A stretch of 64,000 nt of DNA from Luteimonas sp. JM171 (GTDB lineage Bacteria > Pseudomonadota > Gammaproteobacteria > Xanthomonadales > Xanthomonadaceae): NCBI RefSeq assembly GCF_001717465.1, contig NZ_CP017074.1, forward strand, positions 40,823 through 104,822, given 5' to 3'. Each line of letters starts with the position of its first letter. Position 1 is the first letter of the stretch. The notes beneath the pieces are model-generated. The model was not told where the DNA came from, searched no databases, and saw only the letters and a program-made list of their open reading frames with translations. The position numbers were made by a program, and so were the translations under genes. Below, piece by piece: positions 1 through 64,000 of this stretch.

Positions 1-97
1 GGATGTGGCTGCGGTTGGCGTGGCCCGCCTTGTACTTGCCGGAAGCGGTCTTCCGGAAGCGCTTGGCCGCGCCCCGATGGGTCTTGATCTTGGGCAT
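1..97 (-). CDS. rpmI: 50S ribosomal protein L35 (partial, 3' end outside window)
   Basis: Reading leftwards from the ATG at 97-95, the codons give [20 protein letters not shown], followed by [11 protein letters not shown], the conserved basic N-terminus of bacterial L35 of the large ribosomal subunit. The gene is cut by the window edge after about 32 residues. It lies downstream of infC on the same strand, the usual thrS-infC-rpmI-rplT order, so it is probably co-transcribed with infC. The gap to infC is about 200 nt and holds one GC-rich hairpin. Confidence 0.95.
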
Positions 98-275
98 TTC
101 GGTGTCCTTGTCTCTTCTGGTCCGGTTCGGGCGGCGGCCATGCCGCGCTTGTTTGCCCTGGCCGGTCTAAGCCCTTGATTCCTCGCGGAACAGGGGCGGC
201 TTGGAACGACAATAAATCTCCGGGCGCGCCGGAGCCGGCCATTATGCCGGGGAACGCTGCGGTGCGCAAACCTTG

Positions 276-294
276 CGGCGCCGGGAAGGCGCCG
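276..294 (-). terminator. GC-rich hairpin between infC and rpmI
   Basis: A perfect 7-bp stem (CGGCGCC at 276-282, GGCGCCG at 288-294) with a 5-nt loop lies directly after the infC stop codon. There is no T-tract, so it is more likely an attenuating or mRNA-stabilising hairpin inside the infC-rpmI operon than a strong terminator. Confidence 0.3.
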
Positions 295-299
295 GGGCG

Positions 300-821
300 C
301 TACTTCTTCTTGGGCGCGATCATCATCACCATCTGCCGGCCTTCCATGCGCGGCCGGGACTCGATCACGATGTCCTCGCCGAGGTCGGCCTCGATCCGGT
401 CCAGCATCTGCCGGCCCAGCTCCTGGTGGCTCATTTCGCGGCCACGGAACCGAATGTTCACCTTGATCTTGTCCCCGTCCTCCAGGAATCCGCGCATCTT
501 CCGCATCTTGATCGCGTAATCCCCGCTGTCGGTGACGGGGCGGAACTTCACTTCCTTGATCTCGACCTGCTTCTGCTTCTTCTTGGCCGCGTTGGCCTTC
601 TTCTGCTGGTCGAACCTGTACTTGCCGTAATCCATGATCCGGCATACCGGAGGATCAGCGTTGGGCTGGATCTCGACCAGATCGAGGCCTTCTTCCTGCG
701 CCTGCTGCAGGGCCTCGTCCCGCGAGAGGACGCCGATCATTTCGCCATCGGAACCGATCACGCGCACGCGCGGTACGCGGATGTCCTGGTTCCTGCGGTT
801 CTGCTTGTCCGGGGTACTGAT
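300..821 (-). CDS. infC: Translation initiation factor IF-3, with ATC start codon
   Basis: IF-3 binds the 30S subunit, monitors start-codon pairing and keeps subunits apart. The reading frame continues upstream of the first ATG/GTG-type codon (GTG at 767) for 18 codons that give the conserved IF-3 N-terminus [18 protein letters not shown]. The family start falls on ATC at 821-819. A GGAG Shine-Dalgarno lies 8 nt before it. The result is 173 aa, close to the 180 aa of E. coli IF-3, which uses AUU. The N-domain ([20 protein letters not shown]) and C-domain ([23 protein letters not shown]) are intact. Rare start codons in infC are known to allow IF-3 to repress its own translation, and the ATC here fits that. 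It lies 84 nt downstream of thrS. Confidence 0.93.
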
Positions 822-905
822 ATTGCAATCTCCAAAATCGGTGAAACCGGCCGCCCGTCAGCGTCCGGGAATGCCGGCGCGCGTCCGCGCCGGGTCGTTA
901 CACGT

Positions 906-2813
906 TCATGCTAGCGCAAGCTCGTTGCGAAGACGTGAGATGAAGCCGTCAACCGGCATGCTGCCCAGATCCTCCCCCGAGCGGGTCCGCACGGCCACTG
1001 CACCATTTTCCTTTTCGCGGTCCCCCACCACGAGCAGGTACGGCACACGCTGCAGTGTGTGCTCCCTGATCTTATAGCCGATTTTCTCGTTGCGCAAATC
1101 CGATTCGACCCTGAGCCCTTGATCTGCAAGGGTTTTCCGGACCTCTTCCACATACCCTGCCTGAGCATCGGTGATGTTCATCACCACCGCCTGCACCGGC
1201 GCCAGCCAGGCGGGAAAGGCCCCGGCGTGGTGCTCGATCAGGATGCCGATGAACCGCTCCATCGAACCCACGATGGCGCGATGCAGCATCACCGGGGTGC
1301 GCTTCTGGCTGTTTTCATCGACGTACTCCGCACCCAGGCGGCCGGGCATCATGAAATCCACCTGCACCGTGCCGAGCTGCCAGGTCCGGCCGATGGCATC
1401 GCGCAGGTGGTATTCCACCTTGGGCCCGTAGAAAGCGCCCTCGCCCTCCAGCTCCTCGAATTCCACGCCGGCTGCACCCAACGCGGAGCGCAGCGCGGCC
1501 TCCGCCTTGTCCCAGACCGCGTCGTCACCCATGCGCGGCTCCGGGCGGAGTGCGAGCTTGACCTGCACGTCTTCGAAGCCGAAATCCCGGTAAACCTTCA
1601 TCGCCTGGGCGTGGAATGCGGTGACCTCGGACTCGATCTGGGCCTCGGTACAAAACACGTGCCCGTCGTCCTGGGTGAACCCGCGCACGCGCAGGGTCCC
1701 GTGCAGCGCGCCGGACGGCTCGTCGCGGTGGCAGCTGCCGAACTCACCGTAGCGGATCGGCAGGTCACGGTAGCTGTGCAGGCCCTGGTTGAAGATCTGC
1801 ACGTGGCCGGGGCAGTTCATGGGCTTCACCGCATAGGTCCGCTTCTCGGACTCGGTGAAGAACATGTTTTCCTTGTAGTTGTCCCAGTGGCCGGACTTCT
1901 TCCAAAGGCTCACGTCCAGGATCTGCGGGCAGCGCACTTCGCCGTAGCCGCTCTCGCGGTACACCCGGCGCATGTACTGCTCCACCACCTGCCACACCGC
2001 CCACCCCTTGGGGTGCCAGAACACCAGGCCCGGCGCTTCCTCCTGCAGGTGGAACAGTTCCTGCTGCTTGCCGATGCGGCGGTGGTCGCGCTTCTCGGCT
2101 TCCTCGATCCGCTGCACGTAGGCCTTGAGCTGCTTGTTGTCGGCCCAGGCGGTGCCGTAGATGCGCTGCAGCTGCTCGTTGCTGGAATCCCCGCGCCAGT
2201 AGGCACCGGAAATGCGCAGCAGCTTGAACGACTTGAGGAACCGCGTGTTCGGCACGTGCGGCCCGCGGCACATGTCGACGTATTCCTGGTGGTGGTAGAG
2301 CCCCATCTCGGTCACTTCCGGGCCCATGTCCTCGATCAGGCGCAGCTTGTAGTCCTCGCCGCGGGCCTTGAAGGTCTCGATGACCTCGTCGCGCGGCGTC
2401 ATGCGCTTGATGACGTCGTATTCGGCGTCGATCAGCTCGCGCATGCGCTGCTCGATCGCGGCCATGTCCTCGGGCGTGAACGGACGCTCGTACCAGATGT
2501 CGTAGTAGAAGCCGTCCTCGATCACCGGCCCGATCACCATCTTGGCCTCGGGGTACAGCTGCTTGACCGCGTGCCCGACCAGGTGTGCGCAGGAGTGGCG
2601 GATGATCTCCACCCCTTCCGGATCCTTTGGCGTGAGGATCTGCAGCGTGGCGTCGTGATCGATCACGTCGGAGGCATCGACCTGGCGGCCGTCCACCTTG
2701 CCCGCCACGGTGGCCTTGGCCAGGCCCGGCCCGATCGATTCGGCCACCTGCATGACGGTGACGGGGCCGTCGAACTCGCGCTTGCTGCCGTCGGGAAGGG
2801 TAATCGTGATCAT
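906..2813 (-). CDS. thrS: Threonyl-tRNA synthetase
   Basis: Charges tRNA-Thr in the cytoplasm. The 635-aa length matches the family (E. coli 642). An N-terminal TGS domain (about 1-60) is followed by the editing domain with [12 protein letters not shown], then the class II catalytic core. Zinc ligands are visible in MNCPGH, TQDDGH and [11 protein letters not shown]. Motif 2 is seen as [22 protein letters not shown]-terminal anticodon-binding domain closes the protein. It starts at ATG 2813 with a weak Shine-Dalgarno. It is first in the thrS-infC-rpmI order, and tRNA-Val with its own terminator lies just upstream. Confidence 0.97.
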
Positions 2814-2831
2814 TGCGAACCAGTCAGGAGG

Positions 2832-2869
2832 CCAAAAACAGCAACGGCGCGGACCGTGGCCGCGCCGTT
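2832..2869 (-). terminator. Rho-independent terminator after tRNA-Val
   Basis: A perfect 10-bp GC-rich stem (2843-2852 with 2860-2869) and a 7-nt loop is followed on the minus strand by a run of five T (2837-2833). It lies between the tRNA-Val gene and the thrS start, so it should end tRNA transcription before thrS. Confidence 0.7.
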
Positions 2870-2891
2870 TCGGGTTCCACGCCGTCGCGCG

Positions 2892-2966
2892 TGGTGGGCG
2901 GTACTGGGATCGAACCAGTGACCCCTACCATGTCAAGGTAGTGCTCTACCGCTGAGCTAACCGCCC
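2892..2966 (-). tRNA. tRNA-Val(GAC)
   Basis: The minus strand from 2966 folds as a complete cloverleaf. The acceptor GGGCGGT pairs with ACCGCCC, and the D-arm is GCTC-AGCGGTA-GAGC. The anticodon stem CTACC/GGTAG carries loop TTGACAT, so the anticodon is GAC. The T-arm ACTGG-TTCGATC-CCAGT is present, then discriminator A and an encoded CCA (75 nt in all). Confidence 0.97.
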
Positions 2967-2978
2967 ATCAGGAGCGGG

Positions 2979-3007
2979 ATTCTATCCCGGGGACAATTCC
3001 GGGACAA
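2979..3007 (-). promoter_or_regulatory. Sigma70-type promoter of tRNA-Val
   Basis: On the minus strand a -35 TTGTCC (3007-3002) is spaced 17 bp from a -10 TAGAAT (2984-2979), which would start transcription about 6 nt before the tRNA 5' end. The good -10, ideal spacing and position support it; no experimental data. Confidence 0.65.
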
Positions 3008-3045
3008 CAGTCCGGGGCGCTTTTCGGCAGCAGGCCCGCGCGGGC

Positions 3046-5082
<2,037 letters not shown>

Positions 5083-5320
5083 TGGCAGGGTGGTGCAGCG
5101 GGACAGGCACCAAGTCTAGACCCTGGGCGTCAACGACCCTTTATCGAACCCGTGACGCCCTCCTTCAGCGCAGGGCCGCAAACGGGCAAGCGTGGTACAT
5201 CCTGCAGCCCCGAGTCCGACCCCGATCTCAGCAATCCCCTACCCGGCATCTCCGGTTGCCCGGTCGCAGGAATCTGATCCGAACCACAAACTGGCTCCAA
5301 TCCGCCGAGGAGTTCCCCCG

Positions 5321-5842
5321 ATGACCCGCATGGACGCAGGTCTCACCCTCATCGAAGTCCTGATCGCCCTCACCATCACCGCTGTCCTGCTGACAGTCGG
5401 CCTCCCGGCCTTCACCGGCACTTTGGATCGCACCCGCGTCGCCACGACCATGCACCGGGTCAGCGCCGACCTCGCCATGGCCCGGAGCACCGCCATCATG
5501 CGACGCGCCCAGGTTGTCGTCTGCCCGCGCACAAGGGACGACCGCTGCCGCAGCGACAGTGACTGGAGCCAGGGCTGGATGGTCTTCACCGATGACGACG
5601 GGAACCGGCAGCCGGACGAACCCGGACATGTCCTGCGGGTCACCCATCCCCCGGCCGGGGGCCAGCTGTCGCTCAGGGCCACGCGCAGGTTCCTGCGTTA
5701 CCAGCGGGATGGACGGAGCGCCCACAGCAATCAGACAGTGAGGGTATGCGCAGGCGGCGAGTTCGCCGGGATGGTGGTGGTGAACAATCTGGGCCGGGTA
5801 CGCAGCGACCGCCCTCGCGACGGCACGCCGTGCCCGCATTGA
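5321..5842 (+). CDS. GspH/FimT-family pseudopilin (solitary fimT paralogue)
   Basis: The start at ATG 5321 is set by a GAGGAG Shine-Dalgarno 8 nt upstream and gives 173 aa. The N-terminus is a type IV prepilin signal, a short leader ending in MDAG then LTLIEVLIALTITAVLL, so PilD-type peptidase should cleave after Gly. The C-terminal GspH-like domain has DWSQGWMVFTDDDGN and a Cys pair. It closely resembles the fimT product encoded at 12555-13076 (same length, same WMV-TD-DGN motif), so the two look like paralogues. It stands alone on the plus strand, convergent with the pilus operon. Likely role: minor pilin in type IV pilus assembly priming. Confidence 0.85.
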   Translation: MTRMDAGLTLIEVLIALTITAVLLTVGLPAFTGTLDRTRVATTMHRVSADLAMARSTAIMRRAQVVVCPRTRDDRCRSDSDWSQGWMVFTDDDGNRQPDEPGHVLRVTHPPAGGQLSLRATRRFLRYQRDGRSAHSNQTVRVCAGGEFAGMVVVNNLGRVRSDRPRDGTPCPH

Positions 5843-5922
5843 GCGCGACCATCTGTTGCGCACCTGATGGCCATCCGAGGCAGCGGGCAGGCGTCGGCTC
5901 CGGCGCCCGCCACATGAGACGC

Positions 5923-5950
5923 TTGACCGGCGCCCCCAACCCCTTAAAAT
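5923..5950 (+). promoter_or_regulatory. Sigma70-type promoter of tRNA-Asn
   Basis: TTGACC (5923-5928), a 16-bp spacer and TAAAAT (5945-5950) lie 10 nt before the tRNA 5' end. Both hexamers match five of six consensus bases. Confidence 0.65.
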
Positions 5951-5960
5951 GGCCCTCCCC

Positions 5961-6037
5961 GCCCGAATAGCTCAGCTGGTTAGAGCACTTGACTGTTAAT
6001 CAGGGGGTCGCTGGTTCGAGTCCAGCTTCGGGCGCCA
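5961..6037 (+). tRNA. tRNA-Asn(GTT)
   Basis: A full cloverleaf: acceptor GCCCGAA pairs with TTCGGGC. The anticodon loop CTGTTAA gives GTT. The T-arm CGCTGG-TTCGAGT-CCAGC is present, then discriminator G and encoded CCA (77 nt). It is followed by a strong terminator. Confidence 0.97.
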
Positions 6038-6046
6038 GACAAAGGA

Positions 6047-6075
6047 AAAGCCGCGGAGAGATCCGCGGCTTTTTT
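6047..6075. terminator. Bidirectional terminator between tRNA-Asn and pilE
   Basis: An 11-bp perfect stem (AAAGCCGCGGA 6047-6057, TCCGCGGCTTT 6062-6072) with GAGA loop is followed on plus by a T-run. On minus it is followed by four T, so it can serve both tRNA-Asn and the convergent pilus operon ending at 6080. Confidence 0.85.
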
Positions 6076-6079
6076 GTTT

Positions 6080-6538
6080 TCAGGGCGATGGGGGCGTTGT
6101 TCCGAACCTGCATTCCGAATCAAGCGCCGCCCCGCCCCCGTGCGACTTGCGCCCCGCCTGGTTCAGCCGCATTCCGCCGCAGCGATCATCAGCCTGGGCT
6201 GTCCCGGCTATCGGAGTGGCAGTGAGCGTAAATGTGCTCGCCGTGGCGTTGGACATCTCGATGTTGTAGAACGCCGTCCCACCGTCCCGCGGCGAGCGCT
6301 TATGGGCCGCAGGCACGGTCGCCCAGAAGCCCACATAGGAATTGTTGACGGTGTGGAAGCGCTCGGCACGCTGGGCCAGCTCAACCAGATCTGCCTGGGC
6401 TTGCCCACGTCGGGACTTCCTCACCTGCTCCTGGTACGAGGGAATTGCAATGGCGGCGAGGATCGCCACCACTGCCACCACGACCATCAGCTCAATGAGG
6501 GTGAACCCAGCTGCTGACTGGCGTTCAGAACGGGTCAT
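6080..6538 (-). CDS. pilE: Type IV pilin-like protein PilE (minor pilin)
   Basis: The 152-aa product begins MTRSERQSAAG then FTLIELMVVVAVVAILAAIA, a textbook type IV prepilin with Gly-1 and Glu+5. The rest is a hydrophilic pilin head with a C-terminal Cys pair region (DDRCGG, DSECRFG). The ATG at 6538 overlaps the pilY1 stop as ATGA, so translation is coupled, and I prefer it to the upstream ATG of the longer frame. As last gene of fimT-pilV-pilW-pilX-pilY1-pilE it is expected to be a minor pilin of the priming complex. It could instead be a small major-type pilin. Confidence 0.9.
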   Translation of the reverse strand: MTRSERQSAAGFTLIELMVVVAVVAILAAIAIPSYQEQVRKSRRGQAQADLVELAQRAERFHTVNNSYVGFWATVPAAHKRSPRDGGTAFYNIEMSNATASTFTLTATPIAGTAQADDRCGGMRLNQAGRKSHGGGAALDSECRFGTTPPSP

Positions 6539-9500
6539 TGCAGCTGCCTCCACGATTGTCTGCCACAGGGGTAGGGAACCAACATCGCATTTGCCATGCC
6601 CGGCACCGTAATCCTCATCCAACAGCGGGGCAGTGGATCAGTGGCACCCGGCGGAGTGATCGGCCGGCTTGTCGACAAGACGCTGACTCCGACGTCCCGG
6701 ACCGGGGCGGATCCGCCAGTGGACAGGGCGACGGCACCGACGTTATCGCCATGGATCGAACCCAGCGTATCTCCGTCAATGTCTCCGCTCCGCACGCCGG
6801 ACAGCGCTGGAGCTCCCGTGCGTGTATCCAGTCCAAACAGCCAGTTCTCACCGCCCGATGAGCACCCGTCGGCATTGGTAGGCGCGTAGGTCGGGATAAA
6901 GAGCACGCCACTCGCAACACGCGGGTAGCTGACAACCCGCTCGCCAGCCGGTAGATCAATCACCCATCCGACGTAGCCGTAGCTCATCCCACCCGGCGTA
7001 ATCGTACGGACCTGAGTGTCATCGGTCACAACGGTACGCTCAAAAAGCATGTCCGCGGTGATGGTATCTGTCGCGCCATTGTCTTCGACGCCGTATACGG
7101 ACTGGATTGAATCGTCCGCTTCATCACCATGGAAAGAGAAGCTCCCGGTTCCAAACATCAGCATCACGCCGCCACCCCGCCCAGCCGTGGCCACGATCCC
7201 GCCGAGGACTGGCTGACGATATGTGCTGCCATCTTCCGTGTGTTCGCGAGTCGTGAAAAACGGGGTATTAATTGAGGTTGTGCTGGCGAGCAAATCGAAC
7301 TTCCAAATCGCACCCTTGCGATCAGCTGCGTAGACGGTATCGGCAAAGCCGTCTCGCATCGAAGTTCCCGACAGGGCGTCCCGTCGGTCCACCACCACAA
7401 TGTTGCCGAGCCCGTTCGGGCCACCCGGTGCGCCTGCCTCCACCGCCTCGATCTGCCGTACGGCGCCAGTTTCCAGGTCGACCACGAACAGCACGGCCTT
7501 GTTGTTGACGCTGTTGTATCCGTTGCCGAATATGGCTTTCCACGAGACCACCCCGGTGCCCGGATCACGGAACGGGGCAATCACCGGCCTTCCCAGCACG
7601 TGTCCGATGTTATCGGCGATGTTGCTGTCCGTGTGCCGATCGTCGATTTCCCATAGCCGGTTGCTCGACGACGTGAAACTGGTCGGATTGCTCACATCAA
7701 GGGCAAACACGCTGCGCCCACCCGCACCCGCCGTGGCGACGAGGGCAGTTTTCCAACCTCCATCCATATAGGCGTCACCGACGACCACCGGCCCATCGAC
7801 GTAATACCGGTGTTCAAATTTCTGACCCACCGCCTCCGGCTCATACGGAAAAAGCAGGTTACCCATGTGGCCGAGCACGGCACGTGGGATGTAGCCAAAC
7901 ATTTGCCGTCCGCCCTGCGATGCATCCACGTTCCCAAGATGGTCGATTCCACCGTGGAAGCCGTGCAGCATTCCATCATTCGCACCGATATACACCATCG
8001 CGGGGCGAGACTGTTTTTCCGTCATGTAATCGGCGTAACTCGCGCCGTAGTTAACCCCACCGATCTCCCCAAGTGCGTGATAGCCATAGTCGTCGGTAGG
8101 TGCACTGACCACCGGATTGGAGTTGACGATGTCACCGAGCACGGTTGTGCGATATCGAAGCGTACCGCCGGGCCGGCCAACCTCCCGGGACTGGTCCCCA
8201 AGCAGGTAGTCCACCGCGCCCGCGAGATCCACGCCGAGCGCTTCCAGCTCGGACGCGGTACAACGGGACATTCCCACGCGGGGGTTGTCACAGAGCTGGT
8301 CAAGGCTGGTAAGCCCCGCGGAGCTGAAGCGACTGGTGTCGCCCTCGGCGTTGCCGTACCAGGTCCGACCCGCCCGCTGCCCGGGTGTCATCTCGGCCAG
8401 CTTCTCCTCGGCGCTCCACAAGGTCGTTTCAGACACTTCACCTGTAGTGGTGTCAAAAGTTGGCTTCGCGGCCGAAAGACGTCCGTACCAGTCAGTACTG
8501 TGGTTCTCAACGCCATATCCTGGCGTCACGGCAAGCGAGCGTTCGCCAATCCGCGCTCCGGTCATCGCCGTTGAGCCAGAAGGGCTCGAGCCGGACCCGA
8601 CCGCTTGCAAGATCCGCCGCATGGCAGCTGTAACGTCGGCCGGGGTGTTGGCATTGATAAGCTCACCCCGCGTGTTAACCGTCGCATGCCAGATGTCATC
8701 GATGGTACTGCGCTGGTTGCTCTGGAAAGCAGGCCAGCTCACGTACGGCTCTTCAAACGGGTCACGCGGGCTTTCCGGGTCAAACGCGATACCCCGTGAA
8801 CCCAGCGTCACTCCATAGAAATTCATATGGAGGTTCGGATTGCAGTCGTACCTCGGATCGGGGCAGTTGGGATGAATGGGAACGACCCCTGCAGGAAAGC
8901 CAGGACCGCTGCGCAGCGGTGCATGGCCACCCTCTGCCGTGTTTAGGTAATACTTGGTCGCGATGTCCGCCAAGGTATTACTGTGAGAGTCTGAAAATGG
9001 CGCGGCCATCGCCCCGTCAACGTTTCCATACCCAGTCTGGGACACGTTACTGAAGCCATCGGTGAACAGCATCCCAGCGTTGCGCTGACAGGCGAGCTTG
9101 ATCGGGGCATCATCGTCTGTCCTGCGGAACTGTTGCCCCATGTGTGCCACTGCGGGAAGATTGGGAGTGTTGCCCGACGCGCCCAGCTTCACGACGGAGT
9201 CGTAAAACAACTTGCGTTGAGTCTCTAGTGCCATGTCCCGCATGGCAACGGTGTTGCGATTGTTAATGGTGAAGTAACCGACACGCATGCTGTTCACGGT
9301 GGCAAGCGAATGCGTGACAGCAGCGACTACCGATCTGTTCCGCGCCCCATAGTAGGAGAACCAGTTGGCAAAGTTCTGGATTGCGGCGTTATAAGCAGCT
9401 GTGGTCGAGTAATTATCCTCTTTTATCTCGTATCGATACATGTCGCATCGGTACTCATCGTCCGCCCATGCGTATGAGCAGGCGTTCGGCGCAAGAACCC

Positions 9501-10332
9501 GTGCGGACAACTTGAAACCTTCAGGTGCAGGGTGATCAACGGGAAGATAGAAAGTCGCCGGAAAATAACTAATATAAACACTTGCAGAACAGCTCGCCGT
9601 CACATCTGACGTCAATTCACGCCAATGTCCGGTGGTACTCCTGCTATTAGCCTTTGTGAGTCCGCAGTCTCGGGCATCACTTGAATTGTAAAACTCCATG
9701 CCCTCCGGCAAAACCATACCAGCCCGGATGCGAAACGCATGATGGTTTGAGTTATTTGAGCTTGTCTCACGCCTCTGCGCCGTTATGTTGAACACAGGCG
9801 TGGCGTTATTGGGATTGACCCGCACCGCTGCCGGGTCCGCATCATCCCAGTAATTTCCCAAATGATCCTTCCAAGGCTCGTAGGTCGTGGTGGGATCGAA
9901 ATACGCCTTGTTGTAGACATGCGACCGGGAGAAGCCAAACGCATCAATAGGTGGAATGGCTGCGTTGTCGTTGCCAGGGCTGCTTTGCCTCGGAGCCGGA
10001 TATGGGGCGACATGGACAAACTGGCGGGTACTGTCGCTCGTGCGAAGCTTGCCTTCCGATGCGCCGGATGTATAGAAGAAGCTTGCGTCGTTGCCAGTCC
10101 CACCCCAGATCGCACCGCCATCCCGACTGGGAAACAAGGTCTGGAACCGCATGGAACCCGAATCATCCAGCGCCATAATAAATGCGGCCGGGATCTGCGA
10201 TTGGACATTGAGCGGCGCCTGCGCGAGCGAACCTTGGGCCTGGGCCGCGCGCGCCTTATAGACGAAGTATCCGCCCGCACCGAGCGCGAGCGCGGCTGCG
10301 ACCGCCGTGTACTTTACGAGCCTGGAAGCCAT
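6535..10332 (-). CDS. pilY1: Type IV pilus tip adhesin / assembly protein PilY1
   Basis: A 1265-aa exported protein. A hydrophobic signal-anchor lies at about 6-24. A von Willebrand A-like metal site DDSGS (56-60, DxSxS) follows near the N-terminus. The C-terminal third is the PilY1 beta-propeller (VYIGANDGMLHGFHGG, ALVATAGAGGRSVFALDV, VYAADRKGAIWKFDL). In the family PilY1 sits at the pilus tip, binds calcium, and acts in adhesion, twitching and surface sensing. The gene overlaps pilE by 4 nt and is 14 nt from pilX. The stretch of about 9,300-9,950, in the variable N-terminal half, is visibly richer in A/T than its neighbours. Confidence 0.95.
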   Translation of the reverse strand: MASRLVKYTAVAAALALGAGGYFVYKARAAQAQGSLAQAPLNVQSQIPAAFIMALDDSGSMRFQTLFPSRDGGAIWGGTGNDASFFYTSGASEGKLRTSDSTRQFVHVAPYPAPRQSSPGNDNAAIPPIDAFGFSRSHVYNKAYFDPTTTYEPWKDHLGNYWDDADPAAVRVNPNNATPVFNITAQRRETSSNNSNHHAFRIRAGMVLPEGMEFYNSSDARDCGLTKANSRSTTGHWRELTSDVTASCSASVYISYFPATFYLPVDHPAPEGFKLSARVLAPNACSYAWADDEYRCDMYRYEIKEDNYSTTAAYNAAIQNFANWFSYYGARNRSVVAAVTHSLATVNSMRVGYFTINNRNTVAMRDMALETQRKLFYDSVVKLGASGNTPNLPAVAHMGQQFRRTDDDAPIKLACQRNAGMLFTDGFSNVSQTGYGNVDGAMAAPFSDSHSNTLADIATKYYLNTAEGGHAPLRSGPGFPAGVVPIHPNCPDPRYDCNPNLHMNFYGVTLGSRGIAFDPESPRDPFEEPYVSWPAFQSNQRSTIDDIWHATVNTRGELINANTPADVTAAMRRILQAVGSGSSPSGSTAMTGARIGERSLAVTPGYGVENHSTDWYGRLSAAKPTFDTTTGEVSETTLWSAEEKLAEMTPGQRAGRTWYGNAEGDTSRFSSAGLTSLDQLCDNPRVGMSRCTASELEALGVDLAGAVDYLLGDQSREVGRPGGTLRYRTTVLGDIVNSNPVVSAPTDDYGYHALGEIGGVNYGASYADYMTEKQSRPAMVYIGANDGMLHGFHGGIDHLGNVDASQGGRQMFGYIPRAVLGHMGNLLFPYEPEAVGQKFEHRYYVDGPVVVGDAYMDGGWKTALVATAGAGGRSVFALDVSNPTSFTSSSNRLWEIDDRHTDSNIADNIGHVLGRPVIAPFRDPGTGVVSWKAIFGNGYNSVNNKAVLFVVDLETGAVRQIEAVEAGAPGGPNGLGNIVVVDRRDALSGTSMRDGFADTVYAADRKGAIWKFDLLASTTSINTPFFTTREHTEDGSTYRQPVLGGIVATAGRGGGVMLMFGTGSFSFHGDEADDSIQSVYGVEDNGATDTITADMLFERTVVTDDTQVRTITPGGMSYGYVGWVIDLPAGERVVSYPRVASGVLFIPTYAPTNADGCSSGGENWLFGLDTRTGAPALSGVRSGDIDGDTLGSIHGDNVGAVALSTGGSAPVRDVGVSVLSTSRPITPPGATDPLPRCWMRITVPGMANAMLVPYPCGRQSWRQLQ

Positions 10333-10346
10333 TATGCAGTCCTCGC

Positions 10347-10898
10347 CTAAAGCTTGAATACCGTGTCAATCGCCGCGGAAGAGGTGGGGTTGTCTCCGCC
10401 CCTCGAGTCGGTCTGGTATGTGGTGATCTGGTAGACAGGCTGGAGCCCGCCTCCCTGCTCCTGGGTCATGCCCATTCCAATCTCGGCTTCACCGATCAGG
10501 CAGGCCTCGATCTGGCGGATGTTGGTCGCAGGTCCAGATGCCAAGGTCCGCGGCTCGCCGCTGGGCAGTGTCCGGGTCCATTCCCCGGCGTCGAACTCAT
10601 CATCACACTGGGTCTTAATGTCGGCGCGGGCCACGGAGGTGCAACCCGTGGCGTCTGGCACCCCGTTCAGCACTTCGAGGCCACATTCGGTGGCGCGTGC
10701 CCGCTCCTCCGTGAACTGGAATGCCAAGTTCACCGCCCGGTAGCTGGCGGCCATGCGCTCCTGCATTCCGGCCACCTGCAGCGCCACGATGCCGATCAGC
10801 GCGAGCAACACAAGCATGATGAGAGCGACGTACAAAACGGCGCCGCGCTGACGAGAGGCGCTCTGGATCCTTGCGGTGTGCATTCGGCGAGTCATCAT
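10347..10898 (-). CDS. pilX: Minor pilin PilX
   Basis: 183 aa from ATG 10898, which overlaps the pilW stop (TGATG). The N-terminus is a PilX-type leader, basic then RGAVLYVALIMLVLLALIGIVALQVAGMQERMA. As is usual for PilX/GspK-like pilins, the Glu at +5 is not conserved. It is followed by the family's helix with QFTEERARATEC. PilX caps the priming complex together with PilVWY1 and FimT. A nearby second ATG (10895) and TTG (10901) are alternative starts. Confidence 0.88.
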   Translation of the reverse strand: MMTRRMHTARIQSASRQRGAVLYVALIMLVLLALIGIVALQVAGMQERMAASYRAVNLAFQFTEERARATECGLEVLNGVPDATGCTSVARADIKTQCDDEFDAGEWTRTLPSGEPRTLASGPATNIRQIEACLIGEAEIGMGMTQEQGGGLQPVYQITTYQTDSRGGDNPTSSAAIDTVFKL

Positions 10899-12061
10899 CA
10901 ATTCCCGAACAGTCGATTACGCACCGCCACGGTAACTTCGTATGCCCCGCGGTAGCGTGCGTCATGGTTGTCGGCAGGTGCGAACCGGACGCCGAGTACC
11001 CGTGGGTGCTGCTCGTTACCGACGGGTTCACTGGCACCCGCGGGGTCGGGGCTCGCAACCAGCACCCCCACTTGAACCAGGCCCACGCGGAGCCACTGGG
11101 CGGCATCCGGCCCCACCACTGCAGCAGTGTCCTGCTGATTGATATTCCCGGCAGGCGGGCTTTCCCTGGAAATGTCGACCGTTGAGTCCCGGCCGTACAG
11201 GAATTGCAAGCTCTCGACGCCGTCGATCAACTCTTCCCGGCCACCCGGCGGATACGCGCCATTTTCGTCGGCGCGGGCCCGCCACAAAGCTCGCCGGCCG
11301 GAGGCTCCGGGGGCCACGTAGTAGACAATCGACTCCGCCCGATGCAGGAGCGTCTGGGAAGATGGGAGTGTGCCGTAACGGGCTGCAAAATCCGCACCGT
11401 CGGATCTCACGAGGTTTCCAGCGATGACGCCCGGGAATACGTCAACCTGGGAACAGTCGGACACCGCGAACAGTGTCGGCGCGGCAACGCCGCCGTCAGT
11501 CAGCCCGTCAACGCGCCCTGCGGTAAACCCGACCTCTGTTGATGTGCCACTGACGGTAGCAAGGCTTTGAACCGGCAGGCCCTCGCCGACAAGATAGCGC
11601 AACGAAATGATGTCACTGCCAGGCGAAGGGTTCAGCAAGCTTATTTCAGCGGGTAAAGCGGGCGACCAGGTTGCGGCACCACCACCGACCTGCAGGCTGT
11701 CTCCCGGTGCAGTGCCTGTGGCCTCATAGCCTACGATCGACCGATTGAAATCAAGCGCATCCACCGCCGAGCCAAAGTGGTTGACCAGATCCCCAGCGCC
11801 TTTGACCCAGTGCGCCTGGTCGTTCACGCAACCGAAGTGGCCCGCCATTCGAATGTCGCGCAGCAGGTAATCGATGGCGAACCGGCCGTTCTCCTGGACA
11901 CGACCAAGGCCCTCAGACGTCTGATACGCGGCCCGCGAAGCGGAAAATACCTGCACCAACCCCAGCAACAGAAGGCTGCCGATGGCAATCGCGATCATAA
12001 GTTCAACCAGGGAAACGCCCCTTATGGACGACACCCGGGGCGCGGTATCCGCAACATTCAC
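10898..12061 (-). CDS. pilW: Minor pilin PilW
   Basis: 387 aa beginning at a GTG (12061) that overlaps the pilV stop as GTGA, so it is probably translated by coupling. The prepilin signal is RG then VSLVELMIAIAIGSLLLLGLV, with Glu+5. The following conserved PilW motif region reads RVQENGRFAIDYLLRDIRMAGHFGC. The C-terminal part ends in AYEVTVAVRNRLFGN, typical of PilW. The protein forms part of the minor-pilin initiation complex in the inner membrane and is then carried to the pilus tip. Confidence 0.92.
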   Translation of the reverse strand: MNVADTAPRVSSIRGVSLVELMIAIAIGSLLLLGLVQVFSASRAAYQTSEGLGRVQENGRFAIDYLLRDIRMAGHFGCVNDQAHWVKGAGDLVNHFGSAVDALDFNRSIVGYEATGTAPGDSLQVGGGAATWSPALPAEISLLNPSPGSDIISLRYLVGEGLPVQSLATVSGTSTEVGFTAGRVDGLTDGGVAAPTLFAVSDCSQVDVFPGVIAGNLVRSDGADFAARYGTLPSSQTLLHRAESIVYYVAPGASGRRALWRARADENGAYPPGGREELIDGVESLQFLYGRDSTVDISRESPPAGNINQQDTAAVVGPDAAQWLRVGLVQVGVLVASPDPAGASEPVGNEQHPRVLGVRFAPADNHDARYRGAYEVTVAVRNRLFGN

Positions 12062-12558
12062 AGTCGGGTCTCCACTCGGAAAGCTGTGGTTGCATCCGGG
12101 TCAACCTGGTCCCACCGCTGATCGCCCCAGGCAATTGTGATCGTCACATCGCCGTTGTTGACGTATTGCACGCCAGCACTGGCTGTCGGCCCCAGGGTGC
12201 GGGCGACTTGGCACTTCCAGCGCCCGATGTTGCCTGCAACAGTGGCCGCGTCACCCAACGGCCGCGAGCACACCGTATCGGTGACACTACCCGGCTCCAT
12301 GTCCGCCCCGGTTACTCCTGCATACTGATGGGCGACATGTCGATTCGCACGCATCTGATCAAGCAGGTCGTAGGCAAGATTGGTTGCATGGGTACGGTAA
12401 TCGGCGCTCTGCGTGTAGCGCAGGTTCATCGTCTGGAGCAACGCAAACCCCAGTAGGCCGAGCGCCAGGACGAGGAGCGACACCAAGACCTCAATCATGC
12501 TGAAACCTGCGGCCCGCCCTCGAGCAGTCCCAGAACGCCGGCGTGGAAATGCCTTCAT
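12058..12558 (-). CDS. pilV: Minor pilin PilV
   Basis: 166 aa from ATG 12558, which overlaps the fimT stop (ATGA). The leader is basic and ends in Gly. It is followed by FSMIEVLVSLLVLALGLLGFALLQ, the PilV-type hydrophobic helix, then MNLRYTQSADYRTHATNLAYDLLDQMRANR, the conserved PilV region. It overlaps pilW at its 3' end (GTGA). Confidence 0.92.
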   Translation of the reverse strand: MKAFPRRRSGTARGRAAGFSMIEVLVSLLVLALGLLGFALLQTMNLRYTQSADYRTHATNLAYDLLDQMRANRHVAHQYAGVTGADMEPGSVTDTVCSRPLGDAATVAGNIGRWKCQVARTLGPTASAGVQYVNNGDVTITIAWGDQRWDQVDPDATTAFRVETRL

Positions 12559-13076
12559 GTGCAATGCCCCTTGCTTACGGCGAGCTGACCCGTCGGAGTA
12601 ACGGCCATTCTTCTGACCAGGTTATGGCCGGACGGACAAACATCGGGTTGAATCATGAAGCTGCGGTCGCCGCCGACTCTCCGGCCCAACCGGTCAAACC
12701 GGATCATTTCGTCCTCTCCGGCTACCGGGGCTGACAGAGAAACCACCAGGTTGGGGCGGACCTCCACATGCCGCAGGATCCGGTCGTTGAGCCCCGGCGA
12801 CCCATTACCGTCGGTATCCGTCCAGACCATCCATCCCCTATCCCAATCTGCGCTGCAGGTGGCCCCGTCCGTGGTACCGCAAATTGCAGCGCCGCCGGGG
12901 CTTCGCAGAGCTTCCGATCGAGCGAGGGACACCGACGCCACCAGCTCGTTGCTGGCTGTCGCCACGCGATTGGAACGCAGCGAACCCTGAAAACTGGGCA
13001 AGCCGATGGCCACCACGATCGCCAGCACGGCAACCGTCACCATCAGCTCGATCAACGAGAACCCCCGTTGGCGCAT
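12555..13076 (-). CDS. fimT: Minor pilin FimT (GspH family)
   Basis: 173 aa from ATG 13076, chosen because a GGGGGAGG purine run precedes it and the prepilin leader is then the usual short MRQRG. The helix FSLIELMVTVAVLAIVVAIGLPSF follows, then a GspH domain with DWDRGWMVWTDTDGNG. In Xanthomonadaceae FimT-like minor pilins have been linked to DNA binding during natural transformation; whether that holds here is not shown by sequence. It is the first gene of the pilus operon. Confidence 0.9.
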   Translation of the reverse strand: MRQRGFSLIELMVTVAVLAIVVAIGLPSFQGSLRSNRVATASNELVASVSLARSEALRSPGGAAICGTTDGATCSADWDRGWMVWTDTDGNGSPGLNDRILRHVEVRPNLVVSLSAPVAGEDEMIRFDRLGRRVGGDRSFMIQPDVCPSGHNLVRRMAVTPTGQLAVSKGHCT

Positions 13077-13204
13077 ACCCCCTCCCCCAGCCCGCAAACA
13101 CGGGCGCCATGACAGCCTATCCCCGGATCTTCCAGATGCAATCCCGCCAGGGATGGGCGGTCAAATCACGGTGACGAGCGTGATCCGCCGGCTCGAACCC
13201 CGCC

Positions 13205-14596
13205 CTACGTCACCACCTCATAGCAGGGCCGGTACTGCCCCGAGATCTTCATCCGCCGCTGGGCCACGAACGCCCGCAGGAGCGCGTCCAGGGCCTCCAT
13301 CATGTCCTTGTCGCCGTGGATCCGGAAGGGGCCGTGCTCCTCCACCCGGCGCATCCCCTCCTCCTTCACGTTGCCGGCAACAATGCCCGAGAACGCCCGG
13401 CGCAGGTCGGCGGCCAGCTCCTGCGGCTTACGGCCGTGGTGCAGATCCAGGCCGGCCATGGCCTCATGGGTGGGGATGAAGGGCTGCTGGAACTCCAGCG
13501 GGATATCCAGCGACCAGTTGAAAAAGAAGGAATCCTTGCGCTCGATGCGCCGCTGGCGCACCTGACGCACGCCCTGGAACATGCTGCGGGCGACCTGCTC
13601 CGGATCATCGATGATGATTTCGTAGAGCTTCGCGGCTTCGTCGCCCAGGGTCAGGCGGATGAACTGGTCGATCTGCTGGAAGTACGGCGCCGCCGAAGTC
13701 GGCCCGGTGAAGATCACCGGCAGCGCCACGCCCTCGTTGCTCTCCTGCAGGAGCAGGCCGAGCAGGTACAGGATCTCCTCGGCGGTGCCCACGCCGCCCG
13801 GGAACACGATGATGCCGTGGCCGGTGCGCAGGAAGGCCTCGAGGCGCTTCTCGATGTCCGGCATGATCACCAGGTGGTTGACGATCGGGTTGGGCGATTC
13901 GGCGGCAATGATGCCCGGCTCGGTGATGCCGATGTACCGCGATTTGTAGCGCCGCTGCTTGGCGTGGGCCACGTTGGCGCCCTTCATCGGGCCCTTCATC
14001 GCGCCGGGGCCGCAGCCTGTGCAGATGTCGAAGCCGCGCAGGCCCAGCTCGTAGCCCACCAGCTTGGAGTAGTCGTACTCGTTGCGGCTGATGGAGTGCC
14101 CGCCCCAGCAGACGATCAGGTTGGGGTCGCCGGGCTGCAGCACGCGGGCGTTGCGCAGCAGGCCGAACACCTCGTCGGTGATCTCGGAGGAGGTTTCAGG
14201 TGGCGGCGCGCAGGCTTCGTCGCCGCGCTCGATCGCCGTCCACGCCAGGTCGCGGACCACCGCGAACAGCAGCTCGGCAATGCCCTGGATGATCTGGCCG
14301 TCGACGAAGGCCATGGCCGGCGCGTCGGTCAGGTCCAGGCGCAGGCCGCGATCATGCTGGGAGACCTCGATGTTGAAAGTGGGATACAGCTCCTGGGCGG
14401 CCCGCGGGTCGTCGCTGGCGCTGCCGCTGGTCAGCACCGCCAGGGCACAGCGGCGCAGGAGCTCCTGCAGCCCGCCCTGCGAGGCGTCCCGCAGCCGGGC
14501 CACCTCCTTGTGCGAAAGGATGTCGAGCCCGCCGTGGGGGTAGATGCGGGCGTTCTGTACCGGCACCGCCTTCGGTGCCTGTGCTGCTTGCTTCAT
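13205..14596 (-). CDS. ppnN: Pyrimidine/purine nucleotide 5'-monophosphate nucleosidase PpnN (YgdH, LOG family)
   Basis: 463 aa, the length of E. coli PpnN (454). The central Rossmann-like LOG domain contains the nucleotide-binding motif FPGGVGTAEE and upstream GCGPGAMKGPMKGA. N- and C-terminal extensions specific to PpnN are present (ARIYPHGGLDILSHKE, PFIPTHEAMAGL). The family cleaves nucleoside monophosphates to base and ribose-5-phosphate and is activated by (p)ppGpp. It is a single gene on minus, downstream of the TonB receptor and separated from it by a terminator. Confidence 0.93.
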   Translation of the reverse strand: MKQAAQAPKAVPVQNARIYPHGGLDILSHKEVARLRDASQGGLQELLRRCALAVLTSGSASDDPRAAQELYPTFNIEVSQHDRGLRLDLTDAPAMAFVDGQIIQGIAELLFAVVRDLAWTAIERGDEACAPPPETSSEITDEVFGLLRNARVLQPGDPNLIVCWGGHSISRNEYDYSKLVGYELGLRGFDICTGCGPGAMKGPMKGANVAHAKQRRYKSRYIGITEPGIIAAESPNPIVNHLVIMPDIEKRLEAFLRTGHGIIVFPGGVGTAEEILYLLGLLLQESNEGVALPVIFTGPTSAAPYFQQIDQFIRLTLGDEAAKLYEIIIDDPEQVARSMFQGVRQVRQRRIERKDSFFFNWSLDIPLEFQQPFIPTHEAMAGLDLHHGRKPQELAADLRRAFSGIVAGNVKEEGMRRVEEHGPFRIHGDKDMMEALDALLRAFVAQRRMKISGQYRPCYEVVT

Positions 14597-14664
14597 ATGT
14601 TCCGTTCTTGTCGTTTTATCCGGCTTGGGACTTTAAGGCATTTGCGCCCCGTCCGGCCGCTCCA

Positions 14665-14697
14665 CAAAAGAAAACGGCCGGGGAGCCCCGGCCGTTT
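14665..14697 (-). terminator. Terminator of the TonB-dependent receptor gene
   Basis: A 12-bp self-complementary GC-rich stem (14672-14683 with 14686-14697; the centre opens to a 4-nt loop) is followed on the minus strand by TTTTCTTTT. It lies 24 nt after the stop codon of the receptor gene. Confidence 0.8.
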
Positions 14698-14720
14698 CCA
14701 TGCAGCTTCACCCCGAAGGA

Positions 14721-17700
14721 TCAGAACTTGTAGCGGATGCCCAGCTGCAGGGCCCAGCGCGACTGGCCGACGTTGTCGTACAGGCGCTCGGTGAACACAT
14801 CACCTTCGTTGAACTCATAGATGTACTGGCCAGCGTCGTTCAGGCCCTTCATCTCTGCAACGCGGCGACCGTGCGGGAAGCCGATCTCGTTGATCTGCCC
14901 CCAATCCTTATCGATCATGTTGCCGACGTTCATGATGTCCAGCCACACCTCGGTCTTGTGGCCTTCGAAGAAGCCCGGAAGCTCCTGGCTCACGCGGATG
15001 TCGAAGGTGTTGACCCACGAGCTGCGGGAGCTGTTGCGCGGAGCCACGCCGCCCTGGTAGCGGCCCAGCTCCGGATGGCGCGCCAGCCAGTCGAAGAACG
15101 CCGCTTCCATCTCGGCACCGCCGGTGAACACCACGTCGCCCGGGTTCGGCACGAAGAACAGGTCGTTGGTTTCGCCGTCACCGTTGGCGTCGTTCCGGAA
15201 CGTCCAGCTGTACGGACGCCCGGAGCGGCCTTCGTAGAACAGGGCCACCGAGGTCTTGTAGTCGCCGAAGAACGCCTTCTGCCAGGTCAGCGTGCCGCTG
15301 AAGCGGTCGCGGATCTCATAGTTGGACGTGTAGGCGATCGGCTCGTTCGGGTTCAGCAGCATGCGGCCGTCCCAGTTCGAGTGCGCCTGCGACGAGGTCA
15401 GCGGGTTGACGTCCTGCGCCGAGGTGCGGGTGTAGCCGATGCTCCAGCCCCAGTTCTCATACAACGGCTTCTGCAGGCTCAGCGTCATCTGGTGCGTCTT
15501 GCCCTTGTTGGTCGGGCGCAGGTAGATGACGTTGTCGCCGCCCCAGCCGGTGATGTCGTTGAACTCGGCCAGCTCCGGCGGCAGGTTGCCGTCGGCGTCG
15601 CGCAGGTTGTTGATCAGGTCCGCGCCGTTGCAGCGGGTGCCGCCGGTGGCGCCTGCCGGATCGCAGTAGAAGATCTGGCGGCCGTCCGGACCGATCGCGG
15701 TCGGGTCGCCCATGCCCAGGATCTCGTAGTGCAGGCCGGTCTTCACCTGGGTCATCAGGTACTCGGCCGAGGCCACGATGCCGTACCACGGCAGCTCATG
15801 GTCGAACGCGAGGTTCGCTTTCCAGGTCGACGGCTGCTTGAGGTCCGGGTCCATGAGCGCCACGACCATCTGCTTGCCGCCGGGGATGATCGGCTGGTTG
15901 TCCGGATCCGGGGTGAACGGATACTGCGCCCACGCCTCTTCGCGGGAACCCACGCCCGCGCGGTCGAGCTGGTCCTGGTTGCCCACGTTCAGGCCGTAGA
16001 TCTGCGGGGTGAAACCGGCGTTCTGGAAGGCATTGCCGATCCACACGTTGGCCGCCGCACCCTGGAACAGGCCCACGCCACCGCGCAGCTGGGTCGGGCG
16101 CTCGGTGTCAAAGGTGTAGTTGAAGCCAACGCGCGGCTGCCACAGTTCCTGGCCGTCGATGGTCACGGTGTTGTCCAGGCCGAAGATGCGATCGACAAGC
16201 GCGTTGTAGCGCGGCTCGTCGTCAAGCTTCGGAATGTCGACGCGCACGCCAGCGTTCAGGGTCAGGTTGTAGTTGACCGCCCAGGTGTCCTGGACGAAGA
16301 ACGCCAGGTTGTCGTGCCCGAAGTCCGCCGCAATGCTCTCGAAAGAATCACCCGGCAGCGGGCGGCGCGACGAGTAGTTCCAGTAGCGGCCGTCGCGGAA
16401 GTGGTCCAGGCTGGCGAAGCTGTAGGTGCCAAACAGGTCGCGGCCGAACAGGTTGAAGATGTCGTTCTGCTCGTATTCGAAGCCGAACTTCAGGGTGTGG
16501 TCGCCCAGGTACCAGTTGGCGGCGCCGAACGCGCTGACCTGCTCGGTTTCCAGATGGTTGATGTGGGTGAACTGCTCGGTGCCGAAGTTCAGGAACGGCT
16601 GACCGGGCTGGTCGGGATCGTTCGCGCTGCCAAAACCGATGCCGATCTGCGGCATGCGGGTGGAGCTGACCGGGTTGCGGATCGCGGTGTAATCACGCTG
16701 CGACAGCTTGAACTCGGTGGAGAAGTTCGGGCCCCAGTCGCTGAAGAGCTGGGCGACGGTGCTCTTGAACACCTTGTCGTGGCTGTACCAGTAGGTGTTG
16801 AGCGAAATGCTGTTCTGGCCCAGGCCCGGCAGGTTGGCGTCGACCTGCTCGGAGCGGTTGTGGCGCAGGCTGAAGCGGTGATTGTCGCTGATGTTCCAGT
16901 CGATCTTGGCCGCGTATTCCTCGAACGTGGTTTCCAGGTTGTCCGGCACCGCGTAATCGCCGATGTCCACGCCGTACACGTCGCGCGCGATCTGGCGGGC
17001 CTCGTCGATGATCGGACGGGTGATGCCATTGACGATGTTGGAAGCCGAGCTGCCTTCCGGGCCGTAGGAGGGGCCAGGCGCGCTGCGGGTGAAGTTCTCG
17101 TAGTTCAGGAAGAAGAACAGCTTGTCCTTGACGATCGGGCCGCCGAAGGTGGCGCCGTAGGTCTCTTCGTCGATGAAGCCGTTGAACGGGGTGCCGTCGG
17201 CGTTGTCGCGCACCCAGTCCTGGTCGCGGTAGATGTAGTAGGCCGAACCGGTGAATTCGTTGGTGCCCGACTTGGTGACCGCGTTGACCACCGCACCGGT
17301 GCCGCCAGCGACGGTGACGTCGTAGTTGGACAGGTCGACGTCGATGGCCTCAATCGCGTCCATCGACACCGGCTGGCGCATGGTCGGCAGGTTGTTGGAC
17401 TCAAGACCGAACGGGTCGTTGGTGCTCACGCCGTCGATGCGGATGGCGTTGAAGCGGGTGTTCTGGCCGCCGGCCGAGATCTCGCCGCGGCTCTTGTCGG
17501 TGTGCGCCAGGCGCGGATCCAGGCGCATGTAGTCCTGGATGTTGCGTTCGATCGACGGCAGCGCCTCGATCTGCTGCTGGCTCACGCTGGTGCCGGCGCC
17601 CATCTTGTCGGCGCTGAAGATGTCGGAGCCGACGTACGTACCGGTGGCCACCACCGCGCCAAGCGTGGTGATGTCGCCGCTGAGGTTCGCGTCCACCTGG

Positions 17701-18023
17701 TTGACCTGGTTCAGGGTCAGGTAGACGTTCTCCTCGGTGGTGGTGCCCTCACCCGGCTTGGTGATGTTGATGGTGTACGGGCCACCCACGCGCAGGCCGC
17801 GGGCGTTGTAGCGGCCGCTGTCGTCGGTGGTGACCCGGCTGACCGTGCCCGACTCGACGTGGACGATGGTGACCTCGGCGCCGGTGACCGGCTGGCCGTC
17901 CGGCCCGGTGACAACGCCGTTCACGCCAGCGGACGTGCTCTGGGCGAAAGCGGGGGCCGCGGCGAGCGCGACGATCAGACCGAGCGACAGTTTCGAGAGT
18001 CGGACGCGGTGCTTGGGAGTCAT
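14721..18023 (-). CDS. Oar-like TonB-dependent outer-membrane receptor
   Basis: 1100 aa from ATG 18023, with GAGG about 10 nt upstream. The signal peptide is MTPKHRV...AAAPAFA, with cleavage before QSTS. It is followed by a carboxypeptidase-regulatory-like domain (about 27-110, VNGVVTGPDGQPVTGAEVTI), the plug domain, then a large beta-barrel ending in the aromatic signature GIRYKF needed for BAM insertion. This is the Oar/CarboxypepD_reg group of TonB receptors abundant in Xanthomonadaceae. Substrates of such receptors are mostly unknown (peptides or glycans suggested). No cognate uptake genes are adjacent. A much longer upstream reading frame lacks a signal peptide at its start and was rejected. 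Confidence 0.9.
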   Translation of the reverse strand: MTPKHRVRLSKLSLGLIVALAAAPAFAQSTSAGVNGVVTGPDGQPVTGAEVTIVHVESGTVSRVTTDDSGRYNARGLRVGGPYTINITKPGEGTTTEENVYLTLNQVNQVDANLSGDITTLGAVVATGTYVGSDIFSADKMGAGTSVSQQQIEALPSIERNIQDYMRLDPRLAHTDKSRGEISAGGQNTRFNAIRIDGVSTNDPFGLESNNLPTMRQPVSMDAIEAIDVDLSNYDVTVAGGTGAVVNAVTKSGTNEFTGSAYYIYRDQDWVRDNADGTPFNGFIDEETYGATFGGPIVKDKLFFFLNYENFTRSAPGPSYGPEGSSASNIVNGITRPIIDEARQIARDVYGVDIGDYAVPDNLETTFEEYAAKIDWNISDNHRFSLRHNRSEQVDANLPGLGQNSISLNTYWYSHDKVFKSTVAQLFSDWGPNFSTEFKLSQRDYTAIRNPVSSTRMPQIGIGFGSANDPDQPGQPFLNFGTEQFTHINHLETEQVSAFGAANWYLGDHTLKFGFEYEQNDIFNLFGRDLFGTYSFASLDHFRDGRYWNYSSRRPLPGDSFESIAADFGHDNLAFFVQDTWAVNYNLTLNAGVRVDIPKLDDEPRYNALVDRIFGLDNTVTIDGQELWQPRVGFNYTFDTERPTQLRGGVGLFQGAAANVWIGNAFQNAGFTPQIYGLNVGNQDQLDRAGVGSREEAWAQYPFTPDPDNQPIIPGGKQMVVALMDPDLKQPSTWKANLAFDHELPWYGIVASAEYLMTQVKTGLHYEILGMGDPTAIGPDGRQIFYCDPAGATGGTRCNGADLINNLRDADGNLPPELAEFNDITGWGGDNVIYLRPTNKGKTHQMTLSLQKPLYENWGWSIGYTRTSAQDVNPLTSSQAHSNWDGRMLLNPNEPIAYTSNYEIRDRFSGTLTWQKAFFGDYKTSVALFYEGRSGRPYSWTFRNDANGDGETNDLFFVPNPGDVVFTGGAEMEAAFFDWLARHPELGRYQGGVAPRNSSRSSWVNTFDIRVSQELPGFFEGHKTEVWLDIMNVGNMIDKDWGQINEIGFPHGRRVAEMKGLNDAGQYIYEFNEGDVFTERLYDNVGQSRWALQLGIRYKF

Positions 18024-18145
18024 TTTCAATGGCCTCGATACGTACGGACGTGAGTGGCGCCGCGCGTTCCGGCACGGCAACTGGAAAAATCCAATGGTTT
18101 TGGGGGAGTTCGCAAGAAATCCGGGCAGCCACCGGCCCGGTGCGG

Positions 18146-18162
18146 TTAACAACAGATTAACA
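18146..18162 (-). promoter_or_regulatory. Paired TTAACA motif upstream of the TonB receptor gene
   Basis: TTAACA occurs twice in the same direction, 11 bp apart (18146-18151 and 18157-18162), one DNA turn. It sits in the 209-nt gap between the SDR gene end and the receptor start, about 125 nt upstream of the ATG. It could bind a regulator or RNA polymerase, but only the repeat itself is seen. Confidence 0.3.
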
Positions 18163-18232
18163 CGGTAGCCGTACTGGATGACAGAGATATGACGGTTCAG
18201 GTGCCGATGCAACCCGGGGCGCGCCCCATGGG

Positions 18233-19036
18233 TCAGGCACCGGCGTGGGGAAGCGGCACGAGCGGCTCCGCTTCGATCGCGGGAGCCCAGATCGTGCCGC
18301 GGCGCGACGCGCCTGCCGGCGACAGCAGCTGCACGCACGCGGCCGCGTAGGCGGCTGGCGCGATCGCGTCCGGATCCTCCCGCTCCACGTACGCCCTGGC
18401 CCGCAGCGGGGTGCGCATTGGCCGCAGCCGCAGCGCGCTCACCCGGACCGGGGTGTTGGCGAGTTCGGCGTGCAGCATCGGCACCAGCGCCTCCTGCGCG
18501 CCTTGCGCCACCCCGTAGCCCCCCCAGAACGCCTGGGAAGTGCGCGACGGATCGTCCAGGGTGAACACCACCGCTGAATCCGATGCCTCGCGCAGCCGCG
18601 GCAGGCAGGCCTGGGTGAGCCACCAGCGCGCCGTCAGGTTCACGTGAATGGCCCGGGCGAACGCGGCGGGATCGGTGTACTCCAGCGGCGTGAGCCCCGG
18701 CATGTCGGCGGCGCAGTGGAGCAGGCCATCCAGGCGGCCAAAGGCGTCGTGGATGCGTCCGGCCATCTGCGCGTAATCGTCCGGACCTGCGCCCTCCAGG
18801 TCGAGCGGGTACAGGACGGCCTCGCCCCCGGCACGGGCAATCGCGTCATCCAGGCGCTTGAGCTTGGGCACCTTGCGGCCAAGCAGCACCAGCCGGGCGC
18901 CCGCCGCGGCGCAGGCCAGCGATGCCTCCCGGCCAAGGCCACCGTGCGCGCCCACCACCAGGACCACGCGACCGGCCAGCGGGCGCGTGTCCTGGCCGGA
19001 GCCTGCTTCGGCCGGATTCACTGCCGGGGCATTCAT
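18233..19036 (-). CDS. Short-chain dehydrogenase/reductase-like protein lacking the catalytic Lys
   Basis: 267 aa. The Rossmann nucleotide-binding motif VVLVVGAHGGLG (about 24-35) and the NLTA Asn (133) of SDRs are present, and the overall layout is like E. coli YciK. The YxxxK active site reads Y174-G-V-A-Q178, so Lys is replaced by Gln. The usual Ser about 13 residues upstream is Asp (TLDDPS). It may bind a dinucleotide without normal SDR catalysis. Its ATG overlaps the grxD stop (ATGA), so the two are translationally coupled. Confidence 0.82.
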   Translation of the reverse strand: MNAPAVNPAEAGSGQDTRPLAGRVVLVVGAHGGLGREASLACAAAGARLVLLGRKVPKLKRLDDAIARAGGEAVLYPLDLEGAGPDDYAQMAGRIHDAFGRLDGLLHCAADMPGLTPLEYTDPAAFARAIHVNLTARWWLTQACLPRLREASDSAVVFTLDDPSRTSQAFWGGYGVAQGAQEALVPMLHAELANTPVRVSALRLRPMRTPLRARAYVEREDPDAIAPAAYAAACVQLLSPAGASRRGTIWAPAIEAEPLVPLPHAGA

Positions 19037-19353
19037 TCCCTGCCGGCCTCCGCCACCATCCGCGCAAGCTCCCCGGACTCGAGCAATTCCAGGGTGATGT
19101 CGGAGCCGCCGATCAACTCGCCGTGCAGGAACAGCTGCGGGAAGGTCGGCCAATTGGAGTAGCGCGGCAGGTTGGCCCGGACCTCCGGATCCTCCATCAC
19201 GTTCACGGTGTGCAGGTCTTCCACCCCGGCGTCCTGCAGGGCCTGCACCGCGCGCGCGGAGAAGCCGCACATCGGGAACTGCGGTGTTCCCTTCATGAAC
19301 AGCACGATCGGGTGTTTTTCCACTTCGTCCCGGATCTTCTGCATGACGGTCAT
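19033..19353 (-). CDS. grxD: Monothiol glutaredoxin Grx4
   Basis: 106 aa with the CGFS active site (Cys29), PRYSNWPTFPQLF and GGSDITLEL, all diagnostic of Grx4/GrxD. This class carries and delivers [2Fe-2S] clusters, usually with BolA partners, rather than reducing disulfides. The start at 19353 is preferred over the in-frame ATG at 19344, though either is possible. It is the first gene of a two-gene operon with the SDR-like gene and divergent from the SOD-like gene. Confidence 0.95.
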   Translation of the reverse strand: MTVMQKIRDEVEKHPIVLFMKGTPQFPMCGFSARAVQALQDAGVEDLHTVNVMEDPEVRANLPRYSNWPTFPQLFLHGELIGGSDITLELLESGELARMVAEAGRE

Positions 19354-19412
19354 CGAGGGCTCCAGCGCAGGCACCGGGGAACCGGCGCTGCAGGGGGGTT
19401 GGGCGTGGGCGC

Positions 19413-19430
19413 TACAATCCGCACATTGTA
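19413..19430. promoter_or_regulatory. Palindrome in the grxD / SOD-like divergent promoter region
   Basis: TACAATCCGCACATTGTA is a perfect 6-6-6 inverted repeat centred in the 125-nt gap between two divergent genes. Each arm also reads as a -10-like hexamer (TACAAT) on its own strand. It could be two facing promoters or an operator; no factor can be named from sequence. Confidence 0.4.
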
Positions 19431-19478
19431 ATCGTTCAGCCGCACGCAGGCCCGTGCGCGACCCTGGGGGAGCTACCC

Positions 19479-20090
19479 GTGACGATCGAACTGCCGCCAC
19501 TGCCCTACGACCGCGCCGCGCTGGAACCGCACCTGTCCGCCGGCGCGGTGGACATGCATCGTGGCGTGCAGAATGCGCACATCGAGCGCCTGCAGGGCCT
19601 GGTGGCCGATGGACCGTTTGCCCAGATGACCCTGGAGGACATCGCCCGCAAGGCGCAGGGCTCGATCGCCGAATGCGCCGCACAGGCGTGGGCCTGTGCA
19701 CTGTACTGGGAACAGCTCCGGCCTGCGGCCGCGGGCGGCGGCGGTGAGCCGGGCGGCAGGCTGGCAGAGGCCCTGGGCGCGGGATTCGGCAGCGTGGAGG
19801 AGTTCCGCGCGCGTTTCGCGCAATCAGCGCTGCGCCGTTTCGGACCCGGCTGGACCTGGCTCCTGCAGCGTCCGGACGGCCGCCTTGCCGTTGCCGTTAC
19901 CCCGCAGTCGACGACGCCGCTCACCGGCCCCGACCGGGCCCTGCTCGCCTGCAGCCTTTGGGAGCACGCCTATGTACTGGACTACCGCGAGAACCGGGAC
20001 AAGTACCTGGCCGCGTTCTGGCAGCTGGTGGACTGGGACGTCGTGGCGTCGCGCATGATCCCGGCAAAGGCGCCGGCGCCGGCCGCATAA
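19479..20090 (+). CDS. Superoxide dismutase family protein with degenerate metal site
   Basis: 203 aa aligning end to end with Fe/Mn superoxide dismutase (ELPPLPYDRAALEPHLS, FGPGWTWL, LWEHAYVLDYRENRDKYLAAFW). Of the four metal ligands of E. coli SodB (His26, His73, Asp156, His160), His27 and His163 remain here. The second is Cys73 (AAQAWACALYW) and the third is Ser159 (ACSLWEHAY). The second-shell HHxxY segment after His27 is also changed (RGVQNAHIE). The frame is intact, so this is substitution, not a frameshift. It is probably not a normal SOD; a structural or altered-metal role is possible. It is divergent from grxD. Confidence 0.85.
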   Translation: MTIELPPLPYDRAALEPHLSAGAVDMHRGVQNAHIERLQGLVADGPFAQMTLEDIARKAQGSIAECAAQAWACALYWEQLRPAAAGGGGEPGGRLAEALGAGFGSVEEFRARFAQSALRRFGPGWTWLLQRPDGRLAVAVTPQSTTPLTGPDRALLACSLWEHAYVLDYRENRDKYLAAFWQLVDWDVVASRMIPAKAPAPAA

Positions 20091-20108
20091 GGGCGGCGCC
20101 GGCCTGCC

Positions 20109-21269
20109 CTACCCTGGCGACGCGGCCAGGCGCAGCGCTTCCAGCACCGGGGCAACCTGGGCCTCCCGGCCCAGGGCCCGGCCGATCCGCTCCAGGGCAG
20201 CGGCGAGGGTGCCGGCGTCATCGGCGCGCACGGTTGCGTGGCCGACCTTGCGGCCAGGCCCTGACTGCTTGCCGTAATCGTGCCAATGGCCACCGGGTTC
20301 ACCCAGCACGGGCCTGGGATCGGGCATGTCGCCGATCCAGTTGAGCATGCAGGCGTGGCCGATCGCATCGGTCGCACCCAGCGGCAGACCCAGCACGGCA
20401 CGCAGGTGGTTCTCGAACTGCGAGGCCTGCGCGCCCTCGATGGTCCAATGCCCGGAGTTGTGCACGCGCGGGGCCATCTCGTTCGCCAGCAGTTGGTCGC
20501 CGCGGCAGAACAGTTCGAGCGCGAACACCCCGACATAGTCGAGCGCCTCCGCCAGGCGCCGGGCGTGGGCAAACGCGTCGCGCGCAAGCGCGGGCGCCAC
20601 CGCGGGCGCCGGCGCGAGGCTGGCGGACAGCACGCCGTCCACGTGCCAGTTCCAGGTCAGGGGCCAGGTCCGGAATTCGCCATCGCGCCCGCGCACCGCC
20701 ACCACGCTCAGCTCGCGCTCGAACGGCACGAACGCCTCCAGGATCAGGCCCACCGTCCCCGCCTGCGCGCCAAGCGCTTCCCAGGCGGCTTCGGCCTCGG
20801 ATGCGTCGCGGATGCGGAACTGGCCCTTGCCGTCGTAACCCAGGCGCCGGGTCTTGAGGATGCACGGCAGGCCCACCTTGCCGATGGCCGCATCGAGTCC
20901 TTCGCGGGTCGCCACGTCCTCGAATGCCGGCACCGGGATGCCCAGCTCCCGGAACAGGGATTTCTCCGCCAGCCGGTCCTGCGCGGCGCCCAGGGCGCCG
21001 GGGTTCGGCAGCACCTGCGTGGCAGCGGCCAGGTGGCGGGCCGCATCGGCCGGCACGTTCTCGAAATCGAATGTCGCCGCGTCCACCCCCGCGCCGAGCT
21101 CGTCGAGGATGGCGAGGTCGTCGTACGCGCCCTGCAGCAGCGGCGCCACGTGGCCGGCGCAGGCATCCGCGGAAGGATCGAGCACCTTGAAGCGCAGCCC
21201 CAGCGGCGTGCCCGCCAGCACCAGCATCCGGGCCAGCTGGCCGCCCCCGAGGATCCCGACGGTGCTCAT
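20109..21269 (-). CDS. purK: N5-carboxyaminoimidazole ribonucleotide synthase
   Basis: 386 aa. It begins with the PurK glycine-rich [12 protein letters not shown]. It continues as an ATP-grasp enzyme ([47 protein letters not shown]). It converts AIR, ATP and bicarbonate to N5-CAIR in purine synthesis. The ATG overlaps the purE stop (ATGA), giving a purEK operon. Confidence 0.97.
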
Positions 21270-21790
21270 CGGCGCGGATCGTCGCCGGCGGCGACTGTGT
21301 CCGTCTGCCGGGTGCGGAACGCCTCAAGGGCCCGGGCAATGTCGCGGTCGGAGGCCGCCAGCATCGCCGCGGCGAACAGTCCCGCATTGGCCGCGCCGGC
21401 CGCGCCGATCGCGAACGTCGCCACCGGCACCCCGGCCGGCATCTGCACGATCGACAGCAATGAATCCATGCCGTTGAGCGCCTTCGACTGCACCGGCACG
21501 CCCAGCACCGGTACCGGCGTCTTGGCCGCGATCATCCCCGGCAGGTGCGCCGCCCCGCCCGCGCCGGCGATGATGGCGCGCAGGCCGCGCGCCTGCGCAC
21601 TCGCGGCGTACTCGAACATCACGTCCGGCGTGCGGTGCGCGGACACGACGCGCACCTCGTGCGGCACGCCCAGCGATTCGAGTTTTTCCACCGCGTGCTG
21701 CATCGTTTCCCAGTCCGAGCGCGAGCCCATCACCACGCCCACGAGCGGGGTGTCGGCACATGCTGCTGGTGCGGCTGGCGTGGAGGACAT
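21266..21790 (-). CDS. purE: N5-carboxyaminoimidazole ribonucleotide mutase
   Basis: 174 aa from ATG 21790, chosen because GGAG lies just upstream; a start six codons earlier is less well supported. Class I PurE motifs [39 protein letters not shown] and [12 protein letters not shown] are all present. It moves the carboxyl group of N5-CAIR to give CAIR. It is coupled to purK. Confidence 0.97.
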
Positions 21791-21918
21791 ACGGGCTCCC
21801 GTCGGCAAAGGCGCATTCTAGCCGGGATTGGCGCGCGGACCCCGTCCGGGGCGCCCGTGCGGCACCGGAGCGGAAGGCCAGGTGATACGCTTCCCGCTTC
21901 ACCAGAAGAAGCATTTCC

Positions 21919-22188
21919 ATGGATCGCAAGCTGCTCGACATCCTGGTCTGTCCCACCACGCGCCTGCCCCTGTCGGTGCTTGAAAAGCCCGGGCTCGACG
22001 CGCTCAATGCTGCGATCGCAGCCGGTGGCGTGAGCCGCGCCGATGGCAGCGCGCAGGCCGAACCGGTCCGCGAGGCGCTCGTCTCGCGTGACCGCCAGCG
22101 GATCTACCGGATCGAAGACGGCATCCCGGTCCTGCTGGCCGACGAGGCCATCGTCGCCAACCAGATCGAAGGCTTTCCGGAGTCCTGA
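21919..22188 (+). CDS. Trm112/UPF0434 (YcaR) family small protein
   Basis: 89 aa with the family signature MDRKLLDILVCPTTRLPL at the N-terminus and IYRIEDGIPVLLADEA at the C-terminus. The usual zinc cysteines are reduced to one (Cys at position 11), and the middle is longer than in E. coli YcaR. Trm112 proteins activate methyltransferases in other organisms; the bacterial role is unclear. It lies 3 nt upstream of nadC, so the two are likely co-transcribed, and is divergent from purE. Confidence 0.88.
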   Translation: MDRKLLDILVCPTTRLPLSVLEKPGLDALNAAIAAGGVSRADGSAQAEPVREALVSRDRQRIYRIEDGIPVLLADEAIVANQIEGFPES

Positions 22189-22191
22189 GCG

Positions 22192-23058
22192 ATGGACAGC
22201 CTGGCGCCACCTCCGCCGGAGGTGATCGAAGCCGACGTGGCCCGGGCGCTGGCCGAAGACCTCGGAGATGGCGACGTCACAGCCGCGCTTCTCCCCGACA
22301 GCCCGGAGCGCGCCTTCCTCCTGTGCAAGGAGGAGGCAGTGGTGTGCGGCAGGCCGTGGTTCGACGCCTGCCACCGGGCGCTGGATCCGAACGTGCGCAT
22401 CAACTGGCGCGTCAGCGAGGGTGAGCGCGTCGGCGCCGGCACGGTCCTGGCCACGCTCGAAGGCCGGGCCCGGGCGCTGGTGAGCGCCGAACGCACCGCG
22501 CTCAACTTCCTCCAGACCCTGTCCGGCACGGCCACGGCCACCGCCCGGTTCGTCGACGCGGTGCGCGGCACCGGCGCGCGCATCCTCGACACCCGCAAGA
22601 CCCTGCCCGGGCTGCGCCAGGCTCAGAAATACGCCGTTCGCGCCGGTGGCGGGATGAACCACCGCATCGGGCTGTTCGATGCGGTCATGCTGAAGGAAAA
22701 CCACGTCCGGGTGGCCGGATCGGTGGAAGCGGCGATCCGGCGCGCGCGTGAATCCAGCCCGGGCCTGCCGCTGATCGTGGAGGTCGAGGACCTCGAAGAG
22801 CTGCGCCAGGCACTGGAGGCCGGCTGCGACCGCATCCTGATCGACGATTTCAGCGTCCAGCAGCGCCGCGAGGCGGTCCGGATCGTCGCCGCCCTGCCCG
22901 CTGGCCGGCGCATCCCGCTGGAAGTCTCCGGCAGCGTCGGCCTGGACCAGGTTGCCGCAGTGGCCGCCGATGGCGTGGACTTCATCTCCATCGGCGCGCT
23001 GACCAAGCACGTGCACGCCGTCGACCTGTCGATGAAACTGGGGCCATGTCCGGCCTGA
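22192..23058 (+). CDS. nadC: Nicotinate-nucleotide pyrophosphorylase (carboxylating)
   Basis: 288 aa. Quinolinate phosphoribosyltransferase of NAD synthesis, converting quinolinate and PRPP to NaMN. Conserved parts are EDLGDGDVTAALLP, SAERTALNFLQTLSGTAT, DTRKTLPGLRQAQKYAV, GGGMNHRIGLFDAVMLKENH and the C-terminal VSGSVGLDQVA. It follows the Trm112-like gene by 3 nt and overlaps the DUF3301 gene by 13 nt. Confidence 0.97.
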   Translation: MDSLAPPPPEVIEADVARALAEDLGDGDVTAALLPDSPERAFLLCKEEAVVCGRPWFDACHRALDPNVRINWRVSEGERVGAGTVLATLEGRARALVSAERTALNFLQTLSGTATATARFVDAVRGTGARILDTRKTLPGLRQAQKYAVRAGGGMNHRIGLFDAVMLKENHVRVAGSVEAAIRRARESSPGLPLIVEVEDLEELRQALEAGCDRILIDDFSVQQRREAVRIVAALPAGRRIPLEVSGSVGLDQVAAVAADGVDFISIGALTKHVHAVDLSMKLGPCPA

Positions 23059-23354
23059 CCATCCTGATGATCCTGGGCGCGGCGGGGCTTGCGTTCTGGA
23101 GCGCGTCGCGCGCGGCCGCGGAGCGCGCCGCGGCGCTCGGCCGCGATGCCTGCAGGCGCGCCGGCGTGCAGCTGCTTGATGACAGCGTGCATGCGGAGCG
23201 GTTGCGGGTCCGCAGGCGGCCCGATGGCCGGCTGGGGCTGGAGTACGGCTTCCGCTTCCACTGGTCCGACGACGGCGTCCATCGCCATGTCGGCCGCATG
23301 GTGCTGCTGGGCGGGGAACTGGTGTCCTTCAGCGGGCCCGTCGGCCCGGCGTAG
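23046..23354 (+). CDS. DUF3301 family small membrane-anchored protein
   Basis: 102 aa with one N-terminal membrane helix (about 3-20). It is followed by ACRRAGVQLLDDSVHAERLRVRRRPDGRLGLEYGFRFHWS, cut here into its family motif region; this pattern (Cys, LLDDSV, YRFEFS-like) is that of DUF3301. Function unknown. It overlaps nadC by 13 nt and is convergent with sspB. Confidence 0.8.
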   Translation: MSGLTILMILGAAGLAFWSASRAAAERAAALGRDACRRAGVQLLDDSVHAERLRVRRRPDGRLGLEYGFRFHWSDDGVHRHVGRMVLLGGELVSFSGPVGPA

Positions 23355-23369
23355 GATCGCGCAGCGCGC

Positions 23370-23831
23370 CTACTTCACCACGCGCAGGTGGCCACGGCGC
23401 GGCGGGGAGCCGTCGGAGCCGGGGCCGTCGTCGCTGCCGTCGGGAGGCGTTGGCTCCCCGTCATCCCCATCGTCGCCGGGGCCGGGGGGCGGGCCGGCGA
23501 TGTCCTCGGGCAGCACCATTCCCTGCCCCGTCTCGCGCGCATAGATCGCCACGATCGCGCCCACCGGGACATCAACGGGATGGCTGACGCCGCCGAAGCG
23601 GGCGGAGAACCTGACGGACTCGTTATCCATCTGCAGGTGCATCACCGCGCGCTCGGCGATGTTGAGCACCACCTTGCCGTCCTTGATCGCGTGCTGGGGC
23701 ACCCGCACCCCAGGCCGGCCGGCGTCGACCAGCACGTGCGGCGTCATGCCGTTGTCGACGATCCACTCGTACAGCGCCCGCAGCAGGTACGGGCGGTGGC
23801 TGGTCATCATGGGGAAGTCGGCTTCGCTCAT
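23370..23831 (-). CDS. sspB: ClpXP protease specificity-enhancing factor SspB
   Basis: 153 aa. The adaptor core (SHRPYLLRALYEWIVDNGMTPH, VVLNIAERAV, SVRFSARFGGV) is followed by a Pro/Asp/Gly-rich flexible tail. The C-terminal LRVVK is the ClpX-binding tip of SspB. It tethers ssrA-tagged proteins to ClpXP. It lies 84 nt downstream of sspA on the same strand, as in E. coli. Confidence 0.96.
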   Translation of the reverse strand: MSEADFPMMTSHRPYLLRALYEWIVDNGMTPHVLVDAGRPGVRVPQHAIKDGKVVLNIAERAVMHLQMDNESVRFSARFGGVSHPVDVPVGAIVAIYARETGQGMVLPEDIAGPPPGPGDDGDDGEPTPPDGSDDGPGSDGSPPRRGHLRVVK

Positions 23832-23915
23832 GCCTTCAGTCTAACCGCATGCGCGCAAAGGTCGGCCGGAACATCCGCGCGTGCAGGCGGATTGGCGCGC
23901 TCCGCGTGCCGCCGG

Positions 23916-24554
23916 TCACCCCGGCAGTTCGTTGAGCTTGCGCTCGGCGGCCGTGAGGCTGCGGGCAAAGCCCGGACTGCGGAAGATCCGCTCGCCGTAG
24001 TCCTGGATCACCTTGCCGTCGCGCGGGAGCGAAATGCCCAGCGCTGGCAGGCGCCAGACGATCGGAGCCATGGCGCAGTCGGCCAGGCTCATCTCGGGGT
24101 TGAGGTAGAACCGCTGGGCCTTGAACAGCGGCACCGATGCGGTCACGAGCTCCTTGAGCCGCTTGCGGGCGGCGTCCGCCTCGCGCTTGGTGCCGCGCTG
24201 GATCATCTGGATCTGCGGCACCCAGTCATGCTCGAGCCGGAGCATCGCCAGCCGCAGCCGCGCCCGGGCCAGGGGTTCCACCGGCATCAGCGGCGGATGC
24301 GGATAGCGCTCGTCGAGGTACTCGCACACCACCGAGGCCGCGTACAGCACCATGTCGCGCTCCACCAGGGTGGGCACGGAGTGGTAGGGATTGAGGTCAA
24401 TCAGGTCCTCGGGCGGATCCTGCGGATCGACCGGGATGAGGTCGTAGGTGACGCCCTTGGCCGCCAGCACCAGCCGCACCCGATGGCACAGCACATCGTC
24501 CTCGGACGAAAACAGCGTGAGCGCGTTACGCATGCGCGGAGTCGCAGCCATCAT
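23916..24554 (-). CDS. sspA: Stringent starvation protein A
   Basis: 212 aa with a glutathione-transferase fold: the N-terminal thioredoxin-like half (LTLFSSEDDVLCHRVRLVLAAKG, NPYHSVPTLVERD) and the C-terminal helical half with DYGERIFRSPGFARSLT. SspA binds RNA polymerase and changes transcription in starvation. Two adjacent ATG codons (24554, 24551) follow a GGGAGAGG Shine-Dalgarno; either may be used. It lies upstream of sspB and downstream of petC. Confidence 0.95.
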   Translation of the reverse strand: MMAATPRMRNALTLFSSEDDVLCHRVRLVLAAKGVTYDLIPVDPQDPPEDLIDLNPYHSVPTLVERDMVLYAASVVCEYLDERYPHPPLMPVEPLARARLRLAMLRLEHDWVPQIQMIQRGTKREADAARKRLKELVTASVPLFKAQRFYLNPEMSLADCAMAPIVWRLPALGISLPRDGKVIQDYGERIFRSPGFARSLTAAERKLNELPG

Positions 24555-24668
24555 GCCCCTCTCCCTTGGCCGGTCCCGCCGGCCGGATCGGCGCCGCCCA
24601 CCCAGTGCAGGCGGCCGCCACGGTAACCCGGTCCCGCGCCACGCGCTCCCCCGCGGGCGCGCCGGACG

Positions 24669-25424
24669 TTATTTGACGTCGCGCCAGTACTCCTGCTTCA
24701 GCAGCCAGGTGAGGAACGCGAAGAACACCAGGAACAGCAGCACCCACACGCCGATGCTGTTGCGCTTGAGCGCGGCGGGCTCCGCCGCGTACTCCAGGAA
24801 CGCGGTGATGTCACGCACGCTGCGCTGGAACTCCTCGGGAGTCTGGGTGCCCGGCTGGGCGATCTCCAGCCGCTCGATCGTCGCCTGGCCGCTTTCCGGA
24901 TCGGCCTCGCCGATCACCGGCCGCTGCAGGCCCTGCAGCTCCCACAGCACGTTCGGCATGGAGACGTCCGGGAACCAGGTGTTGTTCCAGCCCAGCGCGC
25001 TTGCGTCGTCCTGGTAGAAGCTCATCAGGAACGTGTACACCCAGTCCGGGCCGCCCAGCTTGGAGCGCACCGTCAGCGACAGGTCCGGCGGGGCCACGCC
25101 GAACCAGTCGGCGGCCTGGTCGGCCGGCATCGCCGAAATGATGTGGTCGCCGAACGCCGCGCCGGTGAAGTTGAGGTTTTCCATCACCTCTTCCTCGGTC
25201 AGGCCAAGGTCCTCGGCCATCCGCGAGTAGCGCAGGTGCTGCAGCGAGTGGCAGCCCGAGCAGTAGTTCATGAACAGCTTCGCGCCGCGCTGCAGCGACG
25301 CCTTGTCGCCCAGGTCGGTGCCGGACTGCATGATGCCGCCCGCCGGGGCGGCCGCCAGCGCGGAGAATGACAGCAGCAGGCCACCCAGGACGGCGGCCGC
25401 GCGGGCCATGAAGGTCTTAGTCAT
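24669..25424 (-). CDS. petC: Cytochrome c1 of the bc1 complex
   Basis: 251 aa. The signal peptide ends at about residue 26. The c-type haem motif CSGCH lies at 55-59. The methionine-bearing region (FPDVSMPNVLW) gives the sixth ligand. A C-terminal membrane anchor (about 225-243) is followed by KQEYWRDVK. It transfers electrons from the Rieske protein to soluble cytochrome c. The 5' end overlaps the petB stop. Confidence 0.97.
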   Translation of the reverse strand: MTKTFMARAAAVLGGLLLSFSALAAAPAGGIMQSGTDLGDKASLQRGAKLFMNYCSGCHSLQHLRYSRMAEDLGLTEEEVMENLNFTGAAFGDHIISAMPADQAADWFGVAPPDLSLTVRSKLGGPDWVYTFLMSFYQDDASALGWNNTWFPDVSMPNVLWELQGLQRPVIGEADPESGQATIERLEIAQPGTQTPEEFQRSVRDITAFLEYAAEPAALKRNSIGVWVLLFLVFFAFLTWLLKQEYWRDVK

Positions 25425-26676
25425 GTGTCGTCACCCGTTCCGGCACTGGCTTGGTGCTGTCGAGCCTGGTCCACAGCGGCATGGTGATGAAGAAGAGGAA
25501 GTAGTAGAGGGTCAGGAACCGGCCGATGATGGTCTCGGTCGGATCGGTGCCGGGGCCGGCGCCGATCTTGCCCAGCCACACAAAGCTCAGCGCGAACAGC
25601 CCCAGCAGCACCTTCGACAGCACGCCCCGGTAGCGGTAGGACTTGACCTTGGCGCGGTCCAGCCACGGCAGCGCGAACAGGATCATGATCGCGCCGAACA
25701 TCACGATCACGCCGCTGAGCTTGTGCGGCACCACCCGCAGCATTGCGTAATACGGCGTGTAGTACCAGACCGGCTTGATGTGCTCCGGCGTGACCATGGG
25801 GTTGGCCTCGACGAAGTTGTCGTGCTCGAGGAACCAGCCGCCGAACTCGGGCGCGAAGAAGATCACGAACGCCGCCACCAGCATCATCATGGCGACGTAG
25901 AACAGGTCCTTGACCGTGTAGTACGGGTGGAACGGCACGCCGTCGGCCGGCGCGTCCGGCGACCAGCGGTTGCCCTTCGGCCCCTTCTTGATCTCCACGC
26001 CGTCGGGGTTGTTGGAACCCACCTCGTGCAGCGCGCCCAGGTGCAGCACCACCAGCAGCAGCAGCACCAGCGGCAGCGCGATCACGTGCAGGGCGAAGAA
26101 GCGGTTGAGGGTGGCATCGGACGGCAGGTAGTCGCCCATGATCCACTCGACCAGGCCGTTGCCGATCACCGGGATGGCGCCGAACAGCGAGATGATCACC
26201 TTCGCGCCCCAGAAGGACATCTGGCCCCACGGCAGCACGTAGCCCAGGAAGGCCTCTGCCATCAGCACCAGGTAGATCAGCATGCCCAGGATCCACACCA
26301 GCTCGCGCGGCTTCTGGTAGCTGCCGTACATCATCCCGCGGAACATGTGCAGGTAGACGGCGATGAAGAAGAACGAGGCGCCGGTGGAGTGCATGTACCG
26401 GATCAGCCAGCCCCACTCCACGTCGCGCATGATGTACTCGACCGAGTGGAACGCCTCGGCCGCCGACGGCTTGTAGTGCATCGTCAGGAAGATGCCTGTG
26501 ACGATCTGGTTGACCAGGATCACCGTGGACAGCACGCCGAAGATGTACCAGATGTTGAAGTTCTTGGGCGCGTAGTACTCGGTCATGTGCTTGCGGTACA
26601 TCGGCATCAGTGCCGGTGCACGCTCGTTGACCCAGTCCATCACGCCGTTGGCGCTGCGGGTAAAGATGTTCGACAT
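25417..26676 (-). CDS. petB: Cytochrome b of the bc1 complex
   Basis: 419 aa, multi-pass. The haem-ligand helices (WLIRYMHSTGASFFFIAVYLHMFRGMMY region, FALHVIALPLVLLLLVVLHL region) and the Qo-site segment DVEWGW are recognisable. The PEWY-type loop is seen as APEFGGWF. The last two helices carry the ALPWLDRAKVKS link. It forms the quinol-oxidising and quinone-reducing membrane core. It sits between petA (2-nt gap) and petC (8-nt overlap). Confidence 0.97.
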   Translation of the reverse strand: MSNIFTRSANGVMDWVNERAPALMPMYRKHMTEYYAPKNFNIWYIFGVLSTVILVNQIVTGIFLTMHYKPSAAEAFHSVEYIMRDVEWGWLIRYMHSTGASFFFIAVYLHMFRGMMYGSYQKPRELVWILGMLIYLVLMAEAFLGYVLPWGQMSFWGAKVIISLFGAIPVIGNGLVEWIMGDYLPSDATLNRFFALHVIALPLVLLLLVVLHLGALHEVGSNNPDGVEIKKGPKGNRWSPDAPADGVPFHPYYTVKDLFYVAMMMLVAAFVIFFAPEFGGWFLEHDNFVEANPMVTPEHIKPVWYYTPYYAMLRVVPHKLSGVIVMFGAIMILFALPWLDRAKVKSYRYRGVLSKVLLGLFALSFVWLGKIGAGPGTDPTETIIGRFLTLYYFLFFITMPLWTRLDSTKPVPERVTTHD

Positions 26677-26678
26677 GG

Positions 26679-27317
26679 TCAGGCGGCCCCCTCGGGATCG
26701 ACGCCGACGACGATGGTGCTGTCATCGGCATAGTGGTGCGGAGGAACGACCAGGTTGGTCGGCGCGGGCTGGCCGGCGTAGACGCGGCCGGACATGTCGA
26801 ACTTCGACTTGTGGCACGGGCAGAAGTAGCCGCCCTGCCAGTTGGCGTCGAAGTCGGTGGGGCCGATCTCGGCCACCATTTCCGGCGAGCAGCCCAGGTG
26901 GGTGCAGATGCCCACCAGCACAAGGATTTCCGGGCGCAGCGAGCGCATCGCGGGGTTCTCTTCGAGCACGTAGGCCGGCTGCTGCTCCGGGTTCTCCGAC
27001 ATCGGGTCGCTGAGCCGGTCGTTGAGCGTCGGCAGCGCCTGCAGGATCGCCTCGGAACGGCGGACGATCCATACCGGCTGGCCGCGCCACTCCACGATCA
27101 GGCGCTGGCCCACCTGCAGGGCGCTGATGTCCACGGTCACCGGCGCACCGGCCGAGACCGCCCGTGCGCTCGGGTTCCAGGACTTGATGAATGGAACCGC
27201 CGCGGCGGCGACACCAACCGCGCCGACCACCGCGGTGGTGCCGGTCAGGAACCGGCGCCTGCCCAGGTTGACTGTTTCCTCGCCGGTGGCGGGATCGATC
27301 ACCGCTTCATTGGCCAT
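26679..27317 (-). CDS. petA: Rieske iron-sulfur subunit of the bc1 complex
   Basis: 212 aa. A twin-arginine-type N-terminus (GRRRFLTGT at about 19-27) precedes a membrane helix. The [2Fe-2S] ligand boxes CTHLGC and CPCHKSKFD follow. It shuttles electrons from quinol to cytochrome c1. It is the first gene of petABC. Confidence 0.97.
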   Translation of the reverse strand: MANEAVIDPATGEETVNLGRRRFLTGTTAVVGAVGVAAAAVPFIKSWNPSARAVSAGAPVTVDISALQVGQRLIVEWRGQPVWIVRRSEAILQALPTLNDRLSDPMSENPEQQPAYVLEENPAMRSLRPEILVLVGICTHLGCSPEMVAEIGPTDFDANWQGGYFCPCHKSKFDMSGRVYAGQPAPTNLVVPPHHYADDSTIVVGVDPEGAA

Positions 27318-27408
27318 CAGGCACTCCGCAAACCCTTACTGTTCGGTTGCTGAAAAAAACTCGCTGCCGCGACGCGCCTGTTCACCGGAGCGCCGCCAAA
27401 GGTATTGG

Positions 27409-27438
27409 AGTGTAACGGAACCCTGAATCGGCCGACAA
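27409..27438 (-). promoter_or_regulatory. Possible promoter of petABC
   Basis: On minus, TTGTCG then 18 bp then TACACT would start transcription about 85 nt before petA. The -10 matches four of six bases and the -35 about three, so this is a weak call made mainly on position in the 153-nt gap. Confidence 0.35.
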
Positions 27439-27470
27439 TGCTTGACACCCTTGCCCGCGTGGCCAGTGGA

Positions 27471-28346
27471 TCAGGGCGCGCCGCTCGCGGCCACCAGCCC
27501 ATGGCTGCGGTAGCGCTCGGCCAGCACGCCCACCCGCTGCACGTAGGTCTGGGTTTCGCGATAGGGCGGCACGCCCCCGTGCCGGTCAACCGCGCCCTCG
27601 CCCGCGTTGTAGCCGGCCGCGGCCAGGGTCAGGTCGCCGTTGAATCGCTTGAGCAGCCAGGCCAGGTAGCGCACGCCACCGCGGATGTTCTGCGCCGGGT
27701 CGAACGCGTCGGTGACCCCGAAGCGCTCGGCGGTGGCCGGCATCAGCTGCATCAGCCCCTGGGCGCCGGCGCGGGAAATCGCGTTGGGGTTGAACGCGGA
27801 TTCGGCATGCATCACCGCGCGCACGATCGCCTCCTCGACCCCGAACTCCCGCGCCGCCGCGGCCACTTCCTCGCGGAACGCATCGGTATTGAGGCGCACG
27901 TTGGCGAAGCTCACCCCGGGCGAGCCGCAGGCATAGCACTGCTCGATGAAGCTGTAGCGGATGGTGCGCATGGCCGTGGCGCCGGCGGCGGCCGCCCCGC
28001 GGGGCGGCGTGCTCGAGTAGTGGCGCACGCCATCCTTGATGTAGGAGTAGACCTGTCCGCTGACCCTGCGGCTGCCCTTCGACGCCGCGGGCGCAGGAGT
28101 GGCCGGGGCCGGCGATGTGCCAGCGGCGGCACCGGCCGCGGATGAGGCGGGCGCAGGCGTTGAGGCCGCCGGGCGCGGGCGCTCGGGCCGGTAACTGGCC
28201 GCGACCGTGCAGCGCGCGCCGCTGACCCGCTTGCTGACGTACTGGGTGATGCCGTCGTTGCCGATGCAGCGGTAAAGGGTGCCCGCCGCCGCCGGAAAGG
28301 CTGCGCAGGCCAACAGCACTGCGGTGAGTCCCCAAGCCCCCTTCAT
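27471..28346 (-). CDS. Lytic transglycosylase (SLT domain) with DUF4124-like N-terminus
   Basis: 291 aa. A signal peptide (about 1-21) is followed by a DUF4124-like segment ([18 protein letters not shown]), an Ala/Pro-rich linker, then a C-terminal SLT lysozyme-like domain. That domain has the catalytic Glu in [14 protein letters not shown], then [15 protein letters not shown] and [11 protein letters not shown]. It cleaves peptidoglycan in the periplasm to 1,6-anhydro-muropeptides. It is divergent from miaB across a 132-nt gap. Confidence 0.93.
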
Positions 28347-28478
28347 CGGCCGCAGTGTCCCCCGGATGCCCCCGCTTTGCCAAGTACCCGCACCGCGCCG
28401 GGGCGTGACGCACTACACTATCCGGCCAGAAAACCGCCCATCCGGCCCGGATTCACCGCCGCGCCCCCGGAAACGCCA

Positions 28479-29867
28479 ATGACCAGCACACCCGCCCAGG
28501 GCGACGCCGCCCTCGCCTCCCCCTCGCCCGCGCCTGCCCGCGGCAAGCTTTTCATCCAGACCCACGGCTGCCAGATGAACGAGTACGACTCGGCGCGCAT
28601 GGCGGACGTGCTCGCGGCCGAAGGCCTGGAACTCACCGGCGACGTCGAGGAAGCGGACGTGGTGCTGGTCAACACCTGCTCCATCCGCGAGAAGGCGCAG
28701 GAAAAGGTGTTCAGCCAGCTCGGGCGCTGGAAATCGCTCAAGCAGGGTGGCAAGCCGGTGCTGATCGGGGTCGGTGGCTGCGTGGCCAGTCAGGAAGGCG
28801 AGGCCATCATCAAGCGCGCCCCGTTCGTCGATCTGGTGTTCGGCCCGCAGACCCTGCACCGGCTGCCGGAATTGCTCCGCGCCCGGCGCGAGCAGGACCG
28901 GCCGCAGGTGGACATCAGCTTCCCGGAAATCGAGAAGTTCGACCGCCTGCCCGAGCCGCGCGCGGAAGGCCCCAGCGCGTTCGTGTCGATCATGGAAGGC
29001 TGCAGCAAGTACTGCAGCTTCTGCGTGGTGCCCTACACGCGCGGCACCGAGATCAGCCGGCCGTTCGAAGACGTCCTCGTGGAAGTCATGCGCCTGGCGG
29101 CGCAGGGCGTGCGCGAGGTCAACCTGCTGGGCCAGAACGTCAACGCCTACCGCGGGCCGATGGACGGGACGGACGAGCTGGCCGACCTGGGCCTGCTGAT
29201 CCGCACCATCGCCGAGATCGACGGCATCGACCGCATCCGCTTCACCACCTCGCACCCGCTGGAGTTCTCGGACTCGCTGGTGGAGGCCTACCGCGACGTG
29301 CCGCAGCTGGCCAATTACCTGCACCTGCCGGTGCAGTCGGGCAGCGACCGGGTGTTGTCGGCCATGAAGCGCGGCTACACGGCCCTGGAGTTCAAGCAGA
29401 AGATCCGCAAGCTGCGCGCGGTGCGTCCGGACATCTCGATCTCCTCGGACTTCATCGTCGGCTTCCCCGGCGAGACCGACGCGGACTTCGAGAAGACCAT
29501 GAAGCTGATCGAGGACGTGGGCTTCGACCAGAGCTTCTCCTTCATCTACTCGCGCCGGCCGGGCACCCCCGCCGCCGAGCTGCCCGATGAAGTGCCGGAA
29601 GAGGTGAAGCACGCCCGCCTGTCTCGCCTGCAGGCGCACATCAACGAGTACGCGGCGGGTATTTCGCGGGCGATGGTGGGCACCGTGCAGCGGGTGCTGG
29701 TGACCGGCCCTTCAAAGAAGGATGCCAACGAGCTGACCGGCAAGACCGAGAACATGCGCTCGGTGAACTTCCCCGCCCCGCCCCGCCTGATCGGGCAGTT
29801 CGTGGACGTGGTGATCACCGAGGCGCTGACCAACTCGCTGCGCGGACGGGTCCAGCAGGTCGCCTGA
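28479..29867 (+). CDS. miaB: tRNA-2-methylthio-N6-dimethylallyladenosine synthase
   Basis: 462 aa from ATG 28479. The UPF0004 domain ([32 protein letters not shown]) has three cluster cysteines. The radical-SAM motif CSKYCSFC follows. The C-terminal TRAM domain reads [24 protein letters not shown], here in parts. It adds the 2-methylthio group to i6A37 of tRNAs reading UNN codons. A longer reading frame upstream has no ribosome site or family match. Confidence 0.97.
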
Positions 29868-29916
29868 ACCCGCGCCGCGGGCTGCGGGCGGGACGCGGGC
29901 GGCCGGTCAATCCCGC

Positions 29917-31014
29917 TCAGTCCAGGCGCTTGCGGAACTGGCTGATCGCCACCGCCATGGTGACCACGGTGAAGGCCACCAGCGCAAGCACTGCCGGCCA
30001 CAGCTCCCAGATGCTGGCCCCGCGCAGCATGACGCCGCGGATCAGCCGCAGGAACTGGGTCATCGGCAGCAATTCCGCGCCCCACTGCACCACGTCCGGC
30101 ATGCCCGCGAAGGGGAACATGAAGCCGGAGATCAGGATTGACGGCAGGAACACCAGCATCGCCACCTGGATGGCCTGGAACTGGGTGCGGGTGCGGGTGG
30201 AAATCAGCAGGCCGATGGCCAGGTTGGCGAAGATCAGCAGCACCGCCGCGATGTACACGTCCACCAGGCTGCCGCGCAGCGGGATCGAGAACAGCCAGAA
30301 CCCCAAGGCCAGGATCAGCGTGGTCTGGACCAGGCCGATCACCGCATAGGGCAGCACCTTGCCGATCATCAGCGCACTGCGGCTGAGCGGGGTGGCGATC
30401 AGCAGCTCCATGTTGCCGCGCTCGCGCTCGCGCACCGCCGCCATGGAGGTGAACATCATCATGGTCATGGTCAGGATGATGCCGATCAGCCCCGGCACGA
30501 TGGTCACCGCCGAGCGGCGCTCCGGGTTGTAGAAGCTCACCACGTCGATCTGGGGCGCGTGCGCGGCCGGATGCACCCCATTCGGCGCTTCCAGCGGCAT
30601 CTGCGCCAGCTGGTTGGCCGCCGCCTGCACCACGGTATCGGTGCCATCCACCATCACCTGCACCGCCGGGCGCCCATCCACCAGCCGGCGCTCGTAATCG
30701 GGCGGGATCGCGATGCCCACGCTGACTTCCCCGCGCCGGAGCATGTCCACCAGCTGCTGCGGACTGTCGGCGACCCGCTCCAGGTCGATCACCCCGGTGG
30801 CAGCCATGTCCATGACCGCCGCGCGCGAGGTCGCAGTGGCCGCCTGGTCCACCACCGCGGCCTCCAGGTTGCGCGGATTGAGGTTGATCGCATAGCCGAA
30901 CAGCAGCAGGTCGATCACCGGGATCAGCACGATCATGATCACGCTGATCCGGTCGCGACCCATCTGCCGCAGCTCCTTGAGCGCCACGGCCCACATCCGC
31001 CGCAGGTCCTTCAT
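29917..31014 (-). CDS. ABC transporter permease (YbhS/YbhR-like, ABC-2 type)
   Basis: 365 aa from ATG 31014, overlapping the ATPase stop (ATGA). It has an N-terminal helix (about 20-43), a large periplasmic segment, then five further helices. The family motif MFTSMAAVRERERGNMELL and the final LPMTQFLRLIRGVMLRG are present. This is the ABC-2 exporter permease type of E. coli YbhS/YbhR. Only one permease gene is present, so it would have to act as a homodimer, unlike the two-permease E. coli operon. Confidence 0.92.
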   Translation of the reverse strand: MKDLRRMWAVALKELRQMGRDRISVIMIVLIPVIDLLLFGYAINLNPRNLEAAVVDQAATATSRAAVMDMAATGVIDLERVADSPQQLVDMLRRGEVSVGIAIPPDYERRLVDGRPAVQVMVDGTDTVVQAAANQLAQMPLEAPNGVHPAAHAPQIDVVSFYNPERRSAVTIVPGLIGIILTMTMMMFTSMAAVRERERGNMELLIATPLSRSALMIGKVLPYAVIGLVQTTLILALGFWLFSIPLRGSLVDVYIAAVLLIFANLAIGLLISTRTRTQFQAIQVAMLVFLPSILISGFMFPFAGMPDVVQWGAELLPMTQFLRLIRGVMLRGASIWELWPAVLALVAFTVVTMAVAISQFRKRLD

Positions 31015-31988
31015 TCGTCCGCCCCTTCCGCCGGGCGGCCATGGGTGGCGGCGACGAAGACGTCTTCCAGGTTGGCCGGTACCGGCTCCACGTCCGCCGC
31101 CAGGCCCGCCGCGGAGAGCGCCGCCGTGATCGCCGCCACGCTGTCCTGGCCGGGATCGGACAGCACCCGCAGGCTGTTGCCGATCTGCGCGGCGCTGATC
31201 ACGCCGGGCAGATCGGCCAGGGCCTGCTGGGCGCGCCGGGGATGGCGCGCATGCACCTGCACGCTGCGCCCGGCCAGCGCGCCGGCCAGCTCGCCCGGCG
31301 CGCCATCGGCCACCAGCACGCCGCGGTCGAGGATGGCGATGCGGTGGCAGCGCTCGGCCTCGTCCATGTAGTGGGTGGACACCAGCAGGGTGGTGCCGGC
31401 GTCGGCCAGTTCGAACAGCTTCTCCCAAAAGTCGCGGCGTGACTCCGGGTCCACCGCGCTGGTGGGCTCGTCCAGGAACAGCAGCTCGGGCCTGTGGATC
31501 ACGGCGGCCGCCAGCGCCAGGCGCTGCTTCTGGCCGCCGCTCATGGTGCCCGCGAGCTGCTTCTGGCGATCGCCGAAGTGGTAGCGCTCGATCAGCTCAT
31601 CGACCCGGCTGCGGGTCGCTGCGCGATCCAGGCCATACACGGCGGCAAGGAACTCAAGGTTCTCCCGCACCGTCAGGTCCTCGAACAGCGAGAACTTCTG
31701 GGTCATGTAGCCGATCCGCAGGCGCAGCGCCTCGGCCTGCTCGGGGACGCGCAGACCAAGCACCTCGATGTCCCCCGCGCTGGGGGTGAGCAGGCCGCAC
31801 AGCATGCGGATGGTGGTGGACTTGCCCGAGCCGTTGGGGCCGAGGAACCCGTACACATTGGCGCGCGGCACCGTGAGGTCCACGCCGTCCACGGCCACCA
31901 GGTCGCCGAACCGGCGGGTCAACCCGCGGGCACGGATGGCGGCCGGGGCATCGGCTGGTCCCGGGGTATCGCCATGGGCGCCATCCAT
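31011..31988 (-). CDS. ABC transporter ATP-binding protein (YbhF-like)
   Basis: 325 aa with Walker A GPNGSGKST, Q-loop YMTQKFSLF, signature MSGGQKQR, Walker B LLFLDEPTSAVD and H-loop STHYMDEA. A C-terminal domain typical of drug-export ATPases ends in LEDVFVAATHG. A single nucleotide-binding domain is present, whereas E. coli YbhF has two. The start overlaps the hlyD stop by 1 nt (TAATG). Confidence 0.95.
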   Translation of the reverse strand: MDGAHGDTPGPADAPAAIRARGLTRRFGDLVAVDGVDLTVPRANVYGFLGPNGSGKSTTIRMLCGLLTPSAGDIEVLGLRVPEQAEALRLRIGYMTQKFSLFEDLTVRENLEFLAAVYGLDRAATRSRVDELIERYHFGDRQKQLAGTMSGGQKQRLALAAAVIHRPELLFLDEPTSAVDPESRRDFWEKLFELADAGTTLLVSTHYMDEAERCHRIAILDRGVLVADGAPGELAGALAGRSVQVHARHPRRAQQALADLPGVISAAQIGNSLRVLSDPGQDSVAAITAALSAAGLAADVEPVPANLEDVFVAATHGRPAEGADE

Positions 31989-32965
31989 TACCGCGCGCGC
32001 CCCCCGGTGTTGAATTCCACCTGGACCGGAAGCCCGGCGGGCAGCCCCTCGGCCGCCGGCTCCAGCTGCACCTCGGCCAGGTAACCCAGGCGGGAAACGT
32101 CGTCGCCGGTGAGCGCGTAATAGGGTGTGAAAGCAGGCTCGCTGCGGATCATCCGCACCTCGCCGGCGTACGAGCGGCCGCTGCCTTCCAGCCGCACCTG
32201 GACGGGCGTGCCGACAGCCACCTGTTCGCGGATCGCCTGGGGCACATGGATTCGGGCGTAGGGGGCGTCACCCACCAGCAGCACGACCAGCGGCGCGCCG
32301 ACCGGGGCCTGGTCACCGCTGCGGTAAGGCAGGCTGTCCACGCGCCCGGCACGCGGCGCCACCACGCGCAGCTTCCCGGCCGTCGCCTCTTCTGCCTGGA
32401 CGCGTGCCTGGGCCGCCTGCAGCGCCGCGCTCGCCTGGGCAAGCTGCTCCGGCCGGGCCCCGTTGAGCAGTTCGTCCAGCGCTGCCTGCCCCGCCCGGAC
32501 CTGGGCGTCCGCGCTCTGCGCCGCCGCACGCGCGGCATCCACGTCCGCGGCTGACACCAGTTGCTCCTCGCCCAACGGGGCCAGACGCTGGTACCGGGAC
32601 CGGGCGTCGCGCGCCTGCGCCTGCGCCGCCGCCAGGCTGGCCCGTGCCTGGGCGATATCCTCCTGCCGCGCTCCCGCCTGCAGCTCAAGCAAGGCTTCGC
32701 GGCGCTGGCTGGCCTCGGCCTGGCTGGCCATCAGCCGCGCGTCTGCGCGGGTCCGCTCCAACGTGAGCAGGGTGGCGCCTTGGGCCACCTGCTGGCCTTC
32801 GCGCACATGGATGCCGGTGATGGTCTCGCCTTCCGGCGCCGGCACGGTGATGCGGTCGTACTCCAGCGTACCCACGGCCTGCGGGGTGCCCGGAGCGCAG
32901 GCAGCCATGACCGCGAGCATCGACAGCAGCGCGGCGCCTTTCGCCAGGCGGATTGCAACGCTCAT
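31988..32965 (-). CDS. HlyD-family periplasmic adaptor (YbhG-like), probable lipoprotein
   Basis: 325 aa from ATG 32965, overlapping the tetR stop (ATGA). The N-terminus ends in a lipobox VMAAC, so it is probably lipidated. The layout is adaptor-like: half-lipoyl EGETITGIHVREGQQVAQG, a long Ala/Gln-rich coiled-coil hairpin (about 80-190), then the second lipoyl half and beta-barrel. It should link the inner-membrane ABC pump with an outer-membrane channel encoded elsewhere. Confidence 0.92.
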   Translation of the reverse strand: MSVAIRLAKGAALLSMLAVMAACAPGTPQAVGTLEYDRITVPAPEGETITGIHVREGQQVAQGATLLTLERTRADARLMASQAEASQRREALLELQAGARQEDIAQARASLAAAQAQARDARSRYQRLAPLGEEQLVSAADVDAARAAAQSADAQVRAGQAALDELLNGARPEQLAQASAALQAAQARVQAEEATAGKLRVVAPRAGRVDSLPYRSGDQAPVGAPLVVLLVGDAPYARIHVPQAIREQVAVGTPVQVRLEGSGRSYAGEVRMIRSEPAFTPYYALTGDDVSRLGYLAEVQLEPAAEGLPAGLPVQVEFNTGGRAR

Positions 32966-33651
32966 TCGGCAAGCTCCAGCCCGCGCTGCAACAGCGCAAG
33001 CGCGTGGGTACGGATGTGCTCGACGTCGAGCGGCTGGTCGGCAAACAGTTGCCGCCAGATCGGCAGCCCCGCCACCGGGAACAGGGTCAGGCCGACCAGC
33101 GACACCATCAGCAGCCTCGGGTCGAGATCCGCGTTGAGCCGACCGGCGCGCTGCTCCGCGGCAATCCGCGCTGTCAGGATCCGGGTGATTTCCGGTGCCA
33201 TCCGGTCCACCAGCAGCCCGCGCAAACTCCCGCCTTCGCTCACCACCTCGCGGATCCACAGTGCGGACAGCCATGGATGAGCTTCGACCAGCGCGCAGAG
33301 GTGATTGACGAAGCCTTCCAGCACCTGGCCCAGGCTTGCATCCGGCAGGCCGATCAGGCCGTCGCGGACCTGTTCGAACACCGGCATCAGGCGCTCGGCG
33401 ATCACGGCTTCGCGCAGGCCGGCGGCGTCCTCGAAGTAGTAGTGCAGCGCGGCCGGGGTCACTCCCGCCTCGCCCGCGATGTCGCGCAGCGTGGTGGCCG
33501 CGATGCCGCGGTCGACGTAGCACTGGAGGGCTGCATCCAGGGCGAGCGCCCGCCGGTCCACGTTTCCCGCCGGCCGCCCGGGCAGACGGGCGGCTGTCGC
33601 GCGTTCCCCGGGTTTTTCAGGGGGACTTCCAGTCGGGGATTTCCTGTTCAT
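32962..33651 (-). CDS. TetR-family regulator (CecR/YbiH-like)
   Basis: 229 aa. The N-terminal helix-turn-helix (AALQCYVDRGIAATTLRDIAGEAGVTPAALHYYF region, about 38-75) is classic TetR. The C-terminal domain resembles CecR. It is the first gene of tetR-hlyD-ATPase-permease, the same order as E. coli ybiH-ybhG-ybhF-ybhSR, and probably represses its own operon through the palindrome just upstream. Confidence 0.92.
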   Translation of the reverse strand: MNRKSPTGSPPEKPGERATAARLPGRPAGNVDRRALALDAALQCYVDRGIAATTLRDIAGEAGVTPAALHYYFEDAAGLREAVIAERLMPVFEQVRDGLIGLPDASLGQVLEGFVNHLCALVEAHPWLSALWIREVVSEGGSLRGLLVDRMAPEITRILTARIAAEQRAGRLNADLDPRLLMVSLVGLTLFPVAGLPIWRQLFADQPLDVEHIRTHALALLQRGLELAE

Positions 33652-33660
33652 GCGCCCATA

Positions 33661-33680
33661 TTAATTGCTTCATCAATTAA
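33661..33680. promoter_or_regulatory. Operator-like palindrome upstream of tetR
   Basis: TTAATTG-CTTCAT-CAATTAA is a perfect 7-bp inverted repeat with a 6-bp centre, strikingly A/T-rich for this region. It lies 10 nt upstream of the tetR start and about 80 nt from the divergent ybeZ start. Its size suits a TetR dimer, and its position would allow autorepression. Confidence 0.65.
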
Positions 33681-33759
33681 CGAGCGAACGGCGCCTGAAC
33701 TTGCTTCGGATGGGAGCGTCAGGCGCCGAAACCGCGCCGGTGCGCTAACCTCCCCGCTT

Positions 33760-34746
33760 ATGACCCAGACCACCCACCGCGACTTCACCCTTGATCCCGC
33801 CGACAGCGAGCGGCTGGCCAACCTGTCCGGGCCGTTCGACGGCCACCTGCGCCAGATCGAGCTGCGCATGGGGGTGGAAATCGCCAATCGCGGCAACGTC
33901 TTCAGGGTGAGCGGGCGCGACGCGGAGACGGTCGCGCAGGCAGAGCGGCTGCTGCGCAATCTCTATGAAGATGCCGCCACCGAGACCCTTGATACCGGGG
34001 CCATCAACGTGCGCCTGAGCCAGTCGAACCTGGAGCGCAACCCGGAGGATTACTCGCCGCAGGAAGTGACGGTGAAGGTCAAGCGCGGCACCGTGCGCGG
34101 CCGCGGCGCCAACCAGGCCCGGTACCTGCATTCCATCGCCACCCACGACATCAACTTCGGCGTCGGCCCGGCCGGCACCGGCAAGACCTTCCTTGCCGTG
34201 GCGATGGCGGTCGAAGCCCTGAACGAGTCCAAGGTGCAGCGGCTGGTGCTGGTGCGCCCGGCTGTGGAGGCCGGCGAGAAGCTGGGCTTTTTGCCCGGCG
34301 ACCTGAGCCAGAAGGTCGATCCCTACCTGCGCCCCCTCTACGACGCCCTGTACGAGATGCTGGGCGTGGAAAAGGTCATCAAGCTGCTGGAAAAGAGCGT
34401 GATCGAGATCGCCCCGCTCGCCTACATGCGCGGGCGGACCCTCAACGACGCGTTCGTGATCCTGGACGAGGCCCAGAACACCACCATCGAGCAGATGAAG
34501 ATGTTCCTGACCCGGCTGGGCTTCGGCTCCACCGCCGTGGTCACCGGCGACCTCACCCAGATCGACCTGCCCCGCCATGTGAAGTCCGGGCTGCGCGATG
34601 CCATCGAGGTGCTGCGCGATGTGGACGGGGTCGGGTTCACCTTTTTCGAATCCCGCGATGTCGTGCGCCACCCGCTCGTGGCCCGGATCGTCAGCGCCTA
34701 CGACAGCCGCGACGAGCGGGATGGAGCCAACGGTGCGGCGCCATGA
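33760..34746 (+). CDS. ybeZ: PhoH-like ATPase YbeZ
   Basis: 328 aa from ATG 33760. An N-terminal KH-like segment precedes the ATPase domain with Walker A GPAGTGKT and Walker [12 protein letters not shown]. It is the partner of the endoribonuclease YbeY in rRNA and ribosome quality control. The ybeY start overlaps its stop (ATGA). The upstream extension of the frame into tetR territory is not coding. Confidence 0.95.
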
Positions 34747-35225
34747 CCGACAGCCATGAACACCTGAACGTCGCCGTGGGATACGGGATGGCCCGCAAGG
34801 GGATCCCGGCCGCAGCCAGTTTCCGCAAGTGGGCCGTGGCGGCCCTGGCGGGGCGGGTCCGCGAGGCGGACGTGGCGATCCGGATCGTCGACAGCCGCGA
34901 GGGCCGGTCGCTCAACCGCCATTACCGGGGCAAGGACTATGCCACCAATGTGCTGAGCTTCCCCGCGGAACTGCCCGAGGGGCTGCCGGAGGAATTCCAC
35001 ATGCCCCTGCTCGGCGACCTGGTGATCTGCGCCCCCGTGGTGGCCCGCGAGGCCCGCGAGCAAGGCAAGCTGCCGGCGGCCCACTACGCCCACCTCACGG
35101 TGCACGGGGTGCTGCACCTGCTCGGCTGCGACCACGAGGACGAACGCGAAGCCGAGGCCATGGAGCGCCTGGAGCGTGAAATCCTCGCCGGACTCGGCTT
35201 CGACGACCCCTATCTGGACGCTTGA
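34743..35225 (+). CDS. ybeY: Endoribonuclease YbeY (rRNA maturation factor)
   Basis: 160 aa with the zinc motif [11 protein letters not shown] (HxxxHxxxxxH) and YATNVLSFP. It acts in 16S rRNA 3'-end maturation and ribosome quality control. Translation is coupled to ybeZ by a 4-nt overlap, and corC follows 83 nt downstream. Confidence 0.97.
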
Positions 35226-35308
35226 AACCGGGCCGGCCGCCCCGACTTCCGGGCAATCCTTTCCGCTAGACTTGGACCGTCACCCACACGGGCGCCCATG
35301 CAACCGCA

Positions 35309-36181
35309 ATGCCAGAAGACGACAGTAGACCTTCACAGGAACCTCCAGACAAACGCCGGGGCTGGCTGGACCGCATCAGCTCGGCCCTTTCCGGCGAACC
35401 CACCACCAGGGAAGACCTGGTTGAAATCCTGCGCGATGCCCAGGCCGAGGGCCTGATCCAGGAAGACACGTTGCGCACCATGGAAGGGGCGATGGCGATC
35501 TCGGAGATGACGGTGGGCGACGCGATGATCGCGCGCTCGCAGATGGTCTCCGTGCCGATCGACGCGAGCTACGACGAGGTGCTGGAGCTGGTGGTGGAGT
35601 CCGGCCATTCGCGGTTCCCGGTGCACGGCGAGGACAAGGACGAGGTGCTGGGCATCCTGCTGGCCAAGGACCTGCTGCGTGGCGCCCTCCCCGGCGCCAC
35701 GCCGCCGAGCCTGCGCGAGCTGCTGCGGCCTGCGGTGCTGATTCCCGAGTCCAAGCGGCTGGACATCCTGCTGCGCGAGTTCCGCCAGTCGCGCAACCAC
35801 ATGGCGATCGTGATCGACGAGTACGGCGGCGTGGCGGGGCTGATCACGATCGAGGACGTGCTGGAGGAGATCGTCGGCGAGATCGACGACGAGTACGACC
35901 TGGCCGAGGACAGCGAGGCGCTGATCGCCGCCCAGGCCGACGGGCAGTTCCTGGTGGATGCGCTGACGCCGATCGAGGATTTCAACGAGCGCTTCGGGTC
36001 GGATTTCGGCGATGACGAGTACGACACGATCGGCGGGCTGGTGACCGCGGCGATCGGCCACCTGCCGGAGGCGGGCGAGGAGCTGACGCTGGGGCGGTTC
36101 GGGTTCCGGGTGGCCCGGGCGGATTCGCGGCGGCTGCATGCGCTGCACGTGAGCGTGCATCCCGAGGCCGAAGAGGCGTGA
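35309..36181 (+). CDS. corC: CorC/HlyC-family CBS-domain protein (YbeX)
   Basis: 290 aa. Two CBS domains (about 60-180; MVSVPIDASYDEVLELV, GHSRFPVHG, VIDEYGGVAGLITIEDVLEEIVGEI) precede a CorC_HlyC C-terminal domain. YbeX is linked to magnesium/cobalt handling and ribosome function. It is the third gene of ybeZ-ybeY-corC. Its stop overlaps the GTG start of the next gene (GTGA). Confidence 0.95.
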   Translation: MPEDDSRPSQEPPDKRRGWLDRISSALSGEPTTREDLVEILRDAQAEGLIQEDTLRTMEGAMAISEMTVGDAMIARSQMVSVPIDASYDEVLELVVESGHSRFPVHGEDKDEVLGILLAKDLLRGALPGATPPSLRELLRPAVLIPESKRLDILLREFRQSRNHMAIVIDEYGGVAGLITIEDVLEEIVGEIDDEYDLAEDSEALIAAQADGQFLVDALTPIEDFNERFGSDFGDDEYDTIGGLVTAAIGHLPEAGEELTLGRFGFRVARADSRRLHALHVSVHPEAEEA

Positions 36182-37395
36182 GGATTCGCGCGGGTTCGCT
36201 GGCTTGGCGCGCGCCTGCGATGGCCATGGCCCTGCTGCTTTGGGCGTTCGCGTCCGTCGCGGCGGCGGCCCCGCGCATCGGGGTGGCGACCATGCAGCCG
36301 GGGGAGATCTTCTTCGAGCGGTTCGGCCACAACGCGATCGTGGTGGACGACCCGGCGTTCGAGGAGCCCATTTCCTACAACTTCGGCTACTTCGACATGG
36401 AGGAGCCGGGGTTCGTGCGCAATTTCATCCGCGGGCACATGGAGTACATGCTGGTGGCCCTGCCGCTGTCGCAGGACCTGGCGTACTACCGGCACGTTGG
36501 CCGTGGCGTCTCGATCCAGTGGCTTGATCTTGAACCGGAGCAGGCGCGCGGGCTGGCCGATGCGCTGGAGGTGAACGCGCGGCCGGAAAACGCGCGCTAC
36601 CGGTACGACTACTTCCTCGACAACTGTTCCACCCGGGTGCGCGATGCGATTGACGCCGCGCTGGGCGGCTCGCTGGCAACCCAGCTGCAAGGCCGTTCCC
36701 GCGGCAACACGTTCCGCGCCGACGCCGTGCGCCTGGCGTCCCCCACGTGGTGGATGTGGCTGGGCTTCGACCTGGGGCTGGGGCCGGCCGCCGACCGGCC
36801 CAACTCGCGCTGGCAGGAAGCGTTCGTGCCCATGCGACTGGCCGAGGGCCTGCGCGACACGCGGTTGCCGGACGGCCGGCCGCTTGTGGCTGAGCAGGTG
36901 GAACTGGTCCCGCACATGCTGCCGCCCGAGCCGGCCGAGGCCCCCCGCCGCTGGTGGCCGTGGCTGGTGGCCGGGCTGGCGATTGGTGGACTCATCGCCT
37001 GGGCCGGGGCGCGCTGCCCGGCCGTGGTGGCAGGCGCCGCCCTGCCCTTCTGGCTGCTGTGCGGGGTTGGCGGCCTGTTGATCGCCTACATCTGGTTCGG
37101 CACCGCGCATACATTCGGCTGGAACAACCACAACATCCTGCTGCTCAGCCCGCTGTGCCTGCTGGCGCTGCCCGGCGGCTGGCGGATCGCCCGCGGCCGG
37201 CGGCCGGGCCGGCTGTTCGGCTGGGTGCTGGCGCTGGTGGCGCTGGGCGGCGCGGTGGCGCTGTTCTGGAACTGGATGCCGGTGCTGCCGCAGCGGAACA
37301 TGCCGTGGATCTGCCTGCTGCTGCCCATCCACCTGGCACTGTGGCTGGCGCTTGCCCGTCCCCGTGCGGACGCGCGACCCGACCTGCAGGAGTGA
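36178..37395 (+). CDS. DUF4105 / Lnb-like membrane protein in the lnt position
   Basis: 405 aa from a GTG overlapping the corC stop, so translationally coupled. A signal peptide or anchor (about 12-31) precedes a periplasmic domain (about 33-190) with FGH (His51), ISYNFGYFD and DYFLDNCSTRVRD (Cys150). This matches the Lnb N-terminal domain family (DUF4105). About five membrane helices follow (roughly 255-390). Lnb of Firmicutes moves an acyl chain onto the lipoprotein N-terminus to make lyso-form lipoproteins. In E. coli the gene after corC is lnt, the apolipoprotein N-acyltransferase. No Lnt-like gene is seen in the window. Acyltransferase function is inference. Confidence 0.85.
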   Translation: MRIRAGSLAWRAPAMAMALLLWAFASVAAAAPRIGVATMQPGEIFFERFGHNAIVVDDPAFEEPISYNFGYFDMEEPGFVRNFIRGHMEYMLVALPLSQDLAYYRHVGRGVSIQWLDLEPEQARGLADALEVNARPENARYRYDYFLDNCSTRVRDAIDAALGGSLATQLQGRSRGNTFRADAVRLASPTWWMWLGFDLGLGPAADRPNSRWQEAFVPMRLAEGLRDTRLPDGRPLVAEQVELVPHMLPPEPAEAPRRWWPWLVAGLAIGGLIAWAGARCPAVVAGAALPFWLLCGVGGLLIAYIWFGTAHTFGWNNHNILLLSPLCLLALPGGWRIARGRRPGRLFGWVLALVALGGAVALFWNWMPVLPQRNMPWICLLLPIHLALWLALARPRADARPDLQE

Positions 37396-37401
37396 CCGTG
37401 G

Positions 37402-37416
37402 CCTGCCGCAGGCAGG
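37402..37416. terminator. Short hairpin between convergent genes
   Basis: CCTGCC-GCA-GGCAGG forms a 6-bp stem in the 33-nt gap between the convergent DUF4105 and DUF819 genes. No T-tract, so a weak terminator call. Confidence 0.3.
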
Positions 37417-37428
37417 ACGCGGCCGGCA

Positions 37429-38682
37429 TCACTGGCCGGCCATCATCCTCAGGATCTGACCGGTGAAATAAGCCAGGACCGTACCGGTCGCGTAGCCAAC
37501 CGTCCCCAGCAACACCCCGACCGGCGCCAGCGTCGGGTGGAACGCCGCCGCGACCACCGGTGCCGAAGCGGCGGCACCAATGTTGCCCTGGGAGCCCACG
37601 GCGAAATACAGCAGCGGCGCCTTCACCAGCCGCGCCGCGCCCCAGATCACGAGCACGTGCACGGCCATCCACAGGGCGCCGATCACCAGCAGCTCCGGAC
37701 GCTCGGCCAGGCGGAAGAAGTCCATCTGCATGCCGATGCAGGCAATCAGGAAATACAGGCACACGGTCCCCACCCGCGAGGCTCCCGCGTTCTCCAGCTG
37801 GCGCACGCGGGTGAAGCTCAGGCCCAGGCCGGCAAGGGTGGAGAGGACCACGATCCAGACGAAGCTGGAGTCCAGGCTGAACCGGCTGGCCCAGGCCATG
37901 TTCGCGGAGAACCACCCGGCGATCGGATTGGAGACCGCGTGTGCCAGGGCGACGATGCCGAACGCCAGGCCGACGATCACCATCAGGTCGGTCAGGGAGG
38001 GGATCCGCGCGTTGGCCGCCTCGTAGGCCGCGATCCGCTCGCGCATCTCATCGATCGCCGAGGTGTCGGCACCGCTGCGCCGGTCGATCTGCTCGGCGCG
38101 GTTGGCCAGGAACAGCAGCGTGGCCAGCCACAGGCTGGCAAAGGCCACGTCCACCACCGCGAACTGGCCGAACAGGGTGGCATCGACCTCATAGATCTCG
38201 CGGATGGCCACCATGTTGGCCCCGCCGCCCATCCAGCTGCCCGACAGCGCGGCCATTCCGCGCCAGGTGTCGCCCGCGACCGCCGCGGGCCAGACCCATT
38301 CCAGGACCTGGAAGCTCACGATGGCCCCCAGGATGATCCCCAGGGTGCCGGCACAGAAGACGAACAGCAGCCGCGGACCGAGCTTGAGGATGCCCTTCAG
38401 GTCCACGGACAGGGTCAGCAGCACCAGCGCCGCCGGCAGCAGCACGCGGCTGCCGAAGTAATACAGCTGGCTGCCTTCGCCGTCGATCAGCCCGGCGGTG
38501 TTGTAGATCGCGGGCACGAAGTAGCACAGCAGCAGCGCCGGCACCCAGGCGAAGAACTTCTTCCAGAACGGCGTCGGTCCGCTGGCCAGGTAGAAGATGG
38601 CGCCCAGGGTGGCGGCGATGAGGCCGAACACCACGATGTCGTTGGTGATCAGCGCGGTGGAAGCGGCGGTTGCTGGCGCCAT
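37429..38682 (-). CDS. DUF819 family membrane protein (YjcL-like)
   Basis: 417 aa with about 11-12 hydrophobic helices and the DUF819 motifs AALSGSWMGGGANMVAI and FAVGSQGNIGAAASAPVVAA. The family is an uncharacterised set of putative transporters with some resemblance to sodium/solute carriers. It lies just downstream of the DPP5-like peptidase gene but behind a strong terminator, so it probably has its own promoter. Confidence 0.88.
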   Translation of the reverse strand: MAPATAASTALITNDIVVFGLIAATLGAIFYLASGPTPFWKKFFAWVPALLLCYFVPAIYNTAGLIDGEGSQLYYFGSRVLLPAALVLLTLSVDLKGILKLGPRLLFVFCAGTLGIILGAIVSFQVLEWVWPAAVAGDTWRGMAALSGSWMGGGANMVAIREIYEVDATLFGQFAVVDVAFASLWLATLLFLANRAEQIDRRSGADTSAIDEMRERIAAYEAANARIPSLTDLMVIVGLAFGIVALAHAVSNPIAGWFSANMAWASRFSLDSSFVWIVVLSTLAGLGLSFTRVRQLENAGASRVGTVCLYFLIACIGMQMDFFRLAERPELLVIGALWMAVHVLVIWGAARLVKAPLLYFAVGSQGNIGAAASAPVVAAAFHPTLAPVGVLLGTVGYATGTVLAYFTGQILRMMAGQ

Positions 38683-38706
38683 CGGCGGTGGACTCCTTCG
38701 GGACGG

Positions 38707-38739
38707 AAAAAGGCCGCCGGGCGCAGGGCGCCGGCGGCC
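38707..38739 (-). terminator. Terminator of the DPP5-like peptidase gene
   Basis: A perfect 9-bp GC stem (38712-38720 with 38731-38739), with an 10-nt loop, is followed on minus by TTTTT (38711-38707). It lies 16 nt after the peptidase stop. Confidence 0.85.
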
Positions 38740-38754
38740 GTTGCAGAGCGTGGA

Positions 38755-40827
38755 TCAGTTGCCGGTGTGCCGGTCCAGCCAGTCCTTGACCGTCTGGTGC
38801 CAGAGCACGCTGTTGTTGGGCTTGAGCACCCAGTGGTTCTCGTCGGGGAAGTACAGCAGCTGCGAGTCGATGCCCTGCCGCTGCAGCGCCGTGAAGGTGG
38901 ACAGGCTCTGGTCAACCGGGACCCGGAAATCATTGGCGCCGGCCACCACCAGCATCGGCACTTCCCACTCGCCGATGTGGCGCGCCGGGTTGTAGCGCTC
39001 GTAGGCGTCCGGGTTGTCGTACACGGTGCCGCCGTGCTCCCACTCGGTGAACCACAGCTCCTCGGTCACCAGGCCCATGGAGCGGGTGTCGAAGACGCCG
39101 TTGTGGTTGACCAGGCACTTCCACGGCTCCTTCCACTGGCTGGCGACCCAGTTGACCATGTAGCCGCCGTAGCTCGCGCCCAGCGCGCAGGCGCGGTCGC
39201 CGTCGAGGAAGTCGTACTCGGCGAGCGCGTATTCCCAGCCCTTCTGCAGGTCGACCAGCGGCTTGTCGCCCCAGTCGCCGCTGATGGCGTCGGTGAACGC
39301 CTGGCCGTAGCCGGTGGAGCCGTGGAAGTCGACCATCACCACCGCGTAGCCGGCGCCGGCGTAGGTCTGCGGGTTCCAGCGGTAGCTCCAGCTGTTGCCG
39401 AAGCTGCCCTGGGGGCCACCATGGATCAGGAAAGCGACCGGGTACTGCTGGCCTTCCTGGTAGCCCGCGGGCTTCACCACCCAGCCGTACACGGTGGCAT
39501 CGTTGGCCCCGCGGAAGGAGAACTGCTCGTACTCGCCCATGGCCACGCCGTCGAGCATCTGCTCTGCGGTCCGGGTGATCTGGCGCAGGTTGCTGCCGTC
39601 GGGCTGGGCCACGTACAGCACGTCGCCGGTGGCCATCGAGTTGCGGGTGAAGGCCAGGGTGTCGCCCTCGATGGTGAAGGCGGTCACCGTGCCGTCGGAG
39701 ACGAGTTCGGTCACCTCGCCGCTTTGCACGTCCACCTTGAACAGCGGGTACTGGCCGATGTGCTGGGCGGTGACGTACAGCGAGGCGCCGTCGTCCGCCA
39801 CGTCGATGCTACCCGGCGAGCGGTCCCAGTCCGGGGCGATCTCGCGGCGCTCGCCGCTGGCAAGGTCCAGCGCCATCAGCGCGTAGCGGTCGGCCTCGAA
39901 TCCGGGCCGCGACATGGCCCGGTAGTACAGCGTGCTCCCATCCGGGCTGAAGACGGGGCCGGCATCGCGCGCGGCGCTGTCCGGGGTCAGGTTGACCGGG
40001 CTGCCGGTGCCGTCGGCGCTGAGCCGGTACAGGTCGAAGTCCGTCGACCATGCCTGCTCGGAGCCCTCGACCGTCTTGACGCTGACCGCCAGCGAGCGGC
40101 CGTCGGGCGCCCAGGCGTAGTCGGAAGCACCGCCGAAGGGCTTGGCCGGGATATCGCCGGCAAGCGCCAGGCCCAGCCCGGTCGCCTGCGTCACCGGCTC
40201 CCCGCCCGCCGCAGGCAGGTCGGCGGCAAACAGCTTGCTCTGGCGACCGTCCTTCCAGGTATCCCAGTGGCGCACGAACAGCTGGTCGTACAGCACGCCG
40301 GTGGTCTTGCTTTCCTTGCGCTCGTCCAGGCGCGACTGCGTGCACCCGAAGTCCGCGCCGCAATCGGGGAACACGTCGGTGGTAAAGGCGATCCGGTCAC
40401 CCTGCGGCGACAGCTGCCAGGTGCCGATGCCAACCGCGAAATCCGTGAGCTGGCGCGGCTCGCCGCCGGCCAGCGGCATTGCATAGAGCTGCTGGCTGCC
40501 GCTCTTCGCGCTGAGGAAGTAGAGCGTGCTCCCGTCGGGCGAAAACGCCGGGGATGAGACGCTCCAGCCCGCCGGTGTCACCTGGTGCGGGGGCCGCATG
40601 TCGCGGGTGCGCAGGTCGCGCATGTACAGCGCGGTGCTGGCACTGTCCGCCTCGAAGTCCACGGTACGCAGGGCGAAGACCACCCGTGCCCCGTCCGGCG
40701 ACAGCACCGGGGACGACACCCGGTCCATGGTGGCCAGGTCCTTTCCTTCCAGGCCGCGCTCGGCCAGCGCGGCCGAAGGCAGCACAGCCAGCAGGCAGAG
40801 GGTCGGCAACGCGGTTCGCAGCTTCAT
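38755..40827 (-). CDS. Secreted S9 family peptidase (DPP5-like dipeptidyl peptidase)
   Basis: 690 aa from ATG 40827, with a signal peptide (about 1-22). The N-terminal half is a beta-propeller with repeated SPDG blades (VLSPDGARVVF, AFSPDGSTLYF, VFSPDGSTLYY). The C-terminal alpha/beta hydrolase carries the nucleophile in GASYGGY, the Asp in AGANDFRVP and the His in DENHW. It most resembles DPP5-type dipeptidyl peptidases, which release dipeptides in the periplasm. It is divergent from the cysteine hydrolase. Confidence 0.93.
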   Translation of the reverse strand: MKLRTALPTLCLLAVLPSAALAERGLEGKDLATMDRVSSPVLSPDGARVVFALRTVDFEADSASTALYMRDLRTRDMRPPHQVTPAGWSVSSPAFSPDGSTLYFLSAKSGSQQLYAMPLAGGEPRQLTDFAVGIGTWQLSPQGDRIAFTTDVFPDCGADFGCTQSRLDERKESKTTGVLYDQLFVRHWDTWKDGRQSKLFAADLPAAGGEPVTQATGLGLALAGDIPAKPFGGASDYAWAPDGRSLAVSVKTVEGSEQAWSTDFDLYRLSADGTGSPVNLTPDSAARDAGPVFSPDGSTLYYRAMSRPGFEADRYALMALDLASGERREIAPDWDRSPGSIDVADDGASLYVTAQHIGQYPLFKVDVQSGEVTELVSDGTVTAFTIEGDTLAFTRNSMATGDVLYVAQPDGSNLRQITRTAEQMLDGVAMGEYEQFSFRGANDATVYGWVVKPAGYQEGQQYPVAFLIHGGPQGSFGNSWSYRWNPQTYAGAGYAVVMVDFHGSTGYGQAFTDAISGDWGDKPLVDLQKGWEYALAEYDFLDGDRACALGASYGGYMVNWVASQWKEPWKCLVNHNGVFDTRSMGLVTEELWFTEWEHGGTVYDNPDAYERYNPARHIGEWEVPMLVVAGANDFRVPVDQSLSTFTALQRQGIDSQLLYFPDENHWVLKPNNSVLWHQTVKDWLDRHTGN

Positions 40828-40945
40828 CGGGCTCTCCGGCAGCGGATGACCGGCCGATGGTATCCGAACCGGTTCACGCGGTCTTGCGCCGATGGTCACG
40901 ACCATCGGCGGGCTTCCGCCACCCTTTTCGTTCCTCCCGCAGCCA

Positions 40946-41488
40946 ATGAGCCAGTCCGCCCTGCTGATCATCGACATGATCAACACCTTCGAGTTCGAGG
41001 GCGGCGCCTCGCTGGCGCGCGGGGCGGAAGATGCCGCGCGGCGGATTGCGGGACTGCGCCGGCGCTGGCAGGAAGCCGGCGCGCCGGTGATCTTCGTCAA
41101 CGACAACTTCATGCGCTGGCAGGCCGATTTCCGCGAGCTGGTCGCCGTATGCGCGCATGACGGCATGCGCGGCGCCACGATCGCCCGGCGGCTGCAGCCG
41201 GGCCCCGAGGATTATTTCGTCCTCAAGCCCAAGCACTCGGCGTTCCTGTCCACGCCGCTGGACGTGCTGCTGGCCAAGCTCGAGGTCAAGGAGCTCGTGC
41301 TCACGGGCGTTGCCGCCGATTCCTGCATCCTGGCCACATCCCAGGATGCACACATGCGCGAGTTCCAGGTGCGCGTGCCGCGCGACTGCGTGGCCGCGAT
41401 CAGCGAGGCGCGCAAGGAGCGCGCCCTGGCCGTCATGCGCGATGGGTGGCACGTGGACGTGCGCAGTTCGCGCGCCGTCCGTCCCTGA
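40946..41488 (+). CDS. Isochorismatase-family cysteine hydrolase
   Basis: 180 aa with the family triad: Asp10 (LLIIDM), Lys94 (VLKPKHSAF) and Cys127 (GVAADSCILAT). Members hydrolyse amides such as nicotinamide, ureidoacrylate or N-carbamoylsarcosine; the substrate here is not evident. The start at ATG 40946 is chosen over a frame extension because the family begins at ALLIIDM. It is the only plus-strand gene between two S9 peptidases. Confidence 0.9.
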   Translation: MSQSALLIIDMINTFEFEGGASLARGAEDAARRIAGLRRRWQEAGAPVIFVNDNFMRWQADFRELVAVCAHDGMRGATIARRLQPGPEDYFVLKPKHSAFLSTPLDVLLAKLEVKELVLTGVAADSCILATSQDAHMREFQVRVPRDCVAAISEARKERALAVMRDGWHVDVRSSRAVRP

Positions 41489-41500
41489 GGCCGGCCCGTC

Positions 41501-43465
41501 TCAGGGTCCGGCGAGGCCGGGCTCACCCAGGTGGCGACCGAGGAAATCCAGCAACTGGTCGTAGAACCCGCGGCGGTTCTCCACTGCATGGAACCCGTGG
41601 CCCTCCGTCCTGTAATACAGGGTCTCCACCGGGACCCCGGCCTGCTTGAGCGCCCGTTCCATGGACTCGCTGTGCGCGATCGGAGCCACCTGGTCCTCGC
41701 CACCGGCCGCCAGGAACACCGGTATGCGGATGTGCTCTGCGAGCCGGTCCGGGGACACCGCTGCGAGCGCCTCGGTATCGTCTCCCACCCATTCCCGGCT
41801 CCACGTCGTGGCCCAGCGCCCCATCTGGGCATTCTCGCGGACCATGCGCGGCAGGTCGTACACGCCGACGTAGCCCACCGCGCAGCGGTACAGGTCCGGT
41901 TCCCGGGCCGCCCCCATGAGCGCGGCGTAACCCCCGTAGCTGGCGCCGTAGATGCAGATGCGGCCGGGATCGGCGATGCCCTCGCTGATCGCCCAGTGGG
42001 TGGCATCGGTCAGGTCGTCCTGCATCGAGCGGCCCCACTGGCGGGCCCCGGCGAACCGGAAGCTCCGGCCATAGTTCCCGGAGCCGCGGAAGTTGACCCG
42101 CAGCACCGCGTAGCCTGCGTGTGCAAGCAACTGGGTATCGCTGTTGAAACCCCAGCCATCGAATACGCCGAAGGGCCCACCGTGGGGCATCACCACCAAC
42201 GGCAGGTTCCCGCCATCGGCCCGCTTGGGAACGGTCAGGAAGCCGTGCAGCGCCAGCCCGTCCCGGGCCTGGATCGTGACCGGCCGCATCGGCGCCATGT
42301 TGGCCGGGTCGATCTGTTCGCGCCGGGCCAGGACGAAGTCGGCCTTCTTGGCGACGTTGTCGTAGAGATAGATGCTGCCCGGCTCGACATCGCTTCGCGC
42401 CAGCACCAGCTTCAGGTTGCCATCCGCGGTTGCCGAGGCAATGTCGATGGCGTGCCCCGGGAAGGCGGCCTCCAGACTGCGATACAACCGCGCATCCTCC
42501 GACTTTTCGTCAAGGAAGCTCGTGCGCACCTCGCCACCCAGGTAGCGCACGCCGATCAGGGGGCCGCCGCCGTCGCGGTAGATCGGCCAGGGGTCGACGA
42601 CCTCGTCCCGCATGAGCTCGCGGCGCTCGCCAGTGGCCACGTCCATCGCCACCACCGAATCCGGCCCCTGCGGGTGTTCAACCTGCAGGTATGCGAGCGC
42701 GTCGTCTTCCGAAAAACCCAGCGGCGTCTCAATCCGCCCGGTTGCAAGCTCGTCATTGACCAGCGTCCACTCGCTGCCTGCGCCTTCGCGGTAGTACAGC
42801 TGGCTGACGTTGTTGCTGCCGGCGCCCACCGCGAAGCGCACTTCGCCGCGGCTGTCAGTCAGGAAGCGCGCGCGCTGCACGGGCGCCCTCGTCACCTGCA
42901 CCCGGCGCCCGCTGTACACATCCATCCGCTCCACGCGCGTATGCGGATCGGCCGCCAGCGGCTGCACGGCAATCAGCACGTGCCGCTCATCCTCGAGCAT
43001 TGGATCGATGAGGAAGGCCGCGACGTTCTCGGCGCGCTTGGCGCCGCGGATGTTGCTGGCGCTGTTGCTGGCAACCCGCCAGCCGACCAGCAGCTCGCGC
43101 CGGCCGCCGTCGGCATTCATCGCGAACAGCTCGCCGGTGGGCAACGGATCATCACGGCTGCCGAAGCTTTCCGAGATCGACATCAGCACCCGATCGTCAT
43201 TGACCCACCAGAAGTCATCGACATGGGTGCCTCCGCGGAAACGGAAGGTGGCGGTCAGCTCGCCATCGCTGCGGCGCATGACGACCAGGCCGGTCTGGTC
43301 CTCGAGCCACACCGTCATGGCGAAATATTCGCCCGTCGGCGAGATCTTGATGTCGTTGAAACTGTCGCGCTCGACGAACGGCGACACATCCACCTGTGCC
43401 GGAACTGCTGGCGACACTGCCATGAACAGTGTTCCAAGCAGCATTGCGGCTGCCTTTTTCCACAT
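41501..43465 (-). CDS. Secreted S9 family prolyl-oligopeptidase-like peptidase
   Basis: 654 aa from ATG 43465, behind a GGGGGA ribosome site. The signal peptide ends near VSPAVPAQ. The beta-propeller N-terminal half is followed by a hydrolase domain with Ser in YGASYGGYAA, Asp in AAGGEDQVAP and His in EGHGF. It is different in detail from the DPP5-like enzyme 0.7 kb away and may act as an acylaminoacyl- or dipeptidyl-peptidase in the periplasm. Confidence 0.92.
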   Translation of the reverse strand: MWKKAAAMLLGTLFMAVSPAVPAQVDVSPFVERDSFNDIKISPTGEYFAMTVWLEDQTGLVVMRRSDGELTATFRFRGGTHVDDFWWVNDDRVLMSISESFGSRDDPLPTGELFAMNADGGRRELLVGWRVASNSASNIRGAKRAENVAAFLIDPMLEDERHVLIAVQPLAADPHTRVERMDVYSGRRVQVTRAPVQRARFLTDSRGEVRFAVGAGSNNVSQLYYREGAGSEWTLVNDELATGRIETPLGFSEDDALAYLQVEHPQGPDSVVAMDVATGERRELMRDEVVDPWPIYRDGGGPLIGVRYLGGEVRTSFLDEKSEDARLYRSLEAAFPGHAIDIASATADGNLKLVLARSDVEPGSIYLYDNVAKKADFVLARREQIDPANMAPMRPVTIQARDGLALHGFLTVPKRADGGNLPLVVMPHGGPFGVFDGWGFNSDTQLLAHAGYAVLRVNFRGSGNYGRSFRFAGARQWGRSMQDDLTDATHWAISEGIADPGRICIYGASYGGYAALMGAAREPDLYRCAVGYVGVYDLPRMVRENAQMGRWATTWSREWVGDDTEALAAVSPDRLAEHIRIPVFLAAGGEDQVAPIAHSESMERALKQAGVPVETLYYRTEGHGFHAVENRRGFYDQLLDFLGRHLGEPGLAGP

Positions 43466-43574
43466 AAATTTCCCCCGGTGCATCCCTTCGGCCGCGATTT
43501 CGGGCCGGCCGCACTATCCCAAGAATTTTCTTCCCAGGCAAAACAGGGGGATGCCCGCGGGAGGATCCGGGCGG

Positions 43575-45170
<1,596 letters not shown>

Positions 45171-45250
45171 CTCGCGGGTCCGAAAAAATCCCAGCGCGGC
45201 AGTCTACATGCAGCCGGCGCGCCCAACGCGCCGCCCGAACATGAACGGGA

Positions 45251-46627
45251 TCACTGGTATCCGATCACCACCGAGATGGCCAGCGCGATCGCCGCCGCCA
45301 CCAGCAGCTTGAGCAGCAGCGGCGCCGCAAACCGGAACCAGCGGTCATACGGGATCCCGGCGATCCCCAGGATGCTCATCAGGATCACGTTGGTGGGGAA
45401 GAGCATGTTGGCCAGGCCATCGCCGAACTGGAACGCCAGCACTGCGGTCTGGCGGCTGATGCCCACCAGGTCCGCCAGCGGCGCCATGATCGGCATGGTC
45501 ACGAAGGCCTGGCCGCTGCCCGACGGGATGAAGAAGTTGATCGCCAGCTGCACGAACATCATGCCCACCGCGGCCAGGTGGGCCCCCAGCAGCGACAGCG
45601 GCGTCGCCAGCACGTCGACGATCGTGTGCAGCACCACGCCTTCCTCCAGGATCAGCGCGATGGAGCGGGCGAAGCCGATCAGCAGCGCGGTCATCGCCAG
45701 CTCCGCTGCGCCGTCGCCGAACTGGCGTGCGGTGCCGTTCACGCCGAGCCCGCCCACCAGCCCGGTGAACAGCGCCAGGCCGATGAACAGCGCGCCCAGC
45801 TCCACCAGGTACCAGCCGCGGGTCGAGATGCCCCAGATCATCAGCACCAGCGCGGCCAGCGCGGCCAGCAGCAGCACGATGCGCCGTCCGTCCAGCGGCG
45901 GATACTCACTCGGCGGCGCGTGCAGCGGCTCGATGCCCTTCATCAGGCTGGCGTCCGGATCCGCCTGCACCTTCTTCGCATAGCTCCACACGTGGTGCAC
46001 GCCGATGGCCACGAAGGGCACGAACAGCGCCAGCCGGTACTCCCAGCCAGACGCCGGCTCCAGCCCGGAGACGCTCTGCGCAACGATCACGGTGAACGGA
46101 TTGAGCACGGCCACCCCGTAGCCGATGCCGTAGCCCACGATCAGGATGCCCATGGCGGTGATCACGTCCATGCGCATGGCCAGGCACAGCGTGATCAGCA
46201 TCGCCGCGAACGGGATGTACTCCTCGGCCACCCCGATCGTGCCCGAGCCGATCGCGAACACGCTCATGCCGATTACGATCAGCAGCTTCGGGCTGTGCCC
46301 CACCCGCCTGAGCGTCCAGCCCAGCACCGCGTCGATCAGGCCGCTGGCCCGCAGCACCGCCAGCGCGCCGCCCACGATCAGAACGAAGAAGATGATGTCC
46401 TGGGATGCCGCCATCGCCCGCGGCACCACGGTGAACAGCGTCAGCGGCGAGAGCGTGGTCCGCTCCTCGGCGTGCTGGTAGGTGCCCGGCACCACCACCG
46501 TATTGCCGGCGTCATTGACCGACGTCTGGAACTCGCCCTGCGGCAGCAGCCATGTGGCCGCCAGCGCCGCGGCCATGATCGCGAACAGCAGCGCCAGGGT
46601 GTGGGGGATGCGGAAGGATCGGAGCAT
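45251..46627 (-). CDS. YfcC/DcuC-superfamily transporter
   Basis: 458 aa from ATG 46627, with about 11-12 helices. Family motifs are SGTIGVAEEYIPFAAMLI, GYGVAVLNPFTVIVAQ and FFIPSGSGQAFVTMPIMAPLADL, here in parts. The YfcC family (ArcD/DcuC-like) is thought to carry basic amino acids or small peptides; the substrate is not proven. It lies 80 nt upstream of the AbgT gene on the same strand. Confidence 0.9.
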   Translation of the reverse strand: MLRSFRIPHTLALLFAIMAAALAATWLLPQGEFQTSVNDAGNTVVVPGTYQHAEERTTLSPLTLFTVVPRAMAASQDIIFFVLIVGGALAVLRASGLIDAVLGWTLRRVGHSPKLLIVIGMSVFAIGSGTIGVAEEYIPFAAMLITLCLAMRMDVITAMGILIVGYGIGYGVAVLNPFTVIVAQSVSGLEPASGWEYRLALFVPFVAIGVHHVWSYAKKVQADPDASLMKGIEPLHAPPSEYPPLDGRRIVLLLAALAALVLMIWGISTRGWYLVELGALFIGLALFTGLVGGLGVNGTARQFGDGAAELAMTALLIGFARSIALILEEGVVLHTIVDVLATPLSLLGAHLAAVGMMFVQLAINFFIPSGSGQAFVTMPIMAPLADLVGISRQTAVLAFQFGDGLANMLFPTNVILMSILGIAGIPYDRWFRFAAPLLLKLLVAAAIALAISVVIGYQ

Positions 46628-46683
46628 GGGCGGTTCCGGGACGGAAACGCCGCAGTATAGGCGCACCCCCCCGCCCACCCGCC

Positions 46684-47142
46684 CTACGGATCGAGCAGGC
46701 GCGGACCGGGGCCCTCCTCGCCCAGCGCATCGCCGGGATTGCGCAGCGGGCAGTCCCTGAGCGAGAGGCAGCCGCAGCCGATGCAGCCGTCCAGGCTGTC
46801 GCGCAGGCCGGCAAGCCGCGCGATGCGCGCATCCAGGTCGTCGCGCCAGCGGCGCGAGAGCCGCTTCCAGTCCGCGACCGTGGGCGTGCGCCCGTCCGGC
46901 AGCGCATCCAGTGCCTCGCGGATCTCCGCCAGCGGGATGCCGGCCCGCTGCGCCACCTTGATCACCGCGATCCGGCGCAGCACGTCGCGCCGGTAGCGGC
47001 GCTGGTTGCCGGCGGTGCGCTGGCTGTGGACCAGCCCCTTCTTCTCGTAGAAGTGCAGCGCCGATACCGCCACGCCGCTGCGCGCGGCCACCTCGCCCAC
47101 GCCCAGCTCGCGCGCCGGCACGGTCCTTCCCGTTGCGTTCAT
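46684..47142 (-). CDS. soxR: Redox-sensitive transcriptional activator SoxR
   Basis: 152 aa, MerR family. The N-terminal winged helix ([24 protein letters not shown]) is followed by a dimer helix and the [2Fe-2S] cluster motif [12 protein letters not shown] (CxxCxC-N5-C), which senses redox-active compounds or oxidants. It is divergent from an ABC exporter, and a SoxR box lies in the shared 118-nt promoter region. Only SoxR, no SoxS, is seen, as usual outside enterics. Confidence 0.96.
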
Positions 47143-47151
47143 TCCCGCCCC

Positions 47152-47182
47152 TTGACCTGAATATAAGTCGAGGTTTTAACCT
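47152..47182 (+). promoter_or_regulatory. SoxR-type promoter of the ABC exporter (SoxR box, 19-bp spacer)
   Basis: A -35 TTGACC (47152-47157) and -10 TAACCT (47177-47182) are separated by 19 bp, the over-long spacing used by MerR-family activators. Between them, CCTGAATATAAGTCGAGG (47156-47173) matches 13 of 18 positions of the E. coli SoxR site CCTCAAGTTAACTTGAGG, including both outer CCT/AGG half-site ends. It lies about 80 nt before the exporter ATG and 13 nt upstream of the soxR start. Confidence 0.8.
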
Positions 47183-47260
47183 GTGCGCCGCGATGCCGCA
47201 ACCGCCATCCGCGTGCTGTCACAATTGCCCGGGGCTCCCTGCCCGCCCCCAGGAGGGTCG

Positions 47261-49138
<1,878 letters not shown>

Positions 49139-50351
49139 GCCGATGCCGGACGCGGGCTCATCGCGAACGCCGCCGCCAGGTCAAACTCCGAAAGCGGGCT
49201 TTCCGCAGGGCATGTTTCATCGGGGAAGCCATAGTCCGCGCGCAGCTCCAGGCCGCATTCGCTCAGCGTTTCAAGGTCGGTGCCGGACGCCTTGCAGCGA
49301 TTGTCGAACGCGCGCACGAACGAGTCGCGGCGCCGCACGAAGTCCTCGCCGCACTTGCGCATCAGCCGCAGCCTGTCGAGGTCGTCCTGGGCCGGATTGA
49401 CCCCATCCAGCCCGTAGCGCTGCAGCTCGTCCACGGTGAGCATGCGCAGGCTGCGGTTGGGCACGACCATCATCATGTCGGCGATCGCCACCGCCGCGCC
49501 GTTGCGCTCCAGGTATGAGCGCACCCGGTCATGCACCGCGCGCAGCTCCGCATTGAGCTCGCGCCGGGTGGTGGCGGTGGAACTCATGCGGATGATGCGG
49601 TGGATGCCCACCCGGCCCGCGATCAGCCGGGTGTCACCCGCGCTGAGGATGAACACGCAGGAGCTGTGGCAATCCGAGCCCTCGCGTACCCAGATGGTCC
49701 AGCCGGATTCCGCGATCAGGTCGCCGGCCTCCATCGAGTCCTCCACCTGGCCGCCGGCCGAATCGATGTCGAGCACCCGCTTGTCGATGCCCAGCTCATC
49801 GGCCACCGCGATGATGCGCTCCATCAGGCCAGTGAACTCGGCGGTGAGGCGTCCCTCATAGCGCAGGCGCATCACCCGACGCTCCGCACACGGCGCCATG
49901 GCTTCAACCAGCTCCTCGCGGCCAACGACCTCAAGCTCTTCGCCATCGCCCGCGGCGCTGTAATCCAGCTCGCAGCTGATCGACGCCGACCCCTCCTCCA
50001 GCACGGTGGGCGTCCAGTCGAGCTCGCGTGGGCCCGGCTCGGGCTCGGCAACGGGCGGGGTCACCGCCTCCGCCTCTTCCCCGGGCACCTCCACTGGCGC
50101 CATGCTCACCGCCCCGCCCTCCGCCGGACCCTCCACCTCCTCCGTGCGCACCGTCAGCGCGTCCTCCCCGGGCGCTGGTGCCTGGCAGGCAACCAGCAGC
50201 ACCGCACCCAGGAGGAAGAGGCAGGTTTTCAGGGGAATCGGCAGCATCGGTTCTCCGCGGGCGGCACGGCGCCGGTGCGCTCGGCCTCAGCGGAACAGTC
50301 TAGGGGCCTCACGGGCCGGCGCCCGAACGCGGGGTAAATCCCCCGCCTGAT

Positions 50352-50741
50352 TCAGAGCAACCCCGCCAGGACCAGCAGCATCCCCAGCAGCGACACCGCC
50401 CATACCAGCGAGCGCAGGTAGGGAATCCCGGCCAGGTAGAGGGGCACGTACACCAGCCTGGCCCAGAAGTAGAGGGCCGCGCCCAGTGCCGTCATCGCGG
50501 TGCTGCTGCCGGTGACCGCCACCGCCAGCACCGCGGCGGCGAAGAAGGGGAAAGTCTCCAGGAAATTGCGCATGGCACGGTCGGCCCGGCCCGCCGCGCC
50601 CGTCAACGGGGGCGGATCACCGTCGCGGGCGCTCGCGTTCCATTTCATGCCGCGCTGCTGGGTCATCAGCGCGGCAGCAATGAACAGCTGTGCCACACCG
50701 AGCAGGATCGACCATCCCAACCACTGGATATCCGCAGGCAT
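50352..50741 (-). CDS. MAPEG family membrane protein
   Basis: 129 aa with four membrane helices. MAPEG hallmarks are RADRAMRNFLETFPFF after helix 1 and FWARLVYVPLYLAGIPYLRSL near the end. Eukaryotic relatives are glutathione-dependent membrane enzymes; the bacterial function is unclear. It is a stand-alone gene, divergent from a lipoprotein gene. Confidence 0.92.
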   Translation of the reverse strand: MPADIQWLGWSILLGVAQLFIAAALMTQQRGMKWNASARDGDPPPLTGAAGRADRAMRNFLETFPFFAAAVLAVAVTGSSTAMTALGAALYFWARLVYVPLYLAGIPYLRSLVWAVSLLGMLLVLAGLL

Positions 50742-50866
50742 CTCCGCTCCTCCTCAAGGGTCTGGCGCCAGTCTATCCGTCGCGATGCGAGCCTCCGTGG
50801 CGGGTGCCGGCGCCTCCACGCCGGCTCAGGCAAGATGCGCCACGGGCCACAGACGGAAGACCAGAC

Positions 50867-51568
50867 ATGCCTGCCAATCCACCGATGCCGGGTGCCGTCC
50901 GCGCCTTGCCCCTGACGGTCACCTGCCTCCTCGCCGCGCTGCTGGCGGCCTGCGGTTCCGAGCCGGCTCCGCCCGGGTCCACGGGAGAATCCCCGACCGT
51001 CCCGACGCCGGACGCCACGGGGGAGCCAACGCAGCCGGCCACGAGCCCCGATGTCCTGGAGGCACCCAGCCAGGACCTGGCGCCCACGCGCGCGCTGGAA
51101 GTCACCGTCGAGGGACACACCGAGTTGCGCGAGGCAGCCCTGTTCGAAAGCCCGCAGGGCTATGCGATGTACGTGCTGCCGCAGATGACAATGACGCCCG
51201 AGGAGCCCTGCTGCGACATTGCCTGGGCGCGCGCCGACGATGAATTCACGCTGCGCATCGAACGACTGGATCCCGATCAGGACCTCGCGGTGCTGCGCGA
51301 AAACATGGCCTTGGCCCTGTCAGCGGTGGGCGAGGCGGAAGAACTGCCGCGCGACCAGATCTGGGCGCCGCAGTTCCGCGACGCCGAGCTCGCAATGCGG
51401 GCGCAAAGCGAGGCAGCCAGCCGCTACATGCTGGTGGCGCAAATCGACGGCGCCCGCTACCGCGCCACCCTGCACCTGCCCCACCGTGAAGCGCTGGAGG
51501 GCATTGCCCCCACCATGTGGGCGATGCTGGACAGCCTGCGGACCACCGGACCGCGGCCGCCCGTGTAA
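50867..51568 (+). CDS. Putative lipoprotein of unknown function
   Basis: 233 aa from ATG 50867. The signal sequence ends in lipobox LLAAC, followed by a Ser/Pro/Thr-rich linker (about 30-65) and a globular domain with EEPCCDIAWARADDEFTLRIE. I do not recognise a family. It is probably anchored to the outer membrane, facing the periplasm. It stands alone between MAPEG and a small membrane protein. Confidence 0.75.
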   Translation: MPANPPMPGAVRALPLTVTCLLAALLAACGSEPAPPGSTGESPTVPTPDATGEPTQPATSPDVLEAPSQDLAPTRALEVTVEGHTELREAALFESPQGYAMYVLPQMTMTPEEPCCDIAWARADDEFTLRIERLDPDQDLAVLRENMALALSAVGEAEELPRDQIWAPQFRDAELAMRAQSEAASRYMLVAQIDGARYRATLHLPHREALEGIAPTMWAMLDSLRTTGPRPPV

Positions 51569-51579
51569 CGACAGGTCGC

Positions 51580-51816
51580 TCAGCGCCCCGGCCGGTACAC
51601 CGCCGCGTTGATGCAGGCGAGGATGGCCACCACCACCCACCCGAAGGGCATGAGTGACAGGGTGATCACCCAGGTGACGAGCCACGCGATGCAGCCCGCA
51701 ATGAACCACATCAGCGCCGACAGCACCCGCCCCTGCACCAGCTGGCCGAGGCCCGGGATGATCAGGCTGCAAATGGCGGCAATGATGTTGCCGGCGGAAC
51801 CGGGCCCGTTGCCCAT
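51580..51816 (-). CDS. Small membrane protein with TM2-like GLGQ motif
   Basis: 78 aa from ATG 51816 with GGAGG upstream. Two or three membrane helices are seen (SAGNIIAAICSLIIPGLGQ, LSALMWFIAGCIAWLVTWVI, WVVVAILACINAAVY). The PGLGQLVQGR turn is typical of small TM2-like proteins. Function unknown. Confidence 0.7.
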   Translation of the reverse strand: MGNGPGSAGNIIAAICSLIIPGLGQLVQGRVLSALMWFIAGCIAWLVTWVITLSLMPFGWVVVAILACINAAVYRPGR

Positions 51817-51890
51817 GCGGAAGTCCTCCAGTGAATAATGTCCCGGATGATGCGCGAGTCCCATTCAGCCTGCCGTGAAGGCGGCGCGCA

Positions 51891-52385
51891 TCACTCCTCG
51901 CTCTCCCCTGCCAGCATGCTGGATTCCTCCACCTTTGGCAGCACCGCGAACACCACCAGCGCCAGGACCGCCGTGAACAGGGCAAGGATTTCCTGGCCCA
52001 TCCCGGCCGTCATGCCCACTGCGGCGGTCAGCCAGATCCCCGCCGCAGTGGTCAGCCCTTCCACCCGGTGCCCGCGCTCATGGCGCAGGATCGCGCCGGC
52101 GCCAAGGAACCCGATGCCCTGAACGATGCCCTGGATGACGCGGGTCATTGAACCCCGGTCGGTTTCGGCCAGCAGCGGCGCCATCATGAACAGGGCCGCG
52201 CCCACCGAGACCAGCATGTGGGTGCGCAGGCCGGCAGAGCGGCCTTTCGCCTCACGCTCCCAGCCGATGATTCCACCGAGCAGCGCGGCACACCCCAGCC
52301 GCGACACGATCACGGTCACGGTCTCCACGTCCGGCAGCGCGAATTCCGACGCCAGCGCCGTTCCCACCTCGTTCCACACGCTCAT
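51891..52385 (-). CDS. MgtC/SapB family membrane protein
   Basis: 164 aa. About four or five helices with the MgtC signature GGIIGWEREAKGRSAGLRTHMLV, cut here as its core, then GIVQGIGFLGAGAIL and EGLTTAAGIWLTAAVGM. Members help growth in low magnesium and in acid stress; some inhibit the F-ATPase. No adjacent magnesium transporter gene is present. Confidence 0.93.
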   Translation of the reverse strand: MSVWNEVGTALASEFALPDVETVTVIVSRLGCAALLGGIIGWEREAKGRSAGLRTHMLVSVGAALFMMAPLLAETDRGSMTRVIQGIVQGIGFLGAGAILRHERGHRVEGLTTAAGIWLTAAVGMTAGMGQEILALFTAVLALVVFAVLPKVEESSMLAGESEE

Positions 52386-52534
52386 GTACGACCCCGGGTT
52401 GCATCAGACTGCGCGGATGGTTGCCGATGACGGGGAAAAACGGCGTGCAGGGCCGCGCCTTGACCCAGGTCACCGCGCTGCACCGCGGTGGATGGGACCA
52501 TGTCGCCATCACCCGTCGATCCACGGAGGATCCC

Positions 52535-53077
52535 ATGGAACCCAGGAAATTTCCCCTGGCCATTGCGCTTGCGCTGGCCGTCGGCGCGCTGGCGGCAGGC
52601 TGCGCCCAGGACACCCCCATCGGCGAAACCGCCGGCGCACCGGCGATTGAGGCGGCCGCTCCCGTCCCTGCGGACCACCCGGCCCACGACGACGGGCACA
52701 CGCAGGACCACGACCACGACGTCTCCCATGCCGCCGGGGTCGACTTCCCGGTGCCGGACAACCACGTCAAGTGGGAGCCGGATGCCCCCCTGGTGGAAGG
52801 CATGTCGCGCGTGCGCGGCGCCATCGACGGCCTGGGCCAGGCCGGTGACGAGGCCGCCGTCCTGGCCGGCGCGGCGGAGGTCGACGCCGCCATCGAATAC
52901 ATGTTCGAGAACTGCAGCCTGCCGGTGGAGCCGGACGTCGCCCTCCACGCCGTGCTGGCGCGCCTGATGGCGGCCACCCAGGCCCTCAATGCCGATCCGT
53001 CGGACACCTCGCCGGTGCACGACATGCACGCGGCGGTGGACAACTACGAGGCGCTGTTCGACGACCCCAACGCCTGA
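52535..53077 (+). CDS. Lipoprotein with His/Asp-rich segment, unknown function
   Basis: 180 aa from ATG 52535, set by GGAGGA 4 nt upstream. Lipobox LAAGC is followed by a linker rich in His and Asp (HPAHDDGHTQDHDHDVSH, about 53-70), which could bind divalent metal. A helical C-terminal domain (VEGMSRVRGAIDGL, AAIEYMFENCSLP, HAVLARLMAATQAL) follows. That domain resembles small four-helix stress proteins, but I cannot name a family. It ends 40 nt before hutU, with which it is convergent. Confidence 0.72.
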   Translation: MEPRKFPLAIALALAVGALAAGCAQDTPIGETAGAPAIEAAAPVPADHPAHDDGHTQDHDHDVSHAAGVDFPVPDNHVKWEPDAPLVEGMSRVRGAIDGLGQAGDEAAVLAGAAEVDAAIEYMFENCSLPVEPDVALHAVLARLMAATQALNADPSDTSPVHDMHAAVDNYEALFDDPNA

Positions 53078-53088
53078 TGCAGCCCGGG

Positions 53089-53109
53089 GGAGCGCGCCCT
53101 GCGCGCTCC
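53089..53109. terminator. Hairpin between the lipoprotein gene and hutU
   Basis: GGAGCGCGC-CCT-GCGCGCTCC, a perfect 9-bp stem with a 3-nt loop, lies between two convergent genes and may end transcription from both sides. No T-tract on either side. Confidence 0.5.
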
Positions 53110-53117
53110 TGCAGCCA

Positions 53118-54797
53118 TCACGCCATCGGCAGCTTGAGGCCCTGCTCCCGCGCGCACTGCCGGGCGATCTCGTACCCGGCATCGGCGTGGCGCATCACGC
53201 CGGTGCCGGGATCATTCCAGAGCACGCGTCCGATGCGCCGGTCCGCTTCTTCGCTGCCGTCGCACACGATCACCACGCCGCTGTGCTGTGAGTAGCCCAT
53301 GCCCACGCCGCCGCCGTGATGCAGGCTGACCCAGGTGGCGCCGCCGGCGACGTTGAGCATGGCGTTGAGCAGCGGCCAGTCGCTGACCGCGTCGCTGCCA
53401 TCAGCCATCGCCTCGGTTTCGCGATTGGGCGACGCCACGCTGCCCGAGTCCAGGTGGTCGCGCCCGATCACCACCGGCGCCTTCAGCTCGCCATTGCGCA
53501 CCATTTCGTTGAAGGCCAGGCCCAGCCGGTGGCGCTGGCCAAGCCCGACCCAGCAGATCCGCGCCGGCAGGCCCTGGAAGCTGATGCGCTCGCGCGCCAT
53601 GTCCAGCCAGTTGTGCAGGTGGTCGTCGTCGGGAATCAATTCCTTCACCTTGGCATCGGTCCGGTAGATGTCCTCGGGATCGCCGCTCAGGGCCACCCAG
53701 CGGAACGGCCCGATGCCGCGGCAGAACAGCGGCCGCACGTAGGCCGGGACGAAGCCCGGGAAATCAAAGGCCTTCGCACAGCCCTCGTTGAACGCCATCT
53801 GGCGGATGTTGTTGCCGTAGTCGACCGTGGGGATGCCCTGTTCGTGGAAGGCCAGCATCGCCTCCACGTGGGTGCGCATGGATTTCATCGCCTCGTCGCG
53901 GACCCGTTCCGGGTCGGTCTTCTGCTGCGCCAGCCACTGCTCGACCATCCAGCCCGCCGGCAGGTAGCCGTGTACCGGATCGTGGGCGCTGGTCTGGTCG
54001 GTAACGCAGTCGGGCCGCACGCCACGGCGGACCAGTTCGGGAAGGATCTCGGCGGCGTTGCCCAGCAGCGCGATCGAGCGCGCTTCACCGGCCTGTGTGT
54101 AGCGGGCGATCCGCGCCAGCGCGTCGTCCAGGTCGTCGGCCTGCTCGTCCACGTAGCGGGTGCGCAGGCGGAAATCGATTGCAGCCTGCCGGCACTCGAT
54201 GGTCAGCGACGAGGCGCCCGCCAGCGAGGCCGCCAGCGGCTGCGCGCCGCCCATCCCGCCCAGGCCGGCGGTGAGGATCCATTTGCCCTTGAGGCTGCCG
54301 CCGTAGTGCTGGCGCCCCATCTCCACGAAGGTCTCGTAGGTGCCCTGCACGATGCCCTGCGAGCCGATGTAGATCCACGAGCCGGCCGTCATCTGGCCGT
54401 ACATCATCAGGCCCTTGCGGTCGAGCTCGTTGAAATGCTCCCAGTTGGCCCAGGCCGGCACCAGGTTGGAGTTGGCGATCAGCACCCGCGGCGCGTCCGG
54501 ATGGGTGGGGAAGATGCCGACCGGCTTGCCGGACTGCACCAGCAGGGTCTCGTCGTCGCCCAGGTTTCGCAGCGATTCAAGGATCGCGTCGTAGCTCGCC
54601 CAGTCGCGCGCGGCACGGCCGATGCCGCCATAGACCACCAGGTCCTCCGGCCGCTCCGCAACGTCCGGATCCAGGTTGTTCTGGATCATCCGGTACGCCG
54701 CCTCGGTGAGCCAGGACCGGCAGGTCAGTTCGCTGCCCCGGGGGGCACGAATGCTGCGCGAGGGGTCGTGGCGGGGATCGGGCCGGGTATCGGTCAT
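53118..54797 (-). CDS. hutU: Urocanate hydratase
   Basis: 559 aa, the usual length. NAD-dependent urocanase of histidine breakdown, converting urocanate to imidazolone propionate. Conserved parts include [41 protein letters not shown] and the active-site region [20 protein letters not shown]. The C-terminal [15 protein letters not shown] is also intact. No hutH, hutI, hutG or hutC neighbours are seen, so the hut genes are scattered or lie elsewhere. Confidence 0.97.
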
Positions 54798-54900
54798 GGA
54801 AGGCTCCAGGGCTGAAACGATGGCGCCGCGCGGATTCGCGGGGCGCCGATTATCGCATCGCCGTCATTTTCTGGTCCCCGGGTCCTTGGTCCGGATGCAG

Positions 54901-54925
54901 GAACGCCCGGCATTGCCGGGCGTTC
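54901..54925 (-). terminator. Hairpin downstream of the small plug-like gene
   Basis: GAACGCCCGG-CATTG-CCGGGCGTTC, a perfect 10-bp stem, lies 20 nt after the stop of the 54945-55265 gene. There is no T-run, so it is a terminator by position and stem strength only. Confidence 0.5.
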
Positions 54926-54944
54926 GGGTCACTCCACTGCGGGA

Positions 54945-55265
54945 TCAGCGAATGGATGGGTCCAGGCGCCGCAGCGCATCAGCCAGGTCGGTGGACCCGC
55001 TGCGCTCGATGTCCTCGCGGGTGTACACCCGTCCACCCGCATCCACGCACTCCTTGCGCTCGTCCGCGGACCGAGCGTTCCGGCTTGCCACGATGCGCGA
55101 TCCAGTCTCCTGGATGCAGAAGCGTTCGGCCGACCTGTCCTTGCGCGCTTCGCGGGCCTGCTGGTGGGCTTCCTCCTCCGGCTCGATGTCCTGGGCGAGG
55201 GCGGCCGGCACGCCGGCGGCTGCAAGGGCGAACGAGGCGCATACGGCCAGTACCCAAGGTTTCAT
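54945..55265 (-). CDS. Small periplasmic protein with TonB-plug-like C-terminus
   Basis: 106 aa. A signal peptide (cleavage after ALA, about residue 24) is followed by a charged helix, then FCIQETGSRIV, a Cys, and the C-terminal segment YTREDIERSGSTDLADALRR. The last part reads like the first helix of a TonB-dependent receptor plug (REDIERSGxxxLADALRR), but no barrel follows. It may be a receptor remnant or a small stand-alone family. It lies between hutU and the phosphodiesterase gene. Confidence 0.72.
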   Translation of the reverse strand: MKPWVLAVCASFALAAAGVPAALAQDIEPEEEAHQQAREARKDRSAERFCIQETGSRIVASRNARSADERKECVDAGGRVYTREDIERSGSTDLADALRRLDPSIR

Positions 55266-55416
55266 GGCTCACCTCCACTTGGTTGCAGGTGCCACCACGA
55301 TACGCCGGGACGGGCAATCGATGCCGGAACAAGGCCCGTGCGGATGGTTTATGTTCATGCTCCCCGGCGGTGACCGGCCGATCCGGCGTCACATTTGCCA
55401 CGTATCATTCGGCCCC

Positions 55417-56712
55417 ATGATCGATTCCCGCCTGTTCAGACTCCCCGCGCTGCTCCTGTCCGCCGCCCTGCTCGCTGCCTGCGCCTCGGCGCCGCCCGCG
55501 CCTTCCTCGCCTGCGGCACAGGTCGAACCGTACACCCTGCTGCTGGTGTCACTGGACGGCGTCCACCCCGATGACCTGACCCGGGGCGACACCCCCAATC
55601 TGGAGCGCCTGGCCGTGCAGGGCGTGCAGGCCGAAGGCATGGTCCCCTCCTATCCCACGCTGACCTTCCCCAATCACTACACCCTGGTCACGGGGCTGCG
55701 ACCGGACCGCCACGGCATCGTGCACAACTCCATGTCCGATCCCGGGCTGGGACGATTCACCCTGCGCGATCGCGATGCCGTGGGCAACGGCCGCTGGTGG
55801 AGCGACGGTGAGCCGCTGTGGGTGACCGCGGAGAACGCGGGGATCCCGACCGCCACACTGTTCTGGCCCGGCAGCGAGGCACCGGTGCGCGGCGTGCAAC
55901 CCACCCGCTGGACCCAGTTCGACTCCAACCTGCCCAAGGGCGAGCGGGTGGACCGGGTCCTGTCATGGCTGTCCGAGCCCGACGGTACGCGGCCGCGGCT
56001 GGCCACCCTGTATTTCGAACACCCGGACGGCGCCGCCCACGCCCACGGCCCGGGCTCGCCGGAACTGCGCGCGGCGATGCGCGCGGTGGACGCGCAGATC
56101 GGGCGGCTGGTGCAGGGGATCGACGACGCCGGGCTTTCCGGCAGCGTGGACCTTGTCATCGTTTCCGACCACGGCATGGCCGCGGTGCCTGAAGACCAGG
56201 TGGTGGCCTTCGAGGAAATGGTGGACCCTGCCCTGGTGGAACCGGTGAGCTTCGGACAGTCGGTCGGATTCAACCCGGCGCCGGGGCGCGAAGCGGAAGC
56301 CGAAGCCGCCCTGCTCGGCAAGCACGAACAGTACGCGTGCTGGCGCAAGCAGGAGCTGCCGGCGCGCTGGCAATACGGCAGCCATGCCCGGGTGCCGGCG
56401 ATCGTGTGCCAGATGGAGGAAGGCTGGGATGCCTTGCCGGCGCAGTACATCGAGCGCCGGCCTCCGGGCACGCGGGGCTCGCACGGCTATGATCCGGCGC
56501 TGCCCTCGATGCGCGCGATCTTCATCGCCCGCGGCCCCTCGTTCGCCGAGGGCGTGCGCCTGCCGGCGTTCGACAACGTCGATGTCTATCCCCTGCTGGC
56601 ACGCCTGCTTGGCGTGGAACCGGCGGATCACGACGGCGACGCCAGCACCCTGCTCCCGGCCCTGGCGCATCCCCCGGCCCACCCGGCATCCGTGTCCGGA
56701 AACGTCCGGTAG
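55417..56712 (+). CDS. ENPP-type nucleotide pyrophosphatase/phosphodiesterase lipoprotein
   Basis: 431 aa from ATG 55417. The lipobox LLAAC (Cys22) is followed by an alkaline-phosphatase superfamily domain. It has Asp47 (LVSLDGVHPD), nucleophile Thr83 in TLTFPNHYT, metal-site EHPDGAAHAHGP, SDHGM and GSHGYDP. Such enzymes cleave nucleotides or phosphodiesters in the periplasm. A long upstream frame extension is non-coding. Confidence 0.93.
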   Translation: MIDSRLFRLPALLLSAALLAACASAPPAPSSPAAQVEPYTLLLVSLDGVHPDDLTRGDTPNLERLAVQGVQAEGMVPSYPTLTFPNHYTLVTGLRPDRHGIVHNSMSDPGLGRFTLRDRDAVGNGRWWSDGEPLWVTAENAGIPTATLFWPGSEAPVRGVQPTRWTQFDSNLPKGERVDRVLSWLSEPDGTRPRLATLYFEHPDGAAHAHGPGSPELRAAMRAVDAQIGRLVQGIDDAGLSGSVDLVIVSDHGMAAVPEDQVVAFEEMVDPALVEPVSFGQSVGFNPAPGREAEAEAALLGKHEQYACWRKQELPARWQYGSHARVPAIVCQMEEGWDALPAQYIERRPPGTRGSHGYDPALPSMRAIFIARGPSFAEGVRLPAFDNVDVYPLLARLLGVEPADHDGDASTLLPALAHPPAHPASVSGNVR

Positions 56713-56791
56713 TACCCCCGCGCGGGTGGTAGCCTGCAGGTCGAACGCTGCCGCCCGCCGGGTCTGCGAGCGGGAACCGGAGGACCTGTCC

Positions 56792-57286
56792 ATGAGCATC
56801 CACTTCACCCGCATCGACACCCCGATCGGCCCGCTGCTGCTGGCCGCCTCGGATGCCGGCATGCGCGCGATCGAATTCCGCAACGCGAGGCACCCGGTCA
56901 AGCGCGGCGACGATTGGGTGGAGGCTCCCCATCCGCTGCTTGATCGCGCACGCCGCCAGCTGGAAGAGTATTTCGAGGGCAAGCGCCGCTCCTTCGACCT
57001 GCCCCTGGCGCCGCAGGGCACGCCGTTCCAGCGCCAGGTGTGGGAGGCGCTGGCCACCATCGGCTACGGGAAGACGCTCAGCTACGGCCAGCTCGCCGCG
57101 CGCGTCGGCAAGCCGGCGGCTTCGCGCGCCGTGGGCGCTGCCAATGGCCGCAACCCGCTGCCGATCGTGCTGCCCTGCCACCGCGTGATCGGGGCCAACG
57201 GTGCGCTCACCGGCTTTGGCGGCGGCCTGCCCACCAAGGAATTCCTGCTCAGGCTGGAAGGCAGCCTGCCGCGGCAGATCCTGTAA
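56792..57286 (+). CDS. ogt: Methylated-DNA-protein-cysteine methyltransferase
   Basis: 164 aa. The suicide enzyme that removes O6-alkyl groups from guanine. The active-site motif LPCHRVIG has Cys129. The recognition helix GKPAASRAVGAANGRNPLP and upstream FQRQVWEALATIGYGKTLSYG region are conserved. The length fits Ogt/MGMT single-domain forms. It starts at ATG 56792 with GGAGGACC upstream. Confidence 0.95.
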   Translation: MSIHFTRIDTPIGPLLLAASDAGMRAIEFRNARHPVKRGDDWVEAPHPLLDRARRQLEEYFEGKRRSFDLPLAPQGTPFQRQVWEALATIGYGKTLSYGQLAARVGKPAASRAVGAANGRNPLPIVLPCHRVIGANGALTGFGGGLPTKEFLLRLEGSLPRQIL

Positions 57287-57314
57287 TCCGGCCCATCGCG
57301 TTCGCCGGCCCGCG

Positions 57315-58490
57315 CTAGCGACCCGCCTGGGTGAGGTGCGCGGCGACGGCCCGGCGGAACGGCGGCAGGCGATTGGCGATGCGCAGCGTCGCCCGCCTCA
57401 GCACCCGTCCCAGCGGGCGCTGGTTGTTGTACAGCTCCACCACTGTGCGGGTGCCGGCGTAGATGGGAAACGCGGCCGCGTGGTGGCGCCGCTGGTAGCG
57501 TCCCAGCACCGTGTCCGAACCGATGTCGGCGCCGCTGCGGTGCGCTTCCAGCACCGCCTCGGCCAGCCGTGCCTGACCCTGCAGGCCGAGGTTGAAGCCG
57601 TGCGCGGTCACCGGGTGCATCCCCACCGCCGCATCGCCCACCAGCGCCGCGCGCCGGGCCACAAAGCGCCGCGCGTACACCGAGACCAGCGGATAGACAT
57701 GCCGGGTCCCGGTCATCGTCACCTCGCCGCGCCGCCCGCGCATGCGCCGCTGCAGGTCGGCGGCCAGCGTCGCGTCATCCATCGCCTCGGCCTCGGCCAT
57801 TTCCGCCGGGCTGAGCGTCAGGACTGCCGAGGACACGTTGCCGTTGAGCGGCAACAGCGCCAGCGTGTGGCCGTAGTCGAACCATTCCCACGCCAGGTGG
57901 TGGTGCGGCAGGGTGTGCTCGAACCGGCACACCATCATCCGCTTGCCGTGGTCGCGGATGGAGGCGCCGATGCCGAGCATGCGCCTCACCTGCGAGAACC
58001 GGCTGTCGGCGGCCACCAGCAGGCGCGCGCGGATGACCCGGCCGTCCTCCAGCTCGGCCTCGATGCCGCCCCGACGCTCGGCCACGGCGCGCACGCCGCA
58101 CCCGGTCACCAGCTCCAGCCCGTCCTGCGCCTGCACCGTCGCGAACGCCTCCCGCCGGATCACGTGGTTGGGCACCAGCCAGCCGAGTTGCCTGCTGCGG
58201 CCGTCGGCGGCGCTGATGCGCAGCGGGTGCGGGGATTCGCCGTCGCTCACCTGGGCGTTGCGCAGGTCCGACACATCGGCCGGATCAAAGCGCTCCCACA
58301 GCCCCAGCGCCTGCAGGATCGCCCGCGAGGCATGGGTCAGCGCGATCTCGCGGCCGTCGAAGGGCGGCGCGCTGATCGCCTCCAGCGGCTGCTTCTCCAC
58401 CACCGCCACGGACAGCCCGCTGCCCGCCAGCGACCGCGCGAAACACAGCCCTGCCGGGCCCGCTCCAACCACCACCACGTCGAACTGCAT
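57315..58490 (-). CDS. ubiM: UbiH/UbiM-family FAD-dependent ubiquinone hydroxylase
   Basis: 391 aa from ATG 58490 (GGGAG upstream), which places the FAD-binding VVVVGAGPAGL at the N-terminus. The family motifs FDGREIALTHASRAILQALG, LVAADSRFSQVRRMLGI and the GD motif ALVGDAAVGMHPVTAHGFNLG mark the UbiH/UbiF/UbiM flavoprotein group. The first of these and overall wording fit UbiM best, which can hydroxylate several ring positions. No other ubi gene is adjacent, and the exact position of hydroxylation is not settled by sequence. Confidence 0.82.
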   Translation of the reverse strand: MQFDVVVVGAGPAGLCFARSLAGSGLSVAVVEKQPLEAISAPPFDGREIALTHASRAILQALGLWERFDPADVSDLRNAQVSDGESPHPLRISAADGRSRQLGWLVPNHVIRREAFATVQAQDGLELVTGCGVRAVAERRGGIEAELEDGRVIRARLLVAADSRFSQVRRMLGIGASIRDHGKRMMVCRFEHTLPHHHLAWEWFDYGHTLALLPLNGNVSSAVLTLSPAEMAEAEAMDDATLAADLQRRMRGRRGEVTMTGTRHVYPLVSVYARRFVARRAALVGDAAVGMHPVTAHGFNLGLQGQARLAEAVLEAHRSGADIGSDTVLGRYQRRHHAAAFPIYAGTRTVVELYNNQRPLGRVLRRATLRIANRLPPFRRAVAAHLTQAGR

Positions 58491-58667
58491 GTGCAATGCT
58501 CCCGCCTGGACCGCGCCAGCTTCCGCGCCATTGTGGCCCGCCGCATTGATCCAGGTCAGCCCGCGCTTCACATGCCGCGGAACCGGTGCACGAACGCCGC
58601 GCTCACCGGCCGCTGTTCGATATGCCGCACCCGATGGATGGCGATCGTGCGGCGAAGCCGGCCTGCT

Positions 58668-59660
58668 TTACTGCCCGTTGACCCAGGCGGCGATGTCGCT
58701 GATCAGACCGGCGTCCACCGTACCGGCTTCGGCGTAACTCGCCAGCGGTGCATCGGGATCTGTCTCGATTCCCAGGTGGCCGAGCCGCGGATAGCGCTTG
58801 AGCGTGACCCGCTCGTCTTCGCCGAAAGCAGCAGTCCAGTCATCCCAATGGGTATCGGTGACCTGGATGTCGGCGCCGCCGTGCAGGATCAGCAGCGGCT
58901 GTCGCGTCGCCCGCGCCTCGGCCACGGGGTCCAGTGCATCCGCATCGCGCAGATAGGCCGCCTTCGCGCCGAGGGTCGACTGGGCATCGGGGGCATCCTC
59001 GCCTGCGCGCACGCGGGCGATCAGGTCGTTGATCGCGGCAAGGCTGGCGGCACTGGCCTGGGGATTTGCCCCCTGCAGGCGGGCCATGCGTTCCATCTGC
59101 TCGGGAATCAGGTCCAGCATCGTCCGCGAAGATGCCGCGAACATCACCCCGCCCGCGGCCCCGGAGCGTTGCACGATGCGCGGCGCGAGCATCGCGCCCA
59201 GGCTGTGGCCGAACACGAACACGCGCTGCGGGTCCACCCCCGGCGTGCGCTGCAGCGCGGCGACTGCCGCCACCGCATCGTCGGTGCTTTCGCGGTCGAG
59301 GTTGAAGTCGGGATCGAAGGCGGCGGCCACCGGATGCACGCGGGTCCGCTTGTCGTAGCGCAGCACCGCGATGCCGTGCGACGCGAGCCCGTGCGCGATG
59401 TCCCTGAACGGACGGTTGGGCCCGAGCGTGCTGTCGCGGTCGCCCGGTCCCGAGCCGTGCACCAGCACCATCGCGGGGAACGGGCCTTCGCCAGCCGGCA
59501 TCAGGAGCGTTCCCGGGAGCGCCGCGTCGCCCTCCCCCACGCTGAACCGGTGCTCGGTGTACGTCGTACCCGGCGCTGGCGCCGGCTCCGGCGCCTGCGC
59601 CCAGCCGGCGGCCGAAGCGGTGCCCAGCAGAAGGACCAGGACAAGCGAGCGGATGTTCAT
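58668..59660 (-). CDS. Secreted alpha/beta hydrolase
   Basis: 330 aa from ATG 59660. Signal peptide to about residue 22, then a dienelactone/acyl-esterase-type hydrolase. The oxyanion loop is LVHGSGPGDRD, nucleophile GHSLG, acid in HGGADIQVT and His in RLGHLGI. The substrate is unknown; such enzymes cleave esters or act as acyl-peptide hydrolases. It follows the beta-lactamase-like gene on the same strand by 117 nt. Confidence 0.88.
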   Translation of the reverse strand: MNIRSLVLVLLLGTASAAGWAQAPEPAPAPGTTYTEHRFSVGEGDAALPGTLLMPAGEGPFPAMVLVHGSGPGDRDSTLGPNRPFRDIAHGLASHGIAVLRYDKRTRVHPVAAAFDPDFNLDRESTDDAVAAVAALQRTPGVDPQRVFVFGHSLGAMLAPRIVQRSGAAGGVMFAASSRTMLDLIPEQMERMARLQGANPQASAASLAAINDLIARVRAGEDAPDAQSTLGAKAAYLRDADALDPVAEARATRQPLLILHGGADIQVTDTHWDDWTAAFGEDERVTLKRYPRLGHLGIETDPDAPLASYAEAGTVDAGLISDIAAWVNGQ

Positions 59661-59777
59661 GCGGAGTCTCCGTTTACGTTCGACCTCCATCATGCCGGCG
59701 CGGCGGCGGCGGCGCTGATACGCGCGACATAACCGCCGCTGGCCGGGACGAATCGCCCTCCCGGCGGACCGGGCCAC

Positions 59778-61178
59778 TCAATCGGAAGCCCGACGACGCT
59801 CGCCGCTGAGCGTGTTCCCGCGCTGGCGCAGGTCCAGCCGCATCACCTCGCCGTCGTCGCCGCGGAAGAATTCAATCTCGATGCCATGCTCGGCCGCCGC
59901 GAAGGTGTCCGGCGCCACCGGCGCCAGCGGGAAGGCGCCCTGGCCGGTGGCCTGCGCGTGCAGGACGCCGTCGTGTTCACTCACCACCAGTTCGAAACCC
60001 GGCATCAGCGCATAGGTCCCCACATAGTCGGCCAGGCCTCCTGCCTGCGGCGAAGGAGCATCGGCGGGACGCTCCACCGCGCGCCGGGGCTGCGCCAGCG
60101 GAATCCTCTCGTTGAGCAGGTGTGCGGCCACGTCGTCCACGCCGCCAAAGGCCGCCAACCCGGTATCGGCCAGCACCACGGAGGCACGCCCGCCTTCCAG
60201 ATCGAAGATCATCATCGACGAGAAGCCGTGGGTACCGCCGTTGTGCGCATGCACCATCCGCTCGCCCAGCGGGAGCAGCAGCCAGTTCATGGCCATCGGC
60301 TGGTCGGCGCCGGTGGGTATGGGCTGATGGGCCAGCGCGATGGCGGCGCCCAGCGATTCTTCCACGCCGCCCAACTGCGCGCGTGCGTAGCGCACCATGT
60401 CATCGAGCGTTGAGCGCACGGCGCCCACCGCGCCCAGCTCGGGGGCGAAGGTCCAGTGCGGCGTTTCGGCGCCACCGGGAAGATGTCCGGTGGCCAGCCG
60501 GACGCCCTGGGGAGCCTCGCCGACGAAACTCGAGTGCATTCCGAGCGGCCCGAACAGCCTGGCTTCGGCGAGGTCGCCGAACGCCATCCCCGCTTCACGG
60601 CTCAGCACCAGCGACAGCAGCATGGTGCCGAAGTTGGAATATTCGAACTTCTCTCCGGGCGCCTGCGCCAGGGTCACGTCCTGCAGCGACGCCAGCAGGA
60701 TCTCCGGCGTCAGCGCGGCATAGGGATCGGCGGTGTTGTCGAAGCTCATCCGCGAGGGAAGCCGCGGCAGGCCGGCCGTGTGCGTCACGAGGTGGCGCAG
60801 CAGGATCGGCTGGCCCTCGTACTCGGGCACCTGCGTGCCTTCCGGCAGGTGGATGGCCAGCGGATCATCCAGGGATGCCTTGCCGGCGTTCACCAGGTCT
60901 GCCAGCAGGATGCCGGCCATGCTCTTGGTGATCGAGCCGATCTCGAACGCCACGTCGGGACCGATGCGGTCCTTGTCCGCGGGATCGGCGCAGCGCCAGG
61001 CGCGGGCGACCTGGTCGCCGTCGACCACGGCGGCCGCGATGCAGGCGCCGGACATGTCGCCGGCGATGCGGCGTTCAAGGACTTCGCCAAGCGCTGCATC
61101 ATCCATCGCGGCCGCGCCCCCCGGGAATGCGGAAACCGCGCAGGCGACGAGGGCGCCAAACAAGCGGGAACGGATCAT
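59778..61178 (-). CDS. Serine hydrolase of the beta-lactamase / class C penicillin-binding protein family
   Basis: 466 aa from ATG 61178, behind AGGAGG. The signal peptide is about 1-24. The SxxK motif is S82-I-T-K85, the YxN motif FEYSNFG, and the third box HNGGTHGF. A C-terminal lipocalin-like extension (YVGTYALMPGFELVV) is typical of D-aminopeptidase or esterase members rather than true AmpC. Substrate unknown. Confidence 0.9.
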   Translation of the reverse strand: MIRSRLFGALVACAVSAFPGGAAAMDDAALGEVLERRIAGDMSGACIAAAVVDGDQVARAWRCADPADKDRIGPDVAFEIGSITKSMAGILLADLVNAGKASLDDPLAIHLPEGTQVPEYEGQPILLRHLVTHTAGLPRLPSRMSFDNTADPYAALTPEILLASLQDVTLAQAPGEKFEYSNFGTMLLSLVLSREAGMAFGDLAEARLFGPLGMHSSFVGEAPQGVRLATGHLPGGAETPHWTFAPELGAVGAVRSTLDDMVRYARAQLGGVEESLGAAIALAHQPIPTGADQPMAMNWLLLPLGERMVHAHNGGTHGFSSMMIFDLEGGRASVVLADTGLAAFGGVDDVAAHLLNERIPLAQPRRAVERPADAPSPQAGGLADYVGTYALMPGFELVVSEHDGVLHAQATGQGAFPLAPVAPDTFAAAEHGIEIEFFRGDDGEVMRLDLRQRGNTLSGERRRASD

Positions 61179-61219
61179 GGGTTTCCTCCTGGAAATGTGA
61201 TGGGTTGGATGGCGGCAGC

Positions 61220-61819
61220 TCACGGACGTCCTTCGCCATCCAGCGCTTCGATCTGCGACTGCAGCGCCTGGGCATGTGCATGGAAGGTGCGCTTCGCAGT
61301 GTGGCGGTTGAGCCAGGCCACGAACGCGCCGAACAGCAGCGATCCGCCGATGTAGAGCAGCGCGCCGCGGTCGCTGCCGGCGCCGGGTTCGGACAGGCTC
61401 AGCCCGACCAGGCCGACCATCGCCGGGGCGACATACCAGAGCCAGGCCTGTTCGAGCATGCGTGCCTGGGCCAGCGCCGCGTCGCGCTGGCGCTCCAGGA
61501 AACTGCGCAGCGGCAGGTCCGGCTGCGGGTCCGGCAGCTGCCGCCGCGCGCGCCGCAGGTGGAACGGCAGGTACAGCGCCCAGATCACGATGAGCAGGGC
61601 GAAGCCGAGCCGCATCCAGTTCCCGTCGCTCGCGGCGCCGCCCGCCACCAGGGCAAAGAACACCACGACCACCACCGCCGCAATCGTTTCGAGGAGATCG
61701 CGCCTGCGGATCGTGCGCTGCAGCTTGCCGGCCTGTTCACGCAGCGCTGCGGCGCCTGGCGGCTGACCCTCGGGCGCCGGCTGCGCCGCCCACTGCTGCC
61801 TGATGTTGTTCCAGTCCAT
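61220..61819 (-). CDS. Four-helix membrane protein partnered with an ECF sigma factor
   Basis: 199 aa. It has a cytoplasmic N-terminal region (MDWNNIRQQWAAQ...) and four hydrophobic helices at about 43-62, 68-87, 127-145 and 151-170. The ATG lies 1 nt after the sigma-gene stop, so it is coupled. This place and the N-terminal soluble segment suggest an anti-sigma role, but no zinc anti-sigma motif is seen, so the function is inferred from context. Confidence 0.75.
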   Translation of the reverse strand: MDWNNIRQQWAAQPAPEGQPPGAAALREQAGKLQRTIRRRDLLETIAAVVVVVFFALVAGGAASDGNWMRLGFALLIVIWALYLPFHLRRARRQLPDPQPDLPLRSFLERQRDAALAQARMLEQAWLWYVAPAMVGLVGLSLSEPGAGSDRGALLYIGGSLLFGAFVAWLNRHTAKRTFHAHAQALQSQIEALDGEGRP

Positions 61820-61820
61820 C

Positions 61821-62285
61821 TCAGTCCTCCAGGAAGCGCTGTTCGAAGGCCTGCCGCAGGCGCGTCATCCGCACCGCGACGGCATTGGGGGTGAGGCCCA
61901 GCACGTCGGCGATCTGTTCGCGCGGCAGGCCCTCCAGGTCCAGCAGCAGCAGGCTGCGGGCCACCGGGTCGAGGCCGGCGAGGAACTCGTCGAGCACGGC
62001 CATGGGATCACGCGTGTCGCCGGTGCATCCGGCTTCAGGCGCGGCCTCCAGCGGGAGGTGTTCGCGGCGCGGCTTGCGCACGTGGCTCAGGGCGGTGTTC
62101 AAGGCCACCCGGTACACCCAGGTGGACTGCTGCGCGCGCCCGTCGAAGCTGTCGAAGCTGCGCCACAGCTGCAGTTGCATTTCCTGCACGAGGTCGCGCC
62201 AGTCCTCGCGGCCGGCATAGCGCCGGGCGAGGCGTTCGAGCGCGCCCTGGTTGTCCTGCAGCATGGCGTTGAACGCCGAGTCCAT
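61821..62285 (-). CDS. ECF-type RNA polymerase sigma factor
   Basis: 154 aa from ATG 62285; a GTG at 62297 would add four residues and cannot be excluded. Region 2 (RLARRYAGREDWRDLVQEMQLQLWRSFDSF, then QSTWVYRVALNTALSHVRK) and region 4 (LDLEGLPREQIADVLGLTPNAVAVRMTRLRQ) are clear. It is the first gene of a set with the membrane protein and, further on, two hydrolases. No similar -35/-10 promoter in the window could be tied to it. Confidence 0.92.
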   Translation of the reverse strand: MDSAFNAMLQDNQGALERLARRYAGREDWRDLVQEMQLQLWRSFDSFDGRAQQSTWVYRVALNTALSHVRKPRREHLPLEAAPEAGCTGDTRDPMAVLDEFLAGLDPVARSLLLLDLEGLPREQIADVLGLTPNAVAVRMTRLRQAFEQRFLED

Positions 62286-62297
62286 GTTCCGTTGCAC

Positions 62298-62695
62298 CGT
62301 CGCTTTTCCCGGGTCTCGAAAAGATTAGTCGCGGCTGAGCGCGGAAATTTTCATGGCGCTCGTTTTCTTGCCTTCAACAAATGGGGTGTGTCTTCGTTGT
62401 GGGCCGCTGTGGGCTGACGGGCCCCGCCGTGGCCGGGAGGCCTTTTCGCTTCATGTCCCCCGGCCTCCGCTGCGCTGCGGCCTCCTCCTTTACTTACGCG
62501 AAAAGGCCTCCCGGCCACGGCGGGGCTCGGCTTCGGAAAGTTCCGGAACGCCGCTTCCCCTTCTGTCACGGCGAAAGCCCAGCACGGAGTAGGGGTGTGC
62601 CTGCGGTGCCGCAGGTCTGCCCTACGTGGCCGACGCAGGGGATTACCGCGGCATCAGGAGCGGCGGGTGGGGGTGCCCTCCAGTCGTAAGTAAAG
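62298..62695. other. Gene-free region upstream of the sigma gene
   Basis: About 400 nt with no supportable gene. It contains the sigma-gene 5' region, the inverted-repeat element at 62421-62526 and a G/C-rich spacer with a small CTGCGG-TG-CCGCAG hairpin near 62600. The insertion sequence begins at its right edge, so any native promoter further upstream may have been displaced. Confidence 0.6.
62421..62526. repeat. Perfect 29-bp inverted repeat with structured loop
   Basis: Arms at 62421-62449 and 62498-62526 are exact reverse complements over 29 bp, enclosing 48 nt. The heptamer GGCCTCC occurs at 62462-62468, 62479-62485 and 62505-62511, and inverted at 62436-62442. This looks like an intergenic palindromic repeat unit (REP- or MITE-like) rather than a simple terminator, because there is no transcript ending into it. 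Confidence 0.85.
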
Positions 62696-62717
62696 GGTTC
62701 ATCGCTGAATACCGGGG
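62696..62717 (+). repeat. Left terminal inverted repeat of the ISL3 element
   Basis: Starts GGTTCATCGCTGAATACC. It matches the right end read inward at 18 of 22 positions. The transposase stop codon lies inside it. Confidence 0.8.
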
Positions 62718-63919
62718 AAGGCAGCGCGGATCTTGAGGAAGAAATACTCTTGGTCGCGATAGCCGTAAGCCCGGCGCTTGATGACCTTGATGGTGTTGTT
62801 GATGCCCTCGACGATGCTGGTGTTGAGTGGATGCCGACAGCGGGACAGGATTCCGTGCACGTACGCACTGAGGCGTTGCGCGAACAAGGCCAGGGCGGCC
62901 ACGCCGCTGCCTCGCGCCTGCTCGAGCCAGTGCTCCCAAGCTCGCCGCGCCCAGCCCTCACGGCGGTAGAACCACAAGCGTTTGAGCTCGTCGCGCATCA
63001 GGTAGACGGTGAGCAACGGCTGGTTGGCCTCCAGGAGTTCCTCCAGCCGCGTGGTTTGGGCCTGGTCCAGATTCTGGCGGTTGCGCAGCAGCAGCCAGCG
63101 ACTGGATTTGATGATCCGGCGCGCGGGCATGTCGTGGCGCAGCTTGTTGGCCTGATCCACCCGGACCCGGTCGATCACCTCGCGCCCGTATTTGGCCACG
63201 ACATGGAACAAGTCGAAGACGACCTCGGCGTCGGGACAATGGGCCTTGATCTCCACCTCGTAGGCGGTGGTCATGTCGATCGCCACCGCCCGGATCTGTC
63301 TGGCGACGCCTGCCGGAAGCTGTTCGAAGAACGCCCGGGCGGTCTCGCGGGAGCGACCCTGGCCAACCCACAGCACCTGGCCGCGGACCGGATCGACCAC
63401 GACAGTGGCGTAGCGATGGCCCTTGTGCAGGGCGAACTCGTCCATCGCCAGATAGTGGATCTGGCTCCAGTCCGGGTCTGGAACCGACTGGCGCAACAGG
63501 GCTTTGTCCAGTGCCTTGACGGTGTGCCAGCTCAACTGGAAGAAGCGGGAGACAGCCAGGATGTTGCTGGACACCAGCAACTGGCTGACCGCCTCGGCGA
63601 GCCGATTGGTAACACGCTGATAGCGTCCCAGCCAGCTCAGCTTCTCCAGCCGCGGACCGCCGCACTGCTCGCACCAGACCCGCCGGCGCGGCACCACCAG
63701 CGTCACCTGCAACGCCATCATCGGCAGATCCCGCACTCGCCGCATCACGGTCTCATGCACTTGCCGGCATCGACTGCCGCAGCGCTCGCAGTACATCGTC
63801 CGCGCCGTCGGCTTGAGCTGGATCGTGACCACCCGACTGCCGTGCTCGGGCCATACCACACGCTCTACCCGATAGCCTTCCCAGCCGCCCAGCTTCCCGA
63901 TCGTCTTGCGATCCAGCAT
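62699..63919 (-). CDS. ISL3-family DDE transposase
   Basis: 406 aa from ATG 63919 (a GTG at 63925 would add two residues). The N-terminal zinc-finger pairs CERCGSRC and CEQCGG are followed by a helix-turn-helix and the DDE catalytic domain. Its first Asp is in MDEFALHKGHRYATVVVD, the second in FDLFHVVAKYG and the Glu in SIVEGINNTIK. The frame is full length with no stop, so the element may be active. The stop codon lies inside the left inverted repeat. Confidence 0.96.
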   Translation of the reverse strand: MLDRKTIGKLGGWEGYRVERVVWPEHGSRVVTIQLKPTARTMYCERCGSRCRQVHETVMRRVRDLPMMALQVTLVVPRRRVWCEQCGGPRLEKLSWLGRYQRVTNRLAEAVSQLLVSSNILAVSRFFQLSWHTVKALDKALLRQSVPDPDWSQIHYLAMDEFALHKGHRYATVVVDPVRGQVLWVGQGRSRETARAFFEQLPAGVARQIRAVAIDMTTAYEVEIKAHCPDAEVVFDLFHVVAKYGREVIDRVRVDQANKLRHDMPARRIIKSSRWLLLRNRQNLDQAQTTRLEELLEANQPLLTVYLMRDELKRLWFYRREGWARRAWEHWLEQARGSGVAALALFAQRLSAYVHGILSRCRHPLNTSIVEGINNTIKVIKRRAYGYRDQEYFFLKIRAAFPGIQR

Positions 63920-63978
63920 GCCCACACCCTTTGAGCCTCCAAATCAGGCATCAAGAGTACTCAGGGCTGCAAAAGGCT

Positions 63979-64000
63979 CCACGGAAATCAGCGAAGAACC
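63979..64000 (-). repeat. Right terminal inverted repeat of the ISL3 element
   Basis: Read on minus it starts GGTTCTTCGCTGATTTCC, pairing with the left repeat with four mismatches in 22. It ends exactly at the window edge. Confidence 0.75.

Follow-up and report, generated by a model that had tools for sequence, protein, structure and literature searches.

A candidate Lnb-family apolipoprotein N-acyltransferase in the lnt position behind corC of Luteimonas sp. JM171 and most Lysobacterales

The gene behind corC and its product

We analyzed a stretch of 64,000 nucleotides (the window) from the genome of Luteimonas sp. JM171 (2.99 Mb, one contig, 99.97% complete), in which a gene for an Lnb-like protein lies directly behind ybeZ, ybeY and corC (Table 1). 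The corC frame ends at 36181 and the lnb-like frame begins at 36178, so that the bases GTGA are common to both. The reading frame coordinates and the Pfam assignments thereby bear out a sequence-only reading of this DNA, which had described the gene as coupled to corC after ybeZ-ybeY. Positions 37429-38682 (-) encode a DUF819 membrane protein that is convergent with lnb and adjoins Lnb in loci L095 and L054 too. The same reading had pointed to several predicted lipoproteins in the window, and of six matches to a lipobox pattern (found with a crude script and judged by eye) five look real: 31988-32965 (-), 49060-50247 (-), 50885-51568 (+), 52535-53077 (+), and 55417-56712 (+). These frames have plausible lipobox signal peptides and are candidate substrates of the Lnb-like enzyme; by eye, the first of them resembles a periplasmic adaptor gene next to one for an ABC exporter.

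Table 1. Coordinates of the operon and of features of the lnb-like gene in the window.
Feature	Position	Strand	Basis
ybeZ (PhoH-like), start approximate	33745..34746	+	PF02562, 3.4e-95
ybeY	34743..35225	+	PF02130, 1.1e-32
corC/ybeX, directly upstream of the lnb-like gene	35309..36181	+	CBS and CorC_HlyC domains
GTGA overlap of corC stop and lnb start, possible translational coupling	36178..36181	+	
lnb-like gene, candidate apolipoprotein N-acyltransferase, 405 aa, GTG start, Lnb_N and 5TMH_Lnb	36178..37395	+	domain scans, BLASTP to Bacteroides finegoldii Lnb, AlphaFold2 model
Lnb_N periplasmic domain, residues 26-165, predicted permuted NlpC/P60-like fold	36253..36672	+	Pfam, AlphaFold2 model, structure comparison
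His51, putative catalytic base	36328..36330	+	invariant in 139/139 Lysobacterales rows and in 24/24 rows of both groups
Cys150, putative acyl-enzyme nucleophile	36625..36627	+	invariant in 139/139 Lysobacterales rows and in 24/24 rows of both groups
Five membrane helices, residues 260-392	36955..37353	+	5TMH_Lnb, AlphaFold2 secondary structure
His311 to Asn317, between membrane helices 2 and 3, both residues invariant	37108..37128	+	alignments, AlphaFold2 model

Scans of the window protein against Pfam and NCBIfam returned Lnb models only: Lnb_N (PF13387; 60.3 bits against a cut-off of 22.2, E = 2.3e-16), 5TMH_Lnb (PF25221; 32.4 bits against 25.2, E = 1.1e-7), and the NCBIfam Lnb model NF051878, which matches residues 30-390 (E = 9.7e-50) with 169.5 bits, under its equivalog cut-off of 550. 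Pfam found neither an LNT_N nor a CN_hydrolase domain in the protein. Residues 12-30 are signal-like by hydropathy, and the AlphaFold2 model (pLDDT 94.8) places long helices after the periplasmic domain at residues 260-279, 281-308, 325-338, 345-366, and 375-392. Hydropathy, alignment and model together agree with the earlier description of a signal peptide, a periplasmic domain with His51 and Cys150, and about five membrane helices. In an alignment of 139 distinct Lysobacterales sequences (143 extracted sequences and the window protein, with duplicates removed), H51, C150, H311, N317, and P325 are each present in 139 of 139 rows; loss of the His/Cys pair in close orthologues, which the sequence-only reading had named as evidence against itself, was thus looked for and not found. 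His311 and Asn317 could possibly form part of the active site or take part in lipid handling.

The predicted structure aligns best with permuted NlpC/P60 proteins, and the match spans most of the periplasmic domain. YiiX, TseH and, weakly, H-REV107 (permuted NlpC/P60, LRAT-type) are matched over this domain only, and we take these three proteins to act on other substrates. With Foldseek alone, no PDB entry fell below E = 1e-3 (the best, TseH, reached 7.4e-3), sequence searches of the PDB for a solved Lnb structure yielded nothing significant, and the structure comparisons (50 rows) list no nitrilase, an absence that rules nothing out. A match to a different fold would have spoken against the sequence-only reading; the best matches belong to the NlpC/P60 superfamily, and DUF4105 has been placed in print among its permuted families (PMC12994826).

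The closest named relatives of the window protein are from Luteimonas, and relatives in public databases already carry the name 'lipoprotein N-acyltransferase Lnb domain-containing protein' (NCBI). Lnb is said to have been presented by Armbruster and colleagues (PNAS, 2024) as the lipoprotein N-acyltransferase of Bacteroides. The window protein is 29% identical to Bacteroides finegoldii WP_055279177.1 over 350 residues (BLASTP, E = 2e-39), and the latter scores 667 bits, over the NF051878 cut-off. This cut-off is reached in none of 247 genomes of the family Lysobacteraceae; it is also failed by four other Bacteroidota proteins (from Parabacteroides, Hymenobacter, Flavobacteriaceae, and Dyadobacter; 220-398 bits), and therefore bounds the named equivalog, not the Lnb family. 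As the window protein stays under 550 bits, we do not claim the equivalog name for it. In a hand-chosen alignment of 24 rows, 12 from Lysobacterales and 12 from the Bacteroidota side (10 of the 12 named as Bacteroidota), 18 columns are invariant, among them His51, Asn149, Cys150, and the membrane-part residues His311 and Asn317. The window protein thus shares with Bacteroides Lnb its two-domain architecture, the invariant His/Cys pair and the His/Asn pair of the membrane part, whereas it differs in its low identity, its NF051878 score and its origin in Gammaproteobacteria. By architecture, homology and conserved residues, it is a member of the Lnb family that lies outside the NCBI equivalog as bounded. 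The gene location differs as well: lnb follows corC here, whereas in B. finegoldii and P. distasonis (L272 and L276) it precedes an alkaline phosphatase-family gene and secA. These two records (108-125 kb) are labelled as plasmids and carry core genes, and the label looks doubtful; in the plasmid collection as a whole, the five matching records are all from Bacteroidota.

Distribution of Lnb and Lnt

No LNT_N match was found in the whole genome, and TIGR00546, the model for E. coli-type Lnt, gave five weak matches, the best of which scores 25 bits (E = 1.2e-5) where the cut-off is 132.9. Four genes contain CN_hydrolase (PF00795), at least three of which account for weak TIGR00546 matches (1.2e-5, 7.4e-5, and 0.0035). 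The best-scoring of the four is a frame of 293 aa beside a frame that looks GNAT-like by eye, and the other three are open frames of 315, 268, and 592 aa, none with an LNT_N match. On the strength of the LNT_N, TIGR00546 and CN_hydrolase searches, we reject the idea that the genome conceals an Lnt or contains a diverged one, extreme divergence excepted. The earlier statement that the window holds no Lnt can thus be extended to the genome, in which the normal Lnt gene that would have counted against the sequence-only reading was sought and not found.

We then counted both enzymes in wider samples, using profile models that were trained on distant relatives and could miss a divergent Lnb or Lnt. 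In the family, Lnb was detected in 238 of 247 genomes (E <= 1e-20) and Lnt (TIGR00546 over cut-off) in 54, of which 52 also have Lnb; LNT_N exceeds its cut-off in 63. Eight of the nine genomes without an Lnb match (G030, G036, G066, G094, G110, G114, G176, G204, and G205) are at most 95% complete, and the ninth, G205, is 99% complete and has an Lnt-like gene. A contig break as the cause of its missing Lnb found no support at the contig ends examined (contigs 1-70): in the regions of G205 covered (L277-L406), which comprise 4 kb at either end of contigs 1-60 and contigs 61-70 in whole or for the most part (except the far parts of C63 and C66), no piece of corC, ybeY or Lnb was found. Of 180 genomes sampled from the order, 172 have Lnb (E <= 1e-12) and 24 have Lnt over cut-off, 20 of the latter together with Lnb. 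Three of the Lnb-less genomes (G568, G578, and G580) have the highest Lnt scores of this sample (304.5, 298.5, and 304.6 bits, respectively; the next is 223.7), and the others (G603, G609, G675, G692, and G710) are 80-88% complete, with an Lnt-like gene over cut-off in G609. Across 321 Gammaproteobacteria, only the window genome and three of its family have Lnb (E <= 1e-15), and Lnt is found in 289 genomes over cut-off, or 292 at E <= 1e-25, including none of these four. According to a review, almost all Gracilicutes produce Lnt (PMC11784454); its accessible text contains no word beginning with 'xanthomon'.

About a fifth of the family genomes carry an Lnt-family gene elsewhere in the genome. 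In none of 20 such loci from the family, nor in any of 26 from the order (some genes enter the count twice), does corC occur at a distance of up to about 1.5 kb. Every aligned row retains Glu, Lys and Cys at the positions that we take to be the Lnt catalytic triad, most rows have C-x-D instead of C-Y-E, and many of the proteins have at least 800 aa. Among the Lnt-like genes, L010:1-2034 and its relatives (L004-L014, L062-L069, and L178-L195) often encode proteins of about 820 aa, carry C-x-D for C-Y-E and are patchy in Lysobacterales. Genome G102 has an Lnt of 531 aa with C-Y-E intact, away from corC and besides a normal corC-lnb pair. Lineages with both an Lnb and an Lnt-like protein may divide the labour between them.

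The position behind corC and its history

Among 80 named Lnb loci, which represent the best 80 of 115 relatives (Luteimonas, Lysobacter, Stenotrophomonas, Pseudoxanthomonas, and unclassified or MAG records), corC lies directly upstream on the same strand in all 76 in which the match is preceded by over 1 kb, and the remaining four begin inside corC. The same neighbour was found in 35 of 37 further loci with short flanks (exceptions L219 and L231) and in all 20 regions taken from ten additional families of the order, 829 bp separating the two genes in one of them (L251); these three locus sets may share genomes. A corC frame could be called in 140 of 143 loci, and with starts chosen by script the two genes overlap in 59, lie within 30 bp in 33, within 150 bp in 39, and further apart in 9, the 4-bp overlap of the window recurring in 25 of the 140. 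Elsewhere in the class, corC is directly upstream of lnt in 18 of 20 loci (exceptions L085 and L092). In the sister family f180 (G568 and G578; 94% and 96% complete), corC and lnt are two bases apart and no Lnb match was found. Locus L254 of G580 reads phoH-ybeY-corC-lnt, followed by what looks by eye like metK. Since its corC is remote from all other rows (an end branch of 4.72 in the 50-row CorC tree) and metK follows lnt, G580 may be misplaced in the order.

In the 50-row CorC tree, a branch with support 91/77 sets the 29 rows that have Lnb apart from the rest, and f180 joins them next (97/93 for the two together). A second CorC tree of 73 rows without G580 shows the same split with lower support (82/46), so that we regard the position of f180 as likely, not firm. 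The Lnb tree comprises 56 hand-chosen proteins, 38 from Lysobacterales (including five database proteins) and 18 from the Bacteroidota side (11 of the 18 named so), and the two groups part on a single branch (100/98); being unrooted and limited to two groups, it gives neither the donor nor the direction of transfer. Families f1, f176, f178, f185, and f186 each hold together in this tree, and f177, f181, and f183 do not. The simplest reading of these sequences would be a single replacement of lnt by lnb in place, after the split from f180, followed by mostly vertical descent.

A candidate replacement for Lnt and its alternatives

Together, the position behind corC, the complementarity with Lnt and the homology to Bacteroides Lnb strongly suggest that Lnb works here as a lipoprotein N-acyltransferase. 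We consider it highly probable that the apolipoprotein N-acyltransferase of this organism is the product of this gene, and that this member of the Lnb family replaced Lnt in a ybeZ-ybeY-corC-lnt operon, probably in a single event in an ancestor common to most Lysobacterales. With E. coli-type Lnt (TIGR00546, PF20154 and PF00795) the protein shares the operon position and presumably the reaction, whereas the LNT_N and CN_hydrolase domains of that enzyme are missing from it. By analogy with Bacteroides Lnb and the fold superfamily, it would transfer an acyl chain from a donor through an acyl-enzyme step, and the expected product would be a triacylated lipoprotein, not a lyso form. The sequence-only reading had left open whether the protein adds to, replaces or modifies Lnt; it is replacement that fits the window genome, where no Lnt-like gene was detected. 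Its broader proposal, that a diderm carries a non-orthologous enzyme in the slot of lnt, is now strongly supported by the lack of a detectable Lnt, the shared slot, the invariant His/Cys pair and the Lnb homology.

The most serious alternative, which we consider unlikely, is that the protein is an NlpC/P60-type hydrolase or transferase acting on phospholipid, peptidoglycan or another envelope lipid, with the lipoproteins of Lysobacterales remaining diacylated. The fold superfamily is broad: YiiX and the effector TseH are among the nearest members with a solved structure. Lnt was reported as not identifiable in X. campestris B100, for which diacyl anchors were inferred from this absence and modelled (PMC10368991, 2023), and neither enzyme was found in 25 of the 321 class genomes at the thresholds used, so that absence of Lnt alone demands no substitute. 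In addition, the window genome has a second DUF4105 gene of another architecture (L001:883-2709, DUF7844 and Lnb_N, 608 aa; Lnb_N match at genome positions 2262224-2262733), which we rejected as a true Lnb because it has no 5TMH_Lnb and no NF051878 match. L001 lacks what the subgroup of the window protein has, the full Lnb architecture and a match to NF051878; moreover, this subgroup sits in the lnt slot and is largely complementary in its presence to canonical Lnt, which argues for the N-acyltransferase. A further DUF4105 type occurs in some Lysobacteraceae (L022:1108-2160; Lnb_N around 1e-50, with hydrophobic segments before the domain by eye) and is possibly another envelope acyl enzyme; it adjoins a frame that by eye looks lipoprotein-like with a hydrolase-like end.

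Far less probable is a Lit-like move of an acyl chain within the lipoprotein, giving an N-acyl S-monoacyl (lyso) form. The sequence-only reading had described Lnb of Firmicutes as the enzyme that makes lyso forms; this enzyme is in fact Lit, which N-acylates lipoproteins by intramolecular transfer and can replace Lnt in E. coli (PMC11784454), so that a Lit-like step could sustain Lol transport. The family recognized here, however, is that of Lnb: no relation to Lit was seen in the window protein, for which Pfam reports Lnb_N and 5TMH_Lnb only, and Bacteroides Lnb, the characterized protein nearest to it, reportedly attaches the third acyl chain (PMC13103446 and PMC11694511). Least credible of all is a two-enzyme system in which Lnb and an Lnt-like protein share the work: both occur in 52 of 247 family genomes at the thresholds used and the extra proteins keep the Glu, Lys and Cys residues, but these genes lie away from corC, mostly with C-x-D for C-Y-E and many with long products, and no Lnt-like gene was found in the window genome, within the completeness of its assembly and the sensitivity of the models.

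An exchange between DUF4105 proteins and Lnt is already known in general, as are the Lnb domain labels of NCBI: DUF4105 proteins were repeatedly displaced by Lnt in three genomic contexts (PMC12994826, PLoS Biol 2026). The accessible parts of that paper state the direction as Lnt displacing DUF4105 and mention no order-wide loss of Lnt; its main text, as accessible, does not contain 'xanthomon', 'lysobacter', 'corc' or 'ybey', and the contexts in its figure may include the corC slot. Among the matches listed in the open-licence literature, no title or beginning of an abstract presents Lnb as a proteobacterial lipoprotein enzyme. As far as we could search, the novelty lies in a replacement that extends across the order and keeps the same operon slot, and in the explanation that it offers for the missing Lnt of Xanthomonas.

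The membranes of both Bacteroidota and Lysobacteraceae are rich in iso-branched fatty acids. We speculate, as a doubtful extension, that the order lost Lnt in one event, in which a thiol N-acyltransferase of Bacteroidota type took over its place, and that this exchange was selected by acyl-chain chemistry, in that Lnb may accept iso-branched donors where Lnt does not. If so, lipoproteins of Lysobacterales would be triacylated with a branched N-acyl chain, by an enzyme untouched by Lnt inhibitors. More generally, if Lnb does the job of Lnt, then Xanthomonas, Stenotrophomonas, Lysobacter, and Luteimonas probably have triacylated lipoproteins that owe their third acyl chain to an enzyme unrelated to Lnt. 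This would change models of Lol transport and immune recognition in these bacteria, present a different target for any inhibitor of N-acylation, and make this operon slot a clean natural example of one enzyme being replaced by a non-orthologous one.
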